From: Oscillospiraceae bacterium
GTDB lineage: Bacteria; Bacillota; Clostridia; Oscillospirales; Oscillospiraceae
Assembly: GCA_015068125.1 (NCBI GenBank)
Contig: SVLD01000007.1
Location: 1 to 64,000, forward strand
Direction of reading: 5' to 3'
Length of the DNA stretch: 64,000 bases
A program made the translations under genes and the position numbers. This document shows, piece after piece, positions 1-64,000 of this stretch; the stretch's first letter is position 1; every line of letters begins with the position of its first letter. The notes beneath the pieces are model-generated. The model had not been told where the DNA came from and did no database searches. It worked only from the letters and a program-made list of their open reading frames with translations.

Positions 1-16
1 TTACACTAAAACGAAA

Positions 17-38
17 CCTGGCGTTGATCAACGCCAGG
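17..38. repeat. Perfect 22-bp palindrome CCTGGCGTTGATCAACGCCAGG
   Basis: Direct reading; two 11-nt arms with no loop. Confidence 0.7.
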
Positions 39-134
39 CCTCGCAAGGTTCTTAAATTTGTTTCAGCTCAATATCTTTGGGATCTTGAACTTCAAAAAGT
101 GTTGCACTTAGTTTGACAAATCACTTTTAAAACA

Positions 135-216
135 TGTCACCCCGAGCGTAGCCGAGGGATCCGTTTTCCAAAGAGTAACGGATTCTTCGACTCGCATTCG
201 CTCGCTCAGAATGACA
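135..216. repeat. Intergenic MITE-like repeat with TGTCA...TGACA ends
   Basis: TGTCACCCCGAGCGTAGCCGAGGGATC ... GACTCGC.. CTCGCTCAGAATGACA; quasi-palindromic ends. Confidence 0.45.
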
Positions 217-335
217 TCTGTTATCAGGACCGTCGAGGACGCCGGTCCCTACAGGCTTGTTCGGAATGACATCCGTTTGTATGAACAAACTTTCTTTACG
301 CATACTAACAAAAATTTGAAAAGAAGGTGCGAATT

Positions 336-1355
336 ATGGCAACAAGCAAGCGGGGCAAGCGCAGCTTTCTGCTGAGTGCTATGCCGGTGATCACAGCCTG
401 GGCCAGCGTTGCCGGAAAAAAGGAATCGGAAGGCCCTCTGGGGCACTGCTTCGATGTGACCTCAGAAGATACGCTTTTCGGTCAAAAAACCTGGGAACAG
501 GCAGAAAAACAGATGCAAAAAATCGCATTGGATACCCTTATGAAAAAAGCCGGTATCAACCGGCAGGCATTGGATCTTGTATTTTCCGGAGATCTGCTGA
601 ATCAGTGCATTGGATCGTCTTTTACCCTGCGCAATACCGGTATCCCTCATCTGGGGCTTTACGGCGCCTGCTCGACTATGGCAGAAAGCCTGCTGCTGAG
701 CGCCATGGCGGTGGGAGGCGGTTTTTTTGACCGGGTGGCAGCTATGACCTCCTCCCATTTTGCCTCCTCAGAGCGGCAGTACCGCTTTCCCCTGGGTTAC
801 GGCGGTCAGCGTACTCCCACAGCCCAATGGACAGTCACCGGCTCCGGTGCAGCCCTGGTCTGCGCTACCGGAAAAGGGCCGAAAATCGAAGCATGCACAG
901 TGGGCACTGTAACAGACTTAGGCATCAAGGATGCCAACAACATGGGCGCGGCTATGGCTCCGGCGGCCTACGACACCATCAAGACCCACCTGGAGGATCT
1001 AAGCCGCACTGCCCAGGATTATGACCTCATCGTCACCGGGGATCTGGGGCAGCTGGGCAAGGAAATGCTTCTGGAACTGGCTCGGCGGGACGGTTTGAGT
1101 CTGGGCGGCAAGCTGGTGGATTGCGGCACCATGGTCTTTGACCTGGAAAAGCAGGATGTCCATTCCGGAGGCTCCGGCTGCGGCTGCAGCGCCATCACGC
1201 TTTGCAGCGAACTTCTGGAAAAACTGAACCGAGGCAAACTCCACCGCATCCTGTTCTGCGGCACCGGGGCGCTGCTCTCTCCCACCTCCACCCAGCAAGG
1301 GCTTCCCATCCCCGGGGTGTGCCATGGGGTATCCATTATCGGAGGGAGGGAATAA
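336..1355 (+). CDS. spoVAD: Stage V sporulation protein AD (SpoVAD)
   Basis: ORF 327-1355 with thiolase-like SpoVAD sequence; ATG at 336 preceded by AAGAAGG. Confidence 0.93.
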   Translation: MATSKRGKRSFLLSAMPVITAWASVAGKKESEGPLGHCFDVTSEDTLFGQKTWEQAEKQMQKIALDTLMKKAGINRQALDLVFSGDLLNQCIGSSFTLRNTGIPHLGLYGACSTMAESLLLSAMAVGGGFFDRVAAMTSSHFASSERQYRFPLGYGGQRTPTAQWTVTGSGAALVCATGKGPKIEACTVGTVTDLGIKDANNMGAAMAPAAYDTIKTHLEDLSRTAQDYDLIVTGDLGQLGKEMLLELARRDGLSLGGKLVDCGTMVFDLEKQDVHSGGSGCGCSAITLCSELLEKLNRGKLHRILFCGTGALLSPTSTQQGLPIPGVCHGVSIIGGRE

Positions 1356-1358
1356 ACA

Positions 1359-1714
1359 TGGACTACTTGAAAGCATTTTTAGTAGGCGGCGCGTTTTGCC
1401 TCATCGGTCAGATCCTTATCGACAAAACCAAGCTCACACCCGCCCGGATTTTGGTAAGCTATGTGGTCATCGGCGTATTTCTGGGAGCCATTGGGGTGTA
1501 TGAAAAATTGGTGGATTTTGCCGGTGCCGGGGCATCCGTACCCCTGACAGGCTTTGGCTATCTCCTGTCCAAAGGCGTTCGGGAGGCCATTGACCAGCAG
1601 GGCTTTCTGGGAATTTTTACCGGCGGGCTGAAGGCCGCCGCCGGCGGCATTACTGCGGCGGTGTTCATCGGATTGCTGGTGGGACTGATTTTCAAGGATA
1701 AGGATAAATCTTAA
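1359..1714 (+). CDS. spoVAE: Stage V sporulation protein AE (SpoVAE)
   Basis: MDYLKAFLVGGAFCLIGQILIDKTKLTPARILV...; in-frame part of ORF 1202-1714. Confidence 0.92.
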
Positions 1715-1771
1715 ATTTCCGGGCAAGCTAGCTTCGCGGCAACACCGCAGAAATAAAGGAGGAACAAAGCT

Positions 1772-1885
1772 ATGAACAACCAGAACAAGAATCAGAATCA
1801 GAACAACAACCAGAACCAGAATCAGAACAACAGCCAGAACCAGAACAACAACCAGAATAACAGCCAGAACCAGAACAACCGCTAA
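1772..1885 (+). CDS. 37-aa Asn/Gln-rich peptide, function unknown
   Basis: MNNQNKNQNQNNNQNQNQNNSQNQNNNQNNSQNQNNR; AAAGGAGG Shine-Dalgarno 1756-1763; not in ORF track because of length. Confidence 0.7.
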   Translation: MNNQNKNQNQNNNQNQNQNNSQNQNNNQNNSQNQNNR

Positions 1886-1891
1886 AAGCAC

Positions 1892-1919
1892 ACAGGCACA
1901 CCCAGCTGGGTGTGCCTGT
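1892..1919. terminator. Bidirectional intrinsic terminator-like palindrome between spoVAE/NQ peptide and addA
   Basis: ACAGGCACACCCAGCTGGGTGTGCCTGT, perfect 28-nt palindrome between convergent genes. Confidence 0.75.
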
Positions 1920-1922
1920 TAC

Positions 1923-4900
1923 TTATTTGACTGCCACAAACCGGCCGATATGGAAGAAGTACAGCAAAGACTGCTTGATGGGCAGACCGTAGATGCGGCT
2001 CAGGGCATCGCCGTAGGCCAGCACCTGAGGGCGGTAGAATTCCGTTCGCTGCGGTAAGGTACTTTCCGTGACGGCATCGGTTTTGAAATCCAGAATGGTA
2101 ATTCCGTCATCTTCGATGAGTGCGCAGTCCACAACGCCCTGGAGCAGAATCTGCTCACCGGAGAGCTCCGGAGAGAAGTTCGCTCCATCGTCCAGAACGG
2201 AGAATTTAAACTCCCGCAGGACATTCCCACTTTCCCGCAACTTGCCGCCCAATTCTGTGGCGAAGAATGCCGCGATTGCCTGGCAATCCACCATTTGCGC
2301 CTGTTCCTCGCTGATGAAGCGCTGCTCTGTCAGGCGCTGCACTTCCTGCCGGACGCCGGCAAGGCTATGGCAGGCATCATAGCGGATGTACTGCATGGCG
2401 CTGTGCATGGCATTTCCCACATCCACCGCAGAGGTGCGTTCCCTACCAAAGACCGCTTTCCGCCACTTCCGGTAGATGGGCTTGGGCTCCTGGGTGTCCT
2501 CCGCGACTTCCGCATCCTTATCCCGACCTTTTCGCTGGGTAGCCGTCTGCTTGGAGGGAGCAAAGGTTGCGGGGACATGGTCGTATCGGAACGCCAACCC
2601 TTTGCGGATTTTCTCCAGAACCGCCTCCGGCAGCACTTCCGCCGGAACTTCCGGTTCTTCGGCGCAGGTTGCATCTGTGCCGCCAGCAGACATCACCCGA
2701 ATGCACCAGGCTGGCTCACCGGGTTTGGTTTCCACAGGCTTACCGCCCAATCGGAACAGCTCCCCTGCCTCGGTTCGCTGCAGAGCAGTCATCAGCACCC
2801 ACTGGCCGGGACAAACCACATCCCGGGTCAGTAGTTCTCTGCCTCCCAGATCCATCCGCAGGGCAATGTCGGCTATGTCATTTTCCAGATTCCGATCGGC
2901 ATAGGTCATGATCAGCCGGTCTCTGGCACGGGTCAATGCCACATACAGCACCCGAAGTTCTTCTGATAAGCTGTCTGCCGTCATTTTTACGGCAATTGCC
3001 TTTTTGGCAATGGTGGGATACCGCAGGCGGTTCTTTTCGTCCACCGCAGACAGTCCCAGTCCCAGATCCTGGTCGCAAAGCACCTGCGCTCTGGTGTTTT
3101 CCCGGTTGAACTCCCGGGACAAACCCGCCACGACCACCACAGGAAATTCCAAGCCCTTGGACTTGTGGATACTCATCATGGTCACCGCGCCGGGGGCGGT
3201 CTGCTCACCGGCGGCGATAAGCCCCTTGTCCTCCATAGCCGTCAAATGCTCCAAAAACTGCTCTAAATCCCGATGGCCGGCAGCTTCAAAGGACACAGCC
3301 AGATCATAGAAGGTCTGCAGGTTTTCCCGCCGTGCCGAGCCGTCCTCCATAGCGGCATAGACATTGTCCATCCGGGTCAAGGCAAAGATCCGCTGGATCA
3401 GGGATGCCAGAGATTGCAGCCGGGCTTCCCGGCGGAGGATCTTCAAGGTTTGCACAAACTCCGCTGCTTTCGGCAGCTCCGAAGCTGCCAAAGCATCGTA
3501 GATGCTGCCAAAGGGGCGCTCTGCACGGATCACCGCCAGGTCATCGGCGGTAAATCCGAAGACTGGGCTTGCCAGGGTGGCAACCAGGGGAATATCCTGC
3601 CGGGGATTGCTGATGGTCTGCAGCAAGGAACGCAGCACCGCAATCTCACCGGTTTGCAGCAGGTCCTCACCGCCGCCGCTGACGCAGCGGATTCCCCGCT
3701 GGGCAAGGGCCGCCCGATAGTGACCGCCCACAGAGCCGGGAGATCGAAGCAGGATCGCCACATCCTCCGGGCGGATAGCGTGCAGTTCGTCCTTCTGGCG
3801 GATAAAATGCTTACCGTCCAGCAACTGCGCAATACGCTGGGCCACCATCTGGGCTTCTTCCTCATAGGTATTATCCTCTGCTTGCAGGGTCAGCAGCTCC
3901 ACCTCGGGCTCACCCAAAGATTGATGGGGAATGCCCTCCCGGAGGCGTTCTTCCGCGCCATAGACCAAACCGCCCACGGCTTCGGACATGCAGTACGCGA
4001 ACACATCGTTAACGCCCTCCAGCACAGCACCACCGGAACGGAAGTTGTGGGACAGGACGACCTTGCGCCCCTGCCCCGGCTGGGCTTCCTCCGCAGGCAC
4101 ATACCGGGCGTATTTGTCAAGGAAAATGCCGGGGTCAGCCAGGCGGAACTGGTAGATGGACTGCTTCACATCTCCCACCATAAAACAATTGTTCCGCTGG
4201 GCTGTCAGGGCTTCAAAAATGGCATCCTGCACCGCGTTGGAGTCCTGATATTCGTCTACCATGATCTCCCGGAAGCGGCTGCCGATCTCCTTTGCGGCGG
4301 CAGTGATGCCGCTGCGGGAAACACCCAGAAGCAGATCCAATGTTTTATGCTCCAGATCACCGAAATCCAGTACCCGGCGGCTTTTTTTGACCTTTTGGTA
4401 GCTGTCGGAGAATCTGCGCACCAGCGCCGCCATTCCCCGGACAGCGCGGGCAGATTGTCCCATATCTGCAAAGACCCGGTCACTGGTATCGGCGAAGCTC
4501 CGAAGCTTCTTTTCCAGACCCTTTTTGCAGGCGTTGCGGACAGCTTTGATCCGTTCCGTCAGCTCCGCATCCGCATTTTTGGGGAAACGGAGAGAGCCAT
4601 AGTCAATATCCTTATGAGAAACGATCCGGTCCCACTGCTCACAGCTTCGAAGTGTATACAGCTGATTCACAGTGTCCGCCAGCAGAGCTGCCGGCTTTTC
4701 CATGCCCTCAGCTTCCGCTGCTGCCTGGGCGCAGCTTTCCATGGCCCGGATCTGCAGATCCAGATAATCCATCAGATCCTTGATAAGATATGCGCCCCAA
4801 ACCGTCTGGGAGGCGTCCTGCAAGCCTTCCACCTGGGAATTGTTCACGCAACCGTCCAACCAAGTATCCGGAGATAAATGGCACCGGGCGCTGTCAAAGA

Positions 4901-5438
4901 CCTTGAGCAAGATCTCCGGCACCAGCCGATCGTTCCGTCCCAACCCCTGGGAGTCCACAAAGGCCCGGAAATCGCCGTCTTCCTGGGCATTTTCATAGGC
5001 ACTGTCCAGCAGCCGGGTCATGCAGGTATCCCGCATCTGGCGGCATTCATTTTCATCCGCTACCCGGAAATCCGCCGGCACATCCAGTTTGTAGGCATAC
5101 TCCCGGAGGATATCTGCGCAGAAGGCGTGGACGGTGGATATCTTCGCCAGGTAAAGCCGCTGCATCTGCCGCTGCAGGTGCCGGTTATCCGGTTGCTGCG
5201 CCAGATGCTCTGTGAGCTTGGCGGCAATCTTGCCGCGAAGCTCCGCCGCGGCGGCTTTGGTATAGGTAATGATGAGGAAATCATCCAGGTTGGCAGGATC
5301 CACAGGGTCCATCACATAGCGCATCAGCCGATCCACCAGAACCTTGGTCTTACCGGAGCCGGCGGCAGCGGAAACCAACAGCTTACCGCCACGGTCATAT
5401 ACCGCCTGCTTTTGCTGATCGGTTAACTGCTCAGCCAT
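1923..5438 (-). CDS. addA: ATP-dependent helicase/nuclease subunit A (AddA)
   Basis: UvrD-type helicase motifs (SAAAGSGKTKVLVDR, VDEYQDSN) and C-terminal nuclease. Confidence 0.95.
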   Translation of the reverse strand: MAEQLTDQQKQAVYDRGGKLLVSAAAGSGKTKVLVDRLMRYVMDPVDPANLDDFLIITYTKAAAAELRGKIAAKLTEHLAQQPDNRHLQRQMQRLYLAKISTVHAFCADILREYAYKLDVPADFRVADENECRQMRDTCMTRLLDSAYENAQEDGDFRAFVDSQGLGRNDRLVPEILLKVFDSARCHLSPDTWLDGCVNNSQVEGLQDASQTVWGAYLIKDLMDYLDLQIRAMESCAQAAAEAEGMEKPAALLADTVNQLYTLRSCEQWDRIVSHKDIDYGSLRFPKNADAELTERIKAVRNACKKGLEKKLRSFADTSDRVFADMGQSARAVRGMAALVRRFSDSYQKVKKSRRVLDFGDLEHKTLDLLLGVSRSGITAAAKEIGSRFREIMVDEYQDSNAVQDAIFEALTAQRNNCFMVGDVKQSIYQFRLADPGIFLDKYARYVPAEEAQPGQGRKVVLSHNFRSGGAVLEGVNDVFAYCMSEAVGGLVYGAEERLREGIPHQSLGEPEVELLTLQAEDNTYEEEAQMVAQRIAQLLDGKHFIRQKDELHAIRPEDVAILLRSPGSVGGHYRAALAQRGIRCVSGGGEDLLQTGEIAVLRSLLQTISNPRQDIPLVATLASPVFGFTADDLAVIRAERPFGSIYDALAASELPKAAEFVQTLKILRREARLQSLASLIQRIFALTRMDNVYAAMEDGSARRENLQTFYDLAVSFEAAGHRDLEQFLEHLTAMEDKGLIAAGEQTAPGAVTMMSIHKSKGLEFPVVVVAGLSREFNRENTRAQVLCDQDLGLGLSAVDEKNRLRYPTIAKKAIAVKMTADSLSEELRVLYVALTRARDRLIMTYADRNLENDIADIALRMDLGGRELLTRDVVCPGQWVLMTALQRTEAGELFRLGGKPVETKPGEPAWCIRVMSAGGTDATCAEEPEVPAEVLPEAVLEKIRKGLAFRYDHVPATFAPSKQTATQRKGRDKDAEVAEDTQEPKPIYRKWRKAVFGRERTSAVDVGNAMHSAMQYIRYDACHSLAGVRQEVQRLTEQRFISEEQAQMVDCQAIAAFFATELGGKLRESGNVLREFKFSVLDDGANFSPELSGEQILLQGVVDCALIEDDGITILDFKTDAVTESTLPQRTEFYRPQVLAYGDALSRIYGLPIKQSLLYFFHIGRFVAVK

Positions 5439-8400
5439 GGGACACCTCCTTCTCCACTTCCTCCCAGAATCGCTGGGCAGTCATGGTCTTGTAATTCCGT
5501 CGGCCTGCTTCCGCCGTATCCTGGCACACCGCCTTATAGGGGCAGTAGGCACAGGCACTGTGGGCAGTGCCACGGGTATAGGGATTGGGCTCTACATTTC
5601 CGGAGGCGATCTCCTCCACCATGTTCCCCAGCCAGGCAAAGACGTACTGCCGCAGCAGCTTCAGCTGCTGGCGGTCCGCCAGATCGCCGGAAAGGCTGCC
5701 GTCCTTTTTCCGGCTGCAGCACAGCCGACTCATGCTGTCCCCGGGTTCCATAGCCTGCAGAACTTCCTCATCCTGCAGAAGTAAGCCCTTGCGCTTCCAC
5801 TCTTTCACTCTGGCGGCTTCAGCTTCCGTATCCGTCATGGCGCCGTCGGCGCTCATCAACGGGGCTCTTGCAGGGAAATACTGCACACCGGCAGCAATGG
5901 GCTTGCCGCCCAAAACCGTCTCTCCCCCCTGCTCCAAAGCGAACAGGTACAGAAGCATCTGCAATCCCACGCCGTTGAATACATCGCAGTAATCGAAATC
6001 CTTTTTGCCTGTCTTATAGTCCACCACCCGGAAGTAGTGGTTGCCGTTGTGTTTCCAGATATCCACCCGGTCTACGAAACCCCGGAGGATCGCGGCCATG
6101 GAAGAAGACGGCACTTCAATGGCGGGCATTTTTCCATCCTCGCCAAAGGCAAGCTCAAAATCCTCCGGCAGAAATTGGGACTGCCGCAGCTCCTGCCACA
6201 GTTCCGTGACCACCATTTCCAGTTCCCGTCTGTTCCGGTGGAACAAATAAGTCAGCCGGGCAGAATCGATCTGGCTGAATTTTTCCTTTGCATAGGCTTC
6301 GGAGTGTGCCATGGCAATATCCATGGTCTGCTCCAGGGAAACCTCCCCGAAGCCGCCCTTTTCCATCACATCCCGGGCGGTATGCTCCAACACCCAATGG
6401 ACATAAGTACCGAACTCCGCCGGGTCTACCGTGGCCTCTTTGCGTTCCTTGGCCCGGATGCCATACTTCAGGAAGTAGGACAACCGGCACTCTGCCTGGC
6501 GATCTACCTGAGAAGCGGACAGGTTCAGGCACTGTCCGTACAGCGCCCGGACATTTTCCCGTTGGATATTGCCCAGGACGTAATTAGCCCTAATTTGGGT
6601 TTGGGTATATTCCTCCCCTACCCCCAAAGCCTGGGCAATATTTTCAACCTTCCGGGCTGCCAGCCATGCGCCGGCTTCCGCCGGATTCGCAGATGCCGTC
6701 ACCGCTGTGCTTTGCATATATTGTTCGCCGCCGGCCATCTCTGCCAGCCGGCGATATACATACGAGGGTTGCGCCGAGGAGCACAGCACCGTAGCCGTTT
6801 CCTCCGCGCCGCAAAATACACCGAAAATATCCGCAAATTCCGCCTGCAAGCCCTCTACCGCACCGCCGGTAAGGGGCACGCCCAAATCCCGGAGTTGCGT
6901 CCGCTCCTGGTCTGTCAGCAAGCCCGTGGAGCCGCCGTAACCCGGCAGACTGCCTTCCTCAGCACCCAGCAGAATCAGGTGCTTCTGCTGCTGACAGCGC
7001 ATGGCGTCCACCTGACCCACAGTCACCGCATCCAGCACCGGAGGGATCGTGCCCACATCATACTGGCTTAAAAGCAGGGTCAGCAGCCGGACAAAAACCT
7101 CCGGCTCCCAAACCGTTTTGCCCAGGACATCGTGAAGCTGCTCCAGGGCAGTCAGCAGAATTTCCCAAAGCTGATTTAAGATCTGGGCGCTGCGGTTATC
7201 CTTCTGGGCATCCATAGCCTCGGCCAGCTTACCTAGCCGATCTGCCAGACGGATTTCCTCCAAGAAGGCGTACAGCGCCTCCACCTGTCCTGCCAGATCC
7301 CGGGCATTTTGGAAGCCCAGATACAGTCGACGCAAAGGCTCCACGGCCTTTTCCCGGGCATCGTTCAGCCGCTGCAGCCGGCGGTCTGTGGATTCCGTCC
7401 ACTTTTCGCTCAAACCTCCGGGGTTCTTCGTCCATGCGGTCAGCCACTGCTTGCCCCGGACACCCCAGGTAATGGCGTAATTCTCCACCAGGTCGCAGGT
7501 ATCGGCATCCAGTGGCGACAGGGCGCTGCGCAAATAGCGCACCACATCCTGCTGCTCAAAGCCACCCAGGGCGGCTTCCAGCGCCGACAGCACGGTGCTC
7601 AGGACGCATTTTTGCAGAATTTCTTCTTTGCCTGCCCGGTAAGTCGGAATGCCGCAGCGGTGGAAGATCAGATCGATGACATCGGCATAGGCTGCCATAT
7701 TGGCGCAAACAATGCTGATATCCCGATAGCGGCAGCCTCCCTGCACCAGTTCCATGACCCGCTGGGCCGCCAGTTCCACCTCTGCCCACAAGCCATCTGC
7801 CCGCCATACCTGCAGGGCTTCGTCCGCCTTGGGAATCGCCCCCTGGAACAGCGCCATGCTGCAGTCAAACAGAGCGGATTCTCTGCCGGGCAGAATTTCA
7901 ATTTTTACTTCCACGCCGGCATTTTTCGCGCAGCGGAGAATTTGCGCCGCAGTATCACCGGCCTTTTCAAAAGCCAGTCGAGGAGAGGATACGCAGTCAC
8001 AGTTCAAGCCCACGGTCACATTGGGGCTGGTGCGGATCAAATGCTCCAAAATTGCCAGATTCTGCCGGGTAAAATCCGGGAAGCCGTCTATGTAGAACAC
8101 ATGCTCCTGACCAAAAGTGCCCCCCTCCAGCTGCTCCAGCAGCCAGGTCATCTGATCTCTGGGATCCCGCTTGCCCTGGGCGCAAAGGCCGTCGTAGCCA
8201 TCCAGCAGCAGCGAAAGCTCCTCCAGCTTCTGCGCCAGAGAGCCCTCGGTCTGCTCTGATGCGGCTTGCAGATCCCGGGCGGTAATGCAGCAGCGCTTGA
8301 ACTCATCCACCGCATCCACCAGCTCCGTCAAAAATTCCGGCTTGGTTTCCACAGCGGCATAAGCCTTCAGTCGGCTGTGAAGCTGCCGGGCCGTGGCAGC

Positions 8401-8679
8401 CATGGCCACCATCCGGCCGCCACTGTCCATACAGCTCTCGGCGGCGCAGCCCATGCTGTCCGCCACCCGACGGGCCAGCTGGGTAAAGGAAAGTACCTCC
8501 GCATAACGGCTGGCGGTGTCACCGGCAACAGCGCAAAGCCGGCGCTCCGTATCATGGGTGATCAGCTCCGGCACCATCAGGATCCGCCCGCCACGGCCGG
8601 AACGAATATCCGATGCGATTCGATTGAGAATTTCTGTTCGGGTCTGCGTCCAGTCCGGACTCAGCAGAAGATGCAGCAT
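5431..8679 (-). CDS. addB: ATP-dependent helicase/deoxyribonuclease subunit B (AddB)
   Basis: Long ORF upstream of and overlapping addA; C-terminal VVDYKTGKKDF nuclease and Cys cluster ACAYCPYKAVC. Confidence 0.93.
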   Translation of the reverse strand: MLHLLLSPDWTQTRTEILNRIASDIRSGRGGRILMVPELITHDTERRLCAVAGDTASRYAEVLSFTQLARRVADSMGCAAESCMDSGGRMVAMAATARQLHSRLKAYAAVETKPEFLTELVDAVDEFKRCCITARDLQAASEQTEGSLAQKLEELSLLLDGYDGLCAQGKRDPRDQMTWLLEQLEGGTFGQEHVFYIDGFPDFTRQNLAILEHLIRTSPNVTVGLNCDCVSSPRLAFEKAGDTAAQILRCAKNAGVEVKIEILPGRESALFDCSMALFQGAIPKADEALQVWRADGLWAEVELAAQRVMELVQGGCRYRDISIVCANMAAYADVIDLIFHRCGIPTYRAGKEEILQKCVLSTVLSALEAALGGFEQQDVVRYLRSALSPLDADTCDLVENYAITWGVRGKQWLTAWTKNPGGLSEKWTESTDRRLQRLNDAREKAVEPLRRLYLGFQNARDLAGQVEALYAFLEEIRLADRLGKLAEAMDAQKDNRSAQILNQLWEILLTALEQLHDVLGKTVWEPEVFVRLLTLLLSQYDVGTIPPVLDAVTVGQVDAMRCQQQKHLILLGAEEGSLPGYGGSTGLLTDQERTQLRDLGVPLTGGAVEGLQAEFADIFGVFCGAEETATVLCSSAQPSYVYRRLAEMAGGEQYMQSTAVTASANPAEAGAWLAARKVENIAQALGVGEEYTQTQIRANYVLGNIQRENVRALYGQCLNLSASQVDRQAECRLSYFLKYGIRAKERKEATVDPAEFGTYVHWVLEHTARDVMEKGGFGEVSLEQTMDIAMAHSEAYAKEKFSQIDSARLTYLFHRNRRELEMVVTELWQELRQSQFLPEDFELAFGEDGKMPAIEVPSSSMAAILRGFVDRVDIWKHNGNHYFRVVDYKTGKKDFDYCDVFNGVGLQMLLYLFALEQGGETVLGGKPIAAGVQYFPARAPLMSADGAMTDTEAEAARVKEWKRKGLLLQDEEVLQAMEPGDSMSRLCCSRKKDGSLSGDLADRQQLKLLRQYVFAWLGNMVEEIASGNVEPNPYTRGTAHSACAYCPYKAVCQDTAEAGRRNYKTMTAQRFWEEVEKEVSHG

Positions 8680-8746
8680 AGGGTCACCGCCTTTCTTTTT
8701 CTACATAATACCACAGGTTGTGTCCCAAAAAAAGGGCATTTTAAGA

Positions 8747-9352
8747 TTAATGGAAGAAATTTTGCAGCCAGCCCAGGCAATCCAGGAAGAAAAACCGCAC
8801 CTGATAGCCACCTTTTCCCTCCAAAGCTCCGGTCAGGCTGTCATCAAAGCCGGCACCGGCGGCGGTATCCGCAAAATTCTCCCCGGTGGCCTTCAGGCAT
8901 AGGGACGGAAACACCACGCACCACCAGTTTTGCCCCTGGGCATCGCCAATACTGACCCGCAGAGATTCATAGACCCCGGCAGGTAAAGTAAACGTATCGT
9001 AGCTTCGGGTGGGAAATTCCTCCCGGGTCAGGGTCACCTTTGCCGTTTCGGAAAAGCCGGCTTCCTGCAGCACGCGATTGGCAAGTGCTTCCAGCTCGGC
9101 GATATGCTCCTTAAGATACGCTTTTGCCTCCCTGACGTCGGGAATATTTTCCATGACCCCCTGCAAGTAGCCGTTGATGGCATCCCGCACCTGGAGTTTT
9201 ACCGCCTGATCTTCCTCAGAATCGGAATTGGCCACCACATGAAGCCGGATTAAATTGTTACTCAGCTCATACCGGTCTGCCAGCACAGAGCTGCCCCAGA
9301 CCAAGAGGCAAACGATCAGGGCAATCCACAACAATTTTCTGATTAATTTCAT
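8747..9352 (-). CDS. spoIIR: Stage II sporulation protein R (SpoIIR)
   Basis: LIRLHVVANSDSEEDQAVKLQVRDAI motif typical of SpoIIR. Confidence 0.92.
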   Translation of the reverse strand: MKLIRKLLWIALIVCLLVWGSSVLADRYELSNNLIRLHVVANSDSEEDQAVKLQVRDAINGYLQGVMENIPDVREAKAYLKEHIAELEALANRVLQEAGFSETAKVTLTREEFPTRSYDTFTLPAGVYESLRVSIGDAQGQNWWCVVFPSLCLKATGENFADTAAGAGFDDSLTGALEGKGGYQVRFFFLDCLGWLQNFFH

Positions 9353-9406
9353 AAAAAAACACCGTCCATACTGGAATACTCCCAGTATGGACGGATTTTG
9401 GCAAAA

Positions 9407-10264
9407 TTATACGGGTTTGGCAATAAACACCTGGGGATAATTCCCCTTGAGCATATTGCAGATCACCGCCGCAAACTCAAACTCGGTAACGATGGCAAAC
9501 ACCGCAGAACCGGAGCCGGTCATCTGCTGGCCGATGGAGCCGTAGGCATTGAAGATGGATTTGATGTAATTGAGTTCCAAATGATCTGCCGTAACCACCG
9601 GATCAAAGACATTGATCAGGTTCTGGGAGACTTTTTCAATATCGCCGGCCAGGATGGCGCTTTCCATGGCAGTATTGTCCGGCCGCTTGGCAATGGCGGT
9701 TTCATCCAGCTTACGGTACAGCTCCGGGGTGGACACGGAAAACTCCGGCTTGCAGACTACGAAGAAGCAGTCCGGCATATCCGGCAACTTCCGCAGGCGT
9801 TCTCCCCTGCCCTCTGCCATGGCAGTGCCGCCAATGGTGCAGAACGGCACATCGCTGCCCACCCGGGCGCCCAACTCTGCCAGAGCGTAGATGGACAAAG
9901 GATCGCCGTAGTGCCGGTTCAGTGCCCGAAGCACCGCCGCGGCATCCGCACTGCCGCCGCCCATACCGGCGCCGCTGGGAATCCGCTTGGTGATGCGGAT
10001 CTCCAGGCCATCGGCATCCTTACCCATGGCATCCAGGTACACCTTTGCGGCCTTCCAGGCCAGGTTACGTTCATCGGTGGGGATATCCTCCTTGTCGCAT
10101 TTTAAGCACCAGGGCTGGCCGGTACCGATATCGATCTCGATATCATCCCGGATAGAGATGGTCTGCATCACGCTTTTCAAGTCATGGTAGCCGTCATCGC
10201 GCTTACCGAGAACATCCAGAGTCAAATTCAGCTTGGCGAAAGCGTATTCGTAAAGAGTGGTCAT
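9407..10264 (-). CDS. ispE: 4-diphosphocytidyl-2-C-methyl-D-erythritol kinase
   Basis: AFAKLNLTLDVLGKRDDGYHDL and PSGAGMGGGSADAAAVLRALN GHMP kinase motifs. Confidence 0.95.
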   Translation of the reverse strand: MTTLYEYAFAKLNLTLDVLGKRDDGYHDLKSVMQTISIRDDIEIDIGTGQPWCLKCDKEDIPTDERNLAWKAAKVYLDAMGKDADGLEIRITKRIPSGAGMGGGSADAAAVLRALNRHYGDPLSIYALAELGARVGSDVPFCTIGGTAMAEGRGERLRKLPDMPDCFFVVCKPEFSVSTPELYRKLDETAIAKRPDNTAMESAILAGDIEKVSQNLINVFDPVVTADHLELNYIKSIFNAYGSIGQQMTGSGSAVFAIVTEFEFAAVICNMLKGNYPQVFIAKPV

Positions 10265-10395
10265 AGGATTCCCTCCGTGGTATCATTTGCCGCCATTATA
10301 GCGTAAAAAAGAAAAATTTGCAACCTCGTCCCTGAATAAAACCGAGGGAAACAGGAAATTCTATGGGTAGCCAAATCAAGAATGGAGGAAACATT

Positions 10396-10599
10396 ATGGA
10401 TACACTGGCATTGATCCTGTCTATCGTAGGCAGCCTTAACTGGGGTTTGGTGGGTATTTTCCAGTTTGATCTGGTGGCCTGGCTCTTCGGCGGTCAGGAC
10501 TCCGTCATCAGCCGGATCATCTATACCGTTGTGGGACTTGCGGGTCTTTGGTGCATTTCCCTGCTGTTTCGCAAAGGACAGCACGCAGACGGTGAATGA
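10396..10599 (+). CDS. DUF378-family small membrane protein
   Basis: MDTLALILSIVGSLNWGLVGIFQFDLVAWLFG...; ATG at 10396 preceded by GGAGG. Confidence 0.85.
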   Translation: MDTLALILSIVGSLNWGLVGIFQFDLVAWLFGGQDSVISRIIYTVVGLAGLWCISLLFRKGQHADGE

Positions 10600-10652
10600 C
10601 CCACAGCGAAAAGCGGCAGCACAGTGTGCTGCCGCTTTGATTCTGTATGGGA

Positions 10653-11978
10653 TTACTGGGTTGCTTCCGGTGCCGGCTCCACCACGCGGATCTTGCAGGT
10701 GTAGATTTCGCCGTCCACAGTAGCGCTGATCGTGATATACCGCTCAGGCTGATCGTAAGTAGACTTGATACCGGTGATGTTTTTGCCCTTGATGGTGACA
10801 TAGCCCTCCACGCTGGCAGTCCACTCTGCCTCCACATTCACACCCTCGCTATCCGTCAGGTAGATCATAAAGGACTGAGCAGAAGTGCCAATGGTCAGCG
10901 TAACATCGGTATGGCTGAGCTTATGACGGTCAGGATTTACCGGCTCGGGATCAAAAGCCACGATAACCTTACAGGATGCGGTCAGATTGCCCACAGTGGC
11001 CCGGACATAGGTATAGCCCTTGCCAACTGGGGAAACCACACCGTTTTCGTCCACACTGGCGACCTTGGGATCGTCCACAGTCCAGGTGATCTCCTTTGCC
11101 GTTACATAATCGTTATTCTTGTACAGCTTGACCGGATCGGGGTAGGTCCTGGAGATGGTGATTTCCTTATGCTTCAGCTCCAGGACAAAGTTTGCCGGGA
11201 TATTCACAGTAGGTTCGGTGGGTCCATCGGTGGGATCGGTGTAGCCACCGAAATCACAAAGGATATCGCAGTATGCCTTCTTCTCACCGCAGGTGATGGT
11301 AATTACTGCCCGGCCGCCGCTGACTGCTGTCACCAGGCCCTTTTCATTGACCGTAGCCACTGTGGGGTCACTGGATGTAAAGGTGACAGGATCTGTGGTT
11401 TCGCTGGGCTGGAGCACATAGCTCAGAAGCTGACCGCTGCCGGCAGCAGTAAAAGTGATGGAAGGTTTGGCCAGTGTGATATCCGTACAGGGAATCGGAT
11501 CCGGCTGGGATTGCTGGATGCTCTGAGTGGGAGTATCGGTATCTCCGCCATTGCCGCCCCAGATCAGGCCGGGCAAAAACACCCGCACAGCCATATAGCA
11601 CAGAACCAGGACAATGGCAATCACCAGCAAAACCACGATGGCTACCAGGACGGGATTGGTTTTGTTCTCCGGCTCCTGATTGCCGCCGGTACGGCGCTGA
11701 GGATTGTGACCGCTCTGCTGAGCCTTACGGACATTTCCCTTGGAGAAGCGGCCGCCCTTTACATAGGCATAGGCAGCAGAGTCCCCTGCGTCACCGCCTG
11801 CGGCAGTTTGCTGGGATGTATTTTTGGCGCTTCCGCAGATCGGACACAGCACCGCTGTTTCCGGGAAAACCGTTCCGCAGACATCGCATATTACTTTGCT
11901 CATTTTGGTACCTCCATTCCGGCGCGTTGTCACGCCAATGTTCAATTGCATTATAGCACACACCTTTTCCGATTGCAA
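10653..11978 (-). CDS. Zinc-ribbon, transmembrane, BIG2 Ig-like domain protein
   Basis: CDVCGTVFPETAVLCPICGS zinc ribbon, TM segment, repeated VTFTSSDPTVATVNEKGLVTAVSGG Ig-like motifs. Confidence 0.75.
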   Translation of the reverse strand: MQSEKVCAIMQLNIGVTTRRNGGTKMSKVICDVCGTVFPETAVLCPICGSAKNTSQQTAAGGDAGDSAAYAYVKGGRFSKGNVRKAQQSGHNPQRRTGGNQEPENKTNPVLVAIVVLLVIAIVLVLCYMAVRVFLPGLIWGGNGGDTDTPTQSIQQSQPDPIPCTDITLAKPSITFTAAGSGQLLSYVLQPSETTDPVTFTSSDPTVATVNEKGLVTAVSGGRAVITITCGEKKAYCDILCDFGGYTDPTDGPTEPTVNIPANFVLELKHKEITISRTYPDPVKLYKNNDYVTAKEITWTVDDPKVASVDENGVVSPVGKGYTYVRATVGNLTASCKVIVAFDPEPVNPDRHKLSHTDVTLTIGTSAQSFMIYLTDSEGVNVEAEWTASVEGYVTIKGKNITGIKSTYDQPERYITISATVDGEIYTCKIRVVEPAPEATQ

Positions 11979-12132
11979 GTGTGCTGTACTTTACCTTTTT
12001 TCTTTTCCAGGCGAAGAAGTGTTCCCTTTTGACAGCTTTCGCCTGTTTATTCCTTGTAAAATCCGCGGAAATAGTGTTGCTTTTTTTTCGAAATTATTTT
12101 ATCATATAGGAAAGATTTGATTGTAAGGAGGC

Positions 12133-15012
12133 ATGGATGTGTCGGAGCCGAAATTGGTCCTTCCGCTGATGGAAGGATTTCTGATGGGCGAGCCCATCAG
12201 CGATCACGACGGTGTTCGCTGCTGCCCTGCCATGCAGGAAAAAACGGAAGAAAAATACATAGTTAAGATCATTTCCATACCCACATCCGGCGCAAAACTG
12301 GAGGCCTTGCTTCTGGCCGGCGCCTTCAGCAGCCGGGAATCTGCCCTGGTCTATTTCCGGGAACTGGCAGAAACTGCCGCCGAGGAAGCCGCCCTGCTGC
12401 AAAAGCTTTCCCGCCTGGAAGGCTTCTCCTCCTATGAAGGCTGGCAGATCGAGCCCATGGAAAACGGAGAAGGCTTCGATGTATACCTGCTGGGAAAATA
12501 CCGTCCCACCCTGGAGCGTCATCTCAGCCGCAGCCCCATGACCCATCTGGGTGCTGTCAACCTGGGATTGGATCTCTGCTCTGCCCTGGCGGTATGCCGT
12601 CGCAGCGGCCACCTGTATGTGGATCTGAAGCCCAGCAACATCTTCATCTGTGACGACCGGGAGTATCGCATCGGCGATCTGGGCTTTATCCCCCAGGCCT
12701 CCCTGCAATATGCCTCTTTACCGGAGCAGTATCGCAGCGCCTATACTCCGCCGGAAATTACCGACGCCTATTCCGCGCTGAATCCTACCATGGACATTTA
12801 TGCCGTGGGTATGATCCTGTATCAGATCTATAATAACGGTCAGCTCCCCACCCTGAACAGCGCCGGAGAATCCCTGCCGGCGCCGGAATTTGCCGATCAG
12901 GAAATGGCCGCCATTATTTTAAAAGCCTGCGCCGCCGACCCCGCAGAGCGCTGGCAGGATCCCGGTCAGATGGGACAAGCCTTGGTCAATTATATGCAAA
13001 GCACCGGTGCCAATGACACTCCCATTGTTCCCCCGGCCGAACCGGTTGCGGAGATCCCGGAGGAGAATTTCGCAGACGAAACCGCGGAAGCCGATCCCAC
13101 CACCGATGAGATTCTGTCGGAAGTGGATCTGGCTCTGGAGTCCGTGGGTGTTAATACCCAGGAAGCAGAATGCTGCTCCGGAGACTTTGCCGCAATCTCT
13201 GACGATGAGGAAACTTCCTCTGAAGAATACGACTCCGATGAAGAAGTTTCCGATGAAATCATGAGCATGCTGGCCCAGGCGGATGATCTCATCGCCCATG
13301 AAACACCGGAGCCTGTGGTGGCGCCTGCCCCCATTGATGTACCTGTTCCGCCCAGAATTGTTCCGGAGCAGAATGTCCCCGAGGACGAGCCCACAGAAGA
13401 ACCTGTACCGGAGGATCTCCCGGAATCGGAAGACGCGCTGTTTGACGAGCCGGACGAAGCGGATTTTGAAGATGAGGAAGTCCCTTCCGAGGAATACGCA
13501 CCCAACCCCCGGCGGAGCAAAAAGCTTATCACTACACTGGTGTGCTTCATCATTGCCGCTGCTGTGTTCCTGGGTGGCTATCTGTACTATAAGCATATCT
13601 ATCAGCAGACGATCCAGGGCCTTTCCCTCTCCGGTTCCGAAGGCTACCTGGCTGTTACGCTGGATACCGATATCCGTGACGACCTTCTCACCGTTGTCTG
13701 CACCGATGTCTACGGCAACGCTATCCGGCAGCCAGTATCCCAGGGCGTAGCTGTATTCCAAGATTTGAAGCCCAGTACCCGGTACGCCATTCGGGTGGAA
13801 ATTTCCGGATTCCATAAATTGCTGGGTAAAACCGGCGATTCCTACACCACCGCCACCCAAACCTCTATTGTGGATTTCGCCGCTGTTGTAGGTTTGGAAA
13901 ACGGCTCCGCAATTTTGACCTTTACCACCTACGGCCCGGAGCCCGATGATTGGACGGTGTATTACTCCGCCCCAGGTGAAGCCGAGAAATCTCTGGTCTT
14001 CTCCGGTCGTAAGGTGAATGTTTCCGATCTGACCATCGGAAAGCAATACACTTTCCGATTGGAACCCAACGATGCGCTGTATCTGGTGGGTGACAATGTG
14101 CTGGAATTCACCGCCGCCAACATGGTTTACCCCAAAAATCTGATTTTCGAGAATTTTGTGGGCAACGATCTCTCCATTTCCTGGGATACGCCCGCAGGTG
14201 AAGTCGTTGACAGTTGGATCGTCCGGTGTTACAGCGATGCCGGCTACGACAAAACCATCACCGTCACTGATACCAATGCGGTGTTCCACAATCTGGATCG
14301 CTCCGCTTCCTATCACGTGGATGTCCGCGCTGCCAATATGTTCCAGGGCAGCGGAATCAGTCTTGGCGCCAATCCCATCACTGTCAAGGATCTCTCTGCG
14401 GATTCCTCCGACCCCAACCATCTGGTTCTGCGCTGGAGCTTTGATGGCAGCGCCCCGGAAGGTGGCTGGCAAGTTCAGTATAAATCCGGCAGTATGCAGC
14501 AGCTGCAGACCATCACCGTCAGCGGCTGCGAAGCGACCCTCTCCTCCCTGGTGCCCGGCGAAGTGTATGAGATTCTTGTAACCCCGGTCAACGGAAGGGC
14601 CTGCTTTAATAACACGCTGGTCTATACCCTGCCCGCCGCCGAAACCTTCGCCGGCTATGATATCTCCGCGGAGCATTTTCAGTTCTCCATGTGCATCGCT
14701 CCCGACAAGGAAAACTGGACCAAGGATGACATCAAATCCAAGGATTACACCACCGCCTTCGCAGCGGATCAGAAAGTCGGGTTCTGCGTTTCCTTAGACC
14801 GGAATCCCTCCAATGCCCCGGACAGCGTCACTGTCTTGTTTGTGATCCGGGATGCGGCTGGCAGCATCCTTTGCTGCGACAGCAACAACAAGGAATGGGA
14901 CTCCCTGCGGAATTTTGCCATCCCGGCAATGCCCACCCTGATCGGCGCCTACACTTTGGATATCTATCTGAACGGCCAGCACCTGACGAACCAGAGTTTC
15001 ACAATCGTATAG
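12133..15012 (+). CDS. Divergent Ser/Thr protein kinase-like membrane protein with extracellular FN3 domains
   Basis: YVDLKPSNIFICDD and IGDLGFI kinase motifs; acidic linker; TM TTLVCFIIAAAVFLGGYLYY; FN3-like repeats. Confidence 0.8.
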   Translation: MDVSEPKLVLPLMEGFLMGEPISDHDGVRCCPAMQEKTEEKYIVKIISIPTSGAKLEALLLAGAFSSRESALVYFRELAETAAEEAALLQKLSRLEGFSSYEGWQIEPMENGEGFDVYLLGKYRPTLERHLSRSPMTHLGAVNLGLDLCSALAVCRRSGHLYVDLKPSNIFICDDREYRIGDLGFIPQASLQYASLPEQYRSAYTPPEITDAYSALNPTMDIYAVGMILYQIYNNGQLPTLNSAGESLPAPEFADQEMAAIILKACAADPAERWQDPGQMGQALVNYMQSTGANDTPIVPPAEPVAEIPEENFADETAEADPTTDEILSEVDLALESVGVNTQEAECCSGDFAAISDDEETSSEEYDSDEEVSDEIMSMLAQADDLIAHETPEPVVAPAPIDVPVPPRIVPEQNVPEDEPTEEPVPEDLPESEDALFDEPDEADFEDEEVPSEEYAPNPRRSKKLITTLVCFIIAAAVFLGGYLYYKHIYQQTIQGLSLSGSEGYLAVTLDTDIRDDLLTVVCTDVYGNAIRQPVSQGVAVFQDLKPSTRYAIRVEISGFHKLLGKTGDSYTTATQTSIVDFAAVVGLENGSAILTFTTYGPEPDDWTVYYSAPGEAEKSLVFSGRKVNVSDLTIGKQYTFRLEPNDALYLVGDNVLEFTAANMVYPKNLIFENFVGNDLSISWDTPAGEVVDSWIVRCYSDAGYDKTITVTDTNAVFHNLDRSASYHVDVRAANMFQGSGISLGANPITVKDLSADSSDPNHLVLRWSFDGSAPEGGWQVQYKSGSMQQLQTITVSGCEATLSSLVPGEVYEILVTPVNGRACFNNTLVYTLPAAETFAGYDISAEHFQFSMCIAPDKENWTKDDIKSKDYTTAFAADQKVGFCVSLDRNPSNAPDSVTVLFVIRDAAGSILCCDSNNKEWDSLRNFAIPAMPTLIGAYTLDIYLNGQHLTNQSFTIV

Positions 15013-15065
15013 CTATTTTCGGCAGTCGATTTTTATCGGCTGCCGAAATTTTTTGCAATTTCCTC

Positions 15066-15094
15066 TTGCATTATTCCGCCCATCGTGGTACAAT
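15066..15094 (+). promoter_or_regulatory. Candidate sigma-A promoter of the aromatic operon
   Basis: TTGCAT - 17 nt - TACAAT. Confidence 0.6.
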
Positions 15095-15125
15095 GTCCGC
15101 AGTCACAGGATTTTGGAGGCTTCCC

Positions 15126-15194
15126 ATGAAGTACACTACCTTTGCAGCACAGTTCTTTTATAGCTACTATTACTTTTTTATGGACAAAAGGTAA
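15126..15194 (+). CDS. Phe/Tyr-rich attenuator leader peptide (22 aa)
   Basis: MKYTTFAAQFFYSYYYFFMDKR: 5 Phe + 5 Tyr of 22; preceded by TTGGAGG. Confidence 0.85.
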   Translation: MKYTTFAAQFFYSYYYFFMDKR

Positions 15195-15280
15195 TAGCGA
15201 TTTGTGTTGCACTTTCCTGATGGCAATAAGCATTTGATTTCATGCCGCACAGAATCGCTTCTGTGCGGCATATTATCTTT
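15143..15280 (+). promoter_or_regulatory. Transcription attenuator (1:2 / 2:3 / 3:4 hairpins) of the aromatic amino acid operon
   Basis: Strand 1 15143-15151; strand 2 15196-15211; strand 3 15242-15259; terminator ATGCCGCACAGAA-TCGC-TTCTGTGCGGCAT (15242-15271) followed by TATTATCTTT-type tail. Confidence 0.82.
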
Positions 15281-15296
15281 GATGGGAGATGTTTTT

Positions 15297-16298
15297 ATGA
15301 TCGCTGTTTTGAAACACGGAACTACCGCTGACCAGGCTCAGCAGCTTGTGACTTGGCTGCAGCACATGAATATTGATGTACACATTTCCGAAGGCCAGGA
15401 GGTCACCGTTCTGGGTCTCATCGGCGACACCAGCCGGATCGACATGGAGCTGCTGAGCAGTCTGGAGATCGTGGAATCCGTCAAGCGGGTTTCTGAACCC
15501 TTTAAGCAGGCAAACCGCAAATTCCACCCCAAGGACACTGTGATCCAGGTTGGCAACGCCAAAATTGGCGGTGGCCATTTTGCCATGATTGCCGGCCCTT
15601 GCTCTGTGGAATCCGAGGAGCAGATTATCGAGGTGGCAACCGCTGTGAAAGCATCCGGAGCGGACATTCTCCGGGGCGGCGCTTTCAAGCCACGTACCTC
15701 CCCCTACGCCTTCCAGGGCATGAAGGAAAAGGGCATCGAACTGCTGCTGAAAGCCAAGGCGGCTACCGGTCTGCCTATTATTACGGAAATTATGAACATC
15801 CGGGCACTGGATCTGTTCGCGGACGTGGATATCATTCAGGTCGGCGCAAGAAATATGCAAAATTTTGATCTTCTCCAGGAACTGGGCAAGACGGACAAGC
15901 CGATTTTACTGAAGCGCGGCCTGGCAAACACCTTGCAGGAGCTGCTGATGAGCGCGGAATATATCATGAGCGAGGGTAACGAAAATGTGATCCTCTGCGA
16001 ACGGGGCATCCGCACCTTTGAGACCTACACCAGAAACACTCTGGATCTTTCCGCGGTTTCTGTACTTCACGATCTGACCCATCTGCCGGTGGTGGTAGAT
16101 CCCAGCCACGCCACCGGCAAGGCAAAATTGGTGCCACCCATGGCCCTGGCCGCCACCGCCGCCGGTGCCGACGGCATTATGGTGGAGGTTCACAATAACC
16201 CCGCCTGCGCCCTGTGCGACGGCGCGCAGTCCTTGACCCCTGCTCAGTTTGACAGCCTGAATCAGCAGGTTCAAAAGATCCGGGAGGCGATGGTGTGA
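15297..16298 (+). CDS. aroF: 3-deoxy-7-phosphoheptulonate synthase (DAHP synthase)
   Basis: [13 protein letters not shown]..., [37 protein letters not shown] 15297 after GGGAG. Confidence 0.95.
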
Positions 16299-17125
16299 CC
16301 GTTGGTATCTTAGGATTGGGTCTCATCGGCGGCTCCATGGCCAGGGCCTACACCAAGGTAGGCCACACCGTACTGGCCGCCGATACCGACGAAAATATGC
16401 TCCGTTTCGCCCAGCTTTCCGGGGCAGTTTCTGATGTGCTGGATGAAAGCAGCATTTCCAAATGCGATCTGCTCCTTCTGGCTATCTACCCCAAGGGTTG
16501 CATCGCATGGTTGGAAAAATACGCCCACCTGGTGAATCCCGGGACGCTGGTAATGGATCTTTGCGGCATCAAGGAGGAAGTTTGCCAGCGGTGCTTCCCT
16601 CTGGCCAAAGAATTTGGCTTTACCTTTATCGGGGCGCACCCCATGGCCGGCTCCCATTATTCCGGCTTTAAGTACAGCCGCAGCAATCTATTCCAGGGAG
16701 CGCCCATGGTTTTGGTGCCCCCCAGGTTCGACGATATGCAGCTTCTGGATCAGGCAAAGCAAGCCCTAGCCCCCTGCGGTTTTGGGCGGTTTTCCGTCTG
16801 CACTGCCCAAGAGCACGACCGGCTTATCGCATTCACTTCCCAGATGCCTCATGTGCTGTCCAACGCCTTTATCAAATCCCCCACTGCCCTGTCGCACAAG
16901 GGATTTTCCGCCGGCAGCTACAAGGATCTGACCCGGGTGGCATGGCTTAACGCGCCCATGTGGGCGGAGCTGTGCATGGAAAACCGGGAAAATATGCTCT
17001 TTGAGCTAAATACCTATATTCGCCAGCTCCAGGCATACCGGACTGCCCTGGAGAAGAACGATATCGATACCCTGACCGCCCTTTTTGACGAAGGACGGCG
17101 GCGCAAGGAGGCGGTAGACGGATGA
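16295..17125 (+). CDS. tyrA: Prephenate dehydrogenase
   Basis: GILGLGLIGGSMARAY, GAHPMAGSHYSG; GTG start overlapping aroF stop. Confidence 0.92.
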   Translation: MTVGILGLGLIGGSMARAYTKVGHTVLAADTDENMLRFAQLSGAVSDVLDESSISKCDLLLLAIYPKGCIAWLEKYAHLVNPGTLVMDLCGIKEEVCQRCFPLAKEFGFTFIGAHPMAGSHYSGFKYSRSNLFQGAPMVLVPPRFDDMQLLDQAKQALAPCGFGRFSVCTAQEHDRLIAFTSQMPHVLSNAFIKSPTALSHKGFSAGSYKDLTRVAWLNAPMWAELCMENRENMLFELNTYIRQLQAYRTALEKNDIDTLTALFDEGRRRKEAVDG

Positions 17126-18156
17126 AAACCATACAAATTCGGGCATCCCGGGAATACAGCGTTCTCATCGACTCCGGACTGCTTTCCCATTTGGGTGACG
17201 AAGCTGCCAAAATTCGCAACCCCGGCAAAGCCGCCATCATCAGCGACAGCAATGTATGGCCACTTTACGGCAGAATGGCGGCAGCCAGTCTGGAAAAGGC
17301 CGGCTTTGCCACGGAAAAATTTGTATTTCCCGCCGGTGAAAACAGCAAGAATGGAGCAACTTACCTCTCTCTTTTGAATTTTTTGGCAGAGAAACACATC
17401 ACTCGCTCTGATTTCATCATCGCCTTGGGCGGCGGTGTTGTGGGCGACCTGGCAGGCTTTGCCGCCGCCACCTATCTGCGGGGCATTGATTACATCCAGG
17501 TTCCCACCACCTTGCTGGCGGCAGTGGATTCCTCCGTGGGAGGCAAGACCGCCATTGATCTGCCTGCCGGAAAGAACCTGGCCGGCTGCTTCTATCAGCC
17601 CCGACTGGTGCTTTGCGACACCGACACCCTGACTACCCTCCCCGAGGAAATTTTCAGGGACGGCTGCGCTGAGGTTATCAAATACGGCATACTCTATGAC
17701 CCTCAGCTGTTTGCTCACTTGGAACAGACCGGGCTTTCCTTTGACCGGGAAGCTGTCATTGCCCGGTGTGTGGGGCTGAAGCGGGATGCGGTGGAGGCTG
17801 ATGAATTTGACTTAGGTCTGCGGATGAAGCTGAATCTGGGTCATACCTTGGGTCACAGCATCGAAAAAATCAGCAATTTCGCAATTTCCCACGGAAAAGC
17901 CGTAGCCATTGGCATGGCACTGGTAACGAAAGCCGCCAAATGTCCGGACACTGGGCGAATCGCAGATTGTATCACCGCCTTTGGCCTGCCCATAACTACG
18001 GATTTTTCCGCGGCAGATTTGCTCAGTGCCGCCCTTTCCGATAAAAAGCGCGCCGGGGACAGCGTGAATCTCATTATTCCCCAGGCTATTGGACAATGTG
18101 TGATCCAGTCCACCCCGGTAACAGAACTTTTATCCTTTATTGAAGCAGGACTTTGA
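17122..18156 (+). CDS. aroB: 3-dehydroquinate synthase
   Basis: GGGVVGDLAGFAAATYLRGIDYIQVPTTLLAAVDSSVGGKTAID. Confidence 0.96.
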   Translation: MKTIQIRASREYSVLIDSGLLSHLGDEAAKIRNPGKAAIISDSNVWPLYGRMAAASLEKAGFATEKFVFPAGENSKNGATYLSLLNFLAEKHITRSDFIIALGGGVVGDLAGFAAATYLRGIDYIQVPTTLLAAVDSSVGGKTAIDLPAGKNLAGCFYQPRLVLCDTDTLTTLPEEIFRDGCAEVIKYGILYDPQLFAHLEQTGLSFDREAVIARCVGLKRDAVEADEFDLGLRMKLNLGHTLGHSIEKISNFAISHGKAVAIGMALVTKAAKCPDTGRIADCITAFGLPITTDFSAADLLSAALSDKKRAGDSVNLIIPQAIGQCVIQSTPVTELLSFIEAGL

Positions 18157-18157
18157 T

Positions 18158-19354
18158 ATGGACATTCTTATTTCCCCCGGAAAACTCAGCGGCCACATTG
18201 CCGCCATTCCCTCCAAATCCCAAGCCCACCGGCTTTTGATCTGCGCCGCCTTTGCCAATGGCGAAACCGAGCTTCTCTGCCCGGACACCAACCGGGATAT
18301 TGAAGCTACAGCAGCTTGCCTTCGAGCTTTGGGTGCGGATATTCTACGAACCGACACAGGCTATCGGGTTCTGCCTATCCGTAATACCCCTCAGTCTGCT
18401 GACCTGCCCTGCGGTGAAAGCGGATCGACCCTGCGCTTTTTTCTGCCGATTGCGGCGGCGTTGGGCGTTCGAGCGAGGTTCCACATGGAGGGTCGGCTGG
18501 CGCAGCGCCCCTTGTCCCCCCTTTGGGAGGAAATGGAAGCCCACGGCTGCACCCTGCACTTCATTGACAACAATACGCTACTATGCGAAGGACAGCTGAC
18601 CCCCGGCGTTTTTACCATCGACGGCGGCGTGTCCAGCCAGTTTATTACGGGCCTGCTGTTTGCCGTTTCCCTGCTGGAGAGGAGCAGCCAAATTGTCGTT
18701 ACCGGTCATTTGGAATCCCAGCCATATGTGGCCATGACGCAGGAGGCTATGGCGCTTTTCGGCGTAAAAACGGAGAATTTTTCTATAAAGAGCGGACAAA
18801 AATACCATTCTCCCGAAAAAATTGCCATAGAGGGCGACTGGAGCAACAGCACATTTTGGCTGGCGGCCAACGCACTGGGCAGTGCCGTTTCCGTCAGCGG
18901 TTTGGACAGCAATTCCCCCCAGGGTGATCGGGCGGCCGCCCACTGGCTGCCCAGGCTAACTGAACACTGCCAAATTTCCGCCGGGGATATTCCGGACCTG
19001 GTTCCCATTTTGTCCGTGGTGGCCGCCTGCCATCAGGGTGCGGAATTTACGGACATTCGCCGGCTGCGGCTGAAAGAATCCGACCGGGTGGCCGCCGTGA
19101 TCGCCATGATCGAAGCTCTGGGCGGAAAAGCCCAGGCAACGGAAAATACCCTGACCATCTTCAGCACCGGTCTCGTCGGCGGAGTAGTGGATGCCATGAA
19201 CGATCACCGCATCGCCATGGCATCAGCCATCGCCGCCACCGCATGCAGCCAGCCGGTTACGATCCGTGGGGCGGAATGCGTCGCAAAATCCTACCCCAAA
19301 TTCTGGGAAGATTACAAACTTTTAGGAGGGCAATATGAGCAGCATCTACGGTGA
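18158..19354 (+). CDS. aroA: 3-phosphoshikimate 1-carboxyvinyltransferase (EPSP synthase)
   Basis: SKSQAHRLLICAAFA, CGESGSTLRFFLPIAA, RLKESDRVAA, DHRIAMA motifs. Confidence 0.95.
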   Translation: MDILISPGKLSGHIAAIPSKSQAHRLLICAAFANGETELLCPDTNRDIEATAACLRALGADILRTDTGYRVLPIRNTPQSADLPCGESGSTLRFFLPIAAALGVRARFHMEGRLAQRPLSPLWEEMEAHGCTLHFIDNNTLLCEGQLTPGVFTIDGGVSSQFITGLLFAVSLLERSSQIVVTGHLESQPYVAMTQEAMALFGVKTENFSIKSGQKYHSPEKIAIEGDWSNSTFWLAANALGSAVSVSGLDSNSPQGDRAAAHWLPRLTEHCQISAGDIPDLVPILSVVAACHQGAEFTDIRRLRLKESDRVAAVIAMIEALGGKAQATENTLTIFSTGLVGGVVDAMNDHRIAMASAIAATACSQPVTIRGAECVAKSYPKFWEDYKLLGGQYEQHLR

Positions 19355-20408
19355 AAACTTAAAACTCTCCATTTTTGGCCAATCTCATGCCCCAGCCGTG
19401 GGCATGATCCTGGACGGTATCCCCGCCGGACTGCCGGTGGATATGGAGGCGCTGCAGGAATTTATGAACCGCAGAGCCCCCGGGCAAAACAACTGGTCCA
19501 CTCCCCGCAAGGAAGCCGATAAGCCGGAGTTCCTCGCCGGCGTCCTGGACGGCTTTACCTGCGGCGCTCCGATTGCCGCCATGATCCTCAACACCAACAC
19601 CCGCCCCGGGGATTACGATAATCTGAAAGATTGCCCCAGACCCGGTCATGCCGACTACACCGCCCAAATGAAGTACGGCGGTTTTCACGACGCCGCTGGC
19701 GGCGGACATTTCTCCGGGCGGCTGACTGCGCCTTTGTGCATCGCCGGTGGGCTGTGTAAGCAGTGGTTGGAGGAAATGGGCATCCGCATAGGCGCACACA
19801 TCCGTCAAATCGGAGATGTGCAGGATGCCGGCTTTGACGCCATTGACCCCGAACTGGATCAGGTTGGACAGATTTTTCCCACCCTGACCACCCAAGCCGG
19901 TGAGGAAATGCGCGCCGCTATCTATCATGCAAAGCAAGACGGCGACAGCGTCGGCGGTAAAATCGAGTGCGCTATCACCGGCCTGCCGGTGGGTATCGGC
20001 GAGCCCATGTTCGGCGGCCTAGAAAATCGACTGGCGCAGATCCTTTTTGGCATTCCGGCGGTAAAGGGGCTTACTTTTGGTGATGTCCAACCTACCGGAA
20101 GTCAAAATAACGATGCCTTTACCATGGAAAATGGGCAAGTTAAAACCGTCACCAATCACTGTGGCGGCATTCTCGGCGGCATTGCCAACGGCATGCCGGT
20201 GCTGTTCACTGTCACTGTCAAACCCACCCCCTCCATTCACAAACCCCAGCAGACGGTAAACTTAAAAACCGGCGAGATCACTACACTGACGGTGGAAGGT
20301 CGGCATGATCCCTGCATTGTCCCCCGGGCTGTACCGGTGGTAGAAGCTGCGGCGGCAATCGCAATTTATGATCTGATTTTGGGCAGCGCCCACACAGGCA
20401 GGAGATAA
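19335..20408 (+). CDS. aroC: Chorismate synthase
   Basis: LSIFGQSHAPAVGMILDGIPAG; AGGGHFSGRLTAP. Confidence 0.96.
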   Translation: MSSIYGENLKLSIFGQSHAPAVGMILDGIPAGLPVDMEALQEFMNRRAPGQNNWSTPRKEADKPEFLAGVLDGFTCGAPIAAMILNTNTRPGDYDNLKDCPRPGHADYTAQMKYGGFHDAAGGGHFSGRLTAPLCIAGGLCKQWLEEMGIRIGAHIRQIGDVQDAGFDAIDPELDQVGQIFPTLTTQAGEEMRAAIYHAKQDGDSVGGKIECAITGLPVGIGEPMFGGLENRLAQILFGIPAVKGLTFGDVQPTGSQNNDAFTMENGQVKTVTNHCGGILGGIANGMPVLFTVTVKPTPSIHKPQQTVNLKTGEITTLTVEGRHDPCIVPRAVPVVEAAAAIAIYDLILGSAHTGRR

Positions 20409-20414
20409 ACTATT

Positions 20415-21557
20415 ATGGATATTCAGGATTTGCGCAAGGAAATTGACAGCATCGACGATCAGCTGGTAGCCCTTTTCGGTCAACGGATGGACATCGCCGC
20501 ACAGATCGCCGCCTATAAAAGGGAACACAATCTTCCTGTGTTCGCCCCTGCCCGGGAGCGGGAAAAGCTGCAGGATGTAGCACAAAAAGCCGGCCCGGAT
20601 ATGGCAAATTATACCCGGGTGCTGTATTCCATGCTTTTTGAACTGAGCCGCAGTTATCAGAGCAAATTGAATAACAGCCTTTCTCCGCTGTTTGACAGCA
20701 TCACCCAGGCCATTGAAAACACCCCTAAGCTGTTCCCTCAGCAGGCTATGGTGGCCTGTCAGGGTGTGGAAGGAGCTTACTCCCAGATTGCCTGTGAAAA
20801 GATTTTTAAAAGCCCCTGCATCATGTATTTCAAGAACTTTGAGGGTGTTTTTGCTGCCATTGGGCAAGGACTGTGCCAGTACGGCATTTTACCCATCGAA
20901 AATTCCACCGCAGGCTCTGTGAAGAAGGTTTACGATTTGATGATTAAGCACGACTTTTCCATCGTTCGTTCCTTCCGGCTGAAAGTCGATCACAATCTCC
21001 TGGCCAATCCCGGCGCCACCCTTGCATCCATCAAGGAGATCTATTCCCACGAGCAGGCCATCAGCCAATGCAGCGAATTTTTGGCAGGTTTGCCCGGTGT
21101 AAAGATCATTCCTGTGGAAAATACTGCCGTGGCAGCTCAGATCGTCAGCCAATCCGGCCGTACCGATGTGGCCGCCCTGTCCAGTCGCAGCTGCGCTGAG
21201 CTCTACGGTCTGCAATTTCTTGCCGGCTCCGTTCAGGACAAGGGCAACAACCACACCCGGTTCATTTGCATCAGCAAGCAGTTGGAAATCTACCCCGGCT
21301 CCGACAAGACCAGCATTATGATGATTCTGCATCACCGCCCCGGCGCACTTTACAAGGTTCTGGCCCGGATGTACACCCTGGGTATCAATGTGATCAAGCT
21401 GGAATCCCGCCCCCTGCCAGACAGAGATTTTGAGTTCATGTTCTACTTCGATCTGGAAACCTCCATTTATTCCGAGGAATTTGTACAGCTCATGTGTGAA
21501 TTGGATGATCTGTGTGAAGAGTTCAAATATTTGGGAAGTTACAGTGAGGTCGTATGA
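20415..21557 (+). CDS. pheA: Bifunctional chorismate mutase / prephenate dehydratase with ACT domain
   Basis: N-terminal chorismate mutase DLRKEIDSIDDQLVALFGQRM; PDT VACQGVEGAYSQ; ACT region TSIMMILHHRPGALYKVLA. Confidence 0.93.
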   Translation: MDIQDLRKEIDSIDDQLVALFGQRMDIAAQIAAYKREHNLPVFAPAREREKLQDVAQKAGPDMANYTRVLYSMLFELSRSYQSKLNNSLSPLFDSITQAIENTPKLFPQQAMVACQGVEGAYSQIACEKIFKSPCIMYFKNFEGVFAAIGQGLCQYGILPIENSTAGSVKKVYDLMIKHDFSIVRSFRLKVDHNLLANPGATLASIKEIYSHEQAISQCSEFLAGLPGVKIIPVENTAVAAQIVSQSGRTDVAALSSRSCAELYGLQFLAGSVQDKGNNHTRFICISKQLEIYPGSDKTSIMMILHHRPGALYKVLARMYTLGINVIKLESRPLPDRDFEFMFYFDLETSIYSEEFVQLMCELDDLCEEFKYLGSYSEVV

Positions 21558-22783
21558 TGCAATGCGGTTTATTGGGAGCCAAGCTGGGGCACAGCTACTC
21601 CCCTTTTATTCACAGCCAGCTGGGGGATTATGCCTACGGTCTGTTTGAAAAAGCACCGGAGGAGCTGGCAGATTTCTTGAAAAACGGCGATTTTTCCGGC
21701 TTGAATGTGACCATTCCCTATAAAAAAGCGGTCATTCCCTTCTGCGCCGCCCTTTCCCCGGAGGCAAAAGCTCTGGGGGCAGTGAACACCATTGTCCGCA
21801 AAGAAGACGACACGCTTATGGGACACAACACGGATTATTTTGGCTTTGAAACCATGCTCAAGCATTCCGGGTTGTCCATAGCCGGAAAAAAGGCTCTGGT
21901 GCTGGGCAGCGGCGGCGCGTCCAACACAGCGGTAGCTGTCTTGCAGGCTTGTGGAGCGCAAGTGGTAGTAATTTCCCGCAGCGGCGAGGACAACTACGGC
22001 AATCTCCATCGCCACTACGATGCTGACCTCATCGTCAACGCCACCCCGGTGGGGATGTACCCCAACAACGAGGACGCACCCCTTTCTTTGGAATGTTTTC
22101 GCCACTTGGAGAGTGTTTTGGATCTGATCTACAATCCCGCCAGGACAAAACTTCTCATGGATGCGGAAAAGCGGGGCATCGTTACGGAAAACGGACTTTT
22201 GATGTTGGTTGCCCAGGCAAAGGAAAGCGCCCAGTGGTTCACCGGGCGAAAAATCGATGATTCGGTTATCCCTGCCATACACAAGGCTCTGCGAAAACAG
22301 ATGGAGAACATCATTCTCATCGGCATGCCCGGCAGCGGAAAATCCACCGTGGGCGCCATTCTGGCGGAGAAAACCGGCAAAGCGCTCATCGACGCCGATG
22401 CCTATCTGGAGCAAAAAGCCGGGTGCAGCATTCCGCAGATCTTTGACGAGGTGGGCGAATTGGGGTTCCGGCACCTGGAAACCCAGGTTCTCCGGGAATT
22501 AGGCAAGCAATCCGGGACGATCATCGCCACCGGCGGTGGCTGCGTAACGAAGGCCGAAAACTATCCCCTGCTGCACCAGAACGGCCGAATTTTCTGCCTG
22601 CACCGGAAAATTACCAATCTGCCCACCCTGGGGCGGCCGCTGTCTCAGGCAACGGATTTGGAGGAAATGTACCGCATCCGCCTGCCCCTGTATCAGCGGT
22701 TTGCCGACCATTTCATCGACAACAACGGCAGTGCGGAAGCCACAGCGGCGGAAATTTTGAAAATTTGGGAGGAAACGCCATGA
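21554..22783 (+). CDS. aroEK: Fused shikimate dehydrogenase / shikimate kinase
   Basis: AroE MMQCGLLGAKLGHSYSPFIH...NVTIPYKKAV fused to AroK NIILIGMPGSGKSTVGAILAEKTGK. Confidence 0.94.
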   Translation: MMQCGLLGAKLGHSYSPFIHSQLGDYAYGLFEKAPEELADFLKNGDFSGLNVTIPYKKAVIPFCAALSPEAKALGAVNTIVRKEDDTLMGHNTDYFGFETMLKHSGLSIAGKKALVLGSGGASNTAVAVLQACGAQVVVISRSGEDNYGNLHRHYDADLIVNATPVGMYPNNEDAPLSLECFRHLESVLDLIYNPARTKLLMDAEKRGIVTENGLLMLVAQAKESAQWFTGRKIDDSVIPAIHKALRKQMENIILIGMPGSGKSTVGAILAEKTGKALIDADAYLEQKAGCSIPQIFDEVGELGFRHLETQVLRELGKQSGTIIATGGGCVTKAENYPLLHQNGRIFCLHRKITNLPTLGRPLSQATDLEEMYRIRLPLYQRFADHFIDNNGSAEATAAEILKIWEETP

Positions 22784-23214
22784 AGATTTTGGTAATCAAC
22801 GGCCCTAATATCAATATGCTGGGCATCCGGGAGCCGGAAATTTACGGCAAAAACACTTTTGCCGATCTGCTGGCGTTGATCGATGCCACCGCCAAAGCTG
22901 AGGGAATGGAAATCGAACAGTTTCAGTCCAATCATGAGGGCGCTATCGTGGACAAGATTCAGGAATGTTACGGCACAGTCGATGGCATCGTCATCAACCC
23001 CGCCGCCTACACCCACACCTCCGTAGCCATTTTGGACGCCCTAAAGGCTGTGGGAATCCCGGCGGTGGAAGTACATATCTCCAAGGTCAGCGACCGGGAG
23101 GCTTTCCGGCAGATTTCTTACCCGGGCATGTACTGCGAAAAAACCATCCAGGGCAAAGGCCTGGATGGCTACAAGGAAGCGATTCTGTATTTGAAAGAGA
23201 AATACGCGAAATAA
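22780..23214 (+). CDS. aroQ: Type II 3-dehydroquinate dehydratase
   Basis: MKILVINGPNINMLGIREPEIYG; ATGA overlap with aroEK. Confidence 0.95.
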   Translation: MKILVINGPNINMLGIREPEIYGKNTFADLLALIDATAKAEGMEIEQFQSNHEGAIVDKIQECYGTVDGIVINPAAYTHTSVAILDALKAVGIPAVEVHISKVSDREAFRQISYPGMYCEKTIQGKGLDGYKEAILYLKEKYAK

Positions 23215-23247
23215 AAACCAGGGTGCTTTCGCACCCTGGTTTTTTGT

Positions 23248-24288
23248 TTATACATCCAGATAGCCGCAAAGGACTTTCAGGGTATTATACACGCCATCGA
23301 TATGGCTGCGCTCGTAGCCGTGGCTGGCGTAGACGCCGGCGCCAATGAGGCCGTGACGGATATCCACGCCGCTGCGGAGCGTGGCCTCCACATCGGAGCC
23401 GTAGTAGGGATAAACATCCACCGCGTAGTCCGCTTCGGTTTTCTTGGCAGCTTCGATGAGCTTGCCCACCACTTCATAGCTGTAAGGGCCGCCGGAATCC
23501 TTGGCGCAGATGGAAACTTGCTTTTCCGTACACTGCAGGCCTGCACCTACGCAGCCCATGTCCACGGAAATGGCCTCGGTGATGCCAGCGGGCACAGAAG
23601 CGCTGCCGCCGTGCCCCACTTCTTCATAGACAGTCACATGAACCCAGGTGCGGCGCTTTGGGGTAATGGCATTGTCCGCCAGGTGCTTGGCAAAGCCCAG
23701 CAGGATACCAACGGACAGCTTATCGTCCAGGAAGCGGCTTTTCAGGTAGCCGGAGGCGGTACGGCGGGTTCGGGGCTCAAAGCACACGATATCCCCCACC
23801 TCGATGCCCAGCGCCCGGGTATCCGCGGCGCTGTTTACATCCTCATCCAGCACCACTTCCATGGAATCAAAGCTGCGCTTGGCAGAGCTGTAATCGCCGT
23901 TGACATGGACAGAGGCGTTACACAGCTGGAAGGTGCCGTCCAGCACCTTGCCGCCCCGGGTGTACACCCAGACATTTTCCGCTTCGCCGTTGTTGGCATT
24001 CATGCCGCCTAACGGAGTCAGCCGCAGGCGGCCATTACCCTTGACCTCGGCCACCATGCCGCCCAGGGTATCGGCGTGGGCTTCCAGCAAAAGACCGTCA
24101 TTCTCGTCCTCTCCGCCCAAATCCACCAGTACGCCGCCCTTGGCAGTGATATTGGCCGCAAAGCCCAGCTTTTCGAAGTTTTCCTTGACCCAGGCAGATG
24201 CCCGGGTGGTATAGCCGGAGGGAGAATCGATGCTCAGCAAGGTCTCAGTCTTCTCCCAGGCAAATTCCGCGTATCTTCTTTCAATCAT
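23248..24288 (-). CDS. M42 family metallopeptidase
   Basis: LLLEAHADTLGGMVAEV, VYEEVGHGGS, DVYPYYGSDVEA. Confidence 0.88.
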   Translation of the reverse strand: MIERRYAEFAWEKTETLLSIDSPSGYTTRASAWVKENFEKLGFAANITAKGGVLVDLGGEDENDGLLLEAHADTLGGMVAEVKGNGRLRLTPLGGMNANNGEAENVWVYTRGGKVLDGTFQLCNASVHVNGDYSSAKRSFDSMEVVLDEDVNSAADTRALGIEVGDIVCFEPRTRRTASGYLKSRFLDDKLSVGILLGFAKHLADNAITPKRRTWVHVTVYEEVGHGGSASVPAGITEAISVDMGCVGAGLQCTEKQVSICAKDSGGPYSYEVVGKLIEAAKKTEADYAVDVYPYYGSDVEATLRSGVDIRHGLIGAGVYASHGYERSHIDGVYNTLKVLCGYLDV

Positions 24289-25048
24289 GATATTGTCCTC
24301 CTAAAATCAAATAATGCCACACACCTGCCACTTCCCGCAGATAGTAATTGACTCGCAGGAGAAGCTGACTGGTGGGTGCAGAGATTCCAATGGGGGTGAT
24401 TCCACATTCTTCGGCAAACATACCCGCACGGAAAAGGTGAAAATCATTAGAAAGCACACCCAGCTTTTCCGGGCGGCCTCCTGTCTTTTCCTCTATCAAC
24501 GCCAATGTAAACTTGAAGTTTTCCCATGTAGAGGTTGACTTATCCTCCAGCCAGATGCGCTCCTCCGAAATACCCATTTCGGTTAGGTGTTCAAAGATAC
24601 ATTGGGCTTCTGAGATATCCTCGTTTTCTCCCTGGCCGCCGGATGCAATACAGATCACCTCAGGATGTTCGGTTAAATAGGCGTAGGCCGTATGGATCCG
24701 ATCGCTTAAAATGGGCGACGGATCGGACCCCCGCAGTCCTGCGCCAAGCACCACAATGTACTCCGGCACTTCACTGAGCTCTCTGTGGGCAGCATCCAAG
24801 ATAAACGCCCCTGTAACAAGATATACAAGAAGTCCTATAGACAGTGCGCCGATCAATACAGTATTCAAAATTTTGGCAGCTTTTGCGTGCTTCGTTTTCA
24901 TCATACCAATTAGATAAAAACACACGATGATTGCCGCAATACAGAAGAATACCAGGGATAAAAAGCTGTATCCCTGCACAGCAGTATGCAAAAACAGGCT
25001 CAAGAGCAGGCAGGCCGCCGGTGCGGACCATTTCAGTATTTGTTTCAT
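24281..25048 (-). CDS. YdcF/SanA-like DUF218 membrane protein
   Basis: YIVVLGAGLRGSDPSPILSDRIHTAYAYL, ASGGQGENEDISEA. Confidence 0.85.
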   Translation of the reverse strand: MKQILKWSAPAACLLLSLFLHTAVQGYSFLSLVFFCIAAIIVCFYLIGMMKTKHAKAAKILNTVLIGALSIGLLVYLVTGAFILDAAHRELSEVPEYIVVLGAGLRGSDPSPILSDRIHTAYAYLTEHPEVICIASGGQGENEDISEAQCIFEHLTEMGISEERIWLEDKSTSTWENFKFTLALIEEKTGGRPEKLGVLSNDFHLFRAGMFAEECGITPIGISAPTSQLLLRVNYYLREVAGVWHYLILGGQYHD

Positions 25049-25104
25049 AGAACCCTCCCGGTGGATCAGCTGCTATTATAGTATCACAGATCCCCAAAGA
25101 AAAC

Positions 25105-25205
25105 AAGCCGCCCGGTTGGGCGGCTCCGAATAAGGATGTTAATACCCGACAGGTTTTTGTGCCTGTCGGGTATTATCGTAGGGCGGGGGCTTGCTCCCGC
25201 CGCCA
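25105..25205 (+). repeat. Left inverted repeat of RAYT block (terminator-like stem, AATAAGGATGTTA, REP-like palindrome) with an inserted 13-bp-stem hairpin
   Basis: AAGCCGCCC..GGGCGGC..AATAAGGATGTTA..TAGGGCGGGGGCTTGCTCCCGCCGCC; matches reverse complement of 26716-26780. Confidence 0.75.
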
Positions 25206-25222
25206 TTTTCTGCATTCTGAAA

Positions 25223-26071
25223 TTATGTCTGCCCGAATAATTGGTACAGCAGTTTTGTTTCCTCTTCCGTCAAATTCTTATCCGTAACAACAAAACTCAA
25301 ATCTTCAACACCTTCATAGTGAATAATGCTTGGATTGTAGCGTTTTTTGATATTTGTCATTGCCACAAGCCAGTACAGCATTTCGCTTTGTGTATCATCA
25401 CGAAATTCTTTATGGTCAAAAGTGTATTTATTGCCACTTGCCGTGATAAATACCATCCGAACGCCCCAATGTCTTGTTTTATGATATTTACCTGTGCTGT
25501 AACGATATGTTTCAATCTCGATCTTCTCGAACTCACCGGATGAAAAATCATGTATTTGCTTGTTAAACATATTATACTGAGCAACACTTCCGTTGCTTTT
25601 CAAACAGTCACGCCCATACAAAGACCAAGGTAACGGAATAAAACTAATCAGTAGTACTACCAGTAGAATGATAGCGATCTGCTTTCGTTCTTTTCGTTTG
25701 CGCTCACTGACAAACACATAAGGCTTGTTCTTCATGAACAAAGGATATACCTTAGGCCAAGCAGGTGGCCCGTATTTGAAATTCCATCTTCCAAATATTG
25801 GTTTGCGGTCTTGATAAGGTTGAACCCAAAGGATGAATGTCATTAAGAAAAAGCTCATCCACGGCACCCCAAGCCACCATGTACTGATATTGTCCTCTAC
25901 AGCCATGACGGATTCATCTGAAAATGCAATGATATGTCGCAAATGAAGTGGTCCAAACAGCAATACGAAATATGCTACACACAGCAATAGCAAAAGGAGC
26001 CAATAGATTGTTTTGTCTACAAAGGACAGTGGAGGCATTTTGTGTATTCGTTTCTTTGCTTTTCTGGCCAT
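25223..26071 (-). CDS. Hypothetical membrane protein
   Basis: Multiple hydrophobic segments; no recognised family. Confidence 0.65.
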   Translation of the reverse strand: MARKAKKRIHKMPPLSFVDKTIYWLLLLLLCVAYFVLLFGPLHLRHIIAFSDESVMAVEDNISTWWLGVPWMSFFLMTFILWVQPYQDRKPIFGRWNFKYGPPAWPKVYPLFMKNKPYVFVSERKRKERKQIAIILLVVLLISFIPLPWSLYGRDCLKSNGSVAQYNMFNKQIHDFSSGEFEKIEIETYRYSTGKYHKTRHWGVRMVFITASGNKYTFDHKEFRDDTQSEMLYWLVAMTNIKKRYNPSIIHYEGVEDLSFVVTDKNLTEEETKLLYQLFGQT

Positions 26072-26137
26072 ACGGTTCCTCCTTTATCGCAAGTTTCGCA
26101 TTTGTGCCACAAACGCACCGGGTAAGACCCGGATCCC

Positions 26138-26683
26138 CTATTTTTCCGAGTATAACTTATCCAACTCCCACTGCTTAGGGTTGTTTATAATATATTCTGC
26201 AATTTCATCATAGTCTTCACGCCCGCGAATCACATGCTCATAAAATGAAGTTTGGAACAACTTATCAATCGGTCGTAGTTTCTTACATGCCCTTGTTGTC
26301 AGTGATTTATATGCACAAATAATACCCGTGATCGTAGGGTGCTGGCTGTCTCCCGCCGCTTCCTCCAACAAAAGGATCGCATGAATGTGGTTGGGCATGA
26401 CCACATATTGATCGATTTTTAAAGAAGGATATCTCTTCTCCAACAGAAATAGCTGCTCCTCCGCAATTTTGCCGTATGCGGTATATTGGATTTCGGCGGG
26501 ACCAATGCCCCGCCCTACAATGTTTGATAACAAACAGCGTCTGTTATGGGTGCAGATCGTGACATAATACGCACCGGCGGTACTATAATCATAGTCATCT
26601 AGGCGAGGGTGTTTTCTTCGTGGTAAGCAACAATCCATAAATATCACCAATGCTATTATATAATAAAATCCGCAGACAGGCAA
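26138..26683 (-). CDS. REP-associated tyrosine transposase (RAYT, Y1_Tnp / IS200-like)
   Basis: LPRRKHPRLDDYDYSTAGAYYVTICTHNRRCLLS, VVMPNHIHAILLL HUH motif, FQTSFYEHVIRGREDYDEIAEYIINNPKQWELD. Confidence 0.88.
   Translation of the reverse strand: MPVCGFYYIIALVIFMDCCLPRRKHPRLDDYDYSTAGAYYVTICTHNRRCLLSNIVGRGIGPAEIQYTAYGKIAEEQLFLLEKRYPSLKIDQYVVMPNHIHAILLLEEAAGDSQHPTITGIICAYKSLTTRACKKLRPIDKLFQTSFYEHVIRGREDYDEIAEYIINNPKQWELDKLYSEK
26332..26360 (+). repeat. REP-like palindrome inside RAYT coding sequence
   Basis: TCGTAGGGTGCTGGCTGTCTCCCGCCGC, 23/28 identical to TCGTAGGGCGGGGGCTTGCTCCCGCCGC at 25176. Confidence 0.6.
26494..26520 (-). repeat. Second REP-like palindrome inside RAYT coding sequence, opposite orientation
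   Basis: CGGCGGGACCAATGCCCCGCCCTACAA, 23/27 identical to CGGCGGGAGCAAGCCCCCGCCCTAGAA in the right flank. Confidence 0.65.
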
Positions 26684-26715
26684 TACTATCTGCGGATTAT
26701 TGATTGTTTGGGATT

Positions 26716-26780
26716 GGCGGCGGGAGCAAGCCCCCGCCCTAGAATAACATCCTTATTTGGTGCCGCCCTTGGGCGGCTTG
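26716..26780 (-). repeat. Right inverted repeat of RAYT block
   Basis: GGCGGCGGGAGCAAGCCCCCGCCCTAGAATAACATCCTTATTTGGTGCCGCCCTTGGGCGGCTTG. Confidence 0.75.
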
Positions 26781-26790
26781 CTTTTTGTTT

Positions 26791-27963
26791 TCAAAACAGA
26801 GCACCTTGTGCTCTCAAGATTCTCTGCAGCTCCGATACATCCAATGTTGCGAATGTATCCTTCGTTTTCAGACATATCGCCGCAGCAGTGCCGGCAGCCT
26901 GACCAGTCAGGGCGCAAACGGGGATCACCCGGGCCACCTCCCAGCCTTCGCCGTCGGCAGAAACGATGCGGCCCGCCGTAATCAAATTGCTTACCTGCCG
27001 GTTGTACAGGCATTGGTACGGCATATGGAACACCGGCCCCCGGTTGCGAAAATCGCCGAAGGTGCCGATGCTGTCCTCACAGCAGTCCTGTTTGCCTGTA
27101 AAGGTGGCTTCTCCCACCAGGCACCGGATCTTGCGGTACTGGGGCATAGTGGGAATGGAGGTCAGCTCCCGGTCATTTTTAGATTGGTCCTTGATGTGGT
27201 CAAACATAGCCTGCTTGCCCCATGCGATAAAGGCATTCTCCGCATCAGAATTATATTCCGTCAGCAGCGGATGATCTTCAGGATGTCCCTGACCAGAAGC
27301 CACAGCACCCCGCATGATCCATTTACGGAATACCGTTTCATCCGGCGAAGCAGTATCTTCCCTTGTAAAACCGTGGGCAACATAGGTAAGGTAGTTCGTA
27401 CCCATTCGGGTAGGCAGTCCAGCTCCCACGCAGACAGAGGCATCGCCGGTGGCATCTACCACAAATCTGCAGGCGTAGAATTCCTTGCCGGACACCGTTT
27501 CAGCTACGATACCGGCAACCTTGCCGTTTTCCATGACGGGATAGGTGGCCATGGTATCAAAGCGGATGGTAACACCGCTTTCCTTTACCCAGACATCCAG
27601 TGCCAAGGAAAACACCGTGGGAGAATATTTGGTCGCAAACCGGTCATAACGACAGCGATTACGCCCCTCTCCGCCCCATTGGGCAGGCAGGTTCTCCATG
27701 CCATAGCGGATAGACAGCCGCAGCAATTCCTCACCGATGCCGCCAACCACCTGCTTGCCGTTGCCGTCGCACAGGGGTTCGTACCAGTTGATCAGTCCTA
27801 CGGTAGCCAGGCCACCCAGATTGATCTGCTTTTCCACCAGTAAGGTTTTCGCGCCGTTTCGGGCAGCTGCCACCGCAGCAGCCACGCCGCCGATGCCGCC
27901 GCCTACCACGATGATATCATAATCACCCTTGAAGGTTACTTCTCTTGTATCGCAATAATTCAC
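26791..27963 (-). CDS. FAD-dependent oxidoreductase
   Basis: YDIIVVGGGIGGVAAAVAAARNGAKTLLVEK; likely GTG start at 27963 just after thrS stop. Confidence 0.85.
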   Translation of the reverse strand: MNYCDTREVTFKGDYDIIVVGGGIGGVAAAVAAARNGAKTLLVEKQINLGGLATVGLINWYEPLCDGNGKQVVGGIGEELLRLSIRYGMENLPAQWGGEGRNRCRYDRFATKYSPTVFSLALDVWVKESGVTIRFDTMATYPVMENGKVAGIVAETVSGKEFYACRFVVDATGDASVCVGAGLPTRMGTNYLTYVAHGFTREDTASPDETVFRKWIMRGAVASGQGHPEDHPLLTEYNSDAENAFIAWGKQAMFDHIKDQSKNDRELTSIPTMPQYRKIRCLVGEATFTGKQDCCEDSIGTFGDFRNRGPVFHMPYQCLYNRQVSNLITAGRIVSADGEGWEVARVIPVCALTGQAAGTAAAICLKTKDTFATLDVSELQRILRAQGALF

Positions 27964-27970
27964 GGAGATC

Positions 27971-29767
27971 TTACACTTCCTTGCTCTTGGTAGCAATTTC
28001 CATGAGGCACATGGCAATAAATTCGTCCGGGGTCATGGCACCCAGGTCCTCGCCCTTACGGGTACGGACGGAAACGGTGCCGTTTTCCATATCCCGATCA
28101 CCGATGACCAGCATATAGGGGATCTTCTGCAGCTGTGCCTCCCGGATCTTATAGCCCAGCTTTTCGCTGCGGCAGTCGGTCTCGGCGTGAATGCTCACAG
28201 CATTGAGCTTAGCGGCCAGTTCCTTGGCACACTCGTGAGCCCGGTCAGTAATGGGCAGCACTTTGACCTGGGTGGGCATCATCCACAGAGGCAGAGCGCC
28301 GGCGTAACGCTCGATGAGGTAAGCCAGGGTACGCTCGTAGCAGCCCAGGCTGGTGCGGTGGATGATATAGGGGGTCTTCTTCTGGCCGTCGGCATCGGTA
28401 TATTCCATGCCGAACTTCTGGGCCAGCAGCATATCGATCTGGATGGTGACGATGGTATCTTCCTTGCCGAAAACATTCTTATACTGAATGTCCAGCTTGG
28501 GGCCGTAGAAAGCAGCCTCATCGATGCCGATCTCGTACTTGACACCCAGGTTATCCAGAATGTCGCCCATAACGCGCTGGGCTTCCTCCCACTGCTCAGG
28601 CGTACCCTCGTACTTGATGCCGGCACGGGCAGGATCCCACTGGCTGAAGCGGAAGGTGCAGTTTTCCAGCATGCCCACAGTATCCAGGCAGTATTTTGCC
28701 AGCTCCAGGCAGCCCTTGAACTCTTCTTCCAGCTGATCGGGGCGGAGCACCAGGTGGCCCTCGGAAATGGTGAACTGGCGGACACGGATCAGGCCGTGCA
28801 TCTCGCCGCTGTCCTCGTTACGGAACAGGGTGGAAGTTTCACCCAAGCGCATGGGCAGGTCACGGTAGGATCTTGCTCTATTCAAATAGACCTGGTACTG
28901 GAAGGGGCAGGTCATGGGACGCAGGGCGAAGCACTCCCTCTCCTCGTCATCAGGATCGCCCATGATGAACATGCCGTCGCGGTAGTGATCCCAGTGACCG
29001 GAGATTTTAAACAGATCCCGCTTGGCCATCAGAGGGGTTTTGGTCAGCAGGTAGCCACGCTTCTGCTCCTCGTCCTCCACCCAGCGCTGCAGCGTCTGGA
29101 TCACTCTGGCGCCCTTGGGCAGCAGGATGGGCAGGCCCTGGCCGATTTCTTCGACAGTAGTGAAGAATTCCAGCTCACGACCCAGCTTATTGTGATCACG
29201 CTTCAGTGCCTCCTCCTGAGCTACCAGATAGGCATCCAGTTCGTCCTTGCTGGGGAAGCCGATGCCGTAGATTCTCTGGAGCATCTTGCGGTTGGAATCA
29301 CCGCGCCAGTAGGCACCGCAGGACTTGGTGAGCTTAAAGCCATTGTGGCGCACCCGGCCGGTATGATCCAGGTGGGGGCCGGCGCAGAGGTCGGTAAACT
29401 CGCCCTGGGTGTAGAAAGAAATAACCGCATCCTCGGGCAGGTCTTCGATGAGTTCCTTCTTGTAGGGCTCATTGTGGGCTTCTGCCCAGGCGATAGCCTC
29501 CTGCCGGGGTTTTTCGCTGCGCTCCAGGCGGATGCGCTCCTTGCAGATCTTCTTCATCTCCCCTTCGATCTGGGTCAGATGCTCAGGCGTGAAGGAGAAG
29601 GGAGCATCAAAGTCGTAGTACCAGCCCTCGTCGATGGCAGGGCCAATGGCCAGCTGAACCTCCGGCCACAGACGCTTGACAGCCTGTGCCATGATGTGGC
29701 TGCAGGTATGCCAGAAGGTCTTGCGGTACTCCGGGTTTTCAAAGGTGTACAGGTTTTCGTTTTCCAT
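27971..29767 (-). CDS. thrS: Threonyl-tRNA synthetase
   Basis: Class II aaRS motifs; FWHTCSHIMAQAVKRLWP, ALRPMTCPFQYQVY. Confidence 0.96.
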   Translation of the reverse strand: MENENLYTFENPEYRKTFWHTCSHIMAQAVKRLWPEVQLAIGPAIDEGWYYDFDAPFSFTPEHLTQIEGEMKKICKERIRLERSEKPRQEAIAWAEAHNEPYKKELIEDLPEDAVISFYTQGEFTDLCAGPHLDHTGRVRHNGFKLTKSCGAYWRGDSNRKMLQRIYGIGFPSKDELDAYLVAQEEALKRDHNKLGRELEFFTTVEEIGQGLPILLPKGARVIQTLQRWVEDEEQKRGYLLTKTPLMAKRDLFKISGHWDHYRDGMFIMGDPDDEERECFALRPMTCPFQYQVYLNRARSYRDLPMRLGETSTLFRNEDSGEMHGLIRVRQFTISEGHLVLRPDQLEEEFKGCLELAKYCLDTVGMLENCTFRFSQWDPARAGIKYEGTPEQWEEAQRVMGDILDNLGVKYEIGIDEAAFYGPKLDIQYKNVFGKEDTIVTIQIDMLLAQKFGMEYTDADGQKKTPYIIHRTSLGCYERTLAYLIERYAGALPLWMMPTQVKVLPITDRAHECAKELAAKLNAVSIHAETDCRSEKLGYKIREAQLQKIPYMLVIGDRDMENGTVSVRTRKGEDLGAMTPDEFIAMCLMEIATKSKEV

Positions 29768-29799
29768 TTTGTTTTCCTCCTTTTACTTGGGGAAGGCAT

Positions 29800-30060
29800 A
29801 AAAAATACCCACCCCTGACGAAATCAGGGGTGGGATACAAGTCGTTCTCATATTCCACGGTTCCACCCTGGTTGCTCCCCGCGGGAAGCCACTCATTGAC
29901 GCTTTAACGGGCGCACCCGTCCGGGCATTTCCGCCCGGCGGCTCAAAAGTGGTATCCTCTCCGGCAGGGGTACGGATGCCTTGCACCAAAATGGCATCCT
30001 CTCTGGGAATCTTACCGCAGAGGCGTGTCTTTCTCACAGCCTTTACATGGAGCAAATTTA
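29800..30060 (-). ncRNA. T-box leader of thrS
   Basis: Minus-strand CCAGGGTGGAACCGTGG T-box motif (29856-29873) followed by terminator CCCACCCCTGA-TTTCG-TCAGGGGTGGG-TATTTTTT; plausible ACC (Thr) specifier in GGATACCACTTTTGAG. Confidence 0.88.
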
Positions 30061-30320
30061 GCACAGATACGAAAAAAAGTCAATCCCCGGGGAGGAAAAA
30101 GCACAAATTTTTCCTGATTTTCGGTCACCATAACACGGTTATTTCAGCGTTTATTTTCGGTTGCGTAATTTTGGATGTTATGTTAACAAGTCCCGAAAAA
30201 TCCACTACATCTTGTGTGTTTCCGTATATTTTTTGCGTATATTTTGGATAAGAGTTTACATAATCAAATTTACATAATTTTCAAAAAAGTTGCTGTTTTC
30301 TGGCGTTTTTTAGAAAAAGC

Positions 30321-30348
30321 TTGACTTTTTGAGCAATAATGTTATAAT
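30321..30348 (+). promoter_or_regulatory. Candidate sigma-A promoter
   Basis: TTGACT - 16 nt - TATAAT. Confidence 0.65.
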
Positions 30349-30453
30349 ACACCCGAATATCCATTCATATAATTCAATTTGTAACCACCCTTGCTACCCT
30401 ATTTTCGGGCCGCAGGTTACACCTTATATGCACCTTGAAAGGAGGTACATCCT

Positions 30454-31563
30454 GTGCTGGAATGCAACCGTTCCATGAAGAAAAGAATCACATGGCTCAC
30501 CCGGATCATCGCCATTGTGCTGCCTGTCGTGTGCATCGTTGTTTTGCTTTCGCAGACCGTATTGGCACTGAATACATACGTGATCAACGACGGCGAACGC
30601 ACTAAGGTCCACACCACCTGGGCAACGGATCCCATTGAAGTTCTGAACGAAGCCGGCTTCACCCTGGGCGCTGAGGATACTTACACCACCCAGCCCGGTG
30701 ATGGGATGTCCGAAATCACGATCCAACGTCTGCAGACGGTTACCATCATTTACGGACAAACCAAAACCGAATTGACCACCTATGGCGAAACCGTCTCCTC
30801 CCTGCTGGAGCGGGCCGGAATCACACTGACCGGAGATGATGCTACTTCCATCTCTCTGTCCGCCAACACCTACGACGGTATGACCGTGACCATCTCCCGG
30901 ACACGGCTGGCCGAGGAAATCCGCACTGCAGAGATTCCCTTTGAAACCTACTATTGCTACGCACCCATGCTGGCGGATGACCAGCAGGTACTTCTGACCA
31001 AGGGTGTCGTTGGCCAGGCTGAGATTACCTCTCAGGTTCTGACCATTGACGGCACCGAGATCAGTCGTACCGTACTGACCGAGACTGAGGTTATCGCCCC
31101 TGTGACCCAGGTAATTGCCGTGGGCAACAAGGACATCATCCCCGAGCTCCCCATTGAAGGCCCCTCCGCAGAGATTATTGAGAAAATGCAAAAGGACGCC
31201 CTGGCCGGCATGCCTATCATCGGCGACGGCGTGATCATCACCCCCAAGGGCGAAGTCCTGAGCTACTCCAGCGCGGATCTCTACGTAGCAACCGCCTACC
31301 ACAACACGGATCCCGGCTGCACCATCTGGACGGCCATCGGCACCCTGTGCCGCGTGGGCGCCATCGCAGTGGACCCCACCGTCATCCCCTACGGAACTGA
31401 GATGTACATCGTTTCCAACGACGGCAAATACATCTACGGCATTGCAACTGCAGAGGATTGCGGCAAGTCCATCAAGGGCAACCGCATCGACCTGTACTTC
31501 GATACCACCGATGAATGCTGGGAATTCGGCATTCGGGACTGCACCGTTTATTTCCTCAACTGA
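30454..31563 (+). CDS. DUF348/G5/3D domain cell-wall protein (YabE/RpfB-like)
   Basis: N-terminal TM; ubiquitin-like DUF348 repeats; G5 region EITSQVLTIDGTEISRTVLTE; C-terminal 3D domain ATAYHNTDPGC...GNRIDLYFDTTDECWEFGIRDCTVYFL. Confidence 0.88.
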   Translation: MLECNRSMKKRITWLTRIIAIVLPVVCIVVLLSQTVLALNTYVINDGERTKVHTTWATDPIEVLNEAGFTLGAEDTYTTQPGDGMSEITIQRLQTVTIIYGQTKTELTTYGETVSSLLERAGITLTGDDATSISLSANTYDGMTVTISRTRLAEEIRTAEIPFETYYCYAPMLADDQQVLLTKGVVGQAEITSQVLTIDGTEISRTVLTETEVIAPVTQVIAVGNKDIIPELPIEGPSAEIIEKMQKDALAGMPIIGDGVIITPKGEVLSYSSADLYVATAYHNTDPGCTIWTAIGTLCRVGAIAVDPTVIPYGTEMYIVSNDGKYIYGIATAEDCGKSIKGNRIDLYFDTTDECWEFGIRDCTVYFLN

Positions 31564-31622
31564 TTTGGGATTGCAAAACCGCCTTTCTTCTGTTATGATA
31601 TCGGGAGAAAGGCGGATTTTTT

Positions 31623-32483
31623 ATGGTTAATGTATGTGATATTCAAGTCATGAAGCCGTTGCTTGCCGATCATGGCTTCCATTTTTCCAAAGCCAAAGGA
31701 CAGAATTTTCTCATCGCACAGTGGGTGCCGGAATCCATCGCCCAGCAAGCCGGAGTGGATGCTTCTGCCGGCGTACTGGAGATCGGCCCGGGCATCGGCC
31801 CGCTGACCCAGCAGTTGTGTCTGCATGCAGGCAAAGTCTGCGCTGTGGAAGTGGATACCCGGTTGGAGCCGATTTTGAATCAGACCGTAGGAGAATTTTC
31901 CAATCTGGAGATTCTTTGGGGCGATGTTCTGAAGCAGGATATTGCCGCCCTGGTAGCTGAAAAATTCGACGGATTGCGGCCTATGGCCTGCGCCAATCTC
32001 CCCTACTACATCACCTCCCCCATTCTCAGCGCCCTGCTGGAAGCAGATTGCTTTGATTCGGTAACAGTCATGGTGCAAAAGGAAGTAGCGCAGCGGATCG
32101 CGGCAGCCCCCGGCACCCCGGATTACAGCGCGTTTACCGTATTTTGTCAGTATTACGCTGAGCCGGAGCTGCTGTTCGATGTGCCGCCCCACTGCTTTAT
32201 GCCCCAGCCCAAGGTGACCTCTGCAGTCATCACCCTAAAGGTCAGAAAGCAGCGCAACTGGGATATCGCCGATCCGGATATTTTCTTCCGGCTGATCCGC
32301 GCCAGCTTCGCCATGCGCCGCAAGAAGCTCAGCAACGGTCTGGCCGCCGGTTTCCCCGAGCTGGGCAAGGCCGGTGCAGCGGAAGTGATCCTGGCCGCAG
32401 GCTTTGATGAAAATGTCCGGGGAGAAACCCTCTCCATCCCGGAATTTGCCCGCATCGCCAACGAGATCGCCAAAAGAAGATAA
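31623..32483 (+). CDS. rsmA: 16S rRNA (A1518/A1519) dimethyltransferase
   Basis: GQNFLIAQWVPE, VLEIGPGIGPLTQQL, ANLPYYITSPI. Confidence 0.95.
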   Translation: MVNVCDIQVMKPLLADHGFHFSKAKGQNFLIAQWVPESIAQQAGVDASAGVLEIGPGIGPLTQQLCLHAGKVCAVEVDTRLEPILNQTVGEFSNLEILWGDVLKQDIAALVAEKFDGLRPMACANLPYYITSPILSALLEADCFDSVTVMVQKEVAQRIAAAPGTPDYSAFTVFCQYYAEPELLFDVPPHCFMPQPKVTSAVITLKVRKQRNWDIADPDIFFRLIRASFAMRRKKLSNGLAAGFPELGKAGAAEVILAAGFDENVRGETLSIPEFARIANEIAKRR

Positions 32484-32519
32484 AAGTAAGCACCTCCGAT
32501 ACCGGAGGTGCTTTGCTTA

Positions 32520-33173
32520 TTATTGGATACGAATCAACGTGATGGGATAAAAGGCTTCATTTAAGAAAGAAGCGCCGCCGTTATTGACCACCGACATCAG
32601 CGTCAGGGTATTTTGGGTGATTTCGTAAATCTCGTACATCCCTTCATCGATGGAGAATTCCAAGCCGGCAGAGGTATACAGCTTACCGTCCTCTGCTTTG
32701 TAATTTCCGTCAAAGGTGCAGTCCGCCACCATTTGATCCCGGATCTCCTGTCCCAGCGCCTGGTCAATGAGGGCATCGGGGGCAATTCCCTTCTCCGCCA
32801 TAAATTCATCCACAGTCTGGGTAGAGCTGGACGCGTCGATCAGATCCTGCACAAAATACCGCAGGCCGTTGGACAGCTTGAATTTCAGCTGCTCAATGGC
32901 AGTATCCAGCTTGTTTTGATCCACCGTCATGCTGTATGTTCCATCGTCACGGAAGGTCATCACCAGCGTCAGCCGGAATTCCTCCACAGTCCAGTATTCC
33001 GCCAGACCTTCCCCGGCAACAGATTGGATCATCTGGTTAAAGAGGGGCGCATAGTTCACATCGCCCTCCCAGGTACCGATGAGCGCATCGGTTTCCTTGG
33101 AACAGCCAGCAAAGCACAGAAGTGCGGCGGCAGTCATCAGCACTGCCAGCGCCAGAGAAAGGGCTCTTTTCAT
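32520..33173 (-). CDS. Lipoprotein, hypothetical
   Basis: Signal peptide with lipobox LLCFAGCSKETD. Confidence 0.75.
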   Translation of the reverse strand: MKRALSLALAVLMTAAALLCFAGCSKETDALIGTWEGDVNYAPLFNQMIQSVAGEGLAEYWTVEEFRLTLVMTFRDDGTYSMTVDQNKLDTAIEQLKFKLSNGLRYFVQDLIDASSSTQTVDEFMAEKGIAPDALIDQALGQEIRDQMVADCTFDGNYKAEDGKLYTSAGLEFSIDEGMYEIYEITQNTLTLMSVVNNGGASFLNEAFYPITLIRIQ

Positions 33174-33281
33174 GGTAAGCGACTCCTTTCGACAGGAATT
33201 TACACCATTTTACAACAAAAAAACCTTGCTGTCAATAAAACACTGCGCCTCCGATCTGAGATCGGAGGCGCAGAACATTAA

Positions 33282-35321
33282 TTAGGGAATGGGCTTGATC
33301 AAACTATCCATTGCCATCCAGCTGCCGGTGGTCTTGTATGTATCGACCAAATCAGCCGGGACATACACTGTCTTCACCTGGGGATTGCAGCCCTGGTTGT
33401 GGGGAATGTTGTAATAGGGACAGGACACCACAGTCTTGCTGCGGATGGTCAGCGTAGCAAGGTTCGTGCATCCGTCAAAAGCGCAGGCAGAAAGTGTCGT
33501 AACACTTTCCGGCAGGTCCATGCTTTGCAGACCGGAGCAATCCTTAAACGCCCGGGTACCGATCTCTGTGACCGTGTTGGGAATAATGACCTTGGTAATC
33601 TGATAGCACTTATCAAAGGCCTCTGCGCCGATGGCAACGACCGTATCGCCATTGGGAGCAGTTTCCGGAATCACGATGACCTTATCCTTACAGCTGCCGA
33701 TACCGGTAACCTTGCAGGTGCCATTCTTATTAGAGGTAAACTCCAGGCCCTCGCTGGGCTTCTGTATAATGCCGCCCTCGGAGCCTTCAAACTTCAAAAT
33801 GTCTTCAAATACCTGCCACCCACTGTAATTGCGGTACTGCTCCACCATAGCCGCAGGAATGTATATCTCCTCCAGAGCAGTGCAATCCTTAAACATGTCA
33901 GGAGGCACCAATATATTGAGCGTCACCTTTTTCAGGCCGGTACAGCCCTCAAAGGCAGACAAGTTAATGCTGGTAACACTTGCGGGGATAACAAATTCGG
34001 TCAAGCTGGTGCAGCCGCTAAAAGCCTCTGAGCCAATATCACTGACATGGTTACCCAAGTTAATTGCCGTGAGACTGCTGCAGCCGCTAAAGGCTCCGGC
34101 GAGAATATAATACACTTTATCGCTCATATTCACCGTAGTCAGGTTGGTGCAGTTTTTAAATGCATCCCCAGGGATTATCGTCAATGTGTCAGGCAAAGTG
34201 ACCGTAACCAGACTGGTGCAGCCGCTGAAATTATTATACAGCTCGATGCCCTCCGGAACTACCAAGTCCGTCAGAGGCTTGCCGTCGATATATAAACCGC
34301 ATCCCTGGGAAACAGGATTTACATCGTTATAAGCCTCAAAGCGCAGGCTGCACCACGTTTTCACATCTGCCAAATCAAAGATCTTCAGTGCAGAGCAATC
34401 CGCGAACGCCTGTTCACCCACGCTCTGGAAGCCGGCGGGAATGGTAACCTTTTCCAGCCTGGAGCAGCCCTGGAAAACAGAGGCGCCGATTTTCTCCACA
34501 GACTTGCCGAGAACCACGCTCTGGAGGCTGGTACAGCCCCTGAAAGTTTTAACCTTGACCTCGGCAATGCCGTCAGGTATGGTGATTCCCTCAAGAGCTT
34601 CACATTGCTCGAAAACGCTTTGGCCCATCTCGTACAGAGTATGAGGCAGATTGATCTTGGTCAAAGACCGGCAGCCCCGGAAAACACAATGTCCTAACGT
34701 ACTGACATTGCTGCCCATAGAAACAGTCTTGAGATTGTCGCAGCCAGCGAAAGCATAGTTGTTGATTTGCGTTACATTGTTGCCGATGACAACCTTCGTC
34801 AGCGTCTTGCTGTAGGCAAATGCGTCTTCTCCAATGCTATACACACTATCCGGAATCCAAATACTGGTGATTTTGTCAGAATTCTTAAACGCCTCGTTGC
34901 TAATGCCAACAACCATTTCACCCGCAGGGGAAGTTTCAGGAACCACCACATCTGTTTCCGCGCCTGCTTCCATTCCGCTCAAGTAGCAGTAGTTATCGCC
35001 CATGGAAGTAAAAATCAAACCGGAAGTGGGCGTAGGCTTATAATTGGGGTCTGCCGTATTGCACAGTGTGCAAATACCGTCAGCATATTCGTGGGTCAGC
35101 ATAGGAATGGTCTCCTTGACCACCTCACCGCAGGAGCAGGTGCGCTGACGGGTGCCATCTTTGAAGCAGGTAGCTTCTTCCCATACCACCCATTCGCCGG
35201 AGCAGGTATGGCCGGTAGAATCTTCCGAGTCATCGTCGGAACGGCCACCGGCAGTATCGCCGCAAGCCGCCATAGACAGGCACAGTACCAGTGCCAAAAG
35301 CAAGGCTAATCCTTTTTTCAT
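33282..35321 (-). CDS. BspA-like leucine-rich repeat lipoprotein
   Basis: Lipobox SMAACG; many LRR_5 repeats (e.g. IGNNVTQINNYAFAGCDNLKTVSMGSNVSTLGHCVFRGC). Confidence 0.88.
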   Translation of the reverse strand: MKKGLALLLALVLCLSMAACGDTAGGRSDDDSEDSTGHTCSGEWVVWEEATCFKDGTRQRTCSCGEVVKETIPMLTHEYADGICTLCNTADPNYKPTPTSGLIFTSMGDNYCYLSGMEAGAETDVVVPETSPAGEMVVGISNEAFKNSDKITSIWIPDSVYSIGEDAFAYSKTLTKVVIGNNVTQINNYAFAGCDNLKTVSMGSNVSTLGHCVFRGCRSLTKINLPHTLYEMGQSVFEQCEALEGITIPDGIAEVKVKTFRGCTSLQSVVLGKSVEKIGASVFQGCSRLEKVTIPAGFQSVGEQAFADCSALKIFDLADVKTWCSLRFEAYNDVNPVSQGCGLYIDGKPLTDLVVPEGIELYNNFSGCTSLVTVTLPDTLTIIPGDAFKNCTNLTTVNMSDKVYYILAGAFSGCSSLTAINLGNHVSDIGSEAFSGCTSLTEFVIPASVTSINLSAFEGCTGLKKVTLNILVPPDMFKDCTALEEIYIPAAMVEQYRNYSGWQVFEDILKFEGSEGGIIQKPSEGLEFTSNKNGTCKVTGIGSCKDKVIVIPETAPNGDTVVAIGAEAFDKCYQITKVIIPNTVTEIGTRAFKDCSGLQSMDLPESVTTLSACAFDGCTNLATLTIRSKTVVSCPYYNIPHNQGCNPQVKTVYVPADLVDTYKTTGSWMAMDSLIKPIP

Positions 35322-35472
35322 AATACTTTCCTTCTCTCTGTAGTAATAAAGGTATGCGTAGCATTATCATAACACAATCCATTCCTTAATGCAAGAAATT
35401 ACTGGAAATATATGCATTTTCCGTTAAAAATAGAGCAGCCTTCCCTTGAAAGGAAGGCTGCTGACTCCACGC

Positions 35473-35631
35473 TTACAGATCATCCGCGTCCTGGACAGGG
35501 AACTCGTCCAGATAGCTGGGCACGCCGGTATAGCTGCCTAGGGCATCCGGCACGATAACGCCCATATTATGCAGGGGCGACTCCACAGGCACCACATAGG
35601 GCGTGGGCTTTCGTACAAACCTTTTCTTCAT
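35473..35631 (-). CDS. 52-aa hypothetical protein
   Basis: MKKRFVRKPTPYVVPVESPLHNMGVIVPDALGSYTGVPSYLDEFPVQDADDL; AAGGAG upstream. Confidence 0.55.
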   Translation of the reverse strand: MKKRFVRKPTPYVVPVESPLHNMGVIVPDALGSYTGVPSYLDEFPVQDADDL

Positions 35632-35695
35632 ATTCACTGCTCCTTGTTGCGTTTTTGAGGGCTTTGTGCTATGATACCCCAAAAGGAGGGAGAAT

Positions 35696-36178
35696 ATGTT
35701 CGACATCACACTCATCGCCATGGGCAAGCTGAAAGAAAAATTCTATTTGTCTGCCGCGGAGGAATACGCTAAACGGCTCAAGGGCTACTGCCGGTTCCAG
35801 CTTCTGGAGTTGCCGGAGTACCGCCTGCCGGAGGACCCTTCCCCTGCCGAAATCGCCGCGGGATTGGATAAGGAAGCCGAACAGATTCTGTCCAAAATAC
35901 CCAAAAACGCCTGGCTGTGCATCTTCACCCCGGAGGGAAAAACTCTATCCAGTGAGGATTTTTCCGAAAAAATGAAGCAGGTGAAACTCTCAGGCAAATC
36001 CAGCGCCTGCTTTTTGATCGGCTCATCCTTTGGCATCTCTCCCAAAATCAAGCAGCTTGCGGATTTCAAGCTTTCCATGGGTCCCATGACCTTCCCCCAC
36101 CATTTGGCACGGATCATGGTTCTGGAGCAGCTTTACCGGGCGGAAGCCATCCAGGCCGGCAGTAAATATCACAAATGA
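35696..36178 (+). CDS. rlmH: 23S rRNA (pseudouridine1915-N3)-methyltransferase
   Basis: AMGKLKEKFYLSAAEEYAKRL; SFGISPKIKQLADFKLSMGPMTFPHHLARIMVLEQLYRA. Confidence 0.95.
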   Translation: MFDITLIAMGKLKEKFYLSAAEEYAKRLKGYCRFQLLELPEYRLPEDPSPAEIAAGLDKEAEQILSKIPKNAWLCIFTPEGKTLSSEDFSEKMKQVKLSGKSSACFLIGSSFGISPKIKQLADFKLSMGPMTFPHHLARIMVLEQLYRAEAIQAGSKYHK

Positions 36179-36201
36179 GCAGCCTTGCGGCTGCTCATTT
36201 T

Positions 36202-36933
36202 TTAGAATTCTCCTGAGTCGTACATCACTGCCGACAGTGCGCACAGCGGTGCCGTTTCGCAGCGCAGGATCCGCTTACCCAGGGTGCAGACCTGCAAGCC
36301 TGCCGCTTCCGCCTGGCTGACTTCTGCAGGCTCCAAGCCCCCCTCGGGGCCCGTCAGCAGGCTGACCGTTTGATACGCCCCGGACTGCAATACCATCCGC
36401 AAGGTGGTGGACTGTTCATTTTCGTAGAAAAGCAGGGCCTTATCCGCCTTTGCTGCCCGATCCAGGGCGGCTTTATAGCTGGGCAGTACCAAAACCTCGG
36501 GTACCCGACCTCTGCCAGATTGCTCCGATGCGGAAGCGGCAATTTTCTGCCAGCGCTCCAGCTTCTTTTTCAGACTTTTTTCATCCGGCCGGGACACACA
36601 GCGGCTGCTGGGGAATGCCACGATTTCATACGCGCCCAGTTCGGTGGCCTTCTGGATCACATGCTCCAGCTTGTCGGACTTGGGAAAGGCCATGTACACA
36701 CTGACCCGCACAGCAGCCTCGGTTTGAGATTCCTGGCGTTTTTTCACCACCAGGCTGATCTGTCCGTCGCTGACATCGCTGACGGCGCAAAGGCACTCCC
36801 TGCCCTCTCCGTCGCAGATCAGCACCTCCTCCCCCGCCTTCAGGCGAAGGACTTTGGCATGCTGGGCATTCTCCCCTGTCAGTACCAAAAAATCCGGCTG
36901 CATTTCCTCCGGTGTCGCAAAAAAACGCGTCAT
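36202..36933 (-). CDS. rsmE: 16S rRNA (uracil1498-N3)-methyltransferase
   Basis: RFFATPEEM..., LTGPEGGLEPAEVSQAEAAGLQVCTLGKRILRCETA. Confidence 0.94.
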   Translation of the reverse strand: MTRFFATPEEMQPDFLVLTGENAQHAKVLRLKAGEEVLICDGEGRECLCAVSDVSDGQISLVVKKRQESQTEAAVRVSVYMAFPKSDKLEHVIQKATELGAYEIVAFPSSRCVSRPDEKSLKKKLERWQKIAASASEQSGRGRVPEVLVLPSYKAALDRAAKADKALLFYENEQSTTLRMVLQSGAYQTVSLLTGPEGGLEPAEVSQAEAAGLQVCTLGKRILRCETAPLCALSAVMYDSGEF

Positions 36934-37047
36934 AATACACCTCCAAGCTGTTTGCTATCAGTTTACCAAAGATGCGCCGCCGTTGCAAGGGATTTGTAAA
37001 AAGTTATTGACAAAGAAAGGGGAAGCGGTTATAATAGCCTAGCGCTT

Positions 37048-37130
37048 GCGAGAGTGTTGGAATGGTAGACAAGCACGTTTGAGGTGCGTGTGGTTACGCC
37101 GTGTGGGTTCGAGTCCCATCTCTCGCACCA
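37048..37130 (+). tRNA. tRNA-Leu (anticodon GAG)
   Basis: Acceptor GCGAGAG/CTCTCGC + ACCA; anticodon stem CACGT/GCGTG with loop TTGAGGT; GGGTTCGAGTCCC T-arm; encoded CCA. Confidence 0.95.
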
Positions 37131-37135
37131 ATCAG

Positions 37136-37168
37136 AAAACCGCCCAGACTTATCGTCCGGGCGGTTTT
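37136..37168 (+). terminator. Intrinsic terminator after tRNA-Leu
   Basis: AAAACCGCCC...GGGCGGTTTTAT. Confidence 0.8.
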
Positions 37169-37344
37169 ATTCGTTATATTCCCTATTTGTATGTGATTTC
37201 CCAACTTTTTATTGTTCTTATTAGCAAACATTTATTCTTAATAGAAAAGGTTTTGTGTTTGCAAATATCAAAAACTGTAATGAAAGTTGTAATGAAACGC
37301 CCCTCCCTGGCGCGATCCGGAGAGGGGCATAATCATTTGCAAGG

Positions 37345-37674
37345 TTACTTCCCTGCGGTTTTCCATTTTTCCCAGGCGGCTTTGAATTTGTCGAAGCCGA
37401 ACATAGCGGCGTAGGCCACGAAGATGCCCAGGATCACCGCACCGGCGATGTAGTACCACAGGATGGGGATACCCATGACGCCGCACAGGATGAATGCCGC
37501 CAGCACCGTGACGACGATGGCCACGCCGGTGGCTACAAAGTTGGTGGGTACCCGGGGGAACAGGTTCTTTACCACCTCCACAATGATGGTGGTGGCGAAA
37601 ACCAGTGCTGCCATGACGGTCAGCAACAGACTGCCGTAGTGCAGCAGGGCGTTAATGAAAGCAGTGTATTCCAT
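37345..37674 (-). CDS. Phage holin-like membrane protein
   Basis: Small protein with several TM segments at the end of the late operon next to amidase. Confidence 0.65.
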   Translation of the reverse strand: MEYTAFINALLHYGSLLLTVMAALVFATTIIVEVVKNLFPRVPTNFVATGVAIVVTVLAAFILCGVMGIPILWYYIAGAVILGIFVAYAAMFGFDKFKAAWEKWKTAGK

Positions 37675-37686
37675 GATATTTCCTCC

Positions 37687-38082
37687 TTATTTGGCTCGGA
37701 TTTCGAGCTGATGATTGACGGCGTACATGAGATTATCCAGGAAGCCGTTGCCGTCCAGCTTGTCCTTGTCGTGATAAACCGAGTGCATGAGGTTCAGGTC
37801 CTCCTGCTCCTCCACTGTGATATACCCCCTGGCAATATAGGATTTCGCCAGATGCTTGATGCGATCATACAGGATCGTGCGGTCAGCCACACACAGGACA
37901 CCGACCATCCGGGTCAGCTCCTGGATCTCCGCACCCCTGGCGGCACAGTCCGCCACCTTGCGGTTGGCCGCATTGTCCTCTTTCTGGGCTTTGCGGTTCA
38001 ACCGCCACTGCAGGATGCTGAACACACCGGCGACCAATGCTGCGCCGGCACCGCCGCCGATCACAGCCAGTAAAAGCTCCAT
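37687..38082 (-). CDS. Phage membrane protein of lysis module
   Basis: MELLLAVIGGGAGAALVAGVFSILQWRLNRKAQKEDN...; start re-placed to 38082 (ORF track start overlaps amidase). Confidence 0.6.
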   Translation of the reverse strand: MELLLAVIGGGAGAALVAGVFSILQWRLNRKAQKEDNAANRKVADCAARGAEIQELTRMVGVLCVADRTILYDRIKHLAKSYIARGYITVEEQEDLNLMHSVYHDKDKLDGNGFLDNLMYAVNHQLEIRAK

Positions 38083-38095
38083 CGCTACCCCCTCC

Positions 38096-39211
38096 TTATG
38101 CCATACCCAGCAGCTTCTGCCAGGTCTTGCCCCACGCTTCGGCGTGGCCGGTGGGCGTACAGTCGTGATCCATTTGGAAGTGCGCCAGGGCTGAGGTAAA
38201 CTTGGCACCGGCGATGCCGTCGGCAGAACCCACTTCCTCATAGCCCAGATTGTACAAATACATCTGAACAGCCACCACCACAGGGTGCTTGCGGTTAAAC
38301 CCTGCGGAGATAGTGACAGTCTTGGACAGGGTTTCAGGACCAGCAATGCCATCTACTGCGGCACCACAGGCATCCTGTACGCCCCGAATGAAGATCTCCC
38401 GGTTGTCGGTAACGCACTCACCGCCACCATTGTAGTAAACACAATTGCCGTGCCAGTTGTACACACTGTAGCCCACAGGGCAGGCGACCTTGGCCTTCTC
38501 CGGATCTTTGTAAGCGCCCACCTGGGTGTCGGGCTTGTCCCAGCTCTCCCGGATGCGGTACCAGTGTTCCGGCTCTTCCTTGTAGAAGTCGAACCAGTCG
38601 GCAATGACCTTTGCTTCAGCTTTGGCCAGCTTCTGCAGATTGCCCTCGTCGAGCAGCCAGGCAGCCTGCGCCGTGTTGGTATGGAAGCCGTGTTCCAGGA
38701 TAACCCCGGGAGTTTTCACGCTGTGAGCGCCACGGAGGACTCCGTAGTAGTCATCCTTGTAGCCGTTGCCGTCACGATCCTGGCTGGACTGCGTCGCCCA
38801 AGAATGTGCCTTCACGCCGCCCATGACCTCCGCCACACATGCGGACAGCCTGCCGGCGATCTCCATGCTCTGCTTGTCCATTTCGCCGCAGTGATCGTCC
38901 ACCTGGTAGAAAGCCACCACATAGTTGACGCTCTCCCGATCGGCGGCGTTGGAGTGGAGGGACAGGAACAGGTCGCAATCCTGGGACAGCTTGCCCCGGG
39001 CTTCCAGGGGCATGTCGGTGTTTTTGTCCGGCCTGGTGGTGAACACTTCGATACCCAGCTTCTCCAGCTCTGCCTGCAGCAGCAGGTGCAGCTTCCAGTT
39101 CATGTCGGATTCGTAGTATTCCGGCACCACCCGGCTTTGGTTGTATTTGCCGTAATGACCGGCATCCAGGCACACCCGGGGCACCGTCCTGCCGGGCTTT
39201 ACATTCTTCAT
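38096..39211 (-). CDS. N-acetylmuramoyl-L-alanine amidase endolysin
   Basis: VCLDAGHYGKYNQS, LFLSLHSNAADRESVNY, VILEHGFHTN; C-terminal peptidoglycan-binding repeats. Confidence 0.9.
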   Translation of the reverse strand: MKNVKPGRTVPRVCLDAGHYGKYNQSRVVPEYYESDMNWKLHLLLQAELEKLGIEVFTTRPDKNTDMPLEARGKLSQDCDLFLSLHSNAADRESVNYVVAFYQVDDHCGEMDKQSMEIAGRLSACVAEVMGGVKAHSWATQSSQDRDGNGYKDDYYGVLRGAHSVKTPGVILEHGFHTNTAQAAWLLDEGNLQKLAKAEAKVIADWFDFYKEEPEHWYRIRESWDKPDTQVGAYKDPEKAKVACPVGYSVYNWHGNCVYYNGGGECVTDNREIFIRGVQDACGAAVDGIAGPETLSKTVTISAGFNRKHPVVVAVQMYLYNLGYEEVGSADGIAGAKFTSALAHFQMDHDCTPTGHAEAWGKTWQKLLGMA

Positions 39212-39263
39212 TGGTTATTCCTCCTTCTTTGGTAGCACCACCCGGTGGGGTGGTGCTTTTTGG

Positions 39264-40922
39264 TTAGTTGTTCAACTTCTTCCGTACTGCGAAAAATTCG
39301 CTTTGCGGTCCAGTCATGTTTTGGTACGGCATCTTATAGGCGTACAGGTCATCCGATACACCCAAATCACTGTCACGATACGATTCAAAGAAAAAGTCAT
39401 TATCCGCAAATAGAGCTTCTTTGTTTGCAGTCATGCCGTAAAGTGCAGCAGAGTGGCCTTCATTGTCATCGTTCTTTGTACCCAAAGAAGTATAGACATA
39501 CTGCGGGTTGGTTTTGTCACCCAAAGCGTCGCACATAGCTTGATATGCGGCCTGCGTGATATCGCCAGAGTATCTGACAAGGGGTTTGTTTTGCATTGCT
39601 TCATACATGGAGTTGTAACTGGCTTCATCCATATCGCCAGTGCTTATTACGGTAATTTCATACCCAAGAGCGTCGATAATGGGGATGATGCTGTACTGGA
39701 TGTACCGCACATCTTCCGACAGCAGGGCGGCAAATTTTTCGCCTTCCGGGCGGCTCAGCAGTTCCCTAATAAAATCGTCCGGGTGATTGTATGTTGTGCC
39801 GGTCAAAGCGGTATGAATGTTTATAAGGGTCAAGAAGGAACACGCTTTTTCGTATTTAATCCTAGTTCCGTTGGTGCGGTCAATAGAGCCGCCGAAGCCG
39901 TCAACCGTTGCGCCAATGTACTCGCCTTTAATCCGGTCGTCCTGTATGCTAAACATAGAGCCAAGACGGTGTTCATTTGCAGTATGCGTAACACCCAGCC
40001 AGTATGGGGTAGTATTGTCATTGACAGGTGTTGCGCCTTTTTGCGTGAGGTCACACTTGCCATCCAAGCTGCTCCAATCAAACTGGATGCGACTTCTGTA
40101 AAACGCCCACTGCCCGATAGATGTCACATTCGGCAGAAACGACAGATTTTTGAGACTTCTCGTCATGTCAAAAGCATTATTTCCGATGGTCTGTACCTTT
40201 GCACCACCTTTCACACGCTCCAGCGATACAGATTGCTGGAAGCACTGATTGGGGATGGCGGTAATATTGTTGCCGATGTCCACGATCCGAAGGAAACGGC
40301 AAGACGCCAGAGCCGTTGTGGCGAGTTCAACCAGGTTGGGGAACAATGCCTTTTCGATGCGCGTATAGGAGATTGCAGACTTGCCCAGCTTGGTAATGCC
40401 CTCGGTATTGTTTACGGCTTCCAGGTTGATGGCATAGCGGCAGAAATAGTCGGGCAGTTCGCTCACGCCATCGGGGAGCGTAATGCTCTTAACCCGGTAG
40501 TTGTAGTGAAACATACCCGGCTGGAAGCCAGTCACCGCAATGCCGTTGATATACTCGGGAATAACGATGTTCCGGGGCAGTTCGTTGATTTTGTCGCCGT
40601 CAAGGTTGATACCGTTGTTGCTGACAGCATAGGGATATGTGGTTTTGTCGGGATGCCCTCTGTATTCGGGCTTCAGGGAAATAACGCCGTCCACATCGAT
40701 GTCAAAATACTTGGCGTCGGTTGCGGCAGGCTTGTCCGCCGCCACCCAGGTATAAACCCCGTCCACTGCGGCGATACACTTATACAGAGCGCCGGTGTCG
40801 GTGTCCATGTACAGACAGCCAACAGCACCGACTGTCGCAGCGGTGGGTGCGCCCACACCAGGAATTGTTGGAATCTCTTTGGACTCCACTCCCAAAACGT
40901 TGGAATGTGTAACAAAATCCAT
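39264..40922 (-). CDS. Phage tail/receptor-binding-type protein with BspA-like LRR repeats
   Basis: TATVGAVGCLYMDTDTGALYKC phage-fibre motif; LRR_5-like ITLPDGVSELPDYFCRYAINLEAVNNTEGITKLGKSAI; position downstream of baseplate gene. Confidence 0.7.
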   Translation of the reverse strand: MDFVTHSNVLGVESKEIPTIPGVGAPTAATVGAVGCLYMDTDTGALYKCIAAVDGVYTWVAADKPAATDAKYFDIDVDGVISLKPEYRGHPDKTTYPYAVSNNGINLDGDKINELPRNIVIPEYINGIAVTGFQPGMFHYNYRVKSITLPDGVSELPDYFCRYAINLEAVNNTEGITKLGKSAISYTRIEKALFPNLVELATTALASCRFLRIVDIGNNITAIPNQCFQQSVSLERVKGGAKVQTIGNNAFDMTRSLKNLSFLPNVTSIGQWAFYRSRIQFDWSSLDGKCDLTQKGATPVNDNTTPYWLGVTHTANEHRLGSMFSIQDDRIKGEYIGATVDGFGGSIDRTNGTRIKYEKACSFLTLINIHTALTGTTYNHPDDFIRELLSRPEGEKFAALLSEDVRYIQYSIIPIIDALGYEITVISTGDMDEASYNSMYEAMQNKPLVRYSGDITQAAYQAMCDALGDKTNPQYVYTSLGTKNDDNEGHSAALYGMTANKEALFADNDFFFESYRDSDLGVSDDLYAYKMPYQNMTGPQSEFFAVRKKLNN

Positions 40923-40935
40923 ACTGTTTTCCTCC

Positions 40936-42438
40936 TTATGTAATGACGAGTACGCCGTCTACGATTTTTGCCGTGGAGTTTCCGATGGCATCGATCACTA
41001 AAACGCCGTTCTCAATTTTTGCGCTGACTTTTCCTGTGCCCTGCATCTGCTGCACATCTTCCTGCAGTCTTGCGACTTCCTCCCGCAGGGTGTCATAAAA
41101 CACCAGCTCGCCGACAAAGCGGATATTCTGATCTTCCGAACTCACGGTGTCGCCGGTCTCCGGATCCAAGAAGGAGGCCTCGCCGATATCGTCGACGATC
41201 CAGTCCACATCAAAACCAGTCTCCGGGACCGGAGTGGATAGGTAACCGTTAAGGCACCAAACATCGATCATGATAGCCTCGTTGTGGGCAAACCAGGCTC
41301 CCACATCCAGCTCCACGGTTACGCTCCCCTGACTAGCGGGAAAGTTATACAGAATTTTCTGCGCCAGCGGGAGTACAGCATCCGCAGTGTGCAAGGCAAC
41401 AATGAGCGGCACATCTCCGCCCTGCTGCACAGTATCCGGGTGCAAAACCACCGGCACGCGTACCTTGTCCAGGTAGCGCTCTCTGTCAGTCAGGTGCATC
41501 TGGGTTCTGTAGAAGCCCGCCCGAGACTGAAGATGCTGATCTGCTTCCCGGGTCAAAGTCTCCGGCGCTATGCCCTGCCGGCTCTCTGCAAAATCGTGGC
41601 CAAGCCGGCGGACGTGCTCTCCGAGGTTGGTGTGGGCGTCGCCCTTGTAGTCAACACGGGCATCAGCCACCTCAGCAATGAACGCAGAAGCCAGAGGATA
41701 GACTCCTCGGACGGCGGTGATCATGTCGGTGGTGAGATCTTGGTTGCCCACGTTTTCAATTAGCATCCGGCACCAGCCGTTGGAATTAGGCTCCTCGATG
41801 GTGACGTTGACATCTGTGTTATATGTACTCAGGGATACCGAGCACATAGTGGCCAACTCAGGTGGGATGCAGTAGTCGGTGTAGTGGTGACCACCGGCCA
41901 CGAGAGACATCTCACGGATGTCAAATGCAATCCATGCGCTGGTGCCATTGGTCCTGATCATGCCGCCGATGTACTCATCGCTGAGATCGTGATCAGTCAC
42001 ACCACCAAAGCCGTGCATCGTGACCAGCTGGTTGAGCCGTGCCTCCATGGAGCCATACCCAGCCAGAATCTGCTTGTAAATATCGGGCGCGGGCTCCTGC
42101 TGCTCGGTAGTAGGCTCGCAGATTGCGCCCTGCTTGACCCGCAGGCGTACCACTTCGGTCGTGCGGGTGTTTTCGGCCACGCCCATGATACCGAAGTAAA
42201 ATTCACCATCATCGGCCAGCAGCTCATAGGGTACAGTCGCCACGTTCTCCACCAAGGGAACATGGTAGACAGCATCCTCCGTTTTGTAGAATACGGCACT
42301 CTTGCCATAGCCTTCCCAGAGTGGGTCAAACTCGCAGCGGATCTGGAGCACGTCCCGGCTGCCGGATGCGATTACCGGCACGTTGATCAGCTCGACCACC
42401 TGGTCTGTGATGCGTGCCGTGATTCTGGTATTGCTCAT
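40936..42438 (-). CDS. Phage baseplate upper protein (BppU-like)
   Basis: ITDQVVELINVPVIASGSRDVLQIRCEFDPLWEGYGKSAVF... Confidence 0.72.
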   Translation of the reverse strand: MSNTRITARITDQVVELINVPVIASGSRDVLQIRCEFDPLWEGYGKSAVFYKTEDAVYHVPLVENVATVPYELLADDGEFYFGIMGVAENTRTTEVVRLRVKQGAICEPTTEQQEPAPDIYKQILAGYGSMEARLNQLVTMHGFGGVTDHDLSDEYIGGMIRTNGTSAWIAFDIREMSLVAGGHHYTDYCIPPELATMCSVSLSTYNTDVNVTIEEPNSNGWCRMLIENVGNQDLTTDMITAVRGVYPLASAFIAEVADARVDYKGDAHTNLGEHVRRLGHDFAESRQGIAPETLTREADQHLQSRAGFYRTQMHLTDRERYLDKVRVPVVLHPDTVQQGGDVPLIVALHTADAVLPLAQKILYNFPASQGSVTVELDVGAWFAHNEAIMIDVWCLNGYLSTPVPETGFDVDWIVDDIGEASFLDPETGDTVSSEDQNIRFVGELVFYDTLREEVARLQEDVQQMQGTGKVSAKIENGVLVIDAIGNSTAKIVDGVLVIT

Positions 42439-43859
42439 GTGTTGCCCTCCAATTCTTTAATTTTTGTAGTTAATTCGGTCAACGTTTCCTCCTGCTCACG
42501 GAGCTTCTGGAAGAGCAGGCCGATAAGTTCATCGTAATTGTTGATCTGCTGCTGCAGACCCTGGTCCGCTTGGGCTCTGGTGGTCCCTTCCTCAACAATT
42601 GCATCGTCGAGGGGCACGAGCAGCTGAACGACCCCATCAGGGGAAACGTAGAGGGCGGCGGTCTTGTCCAGGACATTCGTTTCGACAGTAGACGCGAACT
42701 GCTGGATATCGTAGCTATATCCGACTCGCAGTGCTTCCACTTCGTGATAGCCTTTAGCGTCTCCGAGGACGGTAGCGCCGGAAAGAGAAGGCACATCCTT
42801 ACCCAGGGTAATCTTGCTTTTTGCGGGGTTCAACAGATCCTCGATCATCTTGTAGAGCTGGAAGATTGCATCAACATTGTGAGGATTGGAAATCACACGG
42901 ATATTGTCACCCACGGTGAAACTGTCCAGCTCTTTTTTCAAATACGACAAGTCCAAGCCGGTCAGTTCCAAAGAGGTTATGAAGTTTTTCCGCTCATTCA
43001 GAAGGGCCTGGGCTTTTTTGAGCAGGTTCTCCGGCTCGGTTACGTCGTCCCAGATCGCAGTGGTCATGATCGTGCCCCGGATAGCTCTGGCATCCTCCGC
43101 GATGATATAGTCCTTGCCACCGTTCACTTCCTTGATGGTCAGGCGCTTCTTGGAGAGGGTGGTCTTTCCGTCAGCATCCTTCTCCTCCAGCCGAGCGCCA
43201 TAGGGGATGATGCCTGTGGCCAGAGAGGTGGTGTTGGCGCCGGTGCTGCTGAAATCCAGGAGATTCTCTCCAAACTCAAGGACCTGGTTGCTCTGGCGAT
43301 CGATTTTGGCAAGCCAGTTGATTATGCGTCCCTGGCTGTCTCCAGTGTCTGTGAATACTAGGTTACCGCCACATCGCTCCAGTAGTTTGTTAATGGTGTC
43401 GAGCACCGTCTCAGCGCTTTCGCTCTCCAGCCGGACATAGTCATTGGAGTCTGTCACGGTGATCTCACCGATCTGAAATTTTTTGAAGTCCTCCACCTGG
43501 GAATTGTAGCTCTGGATCACTGCCGTGAATATCTTTGCCGGGGTGTCCTGATAGAGATACGGTCGAGAGATGCCGTCCCGAAGCAGGCACAGCTCGCCCT
43601 CACAGACGACGGTGCGCTGCCCATAAGAATTATCAGAATAGTAGAGCACGCGCCCACGGAAGCGGAGAGTCCCATCACGATAGATGGTCACAATGGTCCG
43701 CTGGCCTACGAAGGTATAGTATGCCGGATGGCCGGGAGGGAGGATAAACTCTGCGGTTCCACCAAGGTTCAGCGCGGTGGTAACTTTCAGGCTGCTGAGC
43801 TCCAGCTCCTCCTGGCGGCTGTCATAGATGAGGGTCTCATCTGCATAGACTCGGATCAT
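42435..43859 (-). CDS. Phage tail protein (siphovirus tail-associated, Gp37-like)
   Basis: Position and sequence IRVYADETLIYDSRQEELELSSLKVTTALNLGGTAEFILPPGHP. Confidence 0.75.
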   Translation of the reverse strand: MIRVYADETLIYDSRQEELELSSLKVTTALNLGGTAEFILPPGHPAYYTFVGQRTIVTIYRDGTLRFRGRVLYYSDNSYGQRTVVCEGELCLLRDGISRPYLYQDTPAKIFTAVIQSYNSQVEDFKKFQIGEITVTDSNDYVRLESESAETVLDTINKLLERCGGNLVFTDTGDSQGRIINWLAKIDRQSNQVLEFGENLLDFSSTGANTTSLATGIIPYGARLEEKDADGKTTLSKKRLTIKEVNGGKDYIIAEDARAIRGTIMTTAIWDDVTEPENLLKKAQALLNERKNFITSLELTGLDLSYLKKELDSFTVGDNIRVISNPHNVDAIFQLYKMIEDLLNPAKSKITLGKDVPSLSGATVLGDAKGYHEVEALRVGYSYDIQQFASTVETNVLDKTAALYVSPDGVVQLLVPLDDAIVEEGTTRAQADQGLQQQINNYDELIGLLFQKLREQEETLTELTTKIKELEGNT

Positions 43860-44551
43860 CTCAGCACCGCCTCCCGGAAGGAAATGGTCAACTCACCGCT
43901 GCCAGTGACATAAAATTCATGCGTACCCGGCCGGAGCAGCATATCCGGGAGCTTATAGGTTCCCGGGGGTAGCCCGCTCACTTCGACATAATCGTTTGCC
44001 TCTTGCGGGTCACCGAGACCCAGACAGATATCCGCATTGGCTCCGGTCACAGTGACTGTGGGAACCACCGCCAACCGGCCACCATTGCGTACTGTGAGCA
44101 CTGGCTTGGGGCGCTGAGCGAGATCCAGATAGTATTTGGTAGGCCGTTTGCGGTAGAGCCATGGCCGACAGACGCCAGTCACGGTGACAGCTGCGTAGGC
44201 GTGGTCATTCTGTCTCACGGCTACATGGAGCCGCCCAACCAGGTAGTACTCCAGGCGATCCGGGGGGATGATTTCCCACTCCAGGCCGTCCAGCAGGTTG
44301 ACCATATCACGGACAAGCTGTTCCCGATCTGCTCGTGTGCCTTTGGAGCACTCGAGCGTCACGGTCAGGTTGCGGTCTTTGTATTTGGGGATGCCGTCGG
44401 TCATAACTGTGGAAAGGTCCCAGGCGCCATCACCGCCGGCTCTTTCGACATAGTTGGTCTTCATCTCCGGGTCGCTCAGCACCCAGCTCGTCAGCGTCCA
44501 GCCGTAGGCCGCGGTGTCGTAGGATCCGAGGACTGTGGTTCTTTTTTTCAT
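43856..44551 (-). CDS. Phage distal tail protein
   Basis: KRTTVLGSYDTAAYGWTLTSWVLSDPEMKTNYVE; between tape measure and tail protein. Confidence 0.75.
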   Translation of the reverse strand: MKKRTTVLGSYDTAAYGWTLTSWVLSDPEMKTNYVERAGGDGAWDLSTVMTDGIPKYKDRNLTVTLECSKGTRADREQLVRDMVNLLDGLEWEIIPPDRLEYYLVGRLHVAVRQNDHAYAAVTVTGVCRPWLYRKRPTKYYLDLAQRPKPVLTVRNGGRLAVVPTVTVTGANADICLGLGDPQEANDYVEVSGLPPGTYKLPDMLLRPGTHEFYVTGSGELTISFREAVLR

Positions 44552-47500
44552 TTATATCGCTCCTCTCGATGCGAGGGTTCTGCGGTGGCCGAGGGCGCTG
44601 TCCATTCTGGAGGCAGTAGCGCCCACGATGGCCTCGCCATCAATGGCGATGATCTGGCCCTTCTCAATGGCTGCCAGAATTTTTTCCAGCATGGGTGCAT
44701 TGGAAGCAGCTGCAGTCATTTGGGTGGTAGCTTGGCGCAAGGACTGCTGATCTGCTACATTGCGCAGGGCCTTCTGACCATTGCGTTCCTGGGTGCTGTA
44801 AGCGTCCAGGATTGCCGCAGCTTGATCTGTCGCAGCGCGTTTCACGTCATGGGTTTTGCGCTCAATGCCGATCTCTGCGCCTTCACCTACATCCTCACCA
44901 AAGTCGATTGTCTTACGAGCGGGAGAATGGGAGTCAGCTTCCTCGCGCATAGCTCCGATGATGCCAGAGACCAGACTACGGGCCTTAGTAAGAAGTCCAG
45001 AGCGCTTATTCTCCATGCCGCCACTCAGGCCGTCGCCAAGATTCTCACCGACAAGCTCTGCGTCTGCATAAGCATTTGCAAACTCATTGAGCGCGTTCTC
45101 GTAACCCTTCTCGGCTTCTTTTACCATGTCTTGAGTGTAGCCGTCGACGCCCTTTTCAAAGTTGGTCTTGATGCGTTCAGCCTCTAGGCCTGCATCAATG
45201 GCTTCCTTATAAAGGGTATTGAGGACCCTCGCGGTCTCCTGATCCACCTTGTCGGAGTATTGACCATAGACCTCACCCTTTCGGGACAGAATATCAACAG
45301 CCGTTTGATAGTTGCCGGACAGCGCAGCAGCTTGGGCTTCTTCGTAGTTAGCAATAGTGCTGTAGTAAGTACCATAGTCGGCCGCGGCTGTCTCATACGC
45401 AGTTTTCTTTTCTGCGAGAATGCTCTCCTCTTTATTGGCAGATTTCTCTGCCTTCATAGCCGCCACCCGCCACCCCTCAGCATCGGCAGCGCTATACTGA
45501 CCCAGTGCCGTATAGTACTCATTCCATTTTTTCTTAGCATGCTCTCTTGCTTTGTTGGATGTTTCCAACTGAGCCCGATACTCTTTCTCCTTCAAAGAGA
45601 GGTTCTGTAGCGCTGCGGCCTCGTTTTGAATGGCGGATATATACTCAGCATTTGCTGCATCAAGCAACGAGTTGGCCAGCTTAGCTTGCATAACCTCCTG
45701 GATATTGGTTTTGAGGTCTTCATATTGGGTAATGACGCCGTCCAGCAGCACATACTCAGTATCGAGCGCCTTGTTGAGTTCATTCAGGATGAAGTTTGCG
45801 CGCTCTCGATCTTCTTCCTTGACCTTACCAGAGGCATCCGCAAGCCGAAACAATTCATCGGCTAGGTCTTCGGTATGTTTCATTTCGGCGGCCACATCAG
45901 CAAGTGCGTCATCCGTGGCCTTCTTCTGATCCCGGAAAGCTGCCGCAGCTTCGTCTGCTGCGGCCATGAGGTTTTGCTCCGCTTTGGTTAGAGCGTTGGT
46001 CGGTTTTTTTGCCTTATTCGTGGCGGCCGTATAGGCAGCAAGAGCGACCGTGACCGCAGTGATTGCAGCAAGCGCAAGACCCCAGGGCGTTGCCTTCTGT
46101 GCAAGAGCGAGTGCTTTCTGTGCCACCGTTGTATCTTTGATCGCAGCCTTGAGACCCTTCTGTTCCACGGTGTTGGCCGCCGTGGCAACCTTAAGGGCAA
46201 TCATGGCAGTAGCCACGGCAGCAAGTCCGGCCTTAATGGTCGGAAGGTTTTGCCTCGTCCAACTGCTAGCTTCCCTGATTGCTGGTATCAAGTCTTTCCT
46301 GATAAACTTGGCGGTATCTTTCAGTGGCTCCTCAGCATCCTCCAGCAGGGTGGCCCCCAGCTCCTTAATGTCAGTGATCACCGGTTCAACCGTCTTGCCA
46401 AGTTCAGCGGTGGTTTTGTTCCAGTTCTCAGTTGCCTGGTTGGAGCGGATGATTTCCTTGTTGGTTTGCTTGTACTGGGTGGCAGCATTTGCGTAGAGTT
46501 GCGTCAAGGTCTGAGTAATCAGCTGCTGACGCTCCTGCTCGCTGGAGCATTCCTGCAGTGCAAGGTTGAAGTAGTCTTCAACGGAGGCGGCTTCCTCAAC
46601 GGCCTTGTTCCACTCCTCGTTTTCTTCTGCGGCTTCCTTCATAACAACGCCGAAGGTCTCGCCTTCGGCTGCTGCCCAGTTGAGCGCGTCAGCAAGATTG
46701 CCAGCGATCTGCCCGGTTCTGGCGGTCTCATTCGCGGACTCTGCCAGAGCCTCAATGGGGAGTGAATCAGGGAATGTCGCATAGACGCCCGTGAGCGCGT
46801 GCGTCATTTCTTTCAATTCTTCCTCGGTGTCACAGAATTTTGCCAGAAGATTGGCAGCTTCCACGGCCTGGTCGGTTTCGCCCAGAACGCTCTGGAGCTC
46901 TTCATAGGTTTTTCTAGCTGCTTCTGCGCTGAAGCCGGAGTCCTTATACGCAACATCCAGCCGGTTCGTCGCGGTGCGATATTCCCGAGTTGTCTCTGCC
47001 AGAGCGACGACGGCGGCAGTAGCAGCTCCAGCAGCACCAGCAAGGGCAGCGAGCCCGCCCTTGGCCAAGTCGCCTGCGACATCATCCAGATCCTCAGTAG
47101 CGTCCTCAGCTTCTCTTGTCTTACCAGCCTGCTTGCCAAGCTCTTTGCCTGCCTCGTCGGCGCCGTCGGCCAGTTTCTCAGCGGCCTCCGCGGCTTCTCT
47201 GGCGGCATTTTTGTAGCCATCGAGCTTTTTCTCGGTTGCGATAATTTCGCGCTGCAGAGCTCTGTACTGTTCTTCAGAAATCTCGCCACGTTCGAATTGT
47301 TCCTGTGCCTGCTTTTCTGCGGCTTTCAGGGCACCGAGCCTTTTCTCGGTGTTGCTGATAGCATCGGTCAGCACCTTCTGCTTCTGTGCCAGCAGCTCGG
47401 TGTTTTTGGGATCTAGCTTCAGGAGCTTGTTAATCTGGCCCAGCTCGCTAGAGAGACTCCGGCTCTTCTTGTCTACATTATCGAGCGATTTCAGTAGATC

Positions 47501-47554
47501 AGAGGTATCACCACCGATTTTGATCGTCAAGCCCTTGAGTGCTTTATTAGCCAT
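44552..47554 (-). CDS. Phage tail tape measure protein
   Basis: 1000 aa, ALKGLTIKIGGDTSDLLKSLDNVDKKSRSLSSELGQINKLLKLDPKNTELLAQKQ. Confidence 0.92.
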   Translation of the reverse strand: MANKALKGLTIKIGGDTSDLLKSLDNVDKKSRSLSSELGQINKLLKLDPKNTELLAQKQKVLTDAISNTEKRLGALKAAEKQAQEQFERGEISEEQYRALQREIIATEKKLDGYKNAAREAAEAAEKLADGADEAGKELGKQAGKTREAEDATEDLDDVAGDLAKGGLAALAGAAGAATAAVVALAETTREYRTATNRLDVAYKDSGFSAEAARKTYEELQSVLGETDQAVEAANLLAKFCDTEEELKEMTHALTGVYATFPDSLPIEALAESANETARTGQIAGNLADALNWAAAEGETFGVVMKEAAEENEEWNKAVEEAASVEDYFNLALQECSSEQERQQLITQTLTQLYANAATQYKQTNKEIIRSNQATENWNKTTAELGKTVEPVITDIKELGATLLEDAEEPLKDTAKFIRKDLIPAIREASSWTRQNLPTIKAGLAAVATAMIALKVATAANTVEQKGLKAAIKDTTVAQKALALAQKATPWGLALAAITAVTVALAAYTAATNKAKKPTNALTKAEQNLMAAADEAAAAFRDQKKATDDALADVAAEMKHTEDLADELFRLADASGKVKEEDRERANFILNELNKALDTEYVLLDGVITQYEDLKTNIQEVMQAKLANSLLDAANAEYISAIQNEAAALQNLSLKEKEYRAQLETSNKAREHAKKKWNEYYTALGQYSAADAEGWRVAAMKAEKSANKEESILAEKKTAYETAAADYGTYYSTIANYEEAQAAALSGNYQTAVDILSRKGEVYGQYSDKVDQETARVLNTLYKEAIDAGLEAERIKTNFEKGVDGYTQDMVKEAEKGYENALNEFANAYADAELVGENLGDGLSGGMENKRSGLLTKARSLVSGIIGAMREEADSHSPARKTIDFGEDVGEGAEIGIERKTHDVKRAATDQAAAILDAYSTQERNGQKALRNVADQQSLRQATTQMTAAASNAPMLEKILAAIEKGQIIAIDGEAIVGATASRMDSALGHRRTLASRGAI

Positions 47555-47816
47555 TGGAAGGTGCCTCCTTTCTGAATTGTGCGCGTAACTTTGCCCGGTC
47601 GGGCTTGGTCTGCTCCATTCGCCAGCAGTCGTCTAGATACTGACGGCCTTCCTCGCTGTGGTTCAGGCTGCTGATGTAAGCATCCCGAAGCCAGAGCAGA
47701 TATACGCCATAATCGAGCTGTCCCACCTGCAGGAAATTTAGACCGGAATACTCCGAGACCAGCCGCTTGCCCCAGGTGGTATTGATATATTCATGATGTC
47801 CCGCAGACTCCGCCAT
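47547..47816 (-). CDS. Tail assembly chaperone, frameshift-extension ORF (gpGT-like)
   Basis: Small ORF upstream of tape measure, in -1 frame relative to 47834-48175 with slippery AAAAAAC. Confidence 0.78.
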   Translation of the reverse strand: MAESAGHHEYINTTWGKRLVSEYSGLNFLQVGQLDYGVYLLWLRDAYISSLNHSEEGRQYLDDCWRMEQTKPDRAKLRAQFRKEAPSNG

Positions 47817-47833
47817 TGGATTCTGCGGGAGTA

Positions 47834-48175
47834 TCAGTTTTTTGCGTTTTCAATTCCCGTCACAAATTCAGCGTAAGCGTGGAAGAAAACCACCAGATCC
47901 TCCTCATCAAGGCGGAAGGTGTCGCGGATCTGCTCGGGGGTGATCTTTCGCATATTGCGGTTGCAACTCATCAGACGAGCTGCCAGTTCGAAGAAGCCGG
48001 CTCTCACGTCATCGTTGTCGCCATCCAGCAGGGCGCTAAGCTCCGGCATTCTGGCTCGCAGTTCCTCCTGCAAATCAACGGTGGGCGGAGTGATGTGGAT
48101 AATCGTGCCAGCCTCGTCCATCATCTCCACCGGGAGAATGGGAGGGCGGTATTTATTAAAATTCAGAGTGTTCAT
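47834..48175 (-). CDS. Tail assembly chaperone (gpG-like)
   Basis: Position between major tail protein and gpGT-like ORF; terminates GCA AAA AAC TGA. Confidence 0.78.
   Translation of the reverse strand: MNTLNFNKYRPPILPVEMMDEAGTIIHITPPTVDLQEELRARMPELSALLDGDNDDVRAGFFELAARLMSCNRNMRKITPEQIRDTFRLDEEDLVVFFHAYAEFVTGIENAKN
47837..47843 (-). promoter_or_regulatory. -1 programmed ribosomal frameshift slippery heptamer A_AAA_AAC
   Basis: Directly precedes the gpG stop codon and is in frame X_XXY_YYZ; -1 frame reads through ...KKLILPQNP into MAESAGHH. Confidence 0.8.
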
Positions 48176-48231
48176 GTTTACACCTCAATATGAAATTAGA
48201 GGGAGGCCTGAGACCTCCCTCTTTTTCGATT

Positions 48232-48783
48232 TTAAGAGCTCTTCTTGATGTTCTCGATGTAAGTGACGAGAGTGCCATCAGTATCGCTCGGCAGGAATTT
48301 GATCTCAGGCTCCAGCTTGCTGCCGGCATCGACAGCGAAGGCCAGAGTCAGGCCGGCCTGGTTAGCACCACGACCCATGACCCAGATGTCACCATCCTTC
48401 TTGTCCTCGTGGTGGAAGCAAACCACCCACTCCTTGCCCTGAGCGTTGCCAGCGCCACCGATGTGCATGGTGCGGGTGCCCTTGGTCTTGTCCTCAGTCA
48501 CCTTGCAACGGTCGGCCATCTTGGCCATGGTGTCGCCGTTGAAGGTGATAAGGCCCAGCTTCAGAACGGCCTCCTCGTTGGTCACGATCACCTTGGCAAC
48601 AGTGCCCAGGTCGTCACGCTCCTCATGAGTCTCAGTAGTGTAAGACAGCTCTGCACCGCCCTGGATCTTGCCCAGCAGATTGTTATCCACACAGATGGCC
48701 GTGACCTCGGGCATGGTGCCGGTGTATTCCATGATGTACGCCTTGCCAGAGCCCAGAGTGATCTTGTCGGGGTTAGTTCTCAT
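48232..48783 (-). CDS. Phage major tail protein
   Basis: Position and IEG-like tail tube sequence ITLGSGKAYIMEYTGTMPE. Confidence 0.75.
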   Translation of the reverse strand: MRTNPDKITLGSGKAYIMEYTGTMPEVTAICVDNNLLGKIQGGAELSYTTETHEERDDLGTVAKVIVTNEEAVLKLGLITFNGDTMAKMADRCKVTEDKTKGTRTMHIGGAGNAQGKEWVVCFHHEDKKDGDIWVMGRGANQAGLTLAFAVDAGSKLEPEIKFLPSDTDGTLVTYIENIKKSS

Positions 48784-48798
48784 TGGATTCTCCTCCTG

Positions 48799-49119
48799 TT
48801 AGATTTTTTCGATGTAGGTAAATTCATAGATTTCCTGATACCGGCGGATATCGTTCAACCAGTACCAGCCTTGAGTGGAATAAGGGATGTTCATCGCATG
48901 GAACTCCGCTGCAAGTCGCTGCTTCGCTTCATTGCCATCCTCGATACTGGGCGCATAGAGCTCCACAATGCCGCCGTGGGTGAAAATGCGACAAGGGCCT
49001 ACATCCGGCCCGTCAGCATCTACGCTGTCAAAGTAGACCGCGAAAGTCTGAGCGGGCGGATCTGGGAACCGCGCCTCCCGAGCAGGAATGGCGGCGGCAT
49101 TCAGAAGTTTATTAATCAT
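48799..49119 (-). CDS. Phage tail completion-type protein
   Basis: Synteny in head-tail joining module. Confidence 0.55.
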   Translation of the reverse strand: MINKLLNAAAIPAREARFPDPPAQTFAVYFDSVDADGPDVGPCRIFTHGGIVELYAPSIEDGNEAKQRLAAEFHAMNIPYSTQGWYWLNDIRRYQEIYEFTYIEKI

Positions 49120-49519
49120 TTTTCAGGGCCTCCTCCACTTCTTTCTCATACTCAGGGAGCACGGTCTCCAGTGCTTTCTCCAGAAAAGGGTCGGCACGGG
49201 TCCGTCCGCCGTCCAAGGTGGCGTGGCCCCTCACGAGCAGGTGCGTCAGCCGGTGGTGTGGAGCTTTGGCTCCCCAGGTGAAAACCTTGTCACCGGTGGT
49301 GGAGTTTGTCTCCGTCGTATGGGTGATGCTCTTGGCGTAGTCTCCACCCGACTTCCGTTTGGGTGCGGTTTTCCGGGTTAGGCTGACCAGTTTCTTGATA
49401 GCCCGCTCCCCCGCAGCATTGATTTCCTCGACGGTGTCCCCGTGAAGGAACTCCAGCTGTTCACGGATAGCCTCACCAAGGTCAGAGACTTGGATGGATT
49501 GTTTAGCCATCCGCCTCAC
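49112..49519 (-). CDS. HK97 gp10-like protein
   Basis: INAAGERAIKKLVSLTRKTAPKRKSGGDYAKSI; synteny. Confidence 0.75.
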   Translation of the reverse strand: MRRMAKQSIQVSDLGEAIREQLEFLHGDTVEEINAAGERAIKKLVSLTRKTAPKRKSGGDYAKSITHTTETNSTTGDKVFTWGAKAPHHRLTHLLVRGHATLDGGRTRADPFLEKALETVLPEYEKEVEEALKND

Positions 49520-49811
49520 CGTCCTCAGCAGATGCGCGCTCCAAGGTCAGCTCCAGCTCCAGGCCTATGCGGTAAGTCCTGATGACTCGGTACCGCCGGC
49601 CATCGTAGTCGACCAGAGTCTCATTGTCGTAGTCCAGATAGTCAGCCAGGACAAGCTTGAGTTCCGGGTGAAAGTCCGTTGCATTCGCCTGGTAAAATTC
49701 CCGCTGGCCGATGCTACGGAAGCCACAGAGCACCTCGCGCTTGGTTTCACCCCGCTGAGCACCATCATAGGTGCGCTTGATGAGCGTGGCGACTTCATTC
49801 ATCGGTGCCAT
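49503..49811 (-). CDS. Phage head-tail adaptor
   Basis: REFYQANATDFHPELKLVLADYLDYDNETLVDYDGRRYRVIRTY. Confidence 0.75.
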   Translation of the reverse strand: MAPMNEVATLIKRTYDGAQRGETKREVLCGFRSIGQREFYQANATDFHPELKLVLADYLDYDNETLVDYDGRRYRVIRTYRIGLELELTLERASAEDGEADG

Positions 49812-50088
49812 CCTCCGCCTTCCAGCCGTAGCCCTCCGCCATCATCAGGCAGGCCTTCAGCGCCTCGTAGCGCTGGAGCCATTCTGCGGACTTGGCGGGG
49901 TCGTCAGTATTGGCAGACTTGCAGTAGAGCTTGATGGCGTTGAAGATCAGCGGATCCTCCTCGCCTGCGTGGATGACACCCACGCACCGCATGTCAGCCT
50001 TGGCGAAGTCGATGTCCGCTTGGAGGTCCTCGTCCAGCTTGCTGTGGCTGCGCCGGATGGCGAGCTTGATTTTTTCCAGAGTCGTCAT
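49795..50088 (-). CDS. Phage head-tail connector / DNA-packaging protein
   Basis: Synteny; ADTDDPAKSAEWLQRYEALKACLMMAEGY-type sequence. Confidence 0.65.
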   Translation of the reverse strand: MTTLEKIKLAIRRSHSKLDEDLQADIDFAKADMRCVGVIHAGEEDPLIFNAIKLYCKSANTDDPAKSAEWLQRYEALKACLMMAEGYGWKAEDGTDE

Positions 50089-50149
50089 GCGGCTCCTCCT
50101 TCCTCATTGGTGGGTGGGGGTGTTACGCCCCACCCGGGATTGGTTGCGA

Positions 50150-51265
50150 TCAGCCTGCAACCTCGGCGACCAGGGAGAAGGCCTTGTCGTCAGTCAGGGT
50201 ACCCTCCTGACAGGTGTATCCAGCGTAGACCAGTTTGGACTTCTTGACCACCCTGTCGTGCTCGATCATCACGGGAACGACCACGTTCTGCAGGTACTTC
50301 TTCGGGTCGCCGATCAGCAGCTCGTTGTCGCCCACGGCGTCCTCGAATTTGATAGTAGCGCCCAGGATAGCGCCGGCAGCCTTCTCGGTGATGGCGCCCA
50401 TGAAGATGGGACGCTTATTGCTGTCCACCATGCCGACCAGCTTGTTGTAGACGCCCTTACGGGTGCCGTATACCACGACGGTGCCGACGCGCTTCAGTTC
50501 ACCGAAGCCGGCGCAGATGTTGGCGTAGTTAACGCCAGTCTGGATCTTGTTGGCAGCCGCCATCTTTTCCTTGATCTCTGCCACGATGCCGACGGCCAGC
50601 TTAGAACCGATACGCGCGGCGACCAGGGTGATCAGGTAGTCCTCGAAAGCGTCAATCGCCATTGCTGCCATCTTGTAGGACAACTCCACATCTGCGGTGT
50701 AGTCCTCACCGGACAGATCGATGTTAGACATAGTGACCTGCAGATCGTTGTGATCCTCACCCTCTGCCGTCTTGCCAGCATCTGCTACGATGCTCTTGGC
50801 CGCAGGGATGGAGATGGCGCAGCCAGAGTTCAGAGTGTAAACGTCGGCGACGATGGGGTGTTCCTCGCCGATCAGGTCGATGATGCGGTTCTGCATCTGG
50901 GTGGGCAGAGGTGCGGAGGTGTTGGTGGTCAGAAAGGTGAAAGCGCGCTGCTCGATCTCGGTCAGTTCCTCGCCGCGCAGACGCTTCAGGAAGGCGCTGC
51001 GATACTCTTCGGATGCGGGGGTGAAAGTGCGGTTTTCCATGTTGTTTTCCTCCTCGTGGTTGTGGGTTTCGGTGGCGGTGCCTACCAGGCCGACGGCGAT
51101 ATTAGCACGCAGCTGCTGTCTGGTCTGGACTTCGCTCTGGATGCGGGTGCGCTCGGCGATCAGGTTGTTGGTCTCCTGCTCCAGGGCGGTCAGTGCATCG
51201 CCTTCGGCGGTCTCCAGTTCAGTCTGGATCTCAGCCAGGCGGGTGTTGATTTCGTCAATTCTCAT
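50150..51265 (-). CDS. HK97-type phage major capsid protein
   Basis: N-terminal coiled-coil delta domain; SEEYRSAFLKRLRGEELTEIEQRAF; start re-placed to 51265 with upstream AGGAGGT. Confidence 0.9.
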   Translation of the reverse strand: MRIDEINTRLAEIQTELETAEGDALTALEQETNNLIAERTRIQSEVQTRQQLRANIAVGLVGTATETHNHEEENNMENRTFTPASEEYRSAFLKRLRGEELTEIEQRAFTFLTTNTSAPLPTQMQNRIIDLIGEEHPIVADVYTLNSGCAISIPAAKSIVADAGKTAEGEDHNDLQVTMSNIDLSGEDYTADVELSYKMAAMAIDAFEDYLITLVAARIGSKLAVGIVAEIKEKMAAANKIQTGVNYANICAGFGELKRVGTVVVYGTRKGVYNKLVGMVDSNKRPIFMGAITEKAAGAILGATIKFEDAVGDNELLIGDPKKYLQNVVVPVMIEHDRVVKKSKLVYAGYTCQEGTLTDDKAFSLVAEVAG

Positions 51266-51890
51266 GGGTGACGACCTCCTGTAATTTAATCTTGAGACGC
51301 AAGCGTCTGCGTCTCTCTTCAAGCTCTGCCTCACTCCGGGCTGCCAGGTCGATCACTCCGTCGACCCAGCTGCGAGCATTGATTTCGGTGTTTGGGTTGG
51401 CCGGGATAGATACAGCCGAGACGTCGAAGATCTTCTTGATCTTTGTGTGGACGATGGTCCGGGTGGCGCTGTCGTAGTGGTACTCGCCCACGATGAAGCC
51501 CCAGGACATCTTGGTGATCATGCCGGTGCTGATCTCTTCATAGAGGCGCCGGGCGGCCTCGGTGCGGCCGAGATCTGCAGCGGTTATCAGGCCGACCGCA
51601 TCAGCCTCCACGATCAGGGAACCGTTGCTTTGCCGAGCCATGACGGTGCCGCAGTGGTTCAGCTGGAAGATGATGTCGCTCATATCGCAGCCATCAAAAC
51701 AGCCAGGCTCGAAGCGCTCATAGATTGGGCCGTCCTCCATCTCATAAAGGACATAGGGCTCATAGCGAGCTGCATAGCCCTCGACGTAATAATTGGAGTC
51801 GATCCGCTTTTGCTCCGGAGCGGGTGCGAAAACCTGAAGCGCACGGATCTGGCGCTCATTCTTCAGTTTGTTCTTGGTTTCCGGTGTCAT
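51255..51890 (-). CDS. HK97 family prohead protease
   Basis: VEGYAARYEPY...ERFEPGCFDGCDMSDIIFQLNHCGTVMAR; start re-placed to 51890. Confidence 0.9.
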   Translation of the reverse strand: MTPETKNKLKNERQIRALQVFAPAPEQKRIDSNYYVEGYAARYEPYVLYEMEDGPIYERFEPGCFDGCDMSDIIFQLNHCGTVMARQSNGSLIVEADAVGLITAADLGRTEAARRLYEEISTGMITKMSWGFIVGEYHYDSATRTIVHTKIKKIFDVSAVSIPANPNTEINARSWVDGVIDLAARSEAELEERRRRLRLKIKLQEVVTHEN

Positions 51891-53124
51891 GGTTTTCCTC
51901 CTTATCATCAGGATCCGGGGTCGGTTTGGATGCGTTCAGCGCCGCCTGGGCCGCCTGCAGCTCCGCCTGAAGCTTGGCCACCTGGTCCAGCTGGGTGATT
52001 TCGATGTACTCTTTGCGGATGTAACGCTTGTCGCCGGTGCCGTCTGTGATGTGCGGCAGGTTCCAGATGTCCATAATCATATTGGTGCTCATGAGACCCC
52101 GGTCGAACATCTGGGAGCTGACCTGTAGCTTGTTGGTGTTGGTCATGTACTGGAGCCGGTTGGCACTCCAGACGATGGCGTTACCCCGCTTGCGCTCCTG
52201 CTCAGTATAGGTCATGACGGTCATGGCCTGGGAGAGCTGCAGGGCGAAGGGTTCGATCTTGCCCTCATAGTAGGCAGCCCAGGCGTCACCGTTGACCTTG
52301 TTCTGCAGGACGTCCTCATTGCAGCCGAAGTAATTGAGCACCCGTGTCTGGATCAGGTTCATCTGCTCCGGATCCACAATCTTCGCTGTGGACTGGATCT
52401 GCTGCACGTTGGTATAGTTGTGCGGGAAAAGAGCCAGGCCGCCGGCATCGGGTCCAAGGTTGTCATCGACCCACGATTTCCGCTCCTTCTTCATGTCCTC
52501 CTTTTTGGTGAGGTTGCCGATCGTGGCCATGAAGCGGAAGCTGGCGCTGTTCTTGATACCCTCCGCGATGCCCTGGTTCTGGGTGTTCAGCAGCTGGAGG
52601 GTAGGCAGCAGGGCCTGATTGTTCTCGCCGATGATGTCGCTGTTGTACAGGTATTTACTGACCACACCACAGCGGGCCAGCTCGATCGCCGCCCACTTGC
52701 CATTTTTGAACCGGTACCGCAGCCAGGGCTCGCCCTTCACGTCGACGATCTCGGTCTGCGCGGGGTTCGCCGGGTAGTAGCCGACCAGCCGGTCGAGCTC
52801 GTCCAGCACCGGAATTATGAAGCAGGTATTCTTCGCTTCGTAGATGGTGGCCGCCTTGTAGGCGAATTGCGCCGAGGTCATGAAGGGGTTGGGCCGGCCG
52901 TCCAGCAGCGGTTGGATCTTGTGAAGATCGGCGCCTTGGACGCTCGGCAGCAGCTTGCTGCAGTGGTTTGCGAAGGCGTGGATGCAGGAGCGGGTCAGCT
53001 CCATCTCATAGACGCCGCCGTCGTAGCTGGTAAAGATGGGCGTGTACCCATCGAGCATCTGAAAATAACCATTTACCTGGGCTTTGGGTTTGGGACGCTT
53101 AAAAAGAAAATCAAATGCACCCAT
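51856..53124 (-). CDS. Phage portal protein
   Basis: MGAFDFLFKRPKPKAQV...; C-terminal portal motifs. Confidence 0.9.
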   Translation of the reverse strand: MGAFDFLFKRPKPKAQVNGYFQMLDGYTPIFTSYDGGVYEMELTRSCIHAFANHCSKLLPSVQGADLHKIQPLLDGRPNPFMTSAQFAYKAATIYEAKNTCFIIPVLDELDRLVGYYPANPAQTEIVDVKGEPWLRYRFKNGKWAAIELARCGVVSKYLYNSDIIGENNQALLPTLQLLNTQNQGIAEGIKNSASFRFMATIGNLTKKEDMKKERKSWVDDNLGPDAGGLALFPHNYTNVQQIQSTAKIVDPEQMNLIQTRVLNYFGCNEDVLQNKVNGDAWAAYYEGKIEPFALQLSQAMTVMTYTEQERKRGNAIVWSANRLQYMTNTNKLQVSSQMFDRGLMSTNMIMDIWNLPHITDGTGDKRYIRKEYIEITQLDQVAKLQAELQAAQAALNASKPTPDPDDKEENHDTGNQEQTEE

Positions 53125-53166
53125 GTGGCTGTCCTCCTATTCGTTTGGTTCGCAAATGTCGGGGTA

Positions 53167-54825
53167 TTAGCTCGCATTTTTGAGCTGATCGCCGATCTGG
53201 TCGTACCACTTCTGACGGACCGTCAGGGCATCGATGACGGCCACGAAGCCGTCGATGTGACACCGTTCGTCGATCTTGACCGGGCGGATCTTGCGGGTCT
53301 CATTGTTCTGCTTGACGCCCACATTCAGGAAGTGAGCCTTCAGCAAGTTATTGTCACCGAGCCGCAAGACGCCGTCCCGCAACAGGCCGTCGCACTCCTT
53401 CAGTACCGGTGTCAGGTTTTCGCCCTGGTACACGTCATCCGTGTGGAAACCATAGCGGTCCAGGTCTTGGATTAAATACTGGGAGGAGTATCGGTCATAA
53501 CCGATCTTTAGCGGCAGGATCTCGTATTCCTCCACCAGCATCCGGAACCACTCGAAGCAGTCGTGATAATCCACATAGTTCTCACCACTGAGCTGAATGA
53601 GGCCCTGCTGGACATATATCCGGTATGGTACACCCTCCCGCTCCGCCAGGTAGTCGACCTTGTTTGCAGGCATGAAAAATTTTGTCAACACATAGAGCCG
53701 GCCTTCCTTCTCGATCACCACACAGCATGCCGTTAGGTCCGTCGTCTGGGAGAGATCGATGCCACCGACACAATAGGTCGACTTGAAGGACTCCAGCCGG
53801 AAGGCCTCGCCGGTGACCGCATCCACCACGTCATAGGGCAGCCACGCTTGGGTGCTGTTCTGCTTAATGTTGCAGTATTTGGTCAAGAATTCGGCCCGTT
53901 TGCTTAGGCTGTTCCGGGCGATAGCAATCTCCTCCAGGAAGAAGTCCTCGGAGACACTGACGCCCATATTCGGGTTAGACTTCTTCAGCTCCTCAATGTC
54001 GTCCCACTTGCTGATGTCGTCGATGATGTATAGCAGCGGCAGCAGGCGACGCTCCTGAGAGCTACCCAGCAGGACAGCGGTAGAGCGTATCATCAATTCA
54101 TCGTAGGGGCCATCGTTGACGTAGCCGGCCGTGGAGATACTGAGGATCAGCGGCTGTTTCCGGGCGCCGAGGGCCGATTTCATGACCTCGTACTGCTTCC
54201 GCCCCTGTTCGGCCGGCCAGCTGGCAATTTCGTCGCAGACGGTCAGGTGTGGGTTGAAACCGTCGCTCTTCTTAGCGTTGAAGGCCAGCTTCTTGATGGA
54301 GGTGTTGGTGCTCTCCAGGTAGATATCGGAGCGGCGCCGATCGGCTAGGTCGTCCAGCTCCGGCTCCTGCTTGATGATCTGGTAGAAGTTCTCGTAAACG
54401 ATCTCGGCCTGCTCCAGTTTCGGAGCTAGGCAGTAGATTTTTGCACCATGCTCTCCGTCCAAGTAGGCCATGTATGCGATGACCGCTGAGGCGAACAGAC
54501 TCTTGCCGTTCTTTCGGGCAATGACCATGAAGACCTCGCGGTAGATTCGGAGACCGCCCGCGTCCACAATGCCAAAAATCAGCGACACCGCCGCCTTCTG
54601 CCAGAGTTCTAGCTTGATCAGGTCGCTACGCCCCTCGCAGTGGTGGCAGAAAGTCTCGATAAAGGTAATGGCCCGATTGGCCTTTCGATCATCGAAAAAG
54701 AAAAGACCATCGCGGAGTCCCGCGGTGATCTTCTCGTATAAGAGTTTGATCCACTTGCCGGCTACAATCTCGCCGGTCTGGATTCTGTGGTGATACTCTT
54801 GTATATAGTTTGCAAAGGGTGTCAC
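53167..54825 (-). CDS. Terminase large subunit
   Basis: VIARKNGKSLFASAVIAYMAYLDGE, HLTVCDEIASWP. Confidence 0.92.
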   Translation of the reverse strand: MTPFANYIQEYHHRIQTGEIVAGKWIKLLYEKITAGLRDGLFFFDDRKANRAITFIETFCHHCEGRSDLIKLELWQKAAVSLIFGIVDAGGLRIYREVFMVIARKNGKSLFASAVIAYMAYLDGEHGAKIYCLAPKLEQAEIVYENFYQIIKQEPELDDLADRRRSDIYLESTNTSIKKLAFNAKKSDGFNPHLTVCDEIASWPAEQGRKQYEVMKSALGARKQPLILSISTAGYVNDGPYDELMIRSTAVLLGSSQERRLLPLLYIIDDISKWDDIEELKKSNPNMGVSVSEDFFLEEIAIARNSLSKRAEFLTKYCNIKQNSTQAWLPYDVVDAVTGEAFRLESFKSTYCVGGIDLSQTTDLTACCVVIEKEGRLYVLTKFFMPANKVDYLAEREGVPYRIYVQQGLIQLSGENYVDYHDCFEWFRMLVEEYEILPLKIGYDRYSSQYLIQDLDRYGFHTDDVYQGENLTPVLKECDGLLRDGVLRLGDNNLLKAHFLNVGVKQNNETRKIRPVKIDERCHIDGFVAVIDALTVRQKWYDQIGDQLKNAS

Positions 54826-55163
54826 GTGTTCATCAACTCCGTCAGCCGGCTTTCCTTCTGTGCGGGAGGTACCAGGTCAAGGAGCTGCTTCATAATTGCG
54901 TTGAGATTCTTCGTCAAGCTGATGTGAACCTCGGCAGCTGCGGACTTTTTCAGTCCGCTCTGCAGCCGGCCGTTGTTGTACTCCTCGACCCAGCCGTCTC
55001 TGTTCAGCTGCTCCTCAAGTTCCTGAAGGCTGACGGTGATAAAAGCAGCCCGAGCGATCAGTGCGTCCACCGTCTTGAGCTTATTAGGCTCCAGGTCCGC
55101 AAAAATCTTCTTGAGTCTGTTGGTTTCTTTCTTAATCAGCTTTTCTTTCTCATAATTTGCCAC
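54822..55163 (-). CDS. Terminase small subunit (P27-like)
   Basis: Overlaps terminase large start; LEEQLNRDGWVEEYNNGRLQSGLKKSAAAEVHISLTKNLNAIMKQL. Confidence 0.75.
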   Translation of the reverse strand: MANYEKEKLIKKETNRLKKIFADLEPNKLKTVDALIARAAFITVSLQELEEQLNRDGWVEEYNNGRLQSGLKKSAAAEVHISLTKNLNAIMKQLLDLVPPAQKESRLTELMNT

Positions 55164-55265
55164 TTCTACACCCCCTTCGTGCTTATTTCAGAGTAAAATT
55201 CTCCCCCACCCTTCGGTCCCCTGGCCCGGAAATTTTTTTGGAAAATGGGGGGAGTTCGCAACTTT

Positions 55266-55571
55266 TTAGAATTTGCAGTTCCTTATGATTTCACCATTCG
55301 GACCATAAAGACATCGGCCAGGAGTTGCGATCCTCGGATCCTTTTCCTTGTTGTGGCAAGTCTGACACTCGTATCGGAAGTTGTCCGGGTTCAGGCTGAT
55401 CTCTGGATCGTTGCAGTTCACATCGTCCAGCCAGATCTTGTGATGTACGACCAGCCCAGGCTCCTGGCCACAGACCTGACATACTCCACCATCCACAGCC
55501 AAGCGCTCCGTGATGAACGCCTGCCTGACTCTGCGCCACGCCGACGTTTTGTAGAATTGTTTCTGGGTCAT
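55266..55571 (-). CDS. HNH endonuclease
   Basis: CQVCGQEPGLVVHHKIWLDDVNCNDPEISLNPDNFRYECQTCHNKEKD. Confidence 0.9.
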   Translation of the reverse strand: MTQKQFYKTSAWRRVRQAFITERLAVDGGVCQVCGQEPGLVVHHKIWLDDVNCNDPEISLNPDNFRYECQTCHNKEKDPRIATPGRCLYGPNGEIIRNCKF

Positions 55572-55716
55572 CGCTGGCCCTCCTATGTATGTTCGTGGTC
55601 TTTATATGCCATCTGCAAAACTTTGGGCTGTTCCCTTGATGAATTCTACACAGAAGGTGCCGAGGAGTAATCCTTGGCATCTTGTCTTTTTCTTATACCA
55701 GCATATCACACTATCT

Positions 55717-56199
55717 TTATATCACAGTTTTTTGGCTCTGGGAGTCCGTAATTTTATTTCCCATGTCTTTTGAGACATGAGAATAGTATTCCTCCGCCGA
55801 AAGGAAGCCGTATGTATGCCCCACGAGCAGGATAAACTGCCATCTGTATCTGCGTGCTGTTCTGTCGGATATGTTCAACGCTTGTGCTGCACCTGGAATG
55901 CTGTATGAGTATCCCCAAAGGGTCAGCTTGACAACATCCAGTCTAAGCTTTCCGTCCGGAAGGATCTTTGTACGCCTAACTGCTTCGTGTACGGCATCAT
56001 GTTCCTTTTGCTCTTGTCTGGGCAGCTGACGCAGAGCGACATTCTCAATAATTCTGGATGCGCCGCCACCCCTGGGCATTCCATTTATGCTCGCAGTGAT
56101 CTTCTGCTCATGTAATTCTTTCAGGGCAGCTCGCTTAGCCGGATAGTCACGGACGATATTCAGCACAAATGGCCACCAGTTGAATCTCGGCTTGCTCAT
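55717..56199 (-). CDS. Phage HTH / sigma-like late regulator candidate
   Basis: SIPGAAQALNISDRTARRYRWQFILLVG helix-turn-helix-like region; position upstream of HNH/terminase. Confidence 0.5.
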   Translation of the reverse strand: MSKPRFNWWPFVLNIVRDYPAKRAALKELHEQKITASINGMPRGGGASRIIENVALRQLPRQEQKEHDAVHEAVRRTKILPDGKLRLDVVKLTLWGYSYSIPGAAQALNISDRTARRYRWQFILLVGHTYGFLSAEEYYSHVSKDMGNKITDSQSQKTVI

Positions 56200-56259
56200 A
56201 TATGCACCATTCTCCTCTCATTCTGATTTTTGTTCTAAAACTTTACACATTTCCAAGGC

Positions 56260-57045
56260 TTAATCTAACCGGCCTGCATGCCGGTGCTGTTTGCTCTTTT
56301 CTTTCCGCGGAGCCTTAGGGATCACTACATATTTAAAATAGATACAACCATACTTCGTTGCCTTAACATCCACCAGCTTGTACCCCTTGGGCGCCACAGG
56401 CGGTCTCTTCTCGGTGTATCCGCCACTAACACGGACTTCCGTCGCCGGCTCCATATCCGGTTTTCGGGCGTTCTTTGTCCGAAAGTACCGGTGTCCGCCT
56501 ACTTCTTCGGTCCAGTGGTTAAACAGATAGTTTGCCAAGCCTGTGTAGTCCTGTCCATGGTCTACGCCATCGTACCAGCAGTGCTCACGCAAATGATCGG
56601 GATGCCGCACCTGGCCATACTTCCACTTCTTTTTAATGAACTCCACTGGGATGCCTTCGGATACCATGTGGAAGTGGATTCTATTGGTAGACTTACCCCT
56701 TCCCATGTACAAAAAGATCACCGCATCGGGGTATGCACGCTTCAGGGTCTGTACAAAACGCTTGCGGACAATCTTGGCTTCTTCAAATGTATGTACTTCC
56801 CATTCATCATCAAATGTCGGAGTACAGTAGATCGACGTCGGGGAAAAGTTGGCATGAAACTGACGCAGATGGTTCCGGCGTGATATCTCAGTTTTGAATT
56901 TCAGATATGCTTCTTCATTTTCAAAACGATCCTTGCGAATTTTCTCCGGATCGTATTCCTCTATATTGCGGACGCCATCAGATACGTTGTATACAATCTG
57001 TTCGCAGAGCGAGCCCATAAAGATACGGCGCTTCTTCTGTTTCAT
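56260..57045 (-). CDS. Phage/plasmid HUH-type replication-initiation-like protein
   Basis: FHANFSPTSIYCTPTFDDEWEVHTFEEAKIVRKRFVQTLKRAYPDAVIFLYMGRGKSTNRIHFHMVSEG; HFH motif; start re-placed to 57045. Confidence 0.7.
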   Translation of the reverse strand: MKQKKRRIFMGSLCEQIVYNVSDGVRNIEEYDPEKIRKDRFENEEAYLKFKTEISRRNHLRQFHANFSPTSIYCTPTFDDEWEVHTFEEAKIVRKRFVQTLKRAYPDAVIFLYMGRGKSTNRIHFHMVSEGIPVEFIKKKWKYGQVRHPDHLREHCWYDGVDHGQDYTGLANYLFNHWTEEVGGHRYFRTKNARKPDMEPATEVRVSGGYTEKRPPVAPKGYKLVDVKATKYGCIYFKYVVIPKAPRKEKSKQHRHAGRLD

Positions 57046-57125
57046 ACCGTTCTCCTCCTTATCTAAATATCGCAAGCTCCGACATAGGCCCGGTGCTGCA
57101 GGCCCATGGCGCAATCTGCGCTTAG

Positions 57126-57347
57126 TTAATGCTTCATTTTTTGAAGCACTCTGTTTTTCTCTGTTAATTGCTCAGGATAAAACGCTTCTCTCGAATTTCC
57201 CTTCTGTCCATGAAATTCGAGGACCACATATCTCCCCTCCGGATGTATGTAGACCACACTTCCAACCATTGATACACTTAAGCTGTCCTTCACCTTAGGA
57301 AAAACTGGCTTCACCCTGTAACATTGGTTTAGCTCTATCACAGTCAT
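57126..57347 (-). CDS. Small phage hypothetical protein
   Basis: MTVIELNQCYRVKPVFPKVKDSLSVSMVGSVVYIHPEGRYVVLEFHGQKGNSREAFYPEQL; GGAGGT upstream. Confidence 0.65.
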   Translation of the reverse strand: MTVIELNQCYRVKPVFPKVKDSLSVSMVGSVVYIHPEGRYVVLEFHGQKGNSREAFYPEQLTEKNRVLQKMKH

Positions 57348-57487
57348 ACCTCCTCTGGCAATAGCTCCTCGGCATCTGCCTGCTCCATGCATTGCACGCA
57401 ACTCTTGCCATTCTTTTCACAATCAGCCTGCTGATGCTCTGAAACCTGCTCAAGTGGACAATCCCACCATTTACAATAAAACGCCAT
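57344..57487 (-). CDS. 47-aa Cys-rich protein overlapping RT 3' end
   Basis: MAFYCKWWDCPLEQVSEHQQADCEKNGKSCVQCMEQADAEELLPEEV; RBS TTAGGAGG inside RT codons; absent from ORF track (<60 aa). Confidence 0.65.
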   Translation of the reverse strand: MAFYCKWWDCPLEQVSEHQQADCEKNGKSCVQCMEQADAEELLPEEV

Positions 57488-58520
57488 TATTATTTCCTCC
57501 TAAAATTTGATTTATCTTCAGATCCATCGTCTTGCCCAGGTGGTAGCAATTACCATGGGACCGGTGGTTTTGGTGTGCAGCATAGGAATGATCCAGCTTT
57601 TCCTGCGGCAGCTTACCCGCTACCACCAGTTTTGCCATGCGGGTATATTTCTTCTGGGCATTGCGTTTCTTTTGGTTGCTCAATTTGCGGATTGGTGTTC
57701 CATCTGCAGTTATGTAGGTATGAAAGCCCAGATAGCTGACGCCGTTCTTGAAGGGGAAGATCTGCGTCTTTTCGTTCAGTTCCAGATCCAGGGTTTCCAG
57801 ATACGCTGTGATCACCTCCAGGCAGTGCTGCAGATACGCCTTGCTCGGGTGGATCAGCCAAAAGTCGTCCACGTACCTGCCGTAATACTCAATTCCCAGC
57901 TGGTGGACGATCAGTTTGTCCATGCCGTCCAGATAGATAAGGCCAAATGCCTGGCTGATCTGGTTTCCCAGGGGAACTCCTTTTCCCTCGGTGCTGTCAA
58001 TGAACAGATCGCAGAGCCAGCAGATGTCCGGGTCATATCCGAAGTGATAATGGACGATATCCTTCAGCTGCTCATGGGATATGCTGTAGAAGAATTTCCG
58101 GACATCGCATTTGAGGATGTACCCCTCCATGCCGTACCGGCTGTAAAACGCCTGCATCTGCTCGCTGAGCCGGTCAAGCCCGAATAACGTTCCTTTTCCT
58201 TTCTGCCCGGCGCAGTTATCGTGGATGAAGATCTTCTGCAGCCGGGGCAGCAGCACATTGTCACACAGGCTATGCTGTACGACCTTATCCTTGAAGGAGG
58301 AAGTTTGGATAATACGCTCCTTGGGCTCGTACACCTTAAACTCAGCATAGCCGGAGACCCGGTAGGTCTTATCCTTCAGCTGAGCGATCAAGGTGTTTAC
58401 GCCATCCAGCGCGACCAGGTTAAACCGGGCGGCGCTTTTCTTATTGCCCTTGCCGCACTTTGCTTTACGGAAAGCCCGGTACATATTATGAAAATCCGTT
58501 ACCTTCTCGAAGTCGGTCAT
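57471..58520 (-). CDS. DGR reverse transcriptase
   Basis: RT motifs GYILKCDVRKFFYSI, PLGNQISQAFGLIYLDGMD (GxxxSQ, DGR hallmark), YYGRYVDDFWLI (YVDD); adjacent TR and Avd. Confidence 0.95.
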   Translation of the reverse strand: MTDFEKVTDFHNMYRAFRKAKCGKGNKKSAARFNLVALDGVNTLIAQLKDKTYRVSGYAEFKVYEPKERIIQTSSFKDKVVQHSLCDNVLLPRLQKIFIHDNCAGQKGKGTLFGLDRLSEQMQAFYSRYGMEGYILKCDVRKFFYSISHEQLKDIVHYHFGYDPDICWLCDLFIDSTEGKGVPLGNQISQAFGLIYLDGMDKLIVHQLGIEYYGRYVDDFWLIHPSKAYLQHCLEVITAYLETLDLELNEKTQIFPFKNGVSYLGFHTYITADGTPIRKLSNQKKRNAQKKYTRMAKLVVAGKLPQEKLDHSYAAHQNHRSHGNCYHLGKTMDLKINQILGGNNNGVLL

Positions 58521-58720
58521 ACAGCGTAGCCCTCCTTGTTTATCCTTTCGGAAAGGTTGTGCGTTCTTTTGGTGTGGCGTATGGATTTCGGCTGATGCCT
58601 ACTCTGTCGAACATTCCACCAGTACGGGCGCACCGCGTAGTCGTTGTTGTAGTTGTTGTTGTTGTTGTAGCCGGACGGCGCAACGCAAAAAGGAAAAATA
58701 CAACGCACAGCCTGCGGCAC
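58521..58720 (-). ncRNA. DGR TR-containing RNA region (TR plus spacer to RT)
   Basis: Non-coding interval between avd stop and RT start containing TR. Confidence 0.65.
58624..58689 (-). repeat. DGR template repeat (TR), 66 nt
   Basis: TTTGCGTTGCGCCGTCCGGCTACAACAACAACAACAACTACAACAACGACTACGCGGTGCGCCCGT; A-rich core; matches VR1 and VR2. Confidence 0.95.
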
Positions 58721-59089
58721 TTATTTCTGCTCGCTTTTTCGCCAGCCAAGTGCCATATACTTTACATCCGTCACCATCCTTGACCAGTACTCCGCCGACT
58801 TATCATTCAGCAGCTCCAGCATCATGGACAGCTCGATGTAAAACAACAGTTCGTCGCAGAGGGTGACCGCCCGGGTAATCATCTCGCACCGTTCCCGCTT
58901 GTGGGTCACATTGTGGATGCGGTTCGCTTCCAGCAGGTTTTCATAGATATCCATGCTCTTGTTCTGCATACGGTCAACCAGGGAATGGCGGAACTTTTTG
59001 GGATATCGGTTGCAGTTGGATGTCAGTTTGAAAGTATGTACCGCCAGGTCTTTTGCCTTGACGATCACCTTCAGGTCATTCTCTGCCAT
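58721..59089 (-). CDS. avd: DGR accessory variability determinant (Avd, four-helix bundle)
   Basis: LKVIVKAKDLAVHTFKLTSNCNRYPKKFRHSLVDRMQNKSMDIYENLLEANRI...; position between target and TR/RT. Confidence 0.88.
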   Translation of the reverse strand: MAENDLKVIVKAKDLAVHTFKLTSNCNRYPKKFRHSLVDRMQNKSMDIYENLLEANRIHNVTHKRERCEMITRAVTLCDELLFYIELSMMLELLNDKSAEYWSRMVTDVKYMALGWRKSEQK

Positions 59090-59092
59090 GTC

Positions 59093-59662
59093 TTACTCCT
59101 CGGAAGATTCAAAGATAGAAGAATTGAAGATCAAAAACGGGCGCACCGCGTAGCCGTCGCTGAAGTGGCTGTAGTCGCTGCTGTAGCCGGACGGCGCAAC
59201 GCAAACAATCCACCAGGGATTATCGTGGGGCTGGGCAGATTCCGGGGTAGCAGACCACCACCATTCATCCACCGGGTACTTGTCGAAGATCTCCACATTC
59301 TCCCGGTAGAAGTCAAAGGTAGGCAGGCTGATCTTGGATTCCATCGCGCCGTAGGGCTTCAGGCCGTCCAGGGTGGTGAGGTCAGTTTCGAAGGTCAGGA
59401 CGTTTTCCTCGCCGATCGCTTCGATGATCTTAGGCAGGATATCCTTCTGCATTTTCTTCAGCGCATCACTGCTGCGCAGATCGTTGTTGTCGCCAAACCG
59501 GGAACGGAACGCCACACCACGCATGACCACCGGGGTCTTGCCGTTTACGCTGGGGAACTTGATAAACTCCATGCCGGCGATCTGGAATGTTTCGCCATCC
59601 TTTACGCCGGGGAAGCCGGTTACCTTGGGGTAAGCTGTTGCCGTGGTTTCTGTGGTTTTCAT
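59093..59662 (-). CDS. DGR target protein 1, C-terminal CLec-like fold with VR1
   Basis: CVAPSGYSSDYSHFSDGYAVRPFLIF C-terminus; VR1 within; paralogous to 59678-60286. Confidence 0.9.
   Translation of the reverse strand: MKTTETTATAYPKVTGFPGVKDGETFQIAGMEFIKFPSVNGKTPVVMRGVAFRSRFGDNNDLRSSDALKKMQKDILPKIIEAIGEENVLTFETDLTTLDGLKPYGAMESKISLPTFDFYRENVEIFDKYPVDEWWWSATPESAQPHDNPWWIVCVAPSGYSSDYSHFSDGYAVRPFLIFNSSIFESSEE
59137..59205 (-). repeat. DGR variable repeat VR1, 69 nt
   Basis: Identical flanks to TR; 10 core substitutions, all at TR A positions after a 3-nt gap. Confidence 0.93.
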
Positions 59663-59677
59663 TGTTATTTCCTCCTT

Positions 59678-60286
59678 TTATGCAGATACAAAGATATCAG
59701 ATTTTAAGATACAAAACGGGCGCACCGCGTAGACGAAGTAGTAGTCGCAGTGGTGGCTGTTGTAGCCGGACGGGGCAACGCATTTTACCCAGTCATCATC
59801 ATCGTGGGTAGGTGTGCTGAAGGCAGTAGCCAGCCACTCCCAAATATCCAGCTTGTACTTATCCAGGATCTCCACATACTTGCGCTGCATCTGGGCGGTA
59901 CGCAGGGATGCCTTGCGCTGGATAACGCCATAGTCCTTCAGGCCGTCGTCCGCCGTCAGATCTACCTCGTGGATAAGGATGTTATCCTCACCGACAATGT
60001 CGGCGAGCTCGTCGGCAAACTCGTTGCAGACTGCATCCGCATCCGAGCCGTCGTAATTGTTGTTCTTGCCAAAGGCCATCTTCTTCAACGGATCCTTCCG
60101 CAGCAGCAGGGTGCCCTCACCGATGTGATCCAGCACGATCATTTCATGGCTGCCGAGCATGACGGTACCGCCCGCCACCGCGTCGCCGAGGCGAAGGCCC
60201 TTTTCCTGGAAGCTGGCCGTGATCTGTGCGACCTGCTCCGGGGTCAGCTCAATCTTCTGACCGTTGATTACGATGTAGTTGTTCAT
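59678..60286 (-). CDS. DGR target protein 2, C-terminal CLec-like fold with VR2
   Basis: CVAPSGYNSHHCDYYFVYAVRPFCIL C-terminus; VR2 within. Confidence 0.9.
   Translation of the reverse strand: MNNYIVINGQKIELTPEQVAQITASFQEKGLRLGDAVAGGTVMLGSHEMIVLDHIGEGTLLLRKDPLKKMAFGKNNNYDGSDADAVCNEFADELADIVGEDNILIHEVDLTADDGLKDYGVIQRKASLRTAQMQRKYVEILDKYKLDIWEWLATAFSTPTHDDDDWVKCVAPSGYNSHHCDYYFVYAVRPFCILKSDIFVSA
59716..59782 (-). repeat. DGR variable repeat VR2, 67 nt
   Basis: 10 core substitutions, all at TR A positions after a 3-nt gap; one silent G->C flank difference (GCG->GCC). Confidence 0.92.
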
Positions 60287-60299
60287 ATTGTGTTCCTCC

Positions 60300-60680
60300 T
60301 TAGTGGTTAATATCTACATCCGGCCATGCGCCATAGAAGTGTACTTTGTAGTGGTACGGATCGGTTACCGTTCCGGTGATATCCTCGACAACATAAATGA
60401 CATACTCATTCAGATATACATAGTTTTTCTTGTATTCATTTGCGCCTGTTTTGCAAGTCACAACCAATTCGCTGGCGCCGTTATTGGAAATGCTCATATA
60501 TCCTTCCATTTCCATAACGATAAGGTCGGTCCGAGCATTGTAGACGGTAATTCTTCTTACAACCTCGAAATTGTCAGCGGCCTGCGAAAGATTGTGGTTG
60601 ATGTTGTCCGCAGCCGTACAGCCTGCAAACATGGTGACGACCATCACCAGGGCGAAGAGAATTGCGAGTAGTTTTTTCAT
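60300..60680 (-). CDS. Prophage-encoded lipoprotein (beta-sandwich-type candidate)
   Basis: MKKLLAILFALVMVVTMFAGCTAADN signal peptide with lipobox. Confidence 0.75.
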   Translation of the reverse strand: MKKLLAILFALVMVVTMFAGCTAADNINHNLSQAADNFEVVRRITVYNARTDLIVMEMEGYMSISNNGASELVVTCKTGANEYKKNYVYLNEYVIYVVEDITGTVTDPYHYKVHFYGAWPDVDINH

Positions 60681-60724
60681 GGTATTTTCCTCCTAAATGA
60701 ATAAAAAGTTTTCTTTGGATAGTT

Positions 60725-60832
60725 TCACTTTTTCTTTTCCTTGGTACCGAAGTAAATCAGCACACTGATCGAGAGGGCGATTTCCACACCGATTGTTGCA
60801 GCCACGCCACACCAAAACAGGGACACATACAT
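60725..60832 (-). CDS. 35-aa single-TM phage microprotein
   Basis: MYVSLFWCGVAATIGVEIALSISVLIYFGTKEKKK; GGGAGGTG upstream; not in ORF track. Confidence 0.5.
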   Translation of the reverse strand: MYVSLFWCGVAATIGVEIALSISVLIYFGTKEKKK

Positions 60833-60837
60833 CTGTC

Positions 60838-60999
60838 TCACCTCCCTTGTGCTTTATCTTCCACGCACTGGATCAGTACAGTGTCACACTGATCTCCATT
60901 CTTGTCGATCCATGCCAAGAGTTTTGGCATACTCGGCATTTCCACCAGGTAAGTAACCCTGCCGTTCTTTTTTCTAAATGTGATTAAGTATTTTGCCAT
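60838..60999 (-). CDS. 53-aa phage hypothetical protein
   Basis: MAKYLITFRKKNGRVTYLVEMPSMPKLLAWIDKNGDQCDTVLIQCVEDKAQGR; adjacent to upstream gene. Confidence 0.5.
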   Translation of the reverse strand: MAKYLITFRKKNGRVTYLVEMPSMPKLLAWIDKNGDQCDTVLIQCVEDKAQGR

Positions 61000-61003
61000 A
61001 GTG

Positions 61004-62038
61004 TCAGCCCTTCAGGTCGTTCTGTAACTTTTCCAACAAAGTGCATACCGCATTCTGTAACTTGACACCGGTGTCAGGATCGGCTTGCTGCACTTTCTCC
61101 AGAGCATCTTGCAGATTCTTAAAATCCTTCTGCACTTGTGTAAAGAAAGCCTTAAACTCAGCCGCCTCCGGGCTGGAAAGCTGTAACTGCTTCTGTGCCG
61201 CCATCAGTTTTTGTTCCGCATCTTGGGCGGCACGCTCTGCGACTTCTCTGGCCTTATTGGCAGTGTCCAGCTCCTTCTGCAGGTTTTCCGTAGCCTCCCT
61301 GGCAGCATCCGCCGCCACCTGCTGGCGCATGCTTTCCATCATGCTCTCTGGGATCTCCGGGTTCTCCTGGGCTTTTGCCAGAGCTTCCTTTGCCGCCTTC
61401 TCGGCCTCCTTGGCCTTTTTTAGCTTGTTCTGGAGGTCCGTCACCTTCTCCGTGGCTTCGGTGTATTTTTTCTCAGCTCCGGCCACATGTTCCTGAAGGC
61501 TCTTGATTTCGTCATCCTTGTTCTCGGCAGCATCCATCAGAGACTCCAGCCCTCTCTTCAGATCTGCCACATCTTTCTCTGCTTTCTCTGCCCGGGCGGC
61601 TTGCTCATTGGCGGCCTGCAAATTGGCGTCTCTGTCCCGGATTGCTGCCTGTAATTCCCGAGTGGTGGCTTTCTCTGCATCGTGCTCTGTTGCAAACTGC
61701 TCCCGCTCCTCAGCTGGCACTGAAAGCAGGAGGATGTGTTTCGTTACGTCGATATTCCCAAATGATTGGGAATTTGCGAAGCTCTCAAACAGACTCTCCT
61801 GGGCACCGCCATATTCCTTGTAAAGGTTCATCAGATTGGTCGCCCACTGCTGGGAATAGCGAACCTTTTCCTCGAGGTATTTACCCCAGTTTCCATGGCC
61901 CACCATTTCCTTTGCTTCCACCAGCCGCTTTCCGATCTCAATGCAGCCATAGATAGCGGCCTTGGCTACCTGCTGCTCGATCACCTTGATTTCTGTGGTG
62001 ATGATGTCAATGTCCCGTAACGTAATAATTTCACTCAT
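61004..62038 (-). CDS. DUF3102-type coiled-coil phage protein
   Basis: AAIYGCIEIGKRLVEAKEMVGHGNWGKYLEEKVRYSQQWATNLMNLYKEYG plus long coiled coil. Confidence 0.8.
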   Translation of the reverse strand: MSEIITLRDIDIITTEIKVIEQQVAKAAIYGCIEIGKRLVEAKEMVGHGNWGKYLEEKVRYSQQWATNLMNLYKEYGGAQESLFESFANSQSFGNIDVTKHILLLSVPAEEREQFATEHDAEKATTRELQAAIRDRDANLQAANEQAARAEKAEKDVADLKRGLESLMDAAENKDDEIKSLQEHVAGAEKKYTEATEKVTDLQNKLKKAKEAEKAAKEALAKAQENPEIPESMMESMRQQVAADAAREATENLQKELDTANKAREVAERAAQDAEQKLMAAQKQLQLSSPEAAEFKAFFTQVQKDFKNLQDALEKVQQADPDTGVKLQNAVCTLLEKLQNDLKG

Positions 62039-63846
62039 GCAGGTTTCTCCTTATTTTGTTTTTGTTGCTGCGCATACCAAGGCAACAGAATCTCGTTCTC
62101 CCACCGGTCGCAGAATGCGCGAACCTTTTTGGGAATGGAATGTGTATATTGTTTGTGTTCTCCGTGTCGCTCATTGCCATAACCATGGAGCTGGCACTCC
62201 CTGGGCCTTCCTCTCATATCAATGGCCAGTGTATAATAGGGTCGTTCCGGCCTGCGATGGCGGCGAACGAAGAAAATCACACTACTTCCTCCAGTGTGCT
62301 GAGCTCCATACCCACCAACGCAGTGTCGTAATACATCGCCTTCGTATACCAGTTCGCCGTTATTCTTGGGCAGGATCATTTCCAAGTCCCCATCGGTCCA
62401 TTGCAGATGCCCGTAGTTTTCCAATACACATGCAAAGCCCTCATTCAATTTAGCGGCCGCTGCCTGGCATTTCAGTTCCCTTTGCATCCGTGTCATACGG
62501 TCGTGCGCCTCATGCAGATCTCGAGGCCACAGTTCTTCTTCCGTTAGTTCGCGATCATAGATCTGTCGTGCAGCATTTCGAGTATCTAACAGAATTCCTA
62601 CCTCGCTTAGTCGCTGACCTTTCTTATTCAGATATCGGGTCACTTTATCTAAATCGTGGCCATAGGTTCTCAGAATGTCGATTGCTGCATTGACACCGCC
62701 GGATCTTGCCAATTTAGCAAATTCCAGGTAATCGATTAGAGGGAGCTGGCCACCGGCTGCACGATACTTGTTCCAAGTTCTTGCCGCTTCCGGGGTCCAT
62801 GTGATACCCTGCTGCCGCATATATCGGAATTCCGCCTTCCTGACATTTAGCATTTCGTGTGGTTTGCACTTGTCAAGATCCAGGTATTTCCTTCCCTCAG
62901 TATCCGTGTCTGCACTGTATCTCCACGCCTCTCTCACAATCTCCGCTATCAACTTAGCCTGGCCCTGTCGACATAGATTTTCAATGTTGCGACGCCGGCG
63001 CCACCATTTGAGATATTCCACAGGCCACCACCCCTCGGACTTCAGATATTCCACAAGGGCGGTCTTCTCTCCCGTAGCACCTTCCATATCTGGATAGATT
63101 GGCCAGATATCTGCTCCAGCTTTTTTGTTGTTGATGCTTCTCCAATCCGGGTAAGGTTTGTCGATCACGTCTGCATTACAACTCATTGGCTGCCACTTCT
63201 TAAGCTGGGCTCGGTTGGCACCATAAAACGCTCCCATCCGCTTAACATGAGTAAACCTGGCAATACTACCGCGCTCTGTAAGTACATAGGCTTCTTCCGG
63301 TGATGCGCCGCACCTGCTGATTCCGAACTCGTTTATGGTCCGCCACACCAGCCAGTAAAAGATGGTCGTGTAGCCATCTACATTCTGTACGGTCAAAACC
63401 ATAATCTGTTTTTTTCGTCCGCCAATCAGTTTCCGCTTGTGGATCAACTCCACTTCTTTACCACACAGAGGGCAATTAAAGCGATCTCCTTCCCGTTGCA
63501 CCTCGATTCCCATATAAGGCTCCACCAATTCGCCCGGTGTAACGGTATAAATCCATCCGTCTTCGCCATTGACTGTGCGAATCGCGTTTTCTCCCGGTTC
63601 TTTGTGAGTAATAAAATCTTCGCCACAGGCTGTACAGGTGCAGTTCGCAGCCCACGCCGTCCGCCGGGGTGGCAATGTGTTGTATTCCAGCACCTCTTGG
63701 ATACTTGGATAGACGGGGACTCGTTCTGAACTATAAATACAGAATTCTCCTCCCAGCTCTGACCTGCCGAATTTTTCTACAGCCCACTCGACCATTTTCT
63801 CTGGCGGTTCCTCTGGAAGTAGATTGCACATTCTTTCCTTGTCCAT
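62035..63846 (-). CDS. PcfJ-domain protein
   Basis: CTACGEDF / CPLCGKE zinc motifs; EGDVLRHCVGGYGAQHTGGSSVIFFVR, YYTLAIDMRGRPRECQLHGYGN. Confidence 0.82.
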   Translation of the reverse strand: MDKERMCNLLPEEPPEKMVEWAVEKFGRSELGGEFCIYSSERVPVYPSIQEVLEYNTLPPRRTAWAANCTCTACGEDFITHKEPGENAIRTVNGEDGWIYTVTPGELVEPYMGIEVQREGDRFNCPLCGKEVELIHKRKLIGGRKKQIMVLTVQNVDGYTTIFYWLVWRTINEFGISRCGASPEEAYVLTERGSIARFTHVKRMGAFYGANRAQLKKWQPMSCNADVIDKPYPDWRSINNKKAGADIWPIYPDMEGATGEKTALVEYLKSEGWWPVEYLKWWRRRRNIENLCRQGQAKLIAEIVREAWRYSADTDTEGRKYLDLDKCKPHEMLNVRKAEFRYMRQQGITWTPEAARTWNKYRAAGGQLPLIDYLEFAKLARSGGVNAAIDILRTYGHDLDKVTRYLNKKGQRLSEVGILLDTRNAARQIYDRELTEEELWPRDLHEAHDRMTRMQRELKCQAAAAKLNEGFACVLENYGHLQWTDGDLEMILPKNNGELVYEGDVLRHCVGGYGAQHTGGSSVIFFVRRHRRPERPYYTLAIDMRGRPRECQLHGYGNERHGEHKQYTHSIPKKVRAFCDRWENEILLPWYAQQQKQNKEKPA

Positions 63847-63849
63847 AGC

Positions 63850-64000
63850 TTAGATCCCCAGCAGATCTTCCAAGCTCAGTAGCCCGCCACCCGTTTGGGT
63901 TGCATTGTTCGGCGTTGCTGTCTGTGCTTCCCTGTTTGTCCTCTCCGGTAGTCCATAGAACTTGCGGATAATTTCCTCCGCCTTTTGGGGGCTAATGCCC
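63850..64000 (-). CDS. C-terminus of a truncated CDS, PcfK-like by position
   Basis: Open frame ending ...GISPQKAEEIIRKFYGLPERTNREAQTATPNNATQTGGGLLSLEDLLGI*; 5' part outside window. Confidence 0.55.
   Translation of the reverse strand, partial: GISPQKAEEIIRKFYGLPERTNREAQTATPNNATQTGGGLLSLEDLLGI

Follow-up and report, generated by a model that had tools for sequence, protein, structure and literature searches.

A prophage DGR from an Oscillospiraceae bacterium whose template repeat is one codon shorter than both of its variable repeats

Introduction

In the usual description, DGRs alter residues whose positions are fixed. In experiments with the DGR of Bordetella phage BPP-1 (mtd/avd/TR/brt), the length of the template repeat (TR) is copied into the variable repeat (VR), and a TR with positions 23-96 swapped for a 30-bp tag still homes (PMC3240598). 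Likewise, 18 nt missing from a target have been restored out of the TR (PMC12875486). Unlu et al. (2026; PMC12875486) note that slippage was proposed by Wu et al. (2018; NAR gkx1150) as the source of AAC-repeat indels whose length is a multiple of three.

Here, we analyse a DGR in a window of 64,000 nucleotides from an Oscillospiraceae bacterium (contig SVLD01000007.1). Like the BPP-1 DGR, it combines a target, predicted to be lectin-like, that carries a C-terminal VR with avd, a TR and a reverse transcriptase (RT), and its repeats differ in an adenine-specific manner. Unlike BPP-1, it has two small targets of unassigned role adjoining the RT, a TR of only about 66 nt and a natural one-codon length difference between TR and VRs. 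The step resembles those of Wu et al. in being a multiple of three inside an AAC repeat; it differs from those cases, as far as the account in PMC12875486 goes, in being common to both VRs of one cassette, which points at the TR. The original prediction held that a change in TR length is not a standard feature of described DGRs, a view not supported in the light of the codon-step AAC indels that PMC12875486 already ascribes to Wu et al.

Organization of the DGR cassette

The window contig belongs to a draft genome (MAG) of 1.58 Mb in 40 contigs. A prophage occupies the right end of the window, with an HK97-type major capsid gene at 50150-51334 (minus strand) and the portal and large terminase genes near it on the same strand. 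The DGR, which also lies on the minus strand, is complete, with two target genes, avd, TR and RT:

57471..58520, minus strand: DGR reverse transcriptase, 349 aa, intact; Pfam RVT_1 (1.3e-15); PHROG 1423 reverse transcriptase (4e-104); motifs LGNQISQ and YVDD
58624..58689, minus strand: TR, variable core of 30 nt
58653..58667, minus strand: (AAC)5 run of the TR, site of the one-codon gap relative to both VRs (gap-placement alignment)
58721..59089, minus strand: avd accessory gene, 122 aa; PHROG 3206 "Avd protein of DGR" (1.3e-24); NCBIfam DivGenRetAVD (7e-11, under the family cut-off)
59093..59662, minus strand: target gene 2, 189 aa, VR at the C-terminus; PHROG 9958, unknown function (7e-28)
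59137..59205, minus strand: VR2, variable core of 33 nt; 8 adenine differences and 0 others
59678..60286, minus strand: target gene 1, 202 aa, VR at the C-terminus; PHROG 9958 (1e-30); predicted C-type-lectin-like fold
59716..59782, minus strand: VR1, variable core of 33 nt; 8 adenine differences and 1 synonymous difference in the flank

A DGR-type RT is one that we take to be defined by the (I/V/L)GxxxSQ motif together with YxDD, and the RT of the window has PLGNQISQ and YVDD. Avd and TR/VR differences at TR adenines are also present (8 of 8 in VR2 and 8 of 9 in VR1, a 3-nt gap being allowed). Within its clade of about 50 RTs, the window RT alone has YVDD in place of YMDD or FMDD, and it alone has GNQISQA in place of GNQINQG or near variants. 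Its residues 181-220 carry five substitutions relative to the closest relative, L046, in the stretch GVPLGNQISQAFGLIYLDG. In reverse transcriptases, both motifs lie at the catalytic site, and an RT with such unusual active-site motifs might slip more. The share of mutated adenines in the window VRs is 0.44, at the low end of the range of the listed relatives (0.36-0.80) yet inside it. In L131, another clade member, TR and VRs have the same length, and the pattern [YF]xDD[FW] was not found in the RT (4001-5020).

The AlphaFold model of target 1 (pLDDT 93.3, pTM 0.83) places the variable residues 175-186 in a C-terminal strand-turn-strand. The best viral fold matches include DUF6273 phage proteins, with E values down to 3e-9. 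Fold matches in the PDB are weak and mostly C-type lectin domains, among them the C-terminal domain of Legionella Lcl (probability 0.98, E 0.013); a sequence search of the PDB gave no match.

Length difference between the TR and both VRs

On the plus strand, the distance from GCGTAG to CCGG is 30 nt in the TR (58641-58670) and 33 nt in both VR2 (from 59154) and VR1 (from 59733), so that equal length of TR and VR, a usual feature of DGRs, is absent here. On the minus strand, the codons read as follows:

TR: GGC-TAC-(AAC)5-TAC-AAC-AAC-GAC-TAC-GCG
VR1: GGC-TAC-AAC-AGC-CAC-CAC-TGC-GAC-TAC-TAC-TTC-GTC-TAC-GCG
VR2: GGC-TAC-AGC-AGC-GAC-TAC-AGC-CAC-TTC-AGC-GAC-GGC-TAC-GCG

The TR core comprises 10 triplets and both VR cores comprise 11, matching a TR with six AACs rather than five. 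When a 3-nt gap was slid through the TR (minus strand, core from GGCTAC to GTGCGCCCG), non-adenine mismatches fell to zero at the same 18 gap positions for VR1 and VR2 and nowhere else. These positions are the (AAC)5 run and the AC of the preceding TAC, and the 3-nt step can thus be placed inside the AAC run for both VRs. The best ungapped fit, anchored on the right, leaves 3 non-adenine mismatches; left-anchored fits leave 11-12. If the ten VR codons are treated as random NNC triplets, a one-codon-gap fit is expected by chance with p=0.16 for one VR and about 0.02 for both. The adenine-only gapped fit is real but on its own not overwhelming. The count of 30 against 33 nt is independent of this fit, because the flanks fix it.

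The original prediction had the repeat coordinates, the three lengths and the failure of ungapped alignment right, every ungapped placement having at least 3 non-adenine mismatches. Its claim of a perfect adenine-only alignment with a gap in the AAC run applies to the core and to the whole of VR2 but not to the whole of VR1, in which a G to C difference outside the core, at about 59774, is synonymous (GCG/GCC). Remote VRs of 30 nt and any further TR or VR copies were absent from the whole MAG, which holds only the three known copies.

An extra codon common to both VRs could also have arisen if one target had served to convert the other by a route independent of the DGR, since the two targets are paralogous and share the repeat. 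VR1 and VR2, however, differ from each other at most template adenines, where they have been changed differently, and the target lines have diverged (target 1 shares only 35% identity with L046 target 2). With such different adenine patterns and diverged targets, no conversion tract is visible, and conversion is highly improbable.

Length differences among relatives

RT relatives were gathered, and each locus was scanned for TR/VR pairs by alignment, with mismatches at template adenines left unpenalized. The sample comprises 116 loci with 148 TR/VR pairs of at most 3 non-adenine mismatches each; exact duplicates were dropped, and some near-duplicates remain. MAGs of ruminant-gut Clostridia and Oscillospiraceae, together with IMG/VR contigs, supplied the nearest RT relatives. 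In phage records (INPHARED), DNA similarity was weak and partial only. Prophage DGRs of Clostridia and Oscillospiraceae (L046, L042, L130, L043 and L152) share with the window the layout of targets, TR and RT, have homologous targets and are 73-88% identical in the RT. They differ from it in that TR and VRs are equal in length (L046, L042), one VR is longer by 3 nt (L130, L043) or the single VR found is longer by 3 nt (L152).

Whole-codon length differences between TR and VR occur in 11 of the 116 loci and 12 of the 148 pairs, the window included:

VR +3 nt: window VR1, window VR2, L043, L130, L152, L177, L098, L175
VR +9 nt: L038
VR -3 nt: L197, L181
VR -6 nt: L063

Equal TR and VR length is usual in DGRs but no strict criterion. 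L175, L177, L197 and L043 are weaker cases, with 2-3 non-adenine mismatches as well. Such differences were present in 1 of 3 loci with an AAC run of at least 5 and in 10 of 103 with shorter runs, counts too small to relate run length to mismatch. Gapped matches in L070, L185, L192, L145, L104 and L105 were left uncounted because their gaps lie at or past the repeat edge, and a -6 TR polymorphism between L032 and L034 (RT identity 98%) was discounted because a contig end cuts the TR.

Alignment-supported gaps that break the target ORF were tallied separately from the whole-codon cases. Relative to the TR, the VR of L072 (7679-7800) has a 1-nt deletion and that of L060 (7682-7799) a 4-nt deletion, and both targets are out of frame; these VRs are possibly failed homing products or sequence errors. 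The L120 locus lacks VRs, avd and TR, and near 5439 (reverse complement of G076:C32) the N-terminal part of a target gene leads directly into the RT from about residue 23, which reflects either a deletion of the DGR core or an assembly collapse.

Over 31 loci placed on an RT tree, the TR core has 11 or 12 codons and VR lengths almost always equal that of their own TR. The two TR lengths are interspersed, with at least 8 length changes, an approximate number because many branches are weakly supported. These observations indicate that, over longer times, TRs gain or lose whole codons and VRs follow. TR length is unchanged in all 14 pairs of near-identical phages with RTs at least 99% identical. 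The original suggestion of a slowly evolving axis in TR length is borne out in this weak sense. The sister locus L046 (support 99/99) has a TR of 12 codons and two VRs of 12, which speaks for a contraction in the window, but its TR is arranged differently round the tyrosine codon and is accordingly not a direct ancestor of the window TR.

VR length can also change while the TR stays constant, a possibility that the original prediction missed. The RTs of L037 and L038 are 99.7% identical and their TRs do not differ; the VR of L037 equals the TR in length and that of L038 is 9 nt longer (L037 7484-7583 against L038 7484-7592). The 9 extra bases repeat the TR unit AACACGAAC in frame and depart from it at adenines only. 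This insertion is a natural snapshot of a VR length change, probably one made during homing.

Origin of the length difference

Loss of one AAC unit from the TR after the last homing into both VRs is the probable explanation. Both VRs share the +3 step and its placement and differ from the TR, which points to the TR as the altered copy. Among the 30 loci with two VRs, both are off by a codon in the window only. At the per-VR +3 rate of 3/58, our arithmetic predicts about 0.08 loci in 30 that would have gained 3 nt twice independently, which is a factor and no proof. Whole-codon TR changes in relatives also agree with this reading, which the original prediction had put forward and which is the best supported. 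No sequenced (AAC)6 allele of the window TR was found among the relatives collected, which counts against it.

The main rival explanation places slippage at homing. The TR would always have had (AAC)5, and the RT would have slipped back by one triplet in both homing events, or selection would have kept longer loops, so that each VR gained a codon. Such slippage does seem to occur in relatives: the L037/L038 pair, which like the unusual motifs of the window RT counts against contraction, shows a change in the VR only, the VR is longer in 9 of the 12 mismatched pairs and shorter in 3, and slippage of AAC triplets has been proposed (Wu et al. 2018, as cited in PMC12875486). L043, L130, L177 and L197 each have one VR off and one equal to the TR, which points to a change in the VR or to a change of the TR between two homing events. 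For the window, however, this explanation requires that a single locus gained the same length twice, independently, at a per-VR rate of only about 5-7% in two-VR loci, and we consider it doubtful.

An error of assembly or sequencing would leave the true TR with (AAC)6 and the triplet lost in the metagenome assembly. The source is a draft genome in 40 contigs. The only other record of the window TR, IMGVR_UViG_3300022660_000179 (L002/L089/L128), is 100% identical over 13.7 kb; it may come from the same sample, and probably from the same data, and was not accepted as an independent copy. Against such an error, a run of 15-18 nt is far below the length of reads or assembly k-mers, the TR adenines are otherwise intact and the TR is hence no TR/VR chimera, and codon-step differences also occur in independent assemblies of relatives. 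An error is unlikely as the cause of the short TR, and we give it only a slight probability.

If the TR has contracted, the last homing into each target would have used an (AAC)6 template, and the AAC run would have lost one unit by replication slippage thereafter. The TR is no homing target itself, so its length is inherited and rarely altered, and the next rewriting would reset each target to the length of the TR. Since the VR takes over the length of the TR in the BPP-1 experiments, it can be soundly inferred that a future homing from the short TR would delete one target residue. In the lectin-like target, the variable hairpin would shorten from 12 to 11 residues (G to A/GVRP). Judging from the sequences of relatives, in which both lengths are common, the loss of one residue from the loop should be tolerated. 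The window element is likely to be a prophage DGR of the ordinary kind, seen midway between two states.

Conclusions

Codon-step length variation is a real and largely explained kind of variation and involves no new mechanism. The present case contributes a cassette whose two targets both point to the template as the altered copy, and it shows how frequent codon steps are among the relatives of one RT. DGR finders that demand ungapped TR/VR matches will miss or truncate codon-step pairs; DiGReF, for instance, requires every non-adenine base to match exactly (PMC3521204).

In the window and 10 relatives, loop length varies by whole codons at two levels, the heritable template and single targets, and is thereby open to testing as a second source of diversity. 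We tentatively suggest that the AAC microsatellite of the TR may act as a heritable length dial, in which slow codon steps would fix loop length in every target of a cassette simultaneously and slippage of the RT would add faster excursions in individual targets, reset by the next homing. If this were true, DGRs would explore loop length besides residue identity, as antibody loops do.
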